From: Deltaproteobacteria bacterium
GTDB taxonomy: Bacteria > Desulfobacterota > Desulfarculia > Adiutricales > JAFDHD01
Direction: 5' to 3'
NCBI GenBank assembly: GCA_019308995.1
Contig: JAFDHD010000033.1
Location: 1-44,644 of the forward strand
Length of the DNA: 44,644 nt
Shown here: in pieces, positions 1 through 44,644 of the stretch
Layout: the number at the start of each line of letters is the position of its first letter
Numbering within the stretch: position 1 is the first letter of the stretch
The notes under the pieces: generated by a model
Seen by the model: only the letters and a program-made list of their open reading frames with translations
Told to the model about the DNA's origin: nothing
Databases searched by the model: none
Position numbers and translations under genes: made by a program

Positions 1-119
1 AAGGGTGAGCGACGGGTGGCTCCGACGGAAAGGGATACTTGAACACGATTCCTTTAAAAACAGATACTTACTAAATTACACAAAAAGTTTGGAGTAGACA
101 AACCATCATAGGAGAACAT

Positions 120-818
120 ATGACAACCACAATTATAGAAGAAAATGAGGTGGAGGTCAAAGAAGGCGCTTCCATAGTGCCGGAACCGGATGTGATTGAT
201 GAAACCGGCGAAGTTATTCTGCCGGAAATCAAGGGACTTGAGATCTTAAAAGAAGGCACCTACGCTGTTGATCTTGAAAAGACGATCTCTGATATGCTTT
301 TGGTCATTAAAAAGATGGAGGCGCAGCTTGAGAGTGTATTAAAATTAAACGCCGATCTTGAAAAGGATCTTGACACTTCAAAAGAGACTATCGCTGGCTT
401 GAGGGAGGAAAAAACTCATCTTGAAGCCAAAATTCGCCGCATGGAAGAGGAAATACCTTCGAAGAGAGAACTGCAAATTGAAAATGATCATCTAATCGAG
501 GAACGAAATGATGCCCAGCACACTATCCGGGAGATGAAGGCGAAAATAGAAAAGTTACAGAAGGAAGCGGTCCAGTACCAAAAGCAGATCACCGGTTTGA
601 GGGAGGACAAAAAAGACATAATAATTGAAATTAGTTACCTCGAGTCGAAACTAAATGCGGTTCTTGAAAAGAATAAGTACTACCAAAGCAAGATAGATGC
701 GTTGAGGGGGGAGAAACTTACCCAGGAGGAAAAGATAATATCCCTTGAAAAAGAGCTTACGGAAATACTCGAGGAAAAGTACAGGTTGTACCAAGAGCTT
801 AAAGGCGAAAACCCTTGA
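120..818 (+). CDS. Coiled-coil protein of unknown function
   Basis: This is a 232-residue acidic and lysine-rich protein with no recognisable catalytic motif, signal peptide or membrane segment. Residues 1-50 are acidic and probably extended. From about residue 52 to the C-terminus the sequence is almost continuous heptad coiled coil. Three related segments recur: GLREEK at 93, GLREDK at 159 and ALRGEK at 194. The start is supported by TAGGAG five bases before the ATG. The next gene, also coiled-coil, begins 21 bases after the stop, and an AAA+ ATPase gene follows on the same strand, so a scaffold or adaptor role is possible. I do not recognise the family. The coding call is secure and the function is unknown. 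Confidence 0.8.
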   Translation: MTTTIIEENEVEVKEGASIVPEPDVIDETGEVILPEIKGLEILKEGTYAVDLEKTISDMLLVIKKMEAQLESVLKLNADLEKDLDTSKETIAGLREEKTHLEAKIRRMEEEIPSKRELQIENDHLIEERNDAQHTIREMKAKIEKLQKEAVQYQKQITGLREDKKDIIIEISYLESKLNAVLEKNKYYQSKIDALRGEKLTQEEKIISLEKELTEILEEKYRLYQELKGENP

Positions 819-838
819 AATGAGAGGACATTGAGGCA

Positions 839-1447
839 ATGGACGACATAAAAAATCAAGATACTCCTGACGGGGTTTCCAAAGATGAAAAAGGGCTTGA
901 AAATAAAGAATATCTACAGAGGTGCCTGAGTGAATTGGAAGATAGAAGGGGGCTCCTGATTTCAGAAAATGAAACATATAAGTCCCGGATAAACAAACTC
1001 AAGGCAGAAATAGACGAGGCAGAGATCTCTATATCATCAGCTAAAGAGTATATCACGTCATGCGAGAGAAGAATAAAAGAATACCCTGTTAAAATTAAAA
1101 AGCTGAAATCGAGAAATGAATCATTACTCGCTGAGCTAAACACCATTAAGCTAAAAATCAAGAGTTGCAAGGGGGATGAAGAAAGCACTTTATTGCTGAG
1201 AAAGACTTTGATGGATGAACATGAAAAGCTAAAAAACGAAAAAGATGTTCTAATCGATAGGATCAATAAGCTGGAAAAGGCTCTAGAGGAGATTTCATCT
1301 GAAAGGGAATGGAAGTTGCCGAAATTGAAAAAATACGATGAAAGGCTTAAAGAGGCGTGGAACCTATTTCATGAGACTGAAAGCAGGATGCAGCTCTCCT
1401 TAAAGCTACACCAAGGAAGAATAGCCCATAAATCAAAGCACACTTAA
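839..1447 (+). CDS. Second coiled-coil protein of unknown function
   Basis: This 202-residue, strongly charged protein is predicted to be coiled coil from about residue 20 to 180, with short basic ends. It has no membrane segment, signal peptide or enzyme motif. It follows the previous coiled-coil gene by 21 bases with a TTGAGG ribosome site, so the two are almost certainly co-transcribed and could form a hetero-oligomer. The two proteins share composition rather than obvious sequence identity. The downstream AAA+ gene begins 197 bases later, after a region with inverted AATAAC-type repeats, so it may or may not be in the same transcript. Function is not assignable from sequence. Confidence 0.78.
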   Translation: MDDIKNQDTPDGVSKDEKGLENKEYLQRCLSELEDRRGLLISENETYKSRINKLKAEIDEAEISISSAKEYITSCERRIKEYPVKIKKLKSRNESLLAELNTIKLKIKSCKGDEESTLLLRKTLMDEHEKLKNEKDVLIDRINKLEKALEEISSEREWKLPKLKKYDERLKEAWNLFHETESRMQLSLKLHQGRIAHKSKHT

Positions 1448-1489
1448 TGGCTGCCGTAACCCTGATTGAGCGAAAAAATTCACTCCAAG

Positions 1490-1576
1490 GTTATTTGTTA
1501 TAAGTTATTGATGGGAGGTCTTGGATTTCAGTCTATTTTGGACAGCAATGAAAACCAATAACCAATAACGAATAAC
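1490..1576. repeat. Imperfect inverted repeat built on AATAAC units
   Basis: Arm 1490-1510 (GTTATTTGTTATAAGTTATTG) and arm 1556-1576 are reverse complements at 18 of 21 positions. The second arm is a short tandem of AATAACC/AATAACG units. The repeat sits between the second coiled-coil gene and the AAA+ gene. There is no T-run typical of an intrinsic terminator. It could be a transcription-attenuating hairpin or a dispersed intergenic repeat. Confidence 0.5.
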
Positions 1577-1644
1577 ATATAACTACCCAATTGAGGCTTA
1601 ACTCAATCGGTGTGTAATTCATAAAAAGAGGGTGGGAGAGGAAG

Positions 1645-2955
1645 ATGAAATCGGCACAGCATGACTCGGGAATGTCCATAATACCATCACCGCATTTATT
1701 TCTCGTCCCATATGATAACCATCCGGAAGATTTAAAAAAGCTTATACATACCATAAATGATGAAGGGAGAACTTCAATCCTGTGGAATCATGCCCGAGGA
1801 TTTATGGTCCATCATCATTCAAGGAGCTACCCTCTTTCTGAAAATATAGGCGAGTCCACACTGAGTGACCCCAAAGAAGCCATAAAGTTCATTATCGACA
1901 AAGCACAAATACAGGTGGATTACATTTTCGAGGATTTTCACCATTTTATCGGTAAAAGAGACACCGTCCATCCTGAAATAGGTGAGATTCGCTCCCTCAT
2001 AAAGGAGATGTCACGCAGTATTAATGGAAGAGAAGAAAACATCTATTTTTTCGTTCCCTCATCCTATGATTTACCTCCGGAGCTGACCCCCTTTTTTAAC
2101 CAACTGTCAAAAGCAGAAAGAAAGGCAAAAGGGTTTCTGGAAAAATTCGGCCTGTTGCTCACAGAAGAAAATTTTATCATGCAATCAAAGCCCGTCATAG
2201 GGGCAGATGCTCAAATAGAGAGGGTGGTCCAGATATTGTCCCAGATGGAGACCAATAATCCTTTACTTGTGGGGCATCCGGGTGTAGGCAAGAGTGCCGT
2301 GGTAGAAGGTTTCGCAAAGGCATTATTCAAGGGTGATGTCCCTGCTAACCTGAAAGGGAGAATGCTCTATTTGATCTCTCTGAATTGCCTCGTTGCCGGT
2401 ACAAAATACAGAGGTGAGTTTGAAGAGAGGCTTGAAGGCTTGATGGAAGATGTGCTGAAGAACAAAAATAGGATTATTGTCTTTATCGATGAAATACATA
2501 CTTTACTCAATGCAGGCTCTGCAGAAGGAGCCATAGGCGCTGGAGATGCCTTAAAACCGGTACTTGCGCGTGGGGAGTTTCCATGCATTGGCGCCACGAC
2601 GTTTGATGGGGCCAAATACCTTTTTAAAGATCATGCACTTTCAAGAAGGTTTAAGAAAGTAGTAATTAATGAACCTTCACCTGATGAGACACTTAGAATA
2701 CTGAAAGGTATAGCCGGTTGTTTTGAGAAACACCATTCCATAAAGATAGAGGATGTAGCCTTGATGTCTGCTGCTTATTTAAGCATAAAGTATCTCCCTG
2801 ATGAATATCTTCCTGGAAAGGCGATTGCCCTTATTGATGGTGCAGCGGCCTATTGCAGGATGAAGGGCGCGGGCAGGGTCAGAGAGGAGGACATAATGCT
2901 GGAAATTGAAAAAACACTTGTAACCGTTCACGGGTTCACGGGTTCAGAGGTTTAA
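1645..2955 (+). CDS. AAA+ ATPase, Ycf46-like N-domain fused to a ClpB/ClpA D1-type module
   Basis: A 436-residue protein. Residues about 180-425 match the first ATPase module of ClpB/ClpA: Walker A GHPGVGKSA (210-218), pore loop GTKYRGEFEERL (Tyr255), Walker B VFIDEIH (279-285), sensor-1 region IGATT (315-319), arginine-finger SRRF (333-336) and sensor-2 segment PGKAIALID. The ClpB middle coiled coil, the second ATPase module and the Clp N-domain are absent. Residues about 15-155 instead resemble the inactive AAA-like N-domain of Ycf46/FtsH-like ATPases, with a WNHARGF strand, an IFEDFHHFI segment and a PPELTPFF segment. GAGAGGAAG precedes the ATG. The two upstream coiled-coil genes could encode partners. 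The ATPase call is strong; the N-domain call is by eye; the substrate is unknown. Confidence 0.82.
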   Translation: MKSAQHDSGMSIIPSPHLFLVPYDNHPEDLKKLIHTINDEGRTSILWNHARGFMVHHHSRSYPLSENIGESTLSDPKEAIKFIIDKAQIQVDYIFEDFHHFIGKRDTVHPEIGEIRSLIKEMSRSINGREENIYFFVPSSYDLPPELTPFFNQLSKAERKAKGFLEKFGLLLTEENFIMQSKPVIGADAQIERVVQILSQMETNNPLLVGHPGVGKSAVVEGFAKALFKGDVPANLKGRMLYLISLNCLVAGTKYRGEFEERLEGLMEDVLKNKNRIIVFIDEIHTLLNAGSAEGAIGAGDALKPVLARGEFPCIGATTFDGAKYLFKDHALSRRFKKVVINEPSPDETLRILKGIAGCFEKHHSIKIEDVALMSAAYLSIKYLPDEYLPGKAIALIDGAAAYCRMKGAGRVREEDIMLEIEKTLVTVHGFTGSEV

Positions 2956-3014
2956 GGTTCACCGAAAATCCGTCTGCCATCCATCGGGCCGGTCTGAACT
3001 CTGAACCTGTGAAC
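2934..3014. repeat. Inverted repeat spanning the AAA+ gene stop codon
   Basis: Arm 2934-2949 (GTTCACGGGTTCAGAG) and arm 2999-3014 are reverse complements at 15 of 16 positions, enclosing 49 bases. A GTTCACGG unit is also duplicated in tandem just before the first arm. The hairpin could end the AAA+ transcript without a T-run. Because the repeat lies inside the last codons, the C-terminal tail of the AAA+ protein may be repeat-derived. Confidence 0.5.
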
Positions 3015-3077
3015 ACCTACAAACAGTTAAAATGTGAGTCGCCATTTTTGCGATGGTCTCTAAGGCAATGGAGTTTT

Positions 3078-3431
3078 TTACCGCTTCCGCCGGGCCGCTA
3101 CCCCACACAAAAGGGCCATGAAGGGGAACAAGCACCACTGGCATTGATTGCAGGAAATGGCCGGTTCAATCGCCACCCGGGACCCGACCAAATCCCGAGG
3201 CGCCCCTTCGCCAGCTTCAATTACCTCGCCCACACACTCATGACCGATAACAAAAGGCCCCTCAACCGAAATATTTCCGATAAATCCTTTTTGATAGAGG
3301 TGCATATCTGAACCACAGATACCCACCTTCCTAATCTTCACCAGGGCCGCGTTGGGCCTGGGTTCAGGTCGTTCAGCCTCTTGCAGGCTGAATACTCGCG
3401 GCGATTCAAGAACAATACGCCTCATGACCAT
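3078..3431 (-). pseudogene. Truncated zinc-dependent alcohol/sorbitol dehydrogenase
   Basis: The 117-residue reading frame is the N-terminal third of a medium-chain zinc dehydrogenase of the sorbitol/threonine dehydrogenase type. It retains the catalytic-zinc region GICGSDMHLY, the GHE motif (VIGHECVGEV) and the start of the structural-zinc cysteine cluster (CNQCQWC). Immediately after that cluster the reading becomes unrelated and stops. The Rossmann NAD domain and the rest of a protein of about 340 residues are missing, and I could not find them in the other frames before the AAA+ gene. It lies 48 bases after the isomerase-like gene, so it was probably the last gene of the catabolic operon before an internal or terminal deletion. 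Confidence 0.8.
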
Positions 3432-3479
3432 CTTTCATCCGATCCTGGTATGCACTCTGGTTAGTAGATTACCTTCAAT

Positions 3480-4883
3480 TTACAGATGATAATAAGTATC
3501 AAAATCAAGGTAATTCGTGAATGCTTCATGGAGAATATCAGCCGACCTGGACAGGTTCACCGCAACATGGTGCTCGAAGCCGCTGTAACATATGAAGTGA
3601 AGCAGCGCCTGAAGATTTGGGATTTCAGCCACCCCGTAACCGCCAAAGGTGTCAAAAGGCTCATCTGTAAACCTTCCTTCTCCAATATAACTCACAAGCC
3701 TGCCGCTGGTGTCATCCGTCGAAAATCGGGCAAATGTCATGAGGCCGCTCTTAATCCTTCCGACACAGGTTCCATATGTGTTTTCCTGGCCGACATCACC
3801 GGCGATGATCTCCTGAAAACCCATGCGTACAGCGGAAAAGAAGGTTTTAGGCAGGTTGCTGCAGTGAAAGAGGACACATTTATCAGGGTCCCCCCCAAAG
3901 TTGTTGTTCCAATCAACAATAGCACTAGGGGAACCGGAAGCGAGCTGCAGGGCGTACATGGACAAGGCACCGGTTACATCTACCTCACACGCACTTGGTT
4001 TGAGGGAATCACTCATCATACTCATCACGGTACAAGGCACGATACCATAGTACTCTTCCATGGCGGTCCAGCACTGCAAGGCAGTGGCGTCAAGATCATG
4101 GTCGTTGATAAAATCATCAAGAACCACAGCCAGCTTGGCCATTTTTATCAGGAACTCCTCCTGAATGTCACCTGTAGGTATGTAATTTTTGATTGACGCT
4201 AATTTTGCCTTTACTTTCTTATCCGTGTTCTTAAGTTTTTCGACTCGGCCAAAGATTTCCGACAGGTCAATAGTTTCCACTGTAATGCCATAGTCCTCCA
4301 GGATCTTTTCGCTATAGCGGACCGTGGTGAAATTTGCCGGTCTGGCCCCGACGGCCCCGATCCGGATATTTTCCATGCCTTTGACCACCCGTGAAACCCC
4401 GATGAATTTCTCAATCTCCCTGCGAAATTCATCACTGTCCACCTTGACCGTATGGTTCATGGTCAGGGAATAAGGGATGTTGTACTGGCGCAGGTTATTA
4501 CACACGGATATCTTTCCACAGAAGGAATCTCTTCGCCCTCCCATTTTAGCGTTTTTCGGATCATCCGGGCTGGCCTGAATAAGCACCGGAACCTCCAGCC
4601 TGGCCATTCTAAGTGTATCCGCCACACTGCGCTCATCCCCGAAGTTTGGCAGGGTAACAATCACCCCGTCTATTTTCTCGGAATTTTCTCTGAATATTTT
4701 GGCGCACTTTTTTGCATCATCAAATGTTTCCACCGCCCCCAGCTTGGTATCCTCAGTATCCAGGATCACCGCTTCACAGTGCATTTCTTCAAGGACCTGA
4801 AGAATCTCTTCCCGTCCTTGTTTTACAAGTTCATCAGGGAAAAACCCTCTATTGCCTATAATGACACCGAATACTGGTTTCAT
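3480..4883 (-). CDS. L-fucose/L-arabinose isomerase family protein
   Basis: A 467-residue protein resembling the L-fucose isomerase-like family that interconverts aldoses and ketoses. The N-terminal domain has Rossmann-like strands (VFGVIIGNRGFF, IDGVIVTLPNFGDE) and a PVLIQASPDD segment. The C-terminal half contains ALQCWTAMEEYYG and ACEVDVTGAL, which resemble the metal-ligand Glu/Asp regions of the family, and EHHVAVN near the end. I chose the ATG at 4883 because AGGAGG lies five bases upstream; an in-frame GTG two codons earlier overlaps that ribosome site. The gene follows the aminotransferase by about 130 bases. An isomerase beside an aminotransferase and an acylating aldehyde dehydrogenase suggests breakdown of an amino- or sulfo-substituted carbon compound. 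The substrate is not identifiable. Confidence 0.72.
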   Translation of the reverse strand: MKPVFGVIIGNRGFFPDELVKQGREEILQVLEEMHCEAVILDTEDTKLGAVETFDDAKKCAKIFRENSEKIDGVIVTLPNFGDERSVADTLRMARLEVPVLIQASPDDPKNAKMGGRRDSFCGKISVCNNLRQYNIPYSLTMNHTVKVDSDEFRREIEKFIGVSRVVKGMENIRIGAVGARPANFTTVRYSEKILEDYGITVETIDLSEIFGRVEKLKNTDKKVKAKLASIKNYIPTGDIQEEFLIKMAKLAVVLDDFINDHDLDATALQCWTAMEEYYGIVPCTVMSMMSDSLKPSACEVDVTGALSMYALQLASGSPSAIVDWNNNFGGDPDKCVLFHCSNLPKTFFSAVRMGFQEIIAGDVGQENTYGTCVGRIKSGLMTFARFSTDDTSGRLVSYIGEGRFTDEPFDTFGGYGVAEIPNLQALLHFICYSGFEHHVAVNLSRSADILHEAFTNYLDFDTYYHL

Positions 4884-5011
4884 GAGCACCTCCTAAAAAG
4901 TGTATTTGGTCAAAATTTGAAAGCTGCCTCTTGTCTGAAGAATTGAGTTTAAAATGGTGCTTGCCTTCAAAGAGACGCAGCTGATACTGCCATCTGGTTA
5001 GAAGGAAAATC

Positions 5012-6382
5012 TTATTTTTCTACAAAGGCATCTGCTTCTGCCAAGGCAGTATCCATGATGGAGACGCCTTCATCTATTTCATCCTGGGTGATAATTAAAG
5101 GCGGCGCCATGATGATGACGCTGGTTGGGTTTGCGGCCATGGCGATCATACCCAGTTCAATTAGGCGTCTGGCAACCTGAAGCTTTGGATTAAGCCCTGG
5201 TCGTATTTTTGCAGATAGAGGAATCAAAGGCTCGCGGGTTTTGCGGTTTTTCACCAACTCCAGGCCGACGAAAAGCCCTAGACCGCGCACGTTGCCGATT
5301 GAGGGATGTTTATCTTTAAGCTCCCTGGCCTTATCTAAAAGGTATTTACCCATCTTTTTCGCATTCTCAATCAGGCCATCCTCCTGATAAATCTGTATTA
5401 CCCTAATCGCGGTGGCGCAGGCCAGGGCATGCCCGGCATAGGTGGCCCCATGGCTGAAGAATTCCTCCTTGAAATGGTTGCCTATTTTCTTCCGGGAGAT
5501 CGCTGCACCCAGTGGCACATAACCACAGGTGATGCCCTTGGCCATGGTCATGATGTCTGGAACAACTCCCCAATGATCAAGGGCGAACCACTCTCCGGTG
5601 CGGCCAAAACCGCTCATAACCTCATCCGCAATCATGAGCACGCCCCATCTGTCGCAGATTTCCCTTAATCTCGGGAAATATTCATCCGGCGGAACGATAA
5701 GGCCGTTGGAGCCGGTGACAGACTCAAAAATGATGCCCGCGACATTGTCCCCTCCGCCTTCAAGCTCGATTACCTGGTCAATATATTTTACGCACTGAAG
5801 GTCGCATTCTGGATACTTCTGCCCGAACATACAGCGATAACAGTAAGGCGATGGCACTGAGACCCATTCCGTGCCTCCGAGGACCTGGGCCCAGTTTCGT
5901 GGCTCTCCGGCGGAAAGGGTCATGGAAGCGGCTGTCCCGCCATGGTAGGAGTTATATCGCGATATGATCTTGCGGCGCCCGGTGTACTGGTGGCAAATTT
6001 TTATGGCGGCCTCATTCGCCTCAGTGCCGCCCAGGGTAAAGAAGGTTCGGGAAAGGTCGCCCGGGGTGATCTCGGCCAGCATCTTTGCCAGAAGCGCCCT
6101 GGGCCTGTTGGAAAAATTGGGCGCGAATGAACATAGGGTTTTAGCCTGCTCGCCCAGGGCCTCCAATACTCGTTCGTCCTGATGACCGATGCTGTGACTT
6201 ACGAAGCACGAACTGAAATCCAGGAACTTGCGCCCGGCATCGTCGGTGAATCTTGTTCCTTTGGCTGAAACGATCCTTTTGGGCGCTTCGTCGGGTTGAA
6301 AAGACCAGGAATGAAAAAGGTTCTCGACTTCATAGCGGTCCATATCTTCCTTGGTCTCAGGGATGGTTTTCAAATCAATCAT
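5012..6382 (-). CDS. Class III PLP-dependent aminotransferase (omega-amino acid:pyruvate type)
   Basis: A 456-residue fold-type I class III aminotransferase. The PLP lysine is Lys282 (MTMAKGITCGYVP) and the cofactor-binding Asp is Asp253 (IADEVMSGFGRTG). GGTEANEAA (118-126) and HGGTAASMTLS (147-157) form the phosphate-binding and substrate regions. Between them four cysteines occur as C-x2-C-x8-C-x3-C (181-197), possibly a metal-binding loop. AAGGAGGC precedes the ATG. Overall form is like taurine:pyruvate, beta-alanine:pyruvate and 4-aminobutyrate aminotransferases. The semialdehyde dehydrogenase upstream would take the resulting aldehyde: malonate semialdehyde if the substrate is beta-alanine, methylmalonate semialdehyde if it is 3-aminoisobutyrate. 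Taurine is an alternative, but no sulfoacetaldehyde enzymes are seen here. Confidence 0.85.
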   Translation of the reverse strand: MIDLKTIPETKEDMDRYEVENLFHSWSFQPDEAPKRIVSAKGTRFTDDAGRKFLDFSSCFVSHSIGHQDERVLEALGEQAKTLCSFAPNFSNRPRALLAKMLAEITPGDLSRTFFTLGGTEANEAAIKICHQYTGRRKIISRYNSYHGGTAASMTLSAGEPRNWAQVLGGTEWVSVPSPYCYRCMFGQKYPECDLQCVKYIDQVIELEGGGDNVAGIIFESVTGSNGLIVPPDEYFPRLREICDRWGVLMIADEVMSGFGRTGEWFALDHWGVVPDIMTMAKGITCGYVPLGAAISRKKIGNHFKEEFFSHGATYAGHALACATAIRVIQIYQEDGLIENAKKMGKYLLDKARELKDKHPSIGNVRGLGLFVGLELVKNRKTREPLIPLSAKIRPGLNPKLQVARRLIELGMIAMAANPTSVIIMAPPLIITQDEIDEGVSIMDTALAEADAFVEK

Positions 6383-6421
6383 CTTTGCCTCCTTATCCTG
6401 ATCTGGACTGATTGAATCTCC

Positions 6422-6862
6422 TTATTGAATTTCTTCAAGTAGAAGGCGGAGTTCAGTTAACCTGGTATTTCTGATCTTTGCCACCCGGGCCATTGCTCTT
6501 GATACATCCCCTAACAGAGCTTTAGAAAGTTCAGCGGCCTTCAGATAAAATTCTCGAATACCATTTTCAAGATCAAGGCTTGCTTTTAGAACTTCGCCTG
6601 AAGAGGCGTTGTTGTCAAGCAAAGGCATGACTAGCGCGCCTTCAAGTCCCTTAAAAGAAAAGCCGGTCTCTAAAGCGTCAGTGACTGCCCCGTAGTAAGC
6701 TCTTTTTATATTTTTTTCATTCTTATGGTTTTCTTTGGCAAAGGCCAGGAATGCCTCCTTTAGTTCTTTATGCTTATTGGCCCATTCTTCATAGAATTGT
6801 GCTGATTCCTGTTCAATTTTCGAGATATATGAGATAACCGCTGCAGCTGTGTTTAACTCCAT
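6422..6862 (-). CDS. Small ferritin-like (rubrerythrin-type) helical protein
   Basis: A 146-residue all-helical protein resembling the ferritin-like/rubrerythrin erythrin domain. Helix 1 carries EQESAQFYEEWA, helix 2 ENHKNEKNIKRAYY and helix 3 DLENGIREFYLKAAEL. The final helix reads IRNTRLTELRLLLEE, where a functional di-iron protein usually has an ExxH ligand pair, so one half of the metal site seems degraded. There is no rubredoxin domain. An earlier in-frame start at 6889 would overlap the dehydrogenase gene; I prefer the ATG at 6862 because AGGAAGGGG lies just upstream. It is placed between the dehydrogenase and aminotransferase genes, so it is part of the operon. A role in oxidative protection or metal delivery to the pathway is speculative. 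Confidence 0.72.
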   Translation of the reverse strand: MELNTAAAVISYISKIEQESAQFYEEWANKHKELKEAFLAFAKENHKNEKNIKRAYYGAVTDALETGFSFKGLEGALVMPLLDNNASSGEVLKASLDLENGIREFYLKAAELSKALLGDVSRAMARVAKIRNTRLTELRLLLEEIQ

Positions 6863-6879
6863 CTTCGCCCCTTCCTGTT

Positions 6880-8346
6880 TCAAAACCACCGTTTAACGAC
6901 CACTTTGCTTTCGGTAAAGAAACGGACAGCGTCTTTCCCCTGCCCGTGCAATGTTCCAAAGAATGAGTCCTTCATGCCACTGAACGGGAAGAAGGCCATC
7001 GGCGCTACAATACCGATATTGATCCCCACGTTCCCGGTCTGGACTCGATATTCAAATTCCCTGGCCCAGCCTCCATTAGAGGTAAAAATGCTGGCCGCAT
7101 TTCCAAAGGGAACACTGTGAATCAAATCAAGGGCGTCATCCAGGGTTTCCGCCCTCATTATACTTGCCACCGGGCCGAAGATCTCTTCTTTTCCAATTTT
7201 CATGTCAAGAGTAACCCCTTCAAAAACTGAAGGATTCAGGAAACAGGTTTGCGGATAATCACCTTCAATCTTGATATTCCTTCCATCGAGACGCAATGTC
7301 GCCCCTTCTGCGACACCGCTTTCGATATAACCCAAAACACGTTTTTTCTTGTCTTTAGACTGGAGAGGCCCCATCTGAATACCTTCCTCCAAACCATAAC
7401 CGACCTTTATCTGGAAGGCCGCTTCGGTAAAGGTATCAACAAACTTCTTGTAAAAGGCGTCATCCCTTCCCACGACCAAGGCAGTTGCCCCGGATAAACA
7501 TCTCTGACCGGTATTCCCAAAAAAAGATGTCATCAGCGCGGCTATGGTTTGATCCAGGTTGCAATCAGGCATGATCACCAGAAAATTCTTGGCTCCCCCC
7601 TGAGCAATGACTCTCTTGCCAGTCTCACCGCATTTTTTATAAACTATTTTTGCGATGGGCGTGGAACCAACAAAAGTGATCCCTTTAATATCTTGATGCT
7701 CCATTAGCATGCTGGCTACTTCAGCCCCGCCATGAACCAGATTAACCACCCCCGGGGGTATATCGGTTTCATCAAGAAGTTCCTGAAGTTTAACCTGGCT
7801 GACCGGGTCATTCGGCGAAGGTTTAACAATAAAGGTGTTGCCCGTGGCAATGGCGTAAGGTAAAAACCACAGGGGAACCATAAACGGAAAATTGAAAGGC
7901 GGAATACAGGCAAATACACCCAACGGCTCCCGAATGATATACTCGTCAATGCCAGAGGCAATATCCTGAAGAGACTCCCCCATCATTAAGGAAGGAATTC
8001 CGGACGCGACTTCGCAATTTTCTATACCCCGTCTGGTCTCGCCTCTTGATTCATCAATGGTCTTTCCGTGTTCCTTGGTTTGAACAATGGACAGGTCTTC
8101 AAAATGCTCCTCAAGAAGTTCTATTAGTCTGTGGAGATATCGGGCCCGAGAAACAGGCGGGACCCTTCTCCATTCATGAAAAGCTTCGCTGGCCGCCTGA
8201 ACCGCTTCATTGACTTCCTCCCTGGTTGACATGGGAACTTCAGCGACGACTTCGTCCAGAGCGGGATTTTTTACTTCCCAAATTTCTTTTGATTGTGATT
8301 CCTTCCATTCACCGCCAATAAAATTTGCCAATCTTCCAAACTCCAC
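6880..8346 (-). CDS. mmsA: Methylmalonate/malonate-semialdehyde dehydrogenase (CoA-acylating)
   Basis: A 488-residue aldehyde dehydrogenase superfamily protein. The catalytic cysteine is Cys283 in NTGQRCLSG. The general-base glutamate region of hydrolytic aldehyde dehydrogenases is replaced by QGGAKN (249-254), the hallmark of the CoA-acylating MmsA/IolA branch. NAD-binding elements PFNFPFMVPLW and KPSPNDP are present. The expected reaction is methylmalonate or malonate semialdehyde plus CoA and NAD+ to propionyl- or acetyl-CoA, CO2 and NADH. The start is a GTG preceded by GGAGAGGAGAA. It is the first gene of the operon; a sigma-70 promoter lies about 90 bases upstream. Substrate choice between malonate- and methylmalonate-type semialdehydes cannot be settled from sequence. 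Confidence 0.85.
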   Translation of the reverse strand: MEFGRLANFIGGEWKESQSKEIWEVKNPALDEVVAEVPMSTREEVNEAVQAASEAFHEWRRVPPVSRARYLHRLIELLEEHFEDLSIVQTKEHGKTIDESRGETRRGIENCEVASGIPSLMMGESLQDIASGIDEYIIREPLGVFACIPPFNFPFMVPLWFLPYAIATGNTFIVKPSPNDPVSQVKLQELLDETDIPPGVVNLVHGGAEVASMLMEHQDIKGITFVGSTPIAKIVYKKCGETGKRVIAQGGAKNFLVIMPDCNLDQTIAALMTSFFGNTGQRCLSGATALVVGRDDAFYKKFVDTFTEAAFQIKVGYGLEEGIQMGPLQSKDKKKRVLGYIESGVAEGATLRLDGRNIKIEGDYPQTCFLNPSVFEGVTLDMKIGKEEIFGPVASIMRAETLDDALDLIHSVPFGNAASIFTSNGGWAREFEYRVQTGNVGINIGIVAPMAFFPFSGMKDSFFGTLHGQGKDAVRFFTESKVVVKRWF

Positions 8347-8435
8347 TTCTCCTCTCCTTTTCTAAAGAATTTCAATTTACATAGATAAAATAGCTTGCTC
8401 AAGCATCTTCTTCTCTTTTTTATGGTACGATTCGT

Positions 8436-8463
8436 AGTATAGAAAGCATGGCCTGGGTGTCAA
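8436..8463 (-). promoter_or_regulatory. Sigma-70 promoter of the mmsA operon
   Basis: On the - strand, TTGACA (8463-8458) and TATACT (8441-8436) are separated by 16 bases. The -35 is a perfect consensus and the -10 matches at 5 of 6. The element lies about 90 bases upstream of the GTG start of the dehydrogenase gene and points into it. Confidence 0.65.
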
Positions 8464-8656
8464 GAAAGATACTTATATTTTCAAAATAAATATAATGCCT
8501 GCCAGAAACATCTAAGTACCGGATTTATTACAAACCGTATCGCCGTTGAGTGATATCAAGGAGAAAGCTGCCGGATTGAATGCGTTGCGAACATGATGAA
8601 AGACTTCCCGTTTCAATTTGGGTTGCCTTGCAAAATCAACTATTTTCTGTAATTAT

Positions 8657-8677
8657 AGGAATTATTATTGAATTCCT
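8657..8677. promoter_or_regulatory. Candidate operator, 7-bp inverted repeat
   Basis: AGGAATT (8657-8663) and AATTCCT (8671-8677) form a perfect inverted repeat with a 7-base spacer, in the divergent region about 125 bases before the histidine kinase gene. The symmetry suits a dimeric regulator. No binding factor is identifiable. Confidence 0.35.
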
Positions 8678-8802
8678 TGGGTGGGGGTGACCCGGAAAAT
8701 TACGAACAATTTATTTTGCACACGCAATTTTCACAAAGATTCCTATAACTGAACGGCTAGGGAAATTAGTCGAGCGCATAGAGGGGAATCTGAGGATATC
8801 AA

Positions 8803-10281
8803 ATGTGGCAGCGATTCAGTCTCCGTCCTCGCGTATTTCTGATCGTGTCTCTCCTGATGCTTATCACCGTGGGGAGCGGGATATTTTCAATATATTCTAC
8901 GTACCGTATGAACGCGCTCGTGGCGTCCATGGTTAATACAGATATCTTCGCCTTTCGGACGGCACAGGAACTGAGCAGAGCCCTGGTTATGCAAAAAGGT
9001 TACGTGACCTATTATTTTCAGGATCGGGATCCGAAGTGGTTGAAGCAGTTACAGGAGTATCATCTCGTTTTTAAAGGGTGGATTAACAAAGCCCGGGCAA
9101 CCGCTATCAATGAGACCGAAAGGGATATTTTGAATCAGATCGAATTGGAATACATTCATTACCATACGGCTCGGGAACAGGTAATAAATTATTATAAAAC
9201 TGAAAATCATGATGCCGGGTTTAAACTCCACCAGGAAATCCGCAGGCGTTTTTTCCATATCCATATCCTTTGCGAGAGGTTTAGAGAAGCGCACAATCAG
9301 CATATCCAACAGGTCCAAGAGGAGGTACAGTCCCAAGCCAGGTTCATGCGGAATTTGGTCCTGGCGGCCATGTCGAGTACCATTGTATTAGGCGGCTTAT
9401 TAGCTTACATCCTGCTAATTCAAATCCTCAAACCAATCCGTGACCTGACCATGGAAGCGGGGCCAGCCAACAGTGAAACCCCTGTATTTGAAGGGGATGA
9501 GGTGGAGGCATTAACCAGTCGGGTGCATAATTTAATTGAGGATGTGGATCAGACGAAAACCAAGCTGGAAAGGAGCCGTGTGCATTTAGAGCAGACCGAA
9601 AAACTGGCTATGGTCGGTAAGCTCGCCGCCGGGGTGTCCCATAGTATTCGCAACCCGCTTACCTCAGTGAAAATGCGCTTATTTTCTATGGAACGCAACC
9701 TCGAACTGTCGCCAACGCTGAAAGAGGATTTCGAAGTGATTTCTGAAGAAATCCGACATATTGATAGTATCGTCCGCAATTTCCTCGAATTCTCAAGGGT
9801 ACCCAAGCTCAAGATGCAGAGAATCAGTCCCTCGGACGTGGTGGATACGTCTCTTGAACTTCTGGGGCATCGTCTGGGATCCTATGGCGTAGAAGTAATG
9901 ATCCAGCGTAAAGCAAGGCTTCCTGAAATTTTTGTTGATCCAGACCAGATGAAAGAAGTGCTGATCAACCTGGTTGAAAATGCCCTCGAAGCCATGGTGA
10001 GCGGCGGCCACATCAGGATTGAGGAAGAAGAACAAATCATTGAGTCGTTGGGAAAGACTGTGGTTATCAAGGTCAGGGATAATGGCCCGGGGATCCCCCA
10101 ATCCGTGCAAGACAGCGTGTTTGAGCCTTTCTTCAGCACAAAGGAGGAAGGCACAGGCCTGGGTCTGAGTATCGCCACCCGGATCGTAGAGGAACACGGC
10201 GGCTGGCTGGATCTTAGCTCGGAGGAAGGTGAAGGCACAACTTTTATCATCACCCTGCCTTTGAAGGAGGATGAGGTTTGA
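8803..10281 (+). CDS. Membrane sensor histidine kinase of a sigma-54-type two-component system
   Basis: A 492-residue kinase. Membrane segment 1 is about 11-32 and segment 2 about 184-206. The 150 residues between them are helical and probably a four-helix-bundle extracytoplasmic sensor. A linker and coiled coil (240-268) lead to the HisKA domain with phospho-acceptor His280 in GVSHSIRNPL. The ATPase domain has an N-box (INLVENALEA), G1 (DNGPGIP), an F-box (EPFFSTKEEGTGLGLS) and a G2 motif (GEGTTF). It is of the NtrB/AtoS type that pairs with sigma-54 activators. The next gene, an NtrC-family regulator, overlaps its stop by four bases, so the two are translationally coupled. The stimulus is unknown. 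Confidence 0.9.
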   Translation: MWQRFSLRPRVFLIVSLLMLITVGSGIFSIYSTYRMNALVASMVNTDIFAFRTAQELSRALVMQKGYVTYYFQDRDPKWLKQLQEYHLVFKGWINKARATAINETERDILNQIELEYIHYHTAREQVINYYKTENHDAGFKLHQEIRRRFFHIHILCERFREAHNQHIQQVQEEVQSQARFMRNLVLAAMSSTIVLGGLLAYILLIQILKPIRDLTMEAGPANSETPVFEGDEVEALTSRVHNLIEDVDQTKTKLERSRVHLEQTEKLAMVGKLAAGVSHSIRNPLTSVKMRLFSMERNLELSPTLKEDFEVISEEIRHIDSIVRNFLEFSRVPKLKMQRISPSDVVDTSLELLGHRLGSYGVEVMIQRKARLPEIFVDPDQMKEVLINLVENALEAMVSGGHIRIEEEEQIIESLGKTVVIKVRDNGPGIPQSVQDSVFEPFFSTKEEGTGLGLSIATRIVEEHGGWLDLSSEEGEGTTFIITLPLKEDEV

Positions 10282-11708
10282 ACAAGATCCTGATCGTTGA
10301 CGACGATCCTCAATTACGACATAGCTTTGAAAAACTCCTGACCGATGAAGGGCATGTTGTAAAGACCGCACCCAGCGGCGAGCTGGGGCTCGAACTCTTT
10401 CGCAATGATGAGTTCGATCTGGTAGTGATGGATGTTCGCCTGCCCGGGATTAATGGTCTTGAAACCTTTGAAACCATACATGAAATTGACCCCAAACTCC
10501 CGGTTATTATCATGACCGCTTACAGCACGACTGAAACGGCTATTAAAGCAACCAAGCTGGGTGCGTTCGATTATGTGCTGAAACCCTTTGAAATTCCTGA
10601 GATGTTGAATTTGATCCAGCAGGCACTCGAAGCCGGGCATTTTATGCGTTCACCTGTGGAGATGGATGGGTTACCGGATACAATTACCTCTGATGCCATT
10701 ATCGGCCGAAGCAAGGCAATGCAGGAGGTTTACAAAGTCATCGGCCGGGTGGCCTCGACCGATGCGACCGTGCTCATCCGGGGCGAATCAGGCACGGGCA
10801 AGGAACTGGCCGCCCGGGCCATCTACCAGCACAGTCAGCGTGTCAATAAGCCTTTCCTGGTGATTAACTGTGTGGCCATCCCCGAAACCTTACTCGAAAG
10901 CGAACTGTTTGGTTATGAAAGAGGAGCCTTCACCGGAGCGACTCATCGTCGCCTGGGAAAAATCGAACAGGCCAATGGGGGAACAATATTCCTTGATGAA
11001 ATCGGGGACATGCCGGTTTCCATTCAGGCCAAGATTCTGCGCCTGCTTCAGGAAAAGAGTATTGAACGCCTGGGCGGACGAGAACCGATTGATGTGGATG
11101 TGCGCATTATTGCATCCACAAATCGTGACCTCGAAGCAGCCATCGAGGAAGGACGCTTCCGGGTGGATCTTTACTACCGCCTCAAGGTGGTCACACTCCG
11201 GCTTCCGGCCTTGCGAGAACGAAAGGAGGACGTTCCGCTCCTCGTTGATTATTTTCTTGCCCGTCTTGCCGATGAAATGGGTATTGACAATCCAGGCTTG
11301 ATTGATGAGGCCAGGACTATCCTGGAAAATTATGCCTGGCCTGGCAATGTTCGTGAACTGTCTAATATCATTCAAAAGGCCTTAATTTTTAATCGAGGAG
11401 GACTCATCGGCCCGGAAGATATCACCCCGGCCATCAAGGATAGTGACAAGGTAAGTCAACTGACAGATACTGAAGATGAGGAGTTCATCCGAAAATGGAT
11501 CCAGAAGGCCTTGGCCTTAAAAAGCAGCCCGAATCTATTCAATACCATCACGGACCGTTTCGCCAGTATGCTCACCAGTGAGGCCTTAAAACTCGCCGGT
11601 GGCAACCGCACCCGAGCCGCAGAAATTCTGGGAATTTCCCGCCCGACCCTCCTTTCTAAAATCGAAAAATATCAACTCAAGATCGAAACTGAAGTCAAGC
11701 GCCGTTGA
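10278..11708 (+). CDS. NtrC-family sigma-54-dependent response regulator
   Basis: A 476-residue activator. The receiver domain (1-120) has the acidic pocket IVDDD, phospho-acceptor Asp52 and conserved Lys102. The AAA+ domain (about 140-375) has Walker A GESGTGKE (169-176), the sigma-54-contacting GAFTGA loop (216-221) and a Walker B-like GGTIFLDEIGD. The C-terminal Fis-type helix-turn-helix is LAGGNRTRAAEILGISRPTL. All motifs for sigma-54 activation are intact. Translation starts at a TTG in a TTGA overlap with the kinase gene. Two identical palindromes, each placed upstream of a sigma-54-type promoter, occur in this window, the first only 24 bases after this gene's stop; they are its likely binding sites. 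Confidence 0.93.
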   Translation: MNKILIVDDDPQLRHSFEKLLTDEGHVVKTAPSGELGLELFRNDEFDLVVMDVRLPGINGLETFETIHEIDPKLPVIIMTAYSTTETAIKATKLGAFDYVLKPFEIPEMLNLIQQALEAGHFMRSPVEMDGLPDTITSDAIIGRSKAMQEVYKVIGRVASTDATVLIRGESGTGKELAARAIYQHSQRVNKPFLVINCVAIPETLLESELFGYERGAFTGATHRRLGKIEQANGGTIFLDEIGDMPVSIQAKILRLLQEKSIERLGGREPIDVDVRIIASTNRDLEAAIEEGRFRVDLYYRLKVVTLRLPALRERKEDVPLLVDYFLARLADEMGIDNPGLIDEARTILENYAWPGNVRELSNIIQKALIFNRGGLIGPEDITPAIKDSDKVSQLTDTEDEEFIRKWIQKALALKSSPNLFNTITDRFASMLTSEALKLAGGNRTRAAEILGISRPTLLSKIEKYQLKIETEVKRR

Positions 11709-11731
11709 TCCATTCGCTCCATGAAATTTTT

Positions 11732-11760
11732 TTTTTACAATTTGTAAAGATTTCTGACAG
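11732..11760 (+). promoter_or_regulatory. Upstream activator site, copy 1
   Basis: The perfect palindrome TTTACAATTTGTAAA (11734-11748, centre 11741) lies within a stretch of 21 bases (11732-11752) repeated identically at 39732-39752. TGACAG follows at the same distance in both copies. It lies 130 bases upstream of the -12 element of a sigma-54-like promoter and starts 24 bases after the NtrC-type gene. It is inferred to be that activator's enhancer. Confidence 0.7.
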
Positions 11761-11856
11761 AGTCTGCCTTGGTTACCCTTGAATCTCTTTTAGCCTCACC
11801 GGCTATTTATATGTTATTTCAATCAATTAAACTGTTTGCCTTCCTCAGCCTTCCTG

Positions 11857-11873
11857 TTGGTACAGCTTATGCT
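11857..11873 (+). promoter_or_regulatory. Sigma-54-type promoter, copy 1 (upstream of lone receiver gene)
   Basis: TTGGTAC-AGCTT-ATGCT carries GG at 11859-11860 and GC at 11871-11872, exactly 10 bases apart as sigma-54 requires. It departs from the consensus TTGGCAC-N5-TTGCT at two positions. Support comes from the upstream palindrome, placed within one base of the spacing seen at the stronger second copy. The receiver gene begins 174 bases downstream. Confidence 0.55.
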
Positions 11874-12046
11874 CTTACCCAGAGTAGTTGTTCTTTAAAA
11901 AATGTGGATAATATGAAACAAGTGGTTGTAATCTGGATAAAATTATTCTAACTAAAATTCGCCTTCTGCCTGAAACGGAGAGTCCTTAGCGAACCCCAGC
12001 ATGAAATAAATATCAACATAAATGACAGTGAAACCGTTAAGGTGGC

Positions 12047-12418
12047 ATGACGAAAAAATTCAATATACTGCTTTCTGATCGCAACCATAATATACGTGAG
12101 TTTCTCCGCCGCGAACTGGTTAAAGAAGGATATCGGGTTGACGAGGCTAAAGACGCCTGGGAAATACTGAAGTTAGTCCTTGCAGAGAAACCTCCCGATC
12201 TTTTGATCCTGGACCCGGAACTGCCTTATGTAAGGGGGCTAGGGATATTTGAGAAACTCGAACTTCGCAAACCTTCTTTACCTGTAGTTATTCACACGTT
12301 CGATATCGAAGAGGCAAAGTCTCTCCCCCTTAAGTTTACGGTGGCGATTGTAGAGAAGAAGGGAAACAATATTGATCGCATCAAGAGTGTAATTGCTGAT
12401 TTGTTGAGAAAGTCTTAG
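12047..12418 (+). CDS. Stand-alone response-regulator receiver domain
   Basis: A 123-residue single receiver domain with no output domain. The putative phospho-acceptor is Asp56 (LLILDPELP). The acidic pocket is weak: LLSDRNH has one Asp where two acidic residues are usual. The conserved Lys lies in VEKKGN, without the usual KP cis-peptide. It may therefore be a modified or phosphorylation-independent receiver. AAGGTGG precedes the ATG. Its likely promoter is the sigma-54-type element with a palindromic enhancer just upstream, which makes it a probable target, and perhaps a feedback component, of the neighbouring NtrC-type system. Confidence 0.82.
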   Translation: MTKKFNILLSDRNHNIREFLRRELVKEGYRVDEAKDAWEILKLVLAEKPPDLLILDPELPYVRGLGIFEKLELRKPSLPVVIHTFDIEEAKSLPLKFTVAIVEKKGNNIDRIKSVIADLLRKS

Positions 12419-12420
12419 CG

Positions 12421-12451
12421 CTGGAGTTTCATACACCCGATGAAGCTCTAG
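12421..12451 (+). terminator. Possible hairpin terminator after the receiver gene
   Basis: CTGGAGTTTCAT (12421-12432) pairs with ATGAAGCTCTAG (12440-12451) across a 7-base loop, with two wobble pairs. It lies just after the stop codon. There is no T-run, so termination is not certain. Confidence 0.4.
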
Positions 12452-12639
12452 GGAGGGAAGCAGGCAGGCTTATAATGTTGATCTTCTTTACTACCTTAGA
12501 AATAGCCACAGGAGAAATATAGAAAGGCGCGGCCCTTGATTCACACGCGCACCTCCATCAACACCATACCTTGAAAGAACAAAAGTATTTTTTTTCTAGA
12601 TGTCATGTCCCTGTTATAATCTCGTCCCACACAGATTTA

Positions 12640-14358
12640 TCAATCTCTCATACTTAACGGATCCCCAGTAGGCAGACCAAGCTCTCTGGCCCTCAGGACC
12701 CGGCGCAAAATCCTGCCGCTGCGTGTCTTGGGCAGCTCCTTAAGGAAAGCCACTTCTAAAAGTGGTATTTCAGACGAAAGGTTGGCCTTAACAAACTCCT
12801 TGATCTCCTGGCTTAGCCGGTTGGAGGGAGTGTAGCCCTGTTCCACGGTAACGAAGGCCTTGATATAAGGCTGGATGGGCCTGGATATCATGGAAATAAC
12901 AGCCGCTTCACTGACAGCAGGATGATGGCAAAGAACCTGCTCGACCTCGAACGGACCAACCAGCTTGTCTCCAACCTTTACCAGATCATCATTACGGCCC
13001 TGGTGAAAAAAATAGCCATCCTCGTCTCTTACGGCCAGATCCCCGGTGAGAAACCAACCTTTGAATCGGAGGTATTTGTTAAACCTCTTTTCATTGCGCC
13101 AGATACCGGTCATCATCGCAGGCCAGTCCAATTTAAAGGCCAGCTCGCCCATGGTTAAGATGGGCAATGGTTCCCCATCGTCAGAAACGATCACCGCCTC
13201 AACCCCTGGCACGGGTCTGCCCATAGAACCCGGTTTACATTCAAGGGAGGGGAAATTGGCCAGACAGATCATCCCTGTCTCAGCCATCCACCAGTTTTCA
13301 TGGGGAGAAAGCTTGAGGTTCTTTTTAACCCAGAAGAAATATTCCGGAGCCAGGGACCTGCCTCCAGTGGCAATATGACGCAGCGCGGACAGGTCGTAAC
13401 GATCGGGCAGGTCTTCGCCGGCTTCCACGAGGCCCTTAATGCGCTGCGGAGTGGTATACCAGACCGATACATGATGACGCTCCAGGGTCCGGTACCAGGT
13501 GGAAGCTGAAAACGGATCACCTTGAACCACTGAAGTGACACCGCACAGCCAGGGACAAAATACACTATAGACTGTTCCTGTCACCCAGGCAGGATCGCCG
13601 TCAGTCCACAACACACTGTCCTCTGTCAGGTCAAGCACATCCCGGCCTGTCACCATGTGCCCCACCATGTCGCGATGGGCATGGACCATAGCATTGGGCG
13701 GTCCGGCCGCCCCGGATGTATAGATAAGATAGAGCGGTGCATCGGCCGGGAGCCATCTGGGAGGACACTCATTTTCAAAACGTTGAAGGTGGTCTTTCAG
13801 GATGATCTCCTGAGGGAAGTGGCCAAGGGCTGGACCTTCGGTTAAATAAACATATTCCACACCCTCCATGGCATCGTCTGGCAACCTTTCAGCCAGATCA
13901 GGATGCGTGAGAATCGCCCGCGGCTCTGCGTTTCTTAAACGAACTTCCAGTTCGGCATAGTTAAAAGTTGAATAAAGAGGAGAAAAAATCACTCCCAAAC
14001 GGGCGCAGGCCAGCATGGCTATATATATCTCCGCACACATGGGCAGGAAAATGAAAAACCGATCTCCTGCCTCAAGGCCATGTTCGATCATCAAATTGGC
14101 CAGTTGACTGGATTTTTCCTTAAGGTCTTGATAGGTGAAATACTGAACCTGCCCGGCGTTCTCAAAGATCAGCGCATTCCGGTCCCGTTTGTCAGGGTCC
14201 TCGGTCCACCTGTCAATGGCCTCGTATACGATGTTGATCTTCCCGGTCTTGTGCCAAGAAAAATACTTCTCTTCCTCCTTCCAGGAAAAAGTCCGATAAG
14301 CCAGCTCATAATTTTTAAGGTTCGCATCGGGATTTTGGGCTGCTATTCTGGCCTTCAT
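12640..14358 (-). CDS. AcsA-type acetyl-CoA synthetase homologue, possible pseudoenzyme
   Basis: A 572-residue AMP-forming acyl-CoA synthetase with the same length and ending as Bacillus AcsA. It retains ADPAWVTG-like (GDPAWVTGTVY), TGD and GRNDD motifs and a PKTRSG C-terminal loop. Three usually essential sites differ. The ATP phosphate loop, normally TSGTTGKPKG, reads TSGAAGPPNA (214-223). The WWMTETG motif reads WWMAETG. The C-terminal catalytic lysine, the site of regulatory acetylation, is Arg549 (SGRILRR, codon AGG at 12714-12712). The reading frame is intact, so the protein is probably made, perhaps as a non-catalytic partner or with altered activity. The ATG overlaps the stop of the deacetylase gene by four bases, placing it last in the acetylation cluster. 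Confidence 0.82.
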   Translation of the reverse strand: MKARIAAQNPDANLKNYELAYRTFSWKEEEKYFSWHKTGKINIVYEAIDRWTEDPDKRDRNALIFENAGQVQYFTYQDLKEKSSQLANLMIEHGLEAGDRFFIFLPMCAEIYIAMLACARLGVIFSPLYSTFNYAELEVRLRNAEPRAILTHPDLAERLPDDAMEGVEYVYLTEGPALGHFPQEIILKDHLQRFENECPPRWLPADAPLYLIYTSGAAGPPNAMVHAHRDMVGHMVTGRDVLDLTEDSVLWTDGDPAWVTGTVYSVFCPWLCGVTSVVQGDPFSASTWYRTLERHHVSVWYTTPQRIKGLVEAGEDLPDRYDLSALRHIATGGRSLAPEYFFWVKKNLKLSPHENWWMAETGMICLANFPSLECKPGSMGRPVPGVEAVIVSDDGEPLPILTMGELAFKLDWPAMMTGIWRNEKRFNKYLRFKGWFLTGDLAVRDEDGYFFHQGRNDDLVKVGDKLVGPFEVEQVLCHHPAVSEAAVISMISRPIQPYIKAFVTVEQGYTPSNRLSQEIKEFVKANLSSEIPLLEVAFLKELPKTRSGRILRRVLRARELGLPTGDPLSMRD

Positions 14359-15449
14359 AACATTCTCCGATTCTTACTGGTTTCCTGCCTTATGCTCCTA
14401 TCTGCCCACACCCCGTACTCGGCGTGAATCCGGGCGGCCTTGGTCACGAGCTCTTCTCCCTGGGGTGTGAATGGATGCGGGAGTTCAGCCCTGGGTTCTT
14501 CGGCGATCAAAGCCCTCAGAACTTCCCGAACCGAACCGGCCAAGGCCTTCAGGTCGTAGCCGCCTTCAAGGGCCAAGAGAATGGGAGGATCCCCCACCTC
14601 AGCCGCTAAATCCATGATCAATTGAGTTAGCCAACCGTATCCCTGCTCGGTAAAGTCGGTTCGGCCGAGAGGGTCATCGCGGTGGCCGTCAAAACCCGCG
14701 GCAACGAGGATGATCTGAGGTCGGTAATTCCTGATAATAGGACCGAGAATATCCCGGTAACAGTGAAGGATGTCCTCATCTCCCAGGTTTTTAAACAGGG
14801 GGACATTAACCGTGTATCCAAGTCCCGGCCCCTGGCCAGCATCTTCCCAAGCGCCGGTCTGAGGAAAAGTGAAAACATAGTGTGAGGAAAAATAAAAAAT
14901 TTCTTTCTGATTGTAAAACAGGCGCTGCAAGGCGTTACCATGATGAATGTCCCAATCCACGATCAGAATGCGGTCCAATCCATAAACGCAAAGGGCTTGG
15001 AGGGCCGTGACTCCCAGGTTGTTGAAAATGCAAAAACCGCTGGCCCGGTCTGGCAGAGCGTGATGTCCTGGAGGCCGGATCAAGGCAAAAGCCGCCTCGC
15101 ACCGGCCAGACATAAGGGCATCCAGGGCCTGAAGGCAGCCACCTACAGCCAGAAAGGCGGCCATATATGTCTTGGGGCTGGCCGGCGTGTCGGGCGACAG
15201 GTGGGTGAACTCATACTCGGCAGTCTTGAGGATTTTTTCAATATAAATTGGAGTATGAACCAGTTCCAGCACGTCCATAGCCGCTGGCTCGGGCTTGATA
15301 TTGGTCAATGTACCCGAAAAATTCGTGTCCAGCATCTGATGGATAGCCTTTAAACGGTTGGGGTGTTCAAGGCTTACCAAGCCGGTCTTATGTTCTAAAA
15401 AACGATCATCTCTGATGGTACAAACTCTAGACGCCATACTTCCAATCAC
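14355..15449 (-). CDS. Histone-deacetylase-family protein, AcuC-like
   Basis: A 364-residue arginase/deacetylase-fold protein. Active-site features of zinc deacetylases are present: RPPGHHA (catalytic His pair), DWDIHHGN (zinc Asp and His), AAGFDGHRDDPLG (second zinc Asp) and EGGYDL (catalytic Tyr). The bacterial AcuC role is removal of the acetyl group from acetyl-CoA synthetase. It sits between a GNAT acetyltransferase and an AcsA homologue with four-base overlaps on both sides, an arrangement like the Bacillus acsA-acu region. The start is a GTG inside a GTGA overlap with the preceding stop; an in-frame ATG at 15437 is possible. An acetylpolyamine amidohydrolase role is the main alternative. 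Confidence 0.82.
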   Translation of the reverse strand: MIGSMASRVCTIRDDRFLEHKTGLVSLEHPNRLKAIHQMLDTNFSGTLTNIKPEPAAMDVLELVHTPIYIEKILKTAEYEFTHLSPDTPASPKTYMAAFLAVGGCLQALDALMSGRCEAAFALIRPPGHHALPDRASGFCIFNNLGVTALQALCVYGLDRILIVDWDIHHGNALQRLFYNQKEIFYFSSHYVFTFPQTGAWEDAGQGPGLGYTVNVPLFKNLGDEDILHCYRDILGPIIRNYRPQIILVAAGFDGHRDDPLGRTDFTEQGYGWLTQLIMDLAAEVGDPPILLALEGGYDLKALAGSVREVLRALIAEEPRAELPHPFTPQGEELVTKAARIHAEYGVWADRSIRQETSKNRRML

Positions 15450-15943
15450 AACCTCAAAATCATAGTGCGCTCCCAGCTCCCGCTTCCATGAAACTGGAAG
15501 TTGAACTTCTTATATAAACCAATCGCCCTCAGATTATAGCTTTCCACGGTCAGCCACACGAGTTCAAGTCCAAGCTCGATAGCCTTATCCCGTCCCGCCT
15601 GAGTGAGTTCCGTGCCTAGACCCCGGTTTCTAAAAGGCTCACTGACAAAGATCATAAACTCAGCGTCTTTCTTTTTTAAATCCGGCAGAAGGGCAGCATG
15701 ACCGACCACCTCGTTGTCCTTCCAGATTAAAAAGTTCACCCCGTTCTCAAGAAGGCCGTGCACCCACTCTCGGCGGATCTGGCTGTTTTCCGGAGGCAAA
15801 CCCTGAAGCGCCCTCTTCGGTTCAAACAGGTCGTACATCTTTAAAAGATATTGAAAATCGCTCTTATCACAGAGCCCAACCTCAAAGATGCTGCCCGTTT
15901 TGTCCAGAAATTTCGTTCGAAGGCAAACTGTGTCCATAAACAA
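15446..15943 (-). CDS. GNAT-family N-acetyltransferase
   Basis: A 165-residue GNAT-fold protein. The acetyl-CoA pyrophosphate loop is RNRGLGTELTQ, preceded by the beta-4 strand AEFMIFVSEPF and followed by the typical ESYNLRAIGLYKKFNF end. It is one domain with no nucleotide-binding extension. Its position, overlapping the AcuC-like deacetylase gene and in one block with two acetyl-CoA synthetase-type genes, suggests an AcuA-like role in lysine acetylation of acetyl-CoA synthetase. It is shorter than Bacillus AcuA and I cannot confirm orthology. The likely target is the intact synthetase encoded 113 bases upstream, because the AcsA homologue downstream lacks the target lysine. Confidence 0.78.
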   Translation of the reverse strand: MFMDTVCLRTKFLDKTGSIFEVGLCDKSDFQYLLKMYDLFEPKRALQGLPPENSQIRREWVHGLLENGVNFLIWKDNEVVGHAALLPDLKKKDAEFMIFVSEPFRNRGLGTELTQAGRDKAIELGLELVWLTVESYNLRAIGLYKKFNFQFHGSGSWERTMILRL

Positions 15944-16056
15944 CTCTGGTAAAAAGATAGAATTACACGCCTGAACCTAAGACCTCTTTAACACTCCCTA
16001 ACAAATTACAATGAACGGCCGATCTCTTATTAATAATGATGCTACCTTCTTTCCGG

Positions 16057-18009
16057 TCAACCGCGATCTTTAATCAAATCCTCTATGGCCGCCGGATCGG
16101 CCAGGGTCGAAATGTCATCCAGTTGATCAAACTGCCCCAGTGCGATCTTGTGGAGTAAGCGATGCAGGATTTTGCCGCTCAGAGTCTTGGGTAGTGAGGA
16201 TGCAAATTTAACCATGTGAATTGTGGCAATCGGCCCAATCTTCAAACGAACCAGATCAACTAACTCCTGCTTCAGTTCATCAGACCTGGTCGCGCCGGTG
16301 TTAAGTGTAACAAAGGCCCAAATACACTGCCCTCGATCCGGGTCTGGCACTCCCACCACCGCCGCCTCAGCAACCTGATCGTGCTGGACCAGAGCGGATT
16401 CAAATTCAGCCGTGCCCAGGCGGTGGTTGGAAACGGTAATGACATCATCAAAGCGGCCCAAGATCCAGTAATACCCATCCTCATCCACCCTGGCTTCATC
16501 GCCGGTGAAAAACAGGTTTGGAACGATGGAAAAGTAAGTTTCCTTGAACTGGTAATGGTTGTTATAGACCGTGCGGGCCATACCGGGCCACGGCCTTTTA
16601 ATGAAAAGCGCTCCTTCCTGATCAGGATACTGAATCTCTGCGCCGGTATTCAGATCAAGAATAACCGGTTCAACCCCAAAGAAAGGCAAGGCGCATGAAC
16701 CGGGTTTCAGGGGTGTCACTCCGGGTAAGGGTGTAATCATGTGGCCGCCCGTTTCGGTCTGCCACCACGTATCCATGATAGGCGCCCAATCCCGGCCGAT
16801 ATGATGGTAATACCACTTCCATGCCTCCGGCGTTATGGGTTCACCCACTGTACCCAGAAGTTTGAGAGAGGTGATGTCATGTCTTTCAACATACTCGCCG
16901 CTCTCCTTAGCTAAAGAGCGTATAACATCAGGAGTAGTATAAAGCTTTTCCACCTTATACTTTTCCACGATCTGCCAGCAGCGATCAAAATTCGGGTAGA
17001 GAGGCACACCCTCGAATAGCACGCTGGTCAGGCCATTAAGCAGGGGCCCATAGACGGAGTATGTGTGACCGGTGATCCAGTCAATATTTGCCATGCACCA
17101 AAAGATTTCGTTCTCTTTCAGGTCAAAGACCAGCCTGGTGGTCATGGCGGCGTAAAGCAGATAGCCGCCGTGGGTGTGGACCATTCCTTTGGGCTTGCCT
17201 GTGCTCCCACTTGTGTGAAGAATAAATAAAGGGTCTTCTGCGTCCATAGGTTCAGGCGGAATAAAATCAGGCAGGTTCGCATCGGCCACGGCTTCCTGCC
17301 ACCAGACTTCATGGGCTGATTCAAGGCCATGGTTCAACCCACGGCGACCATAAACGATAACGGTTTCCACTTCAGGAGACCGCTTCATAGCCTCATCAAC
17401 GACAGTCTTAAGCGGAATCCACTTGCCGCCACGATACCCTCCATCGGCCGTCAGAACCACTTTGGCTCCGCAATCTTTTATACGGCTGGCCAGGGTTTCG
17501 GCACTGAGTCCAACAAAGACCGCGCAATGGATTGCGCCGATACGGCTGCAGGCCAGCAAGCTCACAGGCAGCTCCACAATCATGGGAAGGTAAATGACGA
17601 CGCGGTCGCCCTTTTGAACTCCTCTGGACTTCAGCACCGCCGCCAGTTTGTTCACCTGCTGATAAAGATCCTGATAGGTAACGACGCCGGATTCCTCAGG
17701 ATCATCTCCCTCCCAGTAATAGGCAACCCTGTCCCGCAGGCGAGGGAGATGCCGGTCGAGACAATTATAGCTAGCGTTGAGGACTCCGCCGCCAAACCAT
17801 TCAAACCGGGCTTCCTCGAAATCGGCTTTCAGAACAAAATCCCACGGCTTATCCCAGGTCAGATATTTCTCAGCCTGTTCCGCCCAAAACGCCTCAGGTT
17901 CTTGCAGAGACTTCCGGTAAAGAATATCGTATTCCTTAAGGCTTTTAATGTGGGCGAACTCCTGAAACTCTTCTAAATGAGCGTCATACCACTTTAAAGT
18001 GTCTTTCAT
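16057..18009 (-). CDS. acs: Acetyl-CoA synthetase (AMP-forming), divergent C-terminal motif
   Basis: A 650-residue enzyme converting acetate, ATP and CoA to acetyl-CoA, AMP and pyrophosphate. The ATP loop HTSGSTGKPKGMVHTH, the WWQTETGG motif, FTGDEA and GRFDDVI are intact. The catalytic Lys613 is present, but the surrounding loop reads PKTLSGKILHRLL rather than PKTRSGKIMRR, so the site recognised by acetyltransferases differs from that of the second full-length copy in this window. It is upstream of the GNAT and deacetylase genes (113-base gap) and may be their regulatory target. Closely related propionyl-CoA synthetase is an alternative specificity. Confidence 0.9.
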   Translation of the reverse strand: MKDTLKWYDAHLEEFQEFAHIKSLKEYDILYRKSLQEPEAFWAEQAEKYLTWDKPWDFVLKADFEEARFEWFGGGVLNASYNCLDRHLPRLRDRVAYYWEGDDPEESGVVTYQDLYQQVNKLAAVLKSRGVQKGDRVVIYLPMIVELPVSLLACSRIGAIHCAVFVGLSAETLASRIKDCGAKVVLTADGGYRGGKWIPLKTVVDEAMKRSPEVETVIVYGRRGLNHGLESAHEVWWQEAVADANLPDFIPPEPMDAEDPLFILHTSGSTGKPKGMVHTHGGYLLYAAMTTRLVFDLKENEIFWCMANIDWITGHTYSVYGPLLNGLTSVLFEGVPLYPNFDRCWQIVEKYKVEKLYTTPDVIRSLAKESGEYVERHDITSLKLLGTVGEPITPEAWKWYYHHIGRDWAPIMDTWWQTETGGHMITPLPGVTPLKPGSCALPFFGVEPVILDLNTGAEIQYPDQEGALFIKRPWPGMARTVYNNHYQFKETYFSIVPNLFFTGDEARVDEDGYYWILGRFDDVITVSNHRLGTAEFESALVQHDQVAEAAVVGVPDPDRGQCIWAFVTLNTGATRSDELKQELVDLVRLKIGPIATIHMVKFASSLPKTLSGKILHRLLHKIALGQFDQLDDISTLADPAAIEDLIKDRG

Positions 18010-18606
18010 GCCTCAATTTCCCGTACTCGATTTCTGCTAAATAGAAGCGAAATCCTGTTATTGCTTGACATCCAAGTAAAAGAATACCCTCATCCTCTTA
18101 TGCCTGCAAGCAGAATCATTTTAAGTTTCTGAAGGTTGAAACGAGGGAAGGGCTCTGAATTCGTGAAAAAATTGAAGGAACTATGGGCGCGTTCATAGAT
18201 TTCACGCACCGATCGGTTGTGGACTAGCCGGCGTCCGGATCGCCTGGAAGTGAAGAACATTTAATGGCTCATGTAAAAAAAAATTCAAGCTGTTAGCCTT
18301 TTATGAGAGGGGGTGACAAGAGCAATCCCGAACGGTTACGTATGTTACATTATCAGTGCATCTAAGTTATTAACAACTTTGATGCGATGAAGGCCGCCTT
18401 CATCTTTATGGGAGGTTATCTAAGAAACATCAGATGCAATGATAAGTTAGGGAATCCTTAAAGTTGGTATTTAGAGATAGCATAACCCAGTTGGTCTTCA
18501 ATAATCCAGAGGAAATATTGCAGTATGACTGCTGCTGAAAATCTATCCTATCCAAGCGAGTTGGATTTCATATTCTCGGCGAAGCCTTGACATGAGCTGT
18601 ATTGAG
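18010..18606. other. Non-coding stretch with a perfect palindrome
   Basis: About 600 bases with no convincing coding frame on either strand. A 19-base perfect palindrome (18386-18404, GATGAAGGC/C/GCCTTCATC), followed on the + strand by TTTATGG, could be a short hairpin. No toxin gene is visible downstream of the antitoxin gene that follows. The acetyl-CoA synthetase promoter must lie in the left part, but I see no strong consensus. Confidence 0.55.
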
Positions 18607-18801
18607 TTATTTTTTCTGCTTGCTTTTTTCAACTAAATCTAAATAATCCCTGTAGCTGATGATGACCGAAACGGGTTTGCCATGACGGTCCACCACAAAC
18701 CTTTTGCCTTCCACTGACGTTTGATGAAGGATTTCTCCAAAAATCACCTTGGCTTTGGTAGCTGCGATCGGTTCCAAATCCTCGATTTTAATTTTTGTCA
18801 A
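18607..18801 (-). CDS. Phd/YefM-type antitoxin, apparently without a toxin
   Basis: A 64-residue protein of the Phd/YefM type. Its N-terminal half is the DNA-binding fold (DLEPIAATKAKVIFGEILHQ), then KRFVVDRHGKPVSVIISYRDYLDLVE, the typical strand and helix that lead into the toxin-binding tail. The tail is very short. Translation begins at a TTG with AGAGG eight bases upstream. Such antitoxins normally overlap or abut a RelE, Doc or VapC toxin gene downstream; here the 3' side is about 600 bases of apparently non-coding DNA, and the upstream side also lacks one. It may be a solitary regulator or the remnant of a toxin-antitoxin pair. Confidence 0.72.
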   Translation of the reverse strand: MTKIKIEDLEPIAATKAKVIFGEILHQTSVEGKRFVVDRHGKPVSVIISYRDYLDLVEKSKQKK

Positions 18802-19158
18802 AGGTATAACCTCTTTAAAACCTTTAATCTCTTAGATGCTTATCTATATTCCTACAATATGTCTTTAAAATCAATCTCTTTTTTAGATCCGGGCTATTGA
18901 TCTCTTAGAGGCCATACCGGCGGAGCATTTGTCGAAGGTGGCGAGCTTAAGGTCCTCTCTTTAGCCGGGCCTGTCTGACATCAAAATGGTTGAGAGAATA
19001 TGAGTAAATATTTTAGGGGGCTTCTAAAATTGAGCCGTTAAAATAGCTTCGTCTAGAAAATCTGTGGGTGAACGATTGAGCCCATTTGAGATAACAAACT
19101 GTTTTTTCATAGAAAATTATACGTCAGGAGCAAATATTTTTCAGTCTCAGATGATAAG

Positions 19159-19235
19159 CGTTGGCCGGTTCGGCGGTGCGATGAGAATGGGCCTCTAAAA
19201 AGCTCGTCGGAATTGCGCCGCCGAACCGGCCGGCG
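19159..19235. repeat. Long GC-rich inverted repeat
   Basis: GGCCGGTTCGGCGG (19163-19176) and its exact reverse complement (19218-19231) form a 14-bp perfect core. As RNA the pairing extends outward through two G-U pairs to AGCG/CGCT and inward through a further six pairs with wobbles. The flanks beyond the core are AT-rich and vaguely mirror each other. It may be a palindromic intergenic element or a degraded miniature mobile element. Confidence 0.6.
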
Positions 19236-19281
19236 CTCCGGAGATAAAAATATGGTTTGACAACACACAGATTTTTTCAAA

Positions 19282-19337
19282 GAACCAAAAAATAATTTGT
19301 CAAGGGTGAACGATGTGGGCGCCTTCACCCCTGACAA
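19282..19337 (-). terminator. Rho-independent terminator of the acs-MFS operon
   Basis: Reading leftward, TTGTCAGGGGTGAA (19337-19324) pairs with TTCACCCTTGACAA (19310-19297) at 13 of 14 positions across a 13-base loop. The - strand then continues ATTATTTTTTGG, a T-rich tract. It lies about 115 bases after the stop of the MFS carrier gene. Confidence 0.6.
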
Positions 19338-19453
19338 GTCAACTAAACAAAGGCCGCCTCAATTAAGCGCCTCCTGATTTACTAATACATTAAAAAGTAA
19401 CAAATTGTTTTATTTCTTAATCAAGATTATTTCCCTGCACTGGCTTAAAAGCT

Positions 19454-20770
19454 CTAGTCAGACGTTTGGCTCGGCCCCCTTTCAGCTTGGTTTGTTGCGA
19501 CAGTCGACACCATAGGGGCTATCATTTCTTCAATCGGGCCCTTACGTCTTTTCAGGGTCAGAGCCAGGCCGGCGCCCACCAGGAGCATGATCCCGGCCAG
19601 GATGAATGAGGAATCAAAGCTGCCTGTGGCTGTCTTGAGCATCTGGGATAGCCGCCCCATGACAAAACCGCCCACTCCCCAGGCTGTGAAAACCAAGCCG
19701 TAGTTTATGCCAAAGTCCCGAAGGCCCCAGTAATCCTTGGTAAAGGAGGGGAAGAGTGCGAGATTGGTGCCATAGTTGAATCCGATTATGGTTGTCAGCA
19801 CAACCAAGGCCACGGCACTGTTGACTTTCATCAGGGGGATGGCGATAAACATGAGCACGGCCTGAAATGTCAGCATGATGACCAGTGTTAACTTGCGGCC
19901 GATGCGGTCGGAGATAATTCCAGCCAGGATGCGACCGGAGGCGTTGCCCACGGCCATCAAGGCCACGACCAGGAAAGCCATTTCGCCGAGGCTCTTTTTA
20001 GCCATGCCTGCCACCGAGCCGATGACCATCAGCCCTGCCCCAGCGCCGATGAAATAGGACAGCCATATGATATAGAATGATCCTGTCTTTAGCATCTGAC
20101 CCGGACTGAAAGCGTCTTCTAAAACCGGGGCAGCCGGGTTTGTGTCCGCCGTCGAGGTGCCGGGCACATAGCCTTGGGGAGGGTTTGTCAAAAGAAGGGC
20201 CAGGCCGCAGACGACGATAAAAAAGGCCACGCCAAAAAATAGCATTGCACTTTGCAGTCCCCAGACGCCAACGAGATATTTGGACAATGGGGCGATGTAC
20301 ACCGAGGCCAGGCCGAATCCCGATACAACCAGTCCAGCAATGAGACCGGTCCTGGCCGGGGGGAACCATTTCAGGGCCGGAGGTGTGGCCGAGGCGTATC
20401 CAAAGCCGATGCCAACGCCTGCCAGCACCCCGAATCCTAAAATCCAAACAATATAGCTGGCCGTTTGAGAAATCCAGATGAATCCGATTCCAACCAGAAT
20501 TCCTCCGATGATGGCGGTGATACGCGGTCCAATTTTATCCTGACACTTGCCTGCCAGAATCATGGTAAAAGCAAAAACGATGCAGCATATGGCATAAGGG
20601 TCGTTCAAAGAGGCTGGAGACCAATTGAAGCTGCCCGGCCCACCGGTCTCGATGGATTTCTTGATAGCTTCCTTAAAAATGGACCAGGTATAGAGAATCC
20701 CCAAAGCCAGGTTGATCCCTGTACCGGAAAACGTGACAACCCAACCCCTGTTCCGGCTCGCTGAGGTCAT
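19454..20770 (-). CDS. MFS carboxylate transporter, OFA (oxalate:formate antiporter) family
   Basis: A 438-residue integral membrane protein with 12 predicted membrane segments. The N-terminal GWVVTFSGTGINLALGILYTWSIF is characteristic of the oxalate/formate antiporter family, as is the A-like loop DKIGPRITAIIGG. A second-half loop reads SDRIGRKLTLV, and a GNASGRILAG segment lies in the second half. Family members carry small mono- and dicarboxylates such as lactate, formate, oxalate or acetate. The gene follows an acetyl-CoA synthetase gene by 68 bases on the same strand, with AAAGGGGAAAG before the ATG, so acetate or another substrate of that enzyme is the likely cargo. Direction of transport is not determinable. 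Confidence 0.86.
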   Translation of the reverse strand: MTSASRNRGWVVTFSGTGINLALGILYTWSIFKEAIKKSIETGGPGSFNWSPASLNDPYAICCIVFAFTMILAGKCQDKIGPRITAIIGGILVGIGFIWISQTASYIVWILGFGVLAGVGIGFGYASATPPALKWFPPARTGLIAGLVVSGFGLASVYIAPLSKYLVGVWGLQSAMLFFGVAFFIVVCGLALLLTNPPQGYVPGTSTADTNPAAPVLEDAFSPGQMLKTGSFYIIWLSYFIGAGAGLMVIGSVAGMAKKSLGEMAFLVVALMAVGNASGRILAGIISDRIGRKLTLVIMLTFQAVLMFIAIPLMKVNSAVALVVLTTIIGFNYGTNLALFPSFTKDYWGLRDFGINYGLVFTAWGVGGFVMGRLSQMLKTATGSFDSSFILAGIMLLVGAGLALTLKRRKGPIEEMIAPMVSTVATNQAERGPSQTSD

Positions 20771-20838
20771 ATCTTTCCCCTTTCTGAAGGTTGTTCAGGT
20801 TGGTGGGCCAGGACCATCAAGGTCCCGGCCCCTGGGAA

Positions 20839-22803
20839 TCACTCTTGTAGGCTCTGACGTCCTTCGATCAAGGCTTGCAGGACCTCGGGATCGGCGATGG
20901 TTGAGGTATCGCCAAGGTCGGTTGTTATCCCGGCAGCGATCTTCTGAAGGATGCGGCGCATAATTTTGCCGCTGCGGGTCTTAGGCAGGCCGCTGGCCCA
21001 CTGGATCACGTCAGGATTGGCAATGGGTCCAATCTCCTTTCTAACAAGCTGTACAAGCTCTTTTTTCAGTTCCTCCGAAGGCTCAACCCCCGTGTTCAGA
21101 GTAACAAAGGCATAGATGCCTTGGCCCTTGATCTTGTGGGGGAAGCCAACGACCGCGGCTTCGGCTACCTCAGCATGGAGAACCAGAGCCGATTCGATTT
21201 CCGCGGTGCCGAGGCGGTGGCCGGAGACGTTGATGACGTCATCAATGCGGCCGATGATCCAGAAGTAACCATCCTCGTCCTGCTTGGCTCCATCGCCGGT
21301 GAAGTACATGCCAGGCGCCTGGCTGAAGTAGACCTCCTTAAATCGCTCGTGGTCGCCGTATAGCGTCCGCGCTATGCCTGGCCAGGAGCGTTTGATGAAC
21401 AGAGCCCCTTCCTGGTTCGGGTATTGAACGGGCTCACCAGTCTCAATGTCCATTATGACCGGCTCTACGCCAAAGAAAGGGAACGAGCAGGAGCCGGGCT
21501 TAATCGGCCCCACACCGGGCAGAGGGGTAATGAGGATGCTGCCTGTCTCGGTCTGCCACCAGGTGTCCATAATCGGACACCAATCCCGGCCAATGTAATG
21601 ATAGTACCATCTCCAGGCCTCGGGATTGATTGGCTCGCCCACGGTCCCAAGAAGCTTGAGCGTGGAAACATCATGTTTCTGCGCCAACTCCGCCCCCTCT
21701 TTGGCAATGGCCCGGATGGCCGTGGGCGCGGTGTAAAACTTATTGACTTTATATTTTTCCACCACGGCCCAGAAACGATCGAAGGCCGGGTATGAGGGGA
21801 CGCCTTCGAACAGGACCGATGTCAGACCTTCGATCAGAGGACCGTAAACAATGTAAGTATGGCCGGTGACCCAGCCAATGTCCGCGGTGCACCACCAGAC
21901 TTCATCATCTTTGAGATCGAAAACAAGCCTGACCGTCATGGCCGCCTGCAAGAGGTAGCCAGCGTGCGTATGAAGGACCCCTTTGGGCTTGCCAGTGGAA
22001 CCGGAAGTATAAAGGATAAACAGCGGATCCTCAGCATCCATGCGTTCGGGCTCGACGTAATCGGGCAAGTCGGGCTGAGCCAGCGCTTCGTGCCACCAAA
22101 CATCCAGGTCCGAATTAACATTAATATCCAGATCACAATGCTTATAAATAAGAACCGCCTCAACTTCGGAAACCCCTTCTAACGCTTTATCCACGTTTGC
22201 CTTAAGGGGGATGGCCCTGCCACCCCGGAAGCCGCCGTCCGCAGTGATGATGATGCGCGGTTTACAATCCTCGATCCGGTCGGCCAGGGACTCGGCGCTG
22301 AAACCTCCAAAGACCACAGAGTGGATAGCCCCGATTCTGGCACAAGCCAGCATGGCAACTGGTAATTGAAGGATCATAGGCATGTAGATAATGATCCGGT
22401 CGCCTTTATTAATACCCCGGGACTTCAAAAAGGCGGCCAGCTTATTAACCCGCTCATATAAATCCCGGTAGGTGATAGCTTCTGATTTCTCCGGGTCATC
22501 ACCCTCCCAGTGATAGGCCACCTTATTTCCTATCTTATCCAGATGGCGGTCGAGACAGTCGTATGACGCGTTTAACATCCCACCGCCGAACCATTCAATA
22601 TTGCCTTCATATAAGTCTTCGCGCAACACGAAGTCCCACTCCTTGAACCAGGTGAGGTGTTTTTTCGCCTGCTCAGCCCAAAAGGTATCCGGGTCTTCCA
22701 ATGACTGCCGGTACATTTCCTCATACTGTTCCTTGCTGTTCACATAAGCAACTTTTCTATACTCGTCCAGATGGACGTCATACCATTTCTGTTCGGTTTC
22801 CAT
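20839..22803 (-). CDS. acs: Acetyl-CoA synthetase (AMP-forming)
   Basis: A 654-residue canonical Acs. Motifs: YTSGSTGKPKGVLHTH (ATP loop), WWQTETGS, FTGDGAKQDEDGY, GRIDDVINVSGHR and the C-terminal PKTRSGKIMRR with catalytic Lys613, the classic target of reversible acetylation. It is clearly a paralogue of the 650-residue synthetase in this window. It heads an operon with the OFA-type carrier. GGAGGAGGA precedes the ATG and a sigma-70 promoter lies 27-55 bases upstream. Together they would import and activate acetate. In a syntrophic or sulfate-reducing anaerobe this could feed acetyl-CoA oxidation by the reverse Wood-Ljungdahl route, but that is inference. Confidence 0.93.
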   Translation of the reverse strand: METEQKWYDVHLDEYRKVAYVNSKEQYEEMYRQSLEDPDTFWAEQAKKHLTWFKEWDFVLREDLYEGNIEWFGGGMLNASYDCLDRHLDKIGNKVAYHWEGDDPEKSEAITYRDLYERVNKLAAFLKSRGINKGDRIIIYMPMILQLPVAMLACARIGAIHSVVFGGFSAESLADRIEDCKPRIIITADGGFRGGRAIPLKANVDKALEGVSEVEAVLIYKHCDLDINVNSDLDVWWHEALAQPDLPDYVEPERMDAEDPLFILYTSGSTGKPKGVLHTHAGYLLQAAMTVRLVFDLKDDEVWWCTADIGWVTGHTYIVYGPLIEGLTSVLFEGVPSYPAFDRFWAVVEKYKVNKFYTAPTAIRAIAKEGAELAQKHDVSTLKLLGTVGEPINPEAWRWYYHYIGRDWCPIMDTWWQTETGSILITPLPGVGPIKPGSCSFPFFGVEPVIMDIETGEPVQYPNQEGALFIKRSWPGIARTLYGDHERFKEVYFSQAPGMYFTGDGAKQDEDGYFWIIGRIDDVINVSGHRLGTAEIESALVLHAEVAEAAVVGFPHKIKGQGIYAFVTLNTGVEPSEELKKELVQLVRKEIGPIANPDVIQWASGLPKTRSGKIMRRILQKIAAGITTDLGDTSTIADPEVLQALIEGRQSLQE

Positions 22804-22829
22804 ACATTCCTCCTCCTTTCAGGTTTAAC

Positions 22830-22858
22830 CTTATATATATCGCTTTACCAAACGTCAA
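22830..22858 (-). promoter_or_regulatory. Sigma-70 promoter of the acs-MFS operon
   Basis: On the - strand TTGACG (22858-22853) and TATAAG (22835-22830) are separated by 17 bases. The -10 end lies 27 bases before the Acs start codon, leaving a short leader with a strong ribosome site. Confidence 0.6.
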
Positions 22859-23347
22859 TAGCTAAAGATTGACCAAGCAAGGAAAGTAAATTACATCCAA
22901 GCCGGTCACTCTGTCGCCATAACATTATTGAAAAAGGTTTTTCCATAACCACGGAATCATCTGTTCATAATAACCCGCTCTGTAAAGGCACAGGGGCTGA
23001 AGTTAAAATTCGCGGCTATCTGTCAAAATGGCCCCTGTGCACCTGCCTCAAATCGTCACTAATGACAAACCGAGCCCCAGAGTCAAACCTCGCTGGCTCA
23101 GATATGAGAGAAAATTCATTGCAGGCTTGGCCTGGCCTTATTAAATCAGCCTCTTTATCCAATACCTCCCCCTGACTGTGCGTTTGATCGAACACGGTGC
23201 TAGGCCGCATCGCTCTGTTTATCTCTGTTAAGACGACACTATCACCCTGTGTTGTTTTTCGCCAGTCTCCATCCCAGTTTAAGCAAAACCCAGGCCAAGA
23301 AACCTCTACCGAACGCCTGACACTAACTAATTTTTATTAGTGAACTA
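22859..23347. other. Non-coding stretch with a distal inverted repeat
   Basis: No recognisable gene. A 10-bp perfect inverted repeat, GCACAGGGGC (22988-22997) and its complement (23031-23040), encloses 33 bases. A 64-codon leftward frame across 23016-23210 shows no family resemblance and no ribosome site. The hairpin cluster begins at the right edge. Confidence 0.5.
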
Positions 23348-23505
23348 CCACCGAGCGAGCTCGGTGGCTCCTAGGCCGAACAAGTTCGGCTGATCGCTGT
23401 GTGCTGACTATGCCAGCACACTACGATTATTATGGGACTCGCTGTCCCCTAAAACCCCTGCTCATAGCGGATGCCATTCATCCCACAAGCAAGCTTGTGG
23501 GTTTT
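23348..23505. repeat. Cluster of five short hairpins, most with CRAG-type loops
   Basis: Five perfect hairpins lie in 158 bases. H1 23348-23367 has an 8-bp stem and CGAG loop. H2 23375-23390 has a 6-bp stem and CAAG loop. H3 23399-23421 has an 8-bp stem. H4 23434-23448 has a 5-bp stem; read on the - strand its loop is AGCGA. H5 23482-23501 has an 8-bp stem, a CAAG loop and then TTTT, so it resembles a terminator. The stems differ in sequence while the loop type recurs, which suggests selection for structure. It could be a structured RNA or a palindromic repeat array. Confidence 0.65.
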
Positions 23506-23523
23506 CTGGCATAATTATATATA

Positions 23524-23625
23524 ATGATCTTTATTCATCTTAGCATCCTCGTTATCGTGGTTGTCTCGATATTCATATCAAGACACCTGATTAAAAAACT
23601 TTTTACAACCCGTAAAAAAAGCTGA
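23524..23625 (+). CDS. Possible 33-residue single-pass membrane peptide
   Basis: An ATG-initiated frame encodes a 33-residue peptide. Residues 2-18 (IFIHLSILVIVVVSIFI) are strongly hydrophobic, enough for one membrane helix. The tail RHLIKKLFTTRKKS has seven basic residues. This layout is shared by small regulatory membrane proteins and by type I toxins of the Fst/TisB/Ldr kind. It begins 19 bases after the TTTT of the last hairpin in the preceding cluster. I see no good Shine-Dalgarno sequence, and AT-rich DNA can encode such peptides by chance, so the call is tentative. Confidence 0.28.
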   Translation: MIFIHLSILVIVVVSIFISRHLIKKLFTTRKKS

Positions 23626-24038
23626 CACCTTAACTAACCTTGGTTTGGAGCATCGCACCTCACTCCCAAAAAAAACAAATAATTATATATATTAAGAAGT
23701 TGGTAATCTAAAGGCGTGTAATTCCCTGCCAAAACAATCGCTCTGGCACAAGCCGGCCATAACTACCGCCCAGGTATCACAGTCTTATCTATCTGATATC
23801 TAATTTATTTTAATGTTTGGCACTTATGCCTTTTCGGTAATATCAACCATCTCCTTGGCATAGATTTTGATAAAATACCAAAATAGATAGGGCTTCATGA
23901 CATGCCTCCACCCTGCTGAGCTAGAACTGAAAAGCGGGATTTCTGAAGATCATAAAGGGGCCTTATCGAGTATTGAAAACCGTGCCTGGCGTGCCAGGAT
24001 CAAATTTTTTCTTGATTGCTTTAGAGGAGGAAGATTCG
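23626..24038. other. Leader region of the hydrogenase operon
   Basis: About 410 bases with no gene. CTTGGCATAGATTTTGAT (GG 23857-23858, GA 23869-23870) resembles a sigma-54 site with one wrong -12 base. TTTGGCAC near 23815 has a good -24 element but no -12. No TTTACAATTTGTAAA palindrome is present. I cannot name the operon promoter with confidence. Confidence 0.35.
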
Positions 24039-24548
24039 ATGTTACAAGGGGCAGCCTTGAATTCGGAAAAAGTCAAGGAGCAGGAATTCACGGCTGAAGA
24101 GCTGGCCGCTGTTGATACTATCATTGAGCGCTACAAACTGAAACCCGGATCACTCATCCCTATTCTGGAGGAGATTCAGGAAACCATTGGATACCTTCCG
24201 AAATTAATTCAAAAGAGGGTCGCCCTTGACCTGAAAATTCCTTTCACTGAAGTATACGGGGTCGTTACCTTCTACTCATTTTTTACGATGGCGCCCAGAG
24301 GCAGGCATACCATTCGAGTTTGTCTGGGCACGGCTTGCTATGTCCGGGGAGGCCAAAAGAACCTTGACATGCTTACTAAAATCTTAAAAGTGGCTCCCGG
24401 GGAAACTACTGATGATAGACGTTTTTCGCTGGAAACAGTCCGTTGCCTGGGGGCATGCGGTTTAGCCCCCACCATGATCATTGATAACGATACTTATCGC
24501 CAGGTGAAATCTTCCAGGCTCTCCGACATCATCAAGGACTACGACTGA
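24039..24548 (+). CDS. hoxE: HoxE/NuoE-type [2Fe-2S] subunit of an NAD-linked hydrogenase
   Basis: A 169-residue thioredoxin-like ferredoxin subunit related to the 24-kDa NuoE subunit of complex I. The helical N-domain (20-85) contains EVYGVVTFYSFF. The [2Fe-2S] ligands are Cys95, Cys100, Cys136 and Cys140 (CLGTAC and CLGAC). AGAGGAGGAAG precedes the ATG at 24039; an upstream in-frame start at 23973 has no ribosome site and would add an atypical extension. The gene is first in an operon continuing into a NuoF-type diaphorase and a [NiFe] hydrogenase, so it is assigned to the diaphorase module in the cytoplasm. Confidence 0.9.
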   Translation: MLQGAALNSEKVKEQEFTAEELAAVDTIIERYKLKPGSLIPILEEIQETIGYLPKLIQKRVALDLKIPFTEVYGVVTFYSFFTMAPRGRHTIRVCLGTACYVRGGQKNLDMLTKILKVAPGETTDDRRFSLETVRCLGACGLAPTMIIDNDTYRQVKSSRLSDIIKDYD

Positions 24549-24563
24549 TCAAGGAGCAAACTG

Positions 24564-27731
<3,168 letters not shown>

Positions 27732-27799
27732 TGGGTTCAGTCACAGATGTTTGATCTTGAGTGTCAATAAATTTTTCCAAATGCCCAAGGGTGATCCTT

Positions 27800-29819
27800 A
27801 TGGAGCAGAAGCCGAAAATAAAACTGACTATTGATGAAAAAGAGGTTGTGGTTGAAGAAGGCGCAACCATTTTGGATGCCGCCCGGCAAAACGATATTTA
27901 TATCCCGACCCTGTGTCACCACCCTGCCCTCTCCAATTGGGGAGGATGCCGTTTATGCGTGGTCGAGGTGGATGGCAACCCCAGGCTGGCGGCTAGTTGC
28001 GTTATGCCTGTCCGGGAAGGGATGGAGGTGGTTACTACCAACGAGAGAATCATCGAGGCGCGGCGAATCATTCTGGAGTTTCTTTTTTCCGAAAGGAACC
28101 ATTTCTGCATGATTTGCGCGCAGAGCGGAGACTGTGAGCTTCAGAGCCTGGCCTATGAACTGCAGATGGACCACCTGACTGTGCCTCAGTCATTCGAAGA
28201 ATTCCCGCTGGATATAACAAACGAGTATATGGTCATTGACCATAATCGTTGTGTTCTCTGCGGCAGGTGTGTTCGCGCCTGTCATGAGATTGCAGGCGCA
28301 TATGTGCTCAATTTCCACAATCGGGGACCGGAAACTATGATCGGTTTTGACTTCAACGATAGCAGAGAGGAGTCAACCTGCCTAAATTGTGGGATCTGTA
28401 TGCAGGTGTGTCCTACCGGCGCCATATATAACCGTTATCGGTCCCACTATGCCGTGAAGGGCCATAAAAAGGAGGATTGGCAAACGATCGAATCCTTCTG
28501 CCCGCAGTGCGGCCTAATGTGCCCCACAATCTTAACGGTCCAGGACAACAACATCGTCAAGATAGAAGGGAAACTCCAAGAGAATCAATCACGACCGGAT
28601 CGTGGACAACTCTGCTATATGGGCCGCTTCGAGCCCCTGAAAAATAACGGCGCCCGGCTCGTCAAGCCATTGGTCCGGGAAAGCGATGGAGATTGGGTCG
28701 AGGAAACATGGGACACCGCCCTGGTGTTCCAATGAGGAGCTGATGCTCTTCAGAGACCTCATGACCAACGGCTGGAGCGCCGGTTACATGGATACCCTGG
28801 ACGGCTCTCATTTCAGGACTATTTCCGGTGCCTGGAGGATCATGGAAAATCATTTCAGCGAGGCCTCATGGAAGTTGATCCCTGACTGTGACTGCCTTAT
28901 TGTCGTCAGTGCAGATCCATACCAGAGCCAGCCCATCATCTCATCACTCATACGGAAGTCTGTCCTGGAAACTGGCACGAAATTAATCGTGATCGGCCAG
29001 GAGAATCCCTTGCAGCTTTGGAGTTCTTTCCATTTTCCTGTCAAAAACGGGGATGAGGTTCAATTAATTAAAGCTCTCTGGGCAGAGGCGATCAGCTCCA
29101 TTAAACCTCCACCGCACATTAAAAACTGGAAAGTTGCTTCCAAGGAGGCCGAGGGGGTTGACATTTCTAAGTTAATCAAAAAGATTGGCCTGAGCGAAAA
29201 GATGAAAGAAGCCTTCCGTGAAGCGGCTACAATATTCGCCAGATCAATCAACCCCATGTTCATCGCAGGAGCAGGGCTGACCGGTCAGGAAGAGCCTTAT
29301 GGTCTGAGGGAGTTAATGAAACTGGCCGAATTAAAGGATCTGTTGCCCGGCGACACCTTGAGGCTGATTATCCTGAAACCGAATGGAAACAGCACCGGCG
29401 CATGGATTCTGAAGCTGTCCTCCGACAATATAATAAGCAACCACAATAAACTAAAAGGCGGGCTTATTCTCCTGGGAGGGGAAGATACTTCAAAGATCCA
29501 GGTTTTAGACAGGTTGAATGGACTGGATTTTCTTGCAGTTCTGAGCCCGTATTTCCCAGAGGCTCTGGCCGATAAAGCCGATGTCCTCATCCCCAAACCG
29601 TTATGGATGGAAGAAAACGGGTCATACACCTCCCTGGATGGCCTGGCCGTCCGCCTGAAGAAAAGGGCGCTTCATCCGCCAGAAGGTGTCAAAGAAACCT
29701 GGCGGACGATGATAGAACTGGCTAACCGAACCAAGTTTCGTCCCAGCTACGCGACCTGGAATGAACTGGTTGAGCAAGCACTTGATGAGATGAAGCTTCT
29801 GGTCGTGAACAGGACTTAA
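27800..29819 (+). pseudogene. HoxU/NuoG-type Fe-S subunit, split by an out-of-frame deletion
   Basis: The first frame (27800-28735) carries the HoxU/NuoG N-terminal modules: plant-type [2Fe-2S] (TLCHHP, GGCRLC), the His-Cys3 motif (HFCMICAQSGDCELQ), two [4Fe-4S] sites (CVLCGRCVRAC, CLNCGICMQVC) and the Fe-S entry of a molybdopterin-type domain (CPQCGLMC). It ends at WDTAL followed by a stop. The molybdopterin-type domain resumes in another frame at SNEELMLF and runs to 29819. Homologues have roughly 30 residues between these points, so an out-of-frame deletion near 28720-28730 is inferred. The N-terminal part is complete as a HoxU-like protein and could work alone. The downstream part could be re-initiated at ATG 28743 after GAGGAG. 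A sequencing or assembly error is the alternative. Confidence 0.8.
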
Positions 29820-29874
29820 AATGTACGGGAGCTCGGACAAGATGCCTGCTTCTATGAGAATTGGAGGCAAATAA

Positions 29875-30417
29875 ATGGGAAAGCCTAAAGTTGCCACAGT
29901 CTGGCTGGAAGGATGTTCAGGATGCCATATGTCCTTTCTGGACTTAGACGAGGGCCTGCTGGATATCCTCAACTCGGTCGTTCTGACAACAACCCCGATT
30001 ACCGATTTCAAGGATTTTGACTTTGAGGAGGTGGACCTGGGGATTGTCGAGGGCGCCATCGGGAATACGGAGCAGGAAGAGATCGTCAAAGAGCTTCGCC
30101 AGAAATGCAAGATTCTTATGGCATGGGGAGATTGTGCGGTCTTTGGAGGGATTAACGTTTTGCGCAACTGGATACCGAAGGAGGAGGTCCTAAGACGCGG
30201 TTTCCTGGAGACGGAAAGTACCGTGGACGGCGTAATCCCCGACGATGAAGAACTGCCAGCTCTTCTGGATAAGGTCCTTCCGGTCAATGCAGTCGTGCCT
30301 GTGGATGCATACGTGCCAGGCTGCCCGCCTTCTCCGGAGGCTATCGCCTTTGCACTTAAGGAAATCCTGGAAGGGAGGATCCCCATTCTTCCAGCTGATA
30401 TGATTCACTTCGACTGA
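29875..30417 (+). CDS. hoxY: [NiFe] hydrogenase small subunit, HoxY-type
   Basis: A 180-residue small subunit holding only the proximal [4Fe-4S] cluster, with ligands Cys14 and Cys17 (EGCSGC), Cys87 (GDCA) and Cys150 (VPGCPP). It has no twin-arginine signal and no medial or distal cluster domain, which matches cytoplasmic group 3 hydrogenases of the HoxY type. It lies 55 bases after the Fe-S subunit gene and 12 bases before the large subunit gene. It passes electrons between the Ni-Fe site and the diaphorase module. Confidence 0.93.
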   Translation: MGKPKVATVWLEGCSGCHMSFLDLDEGLLDILNSVVLTTTPITDFKDFDFEEVDLGIVEGAIGNTEQEEIVKELRQKCKILMAWGDCAVFGGINVLRNWIPKEEVLRRGFLETESTVDGVIPDDEELPALLDKVLPVNAVVPVDAYVPGCPPSPEAIAFALKEILEGRIPILPADMIHFD

Positions 30418-30429
30418 GGAGGTCGAGAA

Positions 30430-31860
30430 ATGGCTGCGACTCGAAAGATAACCATTAACCCTGTAACGCGTGTGGAAGGGCATGGAAAGGTCACGATCCA
30501 TCTGGATGAGAACGGTGAAGTGACAGACGCTCGTTTTCATATAACACAATTCCGAGGGTTCGAACGATTCTGCCAGGGACGATCCTTTGAGGAGATGCCG
30601 ATTATTACTCAGAGGATCTGCGGGATATGTCCGGTCAGTCATCAATTGGCTTCGGCCAAGGCCTGCGATGCTATTTTAGGGGTTGAGATTCCAGAAACAG
30701 CACGGTCCCTTAGGGAGCTGGAACATATGGGCCAGTTTATCCAGTCCCATGCGCTCCACTTCTTCTACCTAGCAAGCCCGGACCTCCTTCTCGGCTGGGA
30801 CGCTGATCCAGCCAGGCGGAATGTGGTCGGAGTGGTGGGTGAATTTCCAGAGATAGCGAAACAGGGCATCTATCTTAGGAAGTTCGGGCAGGAAATAATC
30901 AAGGCCTTGGGCGGTAAAAGAATACATCCGTCCTTTGCGGTGCCTGGAGGCGTCACGAGCGCCCTGGCGGAAGAAGACCGTGATCGTTTGTTAGGCGGAT
31001 TTGAAAAGGCCCATGAAGCATGCCGCACCGGCCTGGATTTCATGAAGGGCCTGGTTAAAAATAATTCTGATGAAATGAGGAGATTTGCTAACTTTTCATC
31101 CAATTATATGGGCCTGGTGGATTCAAAAGGCCGGCTCAACCTCTATGATGGAAAACTCAGGATAATAGACGGCGAAAAAACGCTTGTGGCCGAGTTCGAT
31201 CCAGCCAACTACCTGGAGTATCTGGGCGAGAGAGTCATGCCATGGTCTTACATGAAATTCCCTTACTTTAAACCTGCCGGGTGGCCTGACGGGTATTACC
31301 GGGTTGGACCTCTGGCCAGGATTAACGTTGCAGACGGCTTGAGCACGCCTTTAGCCCAGGAGGAATTTGAAAGATATGAACAGATAGCCCTGTCCGGGCT
31401 CATGGGCGCTTCACTTTTGTACCACTACACCAGACTGATGGAAATCCTGTATGCCCTGGAACGGGCTGAGGAACTGCTTACGGACAAAAATATCACGAGC
31501 ACGGACATTCGCTTCACTGCCGACCCTTCGCGTGAGGAAGGCGTGGGGGTTATTGAAGCGCCGAGGGGCGTTCTCATCCATCATTACATGGTGGACGGGT
31601 ATGGGCGCATTACCAAGGCAAACCTTATTGTGGCTACCTGTCATAACAACATGGCCATGAACCGCTCCATCCAGCTTGTCGCCAGGGAATACATCAACAA
31701 CGGCCAGGTGAAGGAAGGCATACTGAATCGAGTCGAAGGCGCGATACGGTGCTATGATCCCTGCCTTTCATGTGCGACTCATGCCCTCGGTCAGATGCCT
31801 CTAAAAGTTCAGGTTTACAGCTCTAACGGCGAACTTTTAACAGAATTACAACGAGATTGA
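30430..31860 (+). CDS. hoxH: [NiFe] hydrogenase large subunit, HoxH-type
   Basis: A 476-residue catalytic subunit. Ni-Fe ligands are Cys64 and Cys67 (RICGICPVSH) and Cys445 and Cys448 (DPCLSCATH). The conserved RVEGHG segment is at 14-19. The 25-residue tail after His451 is the peptide removed by a dedicated protease, which the next gene supplies. The L1 and L2 motifs match the cytoplasmic bidirectional NAD-linked (group 3d-like) type rather than membrane-bound uptake enzymes. AGGAGG precedes the ATG. It catalyses reversible H2 oxidation. All metal ligands are present, so this subunit looks functional although the HoxU/NuoG gene upstream is broken. Confidence 0.95.
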   Translation: MAATRKITINPVTRVEGHGKVTIHLDENGEVTDARFHITQFRGFERFCQGRSFEEMPIITQRICGICPVSHQLASAKACDAILGVEIPETARSLRELEHMGQFIQSHALHFFYLASPDLLLGWDADPARRNVVGVVGEFPEIAKQGIYLRKFGQEIIKALGGKRIHPSFAVPGGVTSALAEEDRDRLLGGFEKAHEACRTGLDFMKGLVKNNSDEMRRFANFSSNYMGLVDSKGRLNLYDGKLRIIDGEKTLVAEFDPANYLEYLGERVMPWSYMKFPYFKPAGWPDGYYRVGPLARINVADGLSTPLAQEEFERYEQIALSGLMGASLLYHYTRLMEILYALERAEELLTDKNITSTDIRFTADPSREEGVGVIEAPRGVLIHHYMVDGYGRITKANLIVATCHNNMAMNRSIQLVAREYINNGQVKEGILNRVEGAIRCYDPCLSCATHALGQMPLKVQVYSSNGELLTELQRD

Positions 31861-32360
31861 GAGGAAACATTTTTGGGGTCAAAGCATTTTCTATCTGGGT
31901 GATAGGCTATGGGAATCCCCAGCGTAGGGATGACGGACTGGGCCCGTATGTGGCCAGCAGATTAAAAGAAGCTCTTAAAGAGAAAGATGAAGTCCTCTTT
32001 CATAAGCTTCACCAGCTTGAACCTGATCTGGCCGAGGATTTACGGGAAGCTTCACTAATTATCTTTGTAGATGCCACCATCAAAAAAGTGAAAGGAGGAT
32101 GGCAATGGGAAAGGGTGGAGCCGGAACCTGGCAGGCCTTACCCCCCGACGCATTATATCAAACCGTCATTTCTCCTGGGCATGATCGAGTCGCTTTATCA
32201 TCAATGTCCGCGGGCCTGGTTGATCTCCATCCAGGGCGATGACTTTAGCTTTGGAGAAGGGTTGTCCCTGGAGGCTGAGAAAAGGGCTTGCCAGGCCATA
32301 ACCGGGATAGTCAATTTTATTGAAACCGAAATTTTTCTCTTGACCTCAAAGTCAAAATAG
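31857..32360 (+). CDS. hoxW: Hydrogenase maturation protease, HoxW/HyaD family
   Basis: A 167-residue endopeptidase that removes the C-terminal extension of HoxH after nickel insertion. Family motifs are IGYGNPQRRDDGLGPYV near the start, with the metal-binding Asp, and a second acidic ligand in IIFVDATI. The TTG start lies in a TTGA overlap with the hoxH stop, so translation is coupled; no better ATG is available before the conserved GNP motif. Confidence 0.88.
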   Translation: MRGNIFGVKAFSIWVIGYGNPQRRDDGLGPYVASRLKEALKEKDEVLFHKLHQLEPDLAEDLREASLIIFVDATIKKVKGGWQWERVEPEPGRPYPPTHYIKPSFLLGMIESLYHQCPRAWLISIQGDDFSFGEGLSLEAEKRACQAITGIVNFIETEIFLLTSKSK

Positions 32361-32459
32361 TGAAGCTGTAATTGAGGAATCCAGCATCTAACCGGGAAAA
32401 TAAGCAATTGCCTGGACCGAGATTTTATTAATGTTTGCCATAAAATCAGGGAGGATCAA

Positions 32460-32858
32460 ATGGAGGCTGCTGCAGATATACTTATAATCGAGGATGATAA
32501 AGACCTGGTCAATTCTCTGCGCATCATCCTGGAAGATAAAAAGTATAATGTCAGGGCCGGCTATAATGGGAAGGAAGGATTTGGTGAGATTGAAAAAAAG
32601 ACCCCGGACCTCATTCTGCTGGACGTTATGATGGCAACCGACACCGAAGGGTTTGACCTGGCTTATAAACTCAGGAATAATCCTAAGTACAAAGATATCC
32701 CAATTATCATGATCACCAGCTTCGTCCAGAAAATGGCTGAAATAGGGCCGGAAAAATTCCAGCACATATTGGGAGAAAGCTGGCCGGTTTCACATATCCT
32801 GGAAAAACCGATCGAGCCGGAGAAACTGCTTTCTGTGATAAAGGACTTCCTCCAGTAA
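32460..32858 (+). CDS. Stand-alone response-regulator receiver protein
   Basis: A 132-residue receiver with no output domain. The acidic pair is IIEDD (10-13), the phospho-acceptor is Asp55 (LILLDVMM) and the conserved Lys is in LEKPIEP. A stretch before the lysine (EKFQHILGESWPVSHI) is longer than in typical receivers. AGGGAGGATCAA precedes the ATG. It lies 100 bases after hoxW and 65 bases before a histidine kinase gene, so it is the kinase's probable partner. With no DNA-binding domain, it must act through protein contacts. Confidence 0.87.
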   Translation: MEAAADILIIEDDKDLVNSLRIILEDKKYNVRAGYNGKEGFGEIEKKTPDLILLDVMMATDTEGFDLAYKLRNNPKYKDIPIIMITSFVQKMAEIGPEKFQHILGESWPVSHILEKPIEPEKLLSVIKDFLQ

Positions 32859-32923
32859 GCAGATAAAAAAATATAAGCCGGCCCCGGGCCGTTTTTAAGG
32901 CCGCTTTTTAAAGGGAGCCCCTG

Positions 32924-34780
32924 ATGAAACTGGGGTATGTATTGCTCAGGGAGCAGCTATTCTTTCGCCAGGAGCTGAAAGAGAGAGTCTTCTGGTTCAT
33001 CAAGCTGAGATGGCTGGCCGTGGCAGCGACTCTGGCTGGAAGCTGGATCGCTTATCTCCTGGGTCTGAGCTTACCGATCTTCCCGTTGACTATCATTTCT
33101 TTCTTTGTTCTCCTGTATAATGTCGTGTTCCTATCTGTCGGAAGAAGACTGGATATGTCCGCACCTCACGATGTTAAGCCCTTCACCGTATTCGCCCACA
33201 CCCAGATATCGCTTGATTTATTCGCGCTTTTTTTGATGATCTATTTCACTGGCGGGATCACCAGCCCCTTATTGATCTTCACCATTTTTCACATAATCCT
33301 GGCCGGCATCCTGCTCACCCCTGTTGCTTGCTATTTATATGCAGCCGTGGTTCTCGCGGTTTCAGGTGGCCTGATGCTGGCCCAACACACAGAGCTGCTG
33401 CCTTTGCAACCGATTCTGTTCAACAAAAGCCTCTTATTCTTATTCTTGTATGGCCGTGGTCTTCCTGGTTTGTTAATCATTTTTATAGCCTTTGCCACCG
33501 CTATTTTAATTTCGGCCTTTCTCATTACCTCCATAAAGCAAACCCTGAGGACCAAGGGGCGGGAACTCCTCCAGGTCTCCCATGAACTGGACTCCAGCAA
33601 TGTAAAGCTGACCGCCCTTTATGAGATGGTCAAGGAGATTGGGCTGAAATCCGACCTCCAGGAACTCATGGATGCGGCCACCCGCCATGCAACCAGGGTC
33701 ATGGGCGTCAAAGGGTGTTCCATCAAGCTCCTGGATGAGCGGAAAAGATATCTCAAATTTGGTTCGACCTTTGGTCTGAGCGAGGACTATCTGTCCAAGG
33801 GGACCATTGACATTAAAAAAAGCCCGATCAATTACAAGATCCTCCAGGGCTCCCCTTACATCATCGGCCATATTGATGAGAGGGATTACTTCCAGTATCC
33901 CGAGGACATCCGGAAGGAAGGCATCGCTTCGATGCTCTGCCTCCCCTTACGGGTAGAAAAAATGATCTTCGGGATATTCTGTGTCTATTGCACGGAGTTG
34001 TATCGCTTTGCTAACAACGATGTAGAATTTTTTTCACTCCTGACCGAGTTGACGGCCCTGGCCATGGAAAACCTTAAGGGTGAACTAACTAAATCCTGGT
34101 TTATGATAAAGGCCGCGCACCAGATGCGCTCTCCCCTCAACGCCGTCTATAGTATGCTTAAATTGATCCATAATAAATACGTCGGGCCGGTTGAGGAAAA
34201 ACAGGAAGAAATACTGGAACGGTGTGAAAAAAGGATAGAGCTCCTTGGACATCTCATTAACGATCTGCTGAAACTTGGGGAAAAACGCGCCGAGGCTGCC
34301 GGAACAGAGCTTTATCTGGTGGATTTTATAGAGGTCATGAACAACCTGTTTCCGGTTTTTCAGGATCAGGCTCTGGGCAAAGAACTGATCCTGGAATTTG
34401 ATACTCAGGATCCCATCCCGAAAATAATGGCTGATGATGGACTCATGGATGACCTTATCACCAACCTCGTCTCAAATGCCATTAAATACACCCCGCAAAA
34501 AGGCAGAATACAAATCTCCCTTTCCAGAGAAGGTGATGAATGGGTTCGGTTCGAGGTCTCCGACACGGGTATCGGCATCTCTGAAGAGGAATTTCCCCGT
34601 CTGTTTACAGAATTTTTCCGGGGTGAGAATGCCAAGGCCCTGGTGGAGGAAGGAACAGGCTTAGGCCTTGTTATTGTCAGGGAAATACTGGACCAATTGG
34701 GAGGCACCATCCACGTGCAAAGCGAGGTCGGTCAGGGTTCCCGCTTCACCTGCCTCTTCCCCGTCGCCCCAAATCAATAA
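32924..34780 (+). CDS. Membrane histidine kinase with GAF domain
   Basis: A 618-residue kinase. The N-terminal 205 residues hold about six hydrophobic segments (about 28-48, 53-72, 95-110, 115-135, 138-153 and 180-203), a membrane sensor with little outside loop. A short coiled coil leads to a GAF domain (about 240-385), then HisKA with His399 (KAAHQMRSPLNA) and an ATPase domain with an N-box (LVSNAIKYTP), G1 (DTGIGI) and G2 (GTGLGL). Placed after the hydrogenase genes and the receiver gene, it may sense redox or H2-related status; that role is inferred from position only. It converges on hypE with only 19 bases between the stops, and I see no terminator hairpin there. Confidence 0.9.
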   Translation: MKLGYVLLREQLFFRQELKERVFWFIKLRWLAVAATLAGSWIAYLLGLSLPIFPLTIISFFVLLYNVVFLSVGRRLDMSAPHDVKPFTVFAHTQISLDLFALFLMIYFTGGITSPLLIFTIFHIILAGILLTPVACYLYAAVVLAVSGGLMLAQHTELLPLQPILFNKSLLFLFLYGRGLPGLLIIFIAFATAILISAFLITSIKQTLRTKGRELLQVSHELDSSNVKLTALYEMVKEIGLKSDLQELMDAATRHATRVMGVKGCSIKLLDERKRYLKFGSTFGLSEDYLSKGTIDIKKSPINYKILQGSPYIIGHIDERDYFQYPEDIRKEGIASMLCLPLRVEKMIFGIFCVYCTELYRFANNDVEFFSLLTELTALAMENLKGELTKSWFMIKAAHQMRSPLNAVYSMLKLIHNKYVGPVEEKQEEILERCEKRIELLGHLINDLLKLGEKRAEAAGTELYLVDFIEVMNNLFPVFQDQALGKELILEFDTQDPIPKIMADDGLMDDLITNLVSNAIKYTPQKGRIQISLSREGDEWVRFEVSDTGIGISEEEFPRLFTEFFRGENAKALVEEGTGLGLVIVREILDQLGGTIHVQSEVGQGSRFTCLFPVAPNQ

Positions 34781-34799
34781 TTTATTTCAAGCCTTGATA

Positions 34800-35804
34800 T
34801 CAGCATATCCGAGGCAGAAGCTCTCCGGTAAGCATATCAATAATTCTTGACGTTCCAAATCTGGTCGTCATGACGACCCGGCCGGGGTGCTCTGGCACGA
34901 TCTCGCCGATGACCTCCGACTGGGCGCCGTATTTGTGCCGCCGCATCCTGGCTAAAACCGCTTCGGTCTCTTCTGGAGAAATCACGGCCACCAGTTTTCC
35001 TTCATTGGCCAGGTAAAGAGGATCAAACCCCAGGAACTCACAACCTGCCTGGACCGCTTCGTTGACAGGGACCCTCGCTTCCTCGATCCTGATACCCACC
35101 TTGGATTTATCAGCCAGCTCATTGAGGGTGCTCGCGAGTCCGCCTCTGGTAGGGTCGCGGAGACATCTGATCTCCTTTGACACCTCAATCATCTCCGCCA
35201 CCAACCCATTTAAAGGGGCGCAATCGCTCTTAAGAGAGGTCTCAAAATTCAATCCTTCCCGCTGGCTCAGGATAGCCATGCCATGGTCCCCGATTGGTCC
35301 ACTCAGGATGATTTTATCGCCTAGCCTGGCATTGGAGCCGGAGATGTCCACGCCTTCAGGGACAAGCCCGATTCCGGCGGTGTTAATGAAGACCTTATCC
35401 GCATTCCCCCGGTTCACCACCTTGGTGTCGCCTGTAATTACCTTTATACCAGCCTCCTCTGCGGCTGTTTGAATCGAAACCATGATTCTATTGAGCTCAT
35501 CCATGAAAAACCCCTCTTCGATGATGAGGGAAAGGCTCAGGTACAGGGGAACGGCTCCGGACATGGATAGATCGTTCACGGTACCGCACACAGCCAGTTT
35601 GCCTATATCTCCTCCAGAAAAAAAGATAGGGTGCACCACATAACTGTCAGTGGTAAAGGCCACGCGGCCGAAAATTTCAAAGGTCGCAGAATCATCCAGC
35701 TTGCAAAGGAGGGGATTATTTAAAATGCTGACTAGGTGCTTCTCCACCAGGTCATGGCTCAACCTTCCACCGCTTCCATGCGCCAGGAGAATCTTATCTT
35801 TCAT
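34800..35804 (-). CDS. hypE: Hydrogenase maturation factor HypE
   Basis: A 334-residue PurM-like ATPase that dehydrates a carbamoyl group on its C-terminal cysteine to make the cyanide ligand of the Ni-Fe site. Visible features are HGSGGRLSHDLVE near the start, AVCGTVNDLSMSGA, GDTKVV, RDPTRGG and the invariant PRIC end with the acceptor Cys. I chose the ATG at 35804, which begins MKDKILLAHGSGG and overlaps hypD by 11 bases. A longer frame reaching 36233 exists, but its extra 140 residues are antisense-like sequence within hypD. Confidence 0.95.
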   Translation of the reverse strand: MKDKILLAHGSGGRLSHDLVEKHLVSILNNPLLCKLDDSATFEIFGRVAFTTDSYVVHPIFFSGGDIGKLAVCGTVNDLSMSGAVPLYLSLSLIIEEGFFMDELNRIMVSIQTAAEEAGIKVITGDTKVVNRGNADKVFINTAGIGLVPEGVDISGSNARLGDKIILSGPIGDHGMAILSQREGLNFETSLKSDCAPLNGLVAEMIEVSKEIRCLRDPTRGGLASTLNELADKSKVGIRIEEARVPVNEAVQAGCEFLGFDPLYLANEGKLVAVISPEETEAVLARMRRHKYGAQSEVIGEIVPEHPGRVVMTTRFGTSRIIDMLTGELLPRIC

Positions 35805-36891
35805 GGCTAGTCGCTCCATATTGGAAATAAGCCGCGCAGCTGCCTTCGGAAGAGACCATACAGGGTCCGACCGGGTGGTCCGGGAGACAGCCCTTGCCAA
35901 AAAGCTTGCAGTCAAGAGGCGTTTTAATCCCCCGAAGTATTTCCCCGCAGATGCAGCCCTCTGGATCGGAAACTGATCTTTGACTGATTTCAAAGGCTTC
36001 TTCCGCGTCAAAGGCGCGATATTCATCTTTGAGTCTGAGCCCGCTGTCAGCAACCTCGCCGAGACCCCTCCAGTTGGCGTTGCTAACCTCAAAAACGCTT
36101 TCCATAATCTTAAGCGCCTCTTTATTCCCCTCGGGCCTGACAGCCCGGGGATAGGCGTTCTCAACTTTTGGCTGACCGCTTTCGATTTGCTTAACCAGCA
36201 TCTCGATGCACTGGAGAATATCCAGCGGTTCAAAACCCGAAACTACACAGGCAATGCCATAATCCCTGGAGATAAACTCATAAGGACGGGACCCGATAAT
36301 AGTACTGACATGACCGGGGCAGATGATCCCGTCGAGCCTGACCTCCTTTGAATCCAGAAGGGCCTTCATCACCGGAGGGCAAAGCTTGTGAAGAGAAAGC
36401 ACATAGTAATTGCTCATTCCTCTCCTCTCAGCCTCAAGGATGGACGCAGCAATGGTCGGGGCAGTCGTCTCAAACCCAATGCCGATAAAGACTACGGACT
36501 TTTCAGGGTCTTTTTGCGCAATACCAAGAGCGTCTTGAACCGAATAAACCACGCGAACGTCTCCTCCTTCAGCCCTGACCTTTTCCAGACTGGTATCGCT
36601 TCCCGGAACCTTGAGCAGATCGCCAAAGGTGACGACGATAACCTCAGGCAGCCTGGCTAGGCCAATGGCTTTATTCAAATCGGCGGTCGCGGTGACGCAG
36701 ACCGGACAGCCCGGGCCTGAGAGCAGCTGCACCTGCGGCGGCACGAGCTGCCGGATGCCGTTTTTCATGATGGCCACGGTATGCCCGCCGCAGAATTCCA
36801 TAAGCCTCACCGGCCTGGTGGAGCGCTGGTGAATCCTGTCCGCCAGCCGCCTGACCATCTCCGGATTACGATATTGGTCCAGGAAATTCAT
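35794..36891 (-). CDS. hypD: Hydrogenase maturation factor HypD
   Basis: A 365-residue [4Fe-4S] protein that, with HypC, assembles the Fe(CN)2CO unit. The first motif is FCGGHTVAIMKNGI, followed by LSGPGCPVCVT. The C-terminal cluster ligands lie in GCICGEILRG, DCKLFGKGC and the following cysteines. Its ATG overlaps the hypC stop by one base (TAATG), so the two are translated together. Confidence 0.95.
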   Translation of the reverse strand: MNFLDQYRNPEMVRRLADRIHQRSTRPVRLMEFCGGHTVAIMKNGIRQLVPPQVQLLSGPGCPVCVTATADLNKAIGLARLPEVIVVTFGDLLKVPGSDTSLEKVRAEGGDVRVVYSVQDALGIAQKDPEKSVVFIGIGFETTAPTIAASILEAERRGMSNYYVLSLHKLCPPVMKALLDSKEVRLDGIICPGHVSTIIGSRPYEFISRDYGIACVVSGFEPLDILQCIEMLVKQIESGQPKVENAYPRAVRPEGNKEALKIMESVFEVSNANWRGLGEVADSGLRLKDEYRAFDAEEAFEISQRSVSDPEGCICGEILRGIKTPLDCKLFGKGCLPDHPVGPCMVSSEGSCAAYFQYGATSHER

Positions 36892-37109
36892 TACATGAAC
36901 TCTGCAAGCTCTGTGAGCTGTCTCAAAGATTCCCGGGCCTCATCCCCGGACATAACCGTGATGGCATAACCTGTATGAACCAAAACATAATCTCCTACTT
37001 TAACCTCCGGGGTGATGACAATACTGATCCTGCGGGTCACGCCGCCTGTCTCCACCTCAGCCTCCTGACCATCTATTTTTTTGACCAATGTTGGAACGGC
37101 CAGACACAT
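36891..37109 (-). CDS. hypC: Hydrogenase maturation chaperone HypC
   Basis: A 72-residue HypC/HupF family chaperone. The N-terminal MCLAVP carries the essential Cys2 that binds the iron unit. GDYVLVHTGYAI is the conserved central strand. It lies 19 bases after hypF. The length fits the family. Confidence 0.95.
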   Translation of the reverse strand: MCLAVPTLVKKIDGQEAEVETGGVTRRISIVITPEVKVGDYVLVHTGYAITVMSGDEARESLRQLTELAEFM

Positions 37110-37128
37110 GATTTGACCCCCTTGGCTT

Positions 37129-39426
37129 TCAGCCTACCATAAAATTGGCGGCAACAGCTTGTCCCAGAGAGACACCACCATCATTACAAGGAACCTCTTG
37201 ATGCGTGAAGACCGTGAGGCCCGCTTCCTCCAAATATCTCCGGGTAAGCATAGAAAACAATCGGTTCTGAAACACACCGCCGCTTAAAGCCACCTGATTC
37301 ACTCCAGCCCTCTGAGCCAGAATTTGACACATCTCAACGACCATCCAGGCCATGGTGTTATGAAATCTGGCGGATATTTCAGCCTGCGAAAGCCCCTGGG
37401 CCAGGTCTGAGAGGATTCCCTTGAAGAGTTCCCGGAGGCGCACCACCATAAGCCCGTTTCGCTCATTAATTTCAAATAAATATCTTTCAGATCTTGCTAT
37501 CTCTTCCGAGGCAACCATTTCAAGCTCAATAGAGGCCTGAGCTTCATAATCCACCCGGTCCCTGACGCCTATCAAAGCCGAGACACCGTCAAAAAGACGC
37601 CCCGAACTGGATGTCATGGGCGAGTTGACGGCTTTTTCAATCTGTTTTTTTATAAGGTCAATCTCAAGGCTTTTCAAAGGCGAAAGAAAGGCCAGCTTCT
37701 GATTCAAAGCATCTTCCCCCAGTAACGTTAAAAGGTAGCTGATTGCCATGCGAAAGGGCTTCCTGACAGCCTCGGCGCCGCCGGGCATGGGTACGTATTC
37801 CAGATGCCCCATCCGCCTGAAATTCCCGTAATCAGCCAGCAGGAATTCTCCTCCCCAGATGCGGCCGTCAGTACCGTATCCTGTCCCGTCGAAAGCGACC
37901 CCCAAAACAGGCGGCTTGATATTATTTTCCGCCATGCAGCTCACGATGTGCGCATGATGATGCTGAACCGGAACCATCATAAGATTGTTTCTTAGCTCTT
38001 TTAGCTGAAAGGCATACCTGGTGGAAAGGTAGTCTGGATGCTGGTCATAGGCCACAATTTTCGGCTCAAGGCGGAAAAGCTTTTTATATAACTCGATCGT
38101 GTTCTCAAAATGGCTTAAAACCTCGAAACTATCCATGTCTCCCAGGTGCTGGCTCAGAAAGGCATACTCGTCTCTGGTCAGGCAGAAGGTGTTCTTGAGT
38201 TCGGCCCCGCAGGCCAAGACCTCCTTGGCCTTAAATGGCAAGCGAATAGGATCAGGAGCATAGCCTCGAGCCCGCCTGATCATCTTGAGACGGCCCTGCT
38301 CTATCATGGTCACACTGTCGTCATAGCGGGCATGGATGTCTCGATCATGCAGCAGGAAGTAGTCGGCGATCTTGCCCAGCTTTTGCAAGGACTCATCATT
38401 ATCCTTGGCAATGGGTTCTTCGCTTATATTACCACTGGTCATGACCAGAGGCAGACCGACCTCCCTCATCAATAAATGGTGAAGCGGAGTGTAAGGCACC
38501 ATGACCCCTAAGTAATTATTATTAGGGGCCACCATGGGAGAAATGAAACGCGTGTGCCTGTGCTTTAAAAGAACAATGGGTGATGCGGGGGAAGTAAGAA
38601 GCGCTTCCTCTTCGCCTGAAACAAAACAGTATCTCTTGATTTCGTCCAGGTTGGACATCATCACGGCCAGAGGCTTGAATGGTCGGCGCTTCCTCTGCCG
38701 CAGGAGCTGAACCGCATTTTCATCTGTGGCGTCACAGGCGAGTAAGAATCCTCCAAGCCCCTTAACAGCTAAGATGTTTCCCTGCTTGATGAGCCTTGCA
38801 GCGTCAACGATGGGATCATACGAAGAAATCGTCAGGCCGGCTCGATCGGTGAGTTCGAGCCTGGGGCCGCAATTTGGGCAGGCATTAGGTTGGGCGTGAA
38901 ACCGGCGATCCAGGGGGTTTTCATACTCACGCTGGCACTCAAGGCACATCTTAAAACGATGCATGGTCGTGTTAACCCGATCATACGGAATATCCTCGAT
39001 GATGGTAAACCTGGGGCCGCAGTTAGTGCAGTTTGTGAATGGATAACGAAAGTGCCGATCCCTTGAATCAAAAATCTCCGCCTGACAAAATGGACAGGTG
39101 GCAATGTCAGGTGAGATAAGCTGGTATCCCCCCGCTTCAGCCCGGCTGTCTCGAATCACGAACCGATAATATCCGGACGGCGCTGAAAAATGAAAGGCGA
39201 CCTTCTCGATCTGAGCCACGGGCGGGGCTTCTGTTTTTAGGCCTGCTAAAAAGCGCTCGATAGCCTCGCCACTGCCTTCAACCTCGATCCTGACGTCTCC
39301 TGAGGTGTTGCACACCCAACCCTTAAGGTCATGTTTTACGGCCAACTGGTAGACAAAGGGCCTGAATCCAACACCCTGGACTATGCCTCGGACGCTTACT
39401 TGAGCTTTCTTTAAGCCCTCAACCAT
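37129..39426 (-). CDS. hypF: Carbamoyltransferase HypF
   Basis: A 765-residue enzyme that activates carbamoyl phosphate and passes the carbamoyl group to HypE. Domains in order are: acylphosphatase (about 8-95, VRGIVQGVGFRPFVYQLA); two zinc-finger sets (CPFC...CTNC and CLEC...CPNC, about 110-190); a YrdC-like nucleotide site (about 205-390); and a Kae1-like domain with HHHAHIVSCMAE, DGTGYGTDG and ALSGGVFQN. It is the first gene of hypFCDE. HypA and HypB, which insert nickel, are not in this window. AAGGG precedes the ATG. Confidence 0.95.
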   Translation of the reverse strand: MVEGLKKAQVSVRGIVQGVGFRPFVYQLAVKHDLKGWVCNTSGDVRIEVEGSGEAIERFLAGLKTEAPPVAQIEKVAFHFSAPSGYYRFVIRDSRAEAGGYQLISPDIATCPFCQAEIFDSRDRHFRYPFTNCTNCGPRFTIIEDIPYDRVNTTMHRFKMCLECQREYENPLDRRFHAQPNACPNCGPRLELTDRAGLTISSYDPIVDAARLIKQGNILAVKGLGGFLLACDATDENAVQLLRQRKRRPFKPLAVMMSNLDEIKRYCFVSGEEEALLTSPASPIVLLKHRHTRFISPMVAPNNNYLGVMVPYTPLHHLLMREVGLPLVMTSGNISEEPIAKDNDESLQKLGKIADYFLLHDRDIHARYDDSVTMIEQGRLKMIRRARGYAPDPIRLPFKAKEVLACGAELKNTFCLTRDEYAFLSQHLGDMDSFEVLSHFENTIELYKKLFRLEPKIVAYDQHPDYLSTRYAFQLKELRNNLMMVPVQHHHAHIVSCMAENNIKPPVLGVAFDGTGYGTDGRIWGGEFLLADYGNFRRMGHLEYVPMPGGAEAVRKPFRMAISYLLTLLGEDALNQKLAFLSPLKSLEIDLIKKQIEKAVNSPMTSSSGRLFDGVSALIGVRDRVDYEAQASIELEMVASEEIARSERYLFEINERNGLMVVRLRELFKGILSDLAQGLSQAEISARFHNTMAWMVVEMCQILAQRAGVNQVALSGGVFQNRLFSMLTRRYLEEAGLTVFTHQEVPCNDGGVSLGQAVAANFMVG

Positions 39427-39731
39427 AGAGACTCAACCCTTTTTAATATTACCAGAACCATACCATATTGATTCTTTATTCATGAGCCGGTCAGAAAGAG
39501 GAACATCATTAAAATTTTTAAGATCTGCATTGATTACAAAAAATCCTGACATATTTAAGTTTAAAGAGTGCAATTCATATACCAAACCAACTCCCGGTTT
39601 ATATCTAAAGATCCAGGCTCTGGATGGAGCTGGCGATTCTGAAATGCTTCGCTTGGGCTTCCCCTCACGCCCGACCTCCCTGCTCATTCTTTCCGCCTGT
39701 GTCTTCCTGCTGATGCTCCTTACTAGTCTTC
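39427..39731. other. Upstream region of hypF, no gene recognised
   Basis: Frames exist on both strands (leftward 39433-39870, rightward 39482-39757) but neither has a ribosome site or family resemblance, and both run into the palindromic activator site. The hyp promoter should lie here; I see no strong consensus. Confidence 0.45.
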
Positions 39732-39760
39732 TTTTTACAATTTGTAAAGATTCTTGACAG
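39732..39760 (+). promoter_or_regulatory. Upstream activator site, copy 2
   Basis: The same perfect palindrome TTTACAATTTGTAAA (39734-39748, centre 39741), with 21 identical bases shared with 11732-11752 and TGACAG at the same offset. It lies 131 bases upstream of the -12 element of a strong sigma-54 promoter. It is inferred to bind the NtrC-type activator encoded at 10278-11708. Confidence 0.75.
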
Positions 39761-39857
39761 GCATTTCTTTTAAGATGCAGAAAAAAAACGACAGGTCTGG
39801 CTAAACGAATATTACTTATTTTCAAATAAAAAGGCAAAAAACCAGATAAATTTCGTC

Positions 39858-39874
39858 TTGGCACAAGCATTGCT
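39858..39874 (+). promoter_or_regulatory. Sigma-54 promoter, copy 2
   Basis: TTGGCAC-AAGCA-TTGCT matches the sigma-54 consensus fully, with GG at 39860-39861 and GC at 39872-39873 separated by 10 bases. It points to the small-protein/flavoprotein unit starting at 40301, which would then have a leader of about 415 bases. Confidence 0.82.
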
Positions 39875-40112
39875 CTATCATTTTAAGGATAAGTCAAAAA
39901 CGAGTGTCACTGTTGGACAAGGATCATGGCTTGGGCCATCATCTCTGAGGCTCAGAAAAAAATGCAGCTCCTTTTGCCAAATCTTTTATCTCTATCTAGT
40001 ACCGCTTCCCGCCATAATTTCCAGTTCCAGCCGCCGGACAAACCCTTCAAAGTTGGGTGAATTGCGGCGCGCTTGAGTGGACCATGAACGAGGTATCAAG
40101 TCCAGTGGAGGA

Positions 40113-40134
40113 AATCTGAAATTATTTTCAGATT
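40113..40134. promoter_or_regulatory. Candidate operator, 9-bp perfect inverted repeat
   Basis: AATCTGAAA-TTAT-TTTCAGATT is perfectly symmetric with a 4-base spacer. It ends 45 bases upstream of a candidate -35 element, a common position for an activator or repressor dimer. Confidence 0.45.
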
Positions 40135-40178
40135 CTGTTAAGATTCCTGGAAGTAGTTTCATTGTTAGACGAAAAAAA

Positions 40179-40207
40179 TTGACACTACCATTGGTTTGCA
40201 TTAGAAA
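40179..40207 (+). promoter_or_regulatory. Candidate sigma-70 promoter
   Basis: TTGACA (40179-40184) and TAGAAA (40202-40207) are separated by 17 bases. The -35 is perfect and the -10 matches at 4 of 6. It lies 94 bases before the small-protein gene. Confidence 0.5.
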
Positions 40208-40300
40208 GAACTAGCAAAAGAATCTAGAGACAATCTATGAGGATGTTTGGAAGCGCTTAATCGGTTATTTTTATCTAGCCATGAAAAAAGAGGAGGGCCA

Positions 40301-40543
40301 ATGGCTGACGCGGAAAAGAGGGAATTTCTTAATCATTTAGAATCAGAAGTAATTCAAATGGGCGGAGGAGCTAAGAAGGGTCTCATTAGTAAAAGAGAAT
40401 TAGAGGAGGCAGAAGAAATAAGGGTGTCAATACGTCCTCCAAAGTTCTTAGGGAGTATTGAGCTGTTTACCCTTCGGAAGCTGGAACCGGCTGATTACCA
40501 CCTTATCCTGTTGGCTATCCCGAGAGGCAAGGATGGGTGTTGA
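40301..40543 (+). CDS. Small protein of unknown function
   Basis: An 80-residue charged soluble protein beginning MADAEKREFLNHLESEV, with a predicted helical first half and a more hydrophobic end (DYHLILLAIPRGKDGC). AGGAGGG lies close before the ATG at 40301; an earlier in-frame ATG at 40247 has no such site. It precedes the flavoprotein gene by 86 bases and probably shares its transcript. I do not recognise a family. It could be an accessory subunit, but that rests on position only. Confidence 0.6.
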   Translation: MADAEKREFLNHLESEVIQMGGGAKKGLISKRELEEAEEIRVSIRPPKFLGSIELFTLRKLEPADYHLILLAIPRGKDGC

Positions 40544-40629
40544 TTTCAAAACAATGACAGCAGCCTTAAGTATGCCAAAGAAGGTAATGGATAAGCAAGG
40601 AAACGAACATCTAACAAAAGGAGGTCGTT

Positions 40630-42117
40630 ATGATCAGAACAGCCGAGCAGTATGTGGAAAGTTTGAGAGATGGCAGGATAATTTATCTCAACGGAGAAAA
40701 AATACCTGATATTACAAAGCATCCGTCTTTCAAGGGACCCATCAATGCCAGAGCCCTGAGTTATGTGCTTTATAACCACCCCAAGTTTAAGGATCTCCTC
40801 ACTCTGGAGGAGGATGGTCAAAGATTCCTGTTTCTGTGGAAACAGCCCAAGACCGCTGAAGACCTGGTTAAACGAAGGGACCTTTATATTACCTGCATGC
40901 GCTGGGGCGCCGCCATGAGCGGTATGGGACCTGACGCCTTGGCTGCCTCAGGCGTCACAGCGGCAAGGATGGATAAGGCGTTGGGCACTAATTATACCGA
41001 GGCTGTGGAGGACTATCGTAATCATCTAAAAGAAGCGGACCCGGCTATTACGGGCGCCATCACCGATGTAAAGGGAAACAGGGGCATGCGTCCTTCGGCG
41101 CAGGAACAGCACCAGGATTTTTATGTCAGGATTGTTGACAAACAAAAGGATGGAATAGTGGTGCAGGGGGCCAAGATGCACATCAGCGCCACCCCGACGG
41201 CCAATGAACTGATCGTTTCCCCATGCCGGGCTCATCGTGAAGAGGACAAGGATTATGCCGTCGTCTTTGCCACACCGATAAATGCTGAAGGCATCAAACT
41301 GCTGACTTCGCCCCCATACTACTCCGAAACAGGGGAGGAGGCTGAGTGGAACTGGCCTGCATCTGGACGCTATGCAGGGGTCAGCGAGTGTTTGATTGTC
41401 TTTGATAATGTTTTTGTGCCCTGGAACAGGGTGTTCATGTGCGGTGAATGGCAGTATACCAGGGACCAGGCCTGGATGTTTGGCGTTTTCCACCGTCTTT
41501 TCGGCTCCTGTCATAAGGTGATATCCACTGAACAGGATGCAGGTGTGGCAGCACTCATGGCGGAATACAACGGCATAGACAGGTATGCCCATATCCAGGA
41601 AAAATTGGCCTGGCTCGCCATGCACGCGCAACTCGTGGATGCCATGTCCCGGGCCGGATGCGCGAATCCTGATTACTTCCCTGATATAGGTCTGGCAGCT
41701 CCCAATCTCATGTATACCAATATCGCCAAATATATTTTTGCAAATGAGCAGCATGAGACTTCCAAGATTGTGGCGGATATTGCCGGCGGGCTGCCATCCA
41801 CGGCCTTTTCCTATAAAGATTGGATGAATCCCGAAGAAAGACCCTATATTGAGAAATACCTTGCAGGCAAGAATGGCGTGCCCACGGAGCACCGGCTGCG
41901 TGCCGTGAGGCTGGTAAAGGATTTAATCGGCCACGGTCACGACGGGGCGTTCATTCACACAGAAGGCTCACTTGCAGCGCAGAAGATGGCGATATACGCT
42001 GCCGCCCCCTGGGACAAATACAAGGCTGTAGCTAAAAGAATTGCCAGAATCCCGGGCTGGAAAGAGCACCCTGATTTAAAGGAGTTGCCTGACTGGCCAC
42101 CTGAATTTATAGTTTAA
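40630..42117 (+). CDS. 4-Hydroxybutyryl-CoA dehydratase/HpaB-fold flavoprotein with atypical Fe-S ligands
   Basis: A 495-residue member of the family that unites 4-hydroxybutyryl-CoA dehydratase/vinylacetyl-CoA isomerase (AbfD) and HpaB-type hydroxylases. The FAD-site region DVKGNRGMRPSAQ (146-158), GAKMHISATPT and ECLIVFDNVFVPWNRVFMCGE are typical. AbfD holds its [4Fe-4S] with two Cys in CxxxC, one His and one Cys. Here His288 and Cys294 (FHRLFGSC) are present, but the first region reads ITCMRWGAAMSGMG, with only Cys89. At least one ligand therefore seems missing. It may be an isomerase, another acyl-CoA enzyme or a hydroxylase-like protein. AAGGAGGT precedes the ATG. Its transcription is probably sigma-54 dependent. 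Confidence 0.82.
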   Translation: MIRTAEQYVESLRDGRIIYLNGEKIPDITKHPSFKGPINARALSYVLYNHPKFKDLLTLEEDGQRFLFLWKQPKTAEDLVKRRDLYITCMRWGAAMSGMGPDALAASGVTAARMDKALGTNYTEAVEDYRNHLKEADPAITGAITDVKGNRGMRPSAQEQHQDFYVRIVDKQKDGIVVQGAKMHISATPTANELIVSPCRAHREEDKDYAVVFATPINAEGIKLLTSPPYYSETGEEAEWNWPASGRYAGVSECLIVFDNVFVPWNRVFMCGEWQYTRDQAWMFGVFHRLFGSCHKVISTEQDAGVAALMAEYNGIDRYAHIQEKLAWLAMHAQLVDAMSRAGCANPDYFPDIGLAAPNLMYTNIAKYIFANEQHETSKIVADIAGGLPSTAFSYKDWMNPEERPYIEKYLAGKNGVPTEHRLRAVRLVKDLIGHGHDGAFIHTEGSLAAQKMAIYAAAPWDKYKAVAKRIARIPGWKEHPDLKELPDWPPEFIV

Positions 42118-42281
42118 TGACAGGGTAATCTTAAGTAGCCACTGAGGCGGGTTAAGAGGCATTGTTTAATAAATAGTCAATGAACTCTCAGTCAAGTGAT
42201 CGTAAAAACCAATTAGTCGTCAATAATGGCTGAGTTACCCGGGTCGGATGCGGCCTGAATGACAAAACAGAAGCAAAATTT

Positions 42282-42318
42282 AAAATACCTTCTCCGATTT
42301 ATTCGGAGAAGGTATTTT
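42282..42318. terminator. Strong bidirectional hairpin terminator
   Basis: AAAATACCTTCTCCGA (42282-42297) and its perfect complement (42303-42318) form a 16-bp stem around a 5-base loop, ending in ATTTTAATAATAAT. The A/T-rich outer pairs supply a T-run on either strand. It ends the flavoprotein transcript; the thioesterase gene starts 40 bases beyond it. Confidence 0.75.
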
Positions 42319-42358
42319 AATAATAATCTGAAATGTAAAAGGTGAGAAAGGCCTCCCC

Positions 42359-43174
42359 ATGAAGATTGCAATTGAACACGCTCTTGCATTAGAAAAAAGT
42401 AAGAAATCAAATATATGGAAAGAAAGTTATGCCATCCGGTCTTATGAGGTAAATTCCAAAGGCAGCCTTTCTATTATATCGCTTTGTCACCTGATGCAGG
42501 AGGCCGCGGAAAAACACGCCATCACCATGGGACTGGCTCTTGAAGACCTGCGTTCTGATAACCTGACCTGGGTCCTTTCCCGTTTTGCGTTAAAAATAGA
42601 CGCCTATCCCGGCTGGAAAGATCAAATCCAGGTCTATACCTGGCCTTCCGGAATTCAACGGTTGTTTGCCTTAAGGGACTTCCTGGTTACCGATCAAGAC
42701 AACCGGCCCTTGGCCGCCTCGGTCTCGGCCTGGCTTATCATCAACGCCGAAACCAGACGTCCTGTAAGAATGCAGCCTTTTATTGACAAACTCAACATTG
42801 TCGAGCAGGACCACGTCCTGAGGCATAAACTCGATAAGCTTCCCGAGCTTAAGCGACATGGCCATGGACAACGATTCCGCGTCAGATATCGAGACCTTGA
42901 CTTGAATCAGCATGTCAACAACGTTAGCTATATAGAATGGGTAGTTGAAAGCGTGCCCTCAGATATTCAAAACACCTCCACCCTCTCTGAGCTTGAAATA
43001 AACTTTCAGGCCGAAGCATTCTTTGGCGATCACGTTGTGGCCAGATGTCATCCGCAAAGTACTGACCGCAGCACATTTCTTCACAACATTATTCGTGAAG
43101 GAGACAATCAGGAGGTTGTCCGGGCAAAAACCGCCTGGAGAAAAGTGAATGCCATAAACCAAAAAAATATCTAA
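42359..43174 (+). CDS. Acyl-ACP thioesterase family protein
   Basis: A 271-residue protein with two hotdog domains, like plant and bacterial acyl-ACP thioesterases that release free fatty acids from acyl carrier protein. The first domain has SYEVNSKGSLSIISLCHLMQE, then NLTWVLSRF and YTWPSG. The second has the family motif DLDLNQHVNNVSYIEWV, with the catalytic Asn and His. Its start follows GGTGAGAAAGG. It lies 40 bases after the hairpin terminator, so it is probably transcribed separately. Chain-length preference, or activity on acyl-CoA instead, cannot be read from the sequence. Confidence 0.88.
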   Translation: MKIAIEHALALEKSKKSNIWKESYAIRSYEVNSKGSLSIISLCHLMQEAAEKHAITMGLALEDLRSDNLTWVLSRFALKIDAYPGWKDQIQVYTWPSGIQRLFALRDFLVTDQDNRPLAASVSAWLIINAETRRPVRMQPFIDKLNIVEQDHVLRHKLDKLPELKRHGHGQRFRVRYRDLDLNQHVNNVSYIEWVVESVPSDIQNTSTLSELEINFQAEAFFGDHVVARCHPQSTDRSTFLHNIIREGDNQEVVRAKTAWRKVNAINQKNI

Positions 43175-43344
43175 TTTCAATATATTACAAAATTCATCAT
43201 TTGACACATCAATCCTTTTCACGTTATATTTAATACTAGGGAAAGTAATTTTTAGCGCCTCTTTAGCCCTGATCTTGCTGTCTCATGGATAACACTTTAT
43301 CAAGAATATGACCGTCTGTAAGCTGTTCATATCAAGGTGTCCTC

Positions 43345-44644
43345 ATGGAACTTATTATCACCCATGATCGAGCGGACTTTGACGCGGTCGCCTCTATGCT
43401 CTGCGCCAGAAAGCTTTTTCCGAAGGCCGTTCCTGTGCTTCCCAAGACATCGGTCTTCAAGCTTAAGGCGGTCCTTTCATTATACCGGAACGTAACCAAT
43501 TTTCGCTCGATTCGCTATCTTAAGAAGCTGAAGGATCTTTCTTTGGATCAGATTATCGTGGTTGACACAAAGAAAAAAGATAAACTAAAGGATTTTGCGC
43601 CATATTTGGGAAGTGTCGGCAACCGCCTCCTGATCTTTGATCACCATCCCCCCACCTCGAATGACCTGACTTGGGGCACATTGGAGCAGTTTCCACATGG
43701 CGCCAATGCCACAGGCCTTTTCTTTAAACTCATGGAGCAGGACATCGAATTGACACCTGCGGAAGCTACAATAATTATGCTAGGCATCTATGCGGATACA
43801 GGTAAACTGACATATCCGGGAACGAAAGCAGAGGATGCCATAGCGGTCGGTAAACTGCTTCATCTCGGAGCAGACCTCCAATCGGTTAATCACTATCTCC
43901 GCCCCTTTTTCGATCCGGCCCAGCGCTCCCTTTTTCGAGAGATGCTTGCCTGCCTTCAAGAGATTGATATAGAGGGATACAAGGTGGTCCTGGTGAAAAT
44001 AAGGATGGAAATGCCTGTTCAAGGGCTTTCCGTACTTCTCGCCAGTGCGAGCGATATGGTTGGCGCGGATGTCATTCTAGGTATTTTTGGGTCCCATACC
44101 AGGCCCGGGGTGCAACTCATCATTCAATCCCTGGTACCCGAGATTCGCGCCGGGGAAATCTGCAGTCATTTCAACGGCGGCGGCCATGCCGGCGCAGCAG
44201 CGGCCTTCCTGCCTCACCTGAACATGGACACCGTGACCGAGGCCTTGTTAAAGATAGTCTCCGAAACCCCCTTCCCAGGCACTAAGGTTAAAGACATCAT
44301 GACACCCACTGTCATTACGATTCCTTCTCATCTTTCCCTTCAGGAAACAGCAGAACGTCTAAGTCGTCAAAGAATCCGCGGAGCTCCGGTGATGGATAAG
44401 GCTGAGAGATTGGTCGGCATGATCTCTGTACGGGACATAGAAAAAGCTCGATTGCAAAAACTTCTCCATGCGCCCGCTTCCGGTTTCATGGCGCATAAGG
44501 TTATCACGATCCACCCTGAAGCCCCTCTCATCACTGCAAGAAAGCTCATCTCCTCTCACAACATCGGCCGACTCCCGGTCATGGAGGATACGAAGCTGGT
44601 GGGCATCGTTTCGCGGGCAGATATCCTTCAAGTCCTTAATGACA
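43345..44644 (+). CDS. DHH phosphoesterase with CBS pair, 3' end outside window
   Basis: The frame stays open to the window edge (433 codons). The N-terminal DHH domain begins MELIITHDRADFDAVAS, with DTKKK, the DHH triad FDHHPP and IYADTGKLTY. A DHHA1-like domain has HFNGGGHAGAAAAF. Two CBS domains follow (VKDIMTPTVITIP...ISVRDI and FMAHKVITIHP...VSRADIL). In Desulfobacterota and Aquifex-like proteins this order is followed by a tRNA nucleotidyltransferase/poly(A) polymerase head, which would lie beyond the window. AAGGTG precedes the ATG. Likely functions are tRNA 3'-end synthesis or repair with an added phosphoesterase and a nucleotide-sensing CBS module. Confidence 0.85.
   Translation, partial: MELIITHDRADFDAVASMLCARKLFPKAVPVLPKTSVFKLKAVLSLYRNVTNFRSIRYLKKLKDLSLDQIIVVDTKKKDKLKDFAPYLGSVGNRLLIFDHHPPTSNDLTWGTLEQFPHGANATGLFFKLMEQDIELTPAEATIIMLGIYADTGKLTYPGTKAEDAIAVGKLLHLGADLQSVNHYLRPFFDPAQRSLFREMLACLQEIDIEGYKVVLVKIRMEMPVQGLSVLLASASDMVGADVILGIFGSHTRPGVQLIIQSLVPEIRAGEICSHFNGGGHAGAAAAFLPHLNMDTVTEALLKIVSETPFPGTKVKDIMTPTVITIPSHLSLQETAERLSRQRIRGAPVMDKAERLVGMISVRDIEKARLQKLLHAPASGFMAHKVITIHPEAPLITARKLISSHNIGRLPVMEDTKLVGIVSRADILQVLND

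Follow-up and report, generated by a model that had tools for sequence, protein, structure and literature searches.

Acetyl-CoA synthetase (Acs) is a textbook target of reversible lysine acetylation. In Bacillus, AcuB binds the deacetylase AcuC and inhibits it, assisted by the ligands AMP or Ap4A (PMC13121692, PMC13039410). The AcsA of B. subtilis forms a back-to-back dimer of N-terminal domains (PMC11910552), and its K549R variant is not acetylated, yet retains a stable complex with AcuA (PMC11255334). No published pseudoenzyme of the Acs or ANL type was found among open PMC papers. The gene described here lies in a contig of 44,644 nucleotides from a member of the Desulfobacterota (the window, meaning the whole stretch of DNA that was analysed) and specifies a protein related to AcsA, named pseudo-AcsA (pAcs), which is encoded together with a predicted zinc deacetylase (HDAC) and a predicted GNAT acetyltransferase (Table 1).

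Table 1. Positions of pAcs, its altered motifs and linked genes (window coordinates, or locus and coordinates for genes found elsewhere)
Feature	Position	Strand	Remarks
pAcs, AcsA fold (predicted) without canonical ATP-site residues and K549	12640..14358	-	572 aa
Degenerate P-loop TSGAAGPPNA, residues 214-223	13690..13719	-	S217A, T218A, K222N, G223A vs canonical AcsA
GGRS replacing VGEP, residues 332-335	13354..13365	-	
WWMAETG for WWMTETG, residues 356-362	13273..13293	-	T359A
Codon 549, Arg replacing the catalytic, acetylatable Lys	12712..12714	-	AGG
HDAC, class-II-like zinc deacetylase (predicted)	14355..15449	-	364 aa; PF00850, 294 bits; catalytic motifs intact
GNAT acetyltransferase (predicted), not AcuA	15446..15943	-	165 aa; TTG start, or ATG at 15937
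True Acs (Acs1, ACS_N type)	16057..18009	-	650 aa; retains the catalytic Lys
MFS transporter for monocarboxylates (L-lactate type), encoded between Acs1 and Acs2	19454..20770	-	NF049980, above cut-off
Second true Acs (Acs2)	20839..22803	-	654 aa; all motifs canonical (LPKTRSGKIMRR)
Hydrolase/transferase-GNAT fusion	L169:13216-15117(-), L036:2409-4292(+), L175:2657-4588(+), L176:13009-14916(-)		

An AcsA-like protein with altered active-site motifs

The pAcs frame opens with ATG and has no internal stop. Residues 7-572 aligned with B. subtilis AcsA (PDB 9g79/9g7f), the best solved relative, at E=6e-160, in agreement with the end-to-end homology claimed in a sequence-only reading of this DNA. 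On the AcsA acetate--CoA ligase model NF003313 the protein scored 611.5 bits, below the curated cut-off of 729 bits. Arg at residue 549 (codon at 12714-12712) and the T359A change in an intact frame, both claimed earlier, were recovered exactly as described. The unusual ATP loop was also present, but the B. subtilis reference reads GSTGTPKG and not GTTGKPKG as had been stated earlier; where canonical proteins have TSGSTGTPKG, pAcs fails to match the NF003313-type P-loop pattern TSG[ST]TGxPKG. The GEP motif has become GRS (E334R, P335S) and is accompanied by V332G, the CoA site carries A303T (position 303 corresponding by alignment to A357 of S. enterica), and the Arg of SGERVG is absent. This last feature was considered as a mark of inactivity and dropped, the motif-intact relatives L031/L032 and L058/L074 also being without the Arg.

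pAcs still has D440 and R455 of the ribose site and W356/W357, tryptophans of the acyl pocket, although the phosphate residues are gone; we take the roles of all these positions from homology with S. enterica Acs. The AlphaFold2 model had a mean pLDDT of 89.6, with values below 50 at P-loop residues 216-218, and its predicted N-terminal domain could be superposed, with an rmsd of 1.3 Å, on chain 9g79_A of the AcsA cryo-EM structure.

Canonical AcsA was represented by 68 sequences, all from genome-scan loci and mostly from Bacillales. In every one of these (68/68), the P-loop Lys, K549, E334, T359, A303 and T253 were invariant, and since a protein from the same genus (the congener, G001) has most of the same changes, those seen in pAcs go beyond chance. 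Comparison of pAcs with the congener over 572 codons gave pS 0.62, pN 0.10 and a dN/dS of about 0.08, the ratio being approximate as dS exceeds 1; the neighbouring HDAC gave a similar value (0.079). In the most degenerate clade, dN/dS of pAcs ranged from 0.12 to 0.33, near the value of its own HDAC in most pairs. The gene is under purifying selection and is not decaying.

Relatives and the history of motif loss

Relatives were sought in related genomes, the class, the phylum and named genomes, and yielded a clade of 37 distinct entries, mostly from metagenome-assembled genomes (MAGs). On one quick tree, built with the motif columns omitted, this clade was starred at 100 and had a long stem (0.84). 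The named members are Desulfobacterota MAGs (Desulfobacterales, Desulfatiglandales, Desulfomonile and others), and the CoA-site Ala303 was replaced in all 37. The window gene belongs to this clade, which consists of Desulfobacterota paralogues of AcsA whose CoA site is altered.

The extent of motif loss varied widely. Core members of the clade kept the P-loop Lys (23/23) and, with two exceptions, K549 (21/23). The congener's pAcs, 83% identical, has the P-loop, GRS and MAETG changes and retains Lys549 (SGAGGPPSG, RNGKIL). The most degenerate forms were found in the second family of the class (f5), where the P-loop Lys is mostly gone, WVTG is often gone, and Arg549 occurs in 12/12 sequences, L116 excepted. 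Some lineages besides that of the window and f5 carry Thr, Gly, Gln, Val or Ile at 549, and in two HDAC-linked groups outside the clade either K549 has become Thr, Gly or Gln, or the P-loop Lys has become Met or Ile. Over the clade and these two related groups, K549 changed at least five times independently, and starred branches force all five of these changes; for the P-loop Lys there were six changes, at least five of them forced.

Because the congener has lost the P-loop Lys but not K549, and both are mostly present in relatives at 51-65% identity (with P-loops of the SGSTGPPKG type), K549R is a late step. The idea that the three substitutions are conserved together therefore survives for the P-loop and MAETG, both common to the congener, but not for residue 549, and the three changes as one conserved set are ruled out. 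The related question raised earlier, whether close relatives keep the Lys and the P-loop, has a divided answer along the same lines. Core members with both lysines could be active enzymes, so the ancestral role of the family may be enzymatic.

The linked deacetylase and its neighbourhood

The window HDAC has the His-His, Asp/His/Asp and Tyr motifs (RPPGHHA, DWDIHHGN, AGFD, EGGY). These were retained across 40 sequences with rare single deviations, the sole one at a catalytic position being GGF for GGY in L168. Among the 37 clade loci, an HDAC gene was present in the fetched stretch in 31, nearly always directly upstream of pAcs, and was not detected in six, one of these due to a contig end; it was also present in 8/8 loci of the two related degenerate groups. 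Pairwise distances of pAcs and HDAC were correlated (r 0.83, 35 taxa), and the partial correlation given Acs1 was 0.77 (18 taxa), a control that only partly removes shared ancestry. The closest solved relatives of the window protein in the PDB are class II, HDAC6-type enzymes. It is about 40-62% identical to module members outside the genus, and about 27-34% identical to the HDACs beside Bacillus acsA (the AcuC position). The earlier AcuC-like label is thus loose.

The GNAT stop overlaps the HDAC GTG start, and the HDAC stop the pAcs ATG, by four bases each, confirming the overlaps reported before; because of these, the three genes are probably translationally coupled. At 1e-3, the GNAT matched nothing near the 68 canonical acsA loci, and in the PDB it matched polyamine and RimI-type GNATs; an acetylase candidate is indeed encoded with pAcs, as had been proposed, but it is not AcuA. 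Genes of this GNAT type occurred near pAcs in 14 loci; in the Arg549 clade, no GNAT gene was found close upstream of pAcs. The most constant partner of pAcs is the deacetylase, rather than the GNAT. A possible rule that K549 is kept only where a GNAT is linked (14 loci with Lys and GNAT, 15 with neither, six off-pattern) is not claimed, because the tree gives only three independent pairs; some of the 14 depend on a weak match to a hydrolase-GNAT fusion. This fusion, of about 630 aa, joins an acetyl-CoA hydrolase/transferase (PF02550, PF13336) to a C-terminal GNAT and is encoded upstream of Acs1 in four operons.

True Acs genes were near pAcs in 20 distinct loci, and the P-loop Lys and the acetylatable Lys were retained in 23/23 Acs1-type proteins examined. 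Acs1 of the window is a likely client of the GNAT/HDAC pair. The adjacent ACS_N-type enzymes are only 34% identical to pAcs, and in the most degenerate clade, which still has the HDAC, no enzyme of this type was found next to pAcs. In most f5 loci (L118, L122-L127; e.g. L125:11218-13718(-)), HDAC and pAcs instead come after overlapping frames for an OmpR-type response regulator and a PAS histidine kinase, which suggests that the pair was once part of an Acs operon and has moved into a signalling operon. Genome G362 has two copies of the pAcs-HDAC-GNAT set (L167, L168), only one of which has an Acs next to it.

Elsewhere in the window (24564-31860, + strand; 37129-39426, - strand) are genes of NADH-dehydrogenase/hydrogenase type, including a Nuo51-type and Pyr_redox fusion of 1055 aa, a 2Fe-2S/4Fe-4S subunit and a Ni-hydrogenase large subunit, with HypF nearby. 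Two ORFs on the + strand, of 232 and 202 aa (120-815 and 839-1444) and without Pfam match, precede an AAA/TniB-like ATPase gene (1645-2955).

Discussion

The catalytic motifs of pAcs are lost, its gene is intact and a deacetylase gene lies alongside, so that pAcs is probably a former enzyme converted to a regulatory role. Its residues make it very probable that the protein is dead for acetate adenylation. Its description as a pseudoenzyme, in which catalytic residues were lost while the predicted fold and purifying selection were retained, is well supported at least for the ATP half-reaction; to that extent the earlier proposal of a pseudoenzyme holds, and the link it drew to acetylation control is also supported. 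According to the explanation preferred here, pAcs derives from an AMP-forming AcsA, lost acetate adenylation, and probably binds the HDAC encoded just upstream. In what remains of the ribose and acyl pocket, its scaffold may still bind AMP or acyl-AMP but would make no acetyl-CoA, and pAcs could thereby set how quickly the true Acs enzymes regain a free Lys after acetylation. Regulation of the HDAC is proposed because that protein is the constant companion of pAcs, and we give this an even chance of being correct; gene linkage can reflect a shared pathway instead of binding.

Several other explanations need to be weighed. Retained activity with altered chemistry, as an AMP-forming ligase or acyl-AMP user with another substrate, or in the second half-reaction only, appears unlikely. 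It can be read above all into the core members, which keep the P-loop Lys and mostly K549, and the window protein still has D440, R455 and the tryptophans of the acyl pocket, a pocket that V332G would enlarge; but the P-loop Lys, T359, E334 and K549 have all gone together from that protein, the CoA-site Ala is replaced throughout the clade, and a broader acyl preference leaves the loss of phosphate residues unexplained. The sequence-only reading had suggested an acetylation-proof decoy, in which the GNAT would take up Arg549 in its site without being able to acetylate it, and so be kept off the real Acs. The stable AcuA complex of B. subtilis AcsA K549R (PMC11255334) shows how this could work, and Arg is the replacement found in the window protein and throughout the most degenerate clade (12/12). 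We nevertheless regard such a trap as distinctly unlikely, and it fails as a general explanation because K549R is a late step, the same-genus protein retaining Lys549. In addition, Thr, Gly, Gln, Val or Ile at this position would not mimic Lys, the linked GNAT is not AcuA, and the Arg549 clade members are those for which no GNAT gene was found close upstream.

It is also improbable that pAcs is a regulatory subunit of the true Acs, forming a heteromer with it, and that the HDAC linkage reflects only a shared client. The dimer of B. subtilis AcsA (PMC11910552) offers a model for such a heteromer and true Acs genes are often near, but the low identity between pAcs and the adjacent ACS_N-type enzymes argues against it, as does the most degenerate clade, which keeps the HDAC but in which no such Acs was found alongside. 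Finally, a decaying duplicate on its way to becoming a pseudogene, or a sequence error in a metagenome assembly, would fit with motif loss being progressive and lineage-specific, but is extremely improbable and was ruled out by the low dN/dS against the congener at that level of synonymous divergence, and by the occurrence of the same changes in independent assemblies with long open frames throughout; moreover, one of the most degenerate forms is held by a single-contig genome (G042).

If a family of Acs-derived pseudoenzymes is tied to a deacetylase, then a textbook regulated enzyme has served as raw material for a regulator. A more sweeping version, in which the acetate-activating enzyme turned several times independently into a subunit that senses adenine nucleotides or acyl-AMP and gates an HDAC-family enzyme, as a second and unrelated AcuB-like solution, is put forward tentatively and is open to considerable doubt. 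The natural series from motif-intact to extremely degenerate forms allows one to ask what non-catalytic role the Acs scaffold has, and in Desulfobacterota an automatically assigned label of 'acetate--CoA ligase' can be mistaken.

Comparison with known systems

Bacillus AcsA (PRK04319 / NF003313, PDB 9g79, 9g7f) resembles pAcs in full-length homology, length, domain plan and predicted N-terminal domain (rmsd 1.3 Å), but pAcs falls short of the model cut-off (611 versus 729 bits) and is without the P-loop Lys, T359, E334, K549 and the CoA-site Ala303. The acu module of Bacillus (AcsA, AcuA, AcuB, AcuC) and the window both cluster a synthetase, a GNAT and an HDAC-family deacetylase with a fourth protein. 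The window HDAC, however, is only about 30% identical to AcuC-position proteins and is nearest to class II HDACs in the PDB, its GNAT is unmatched near Bacillus acsA, and a CBS/ACT protein of the AcuB type was not seen in the window, the fourth protein being the AcsA pseudoenzyme. By analogy, pAcs would fill the place that AcuB has in Bacillus. The fold of AcuB (Bateman and ACT domains) is unrelated to that of pAcs, and the likeness between them would be one of proposed function only, that of an adenine-nucleotide-responsive partner of a deacetylase.
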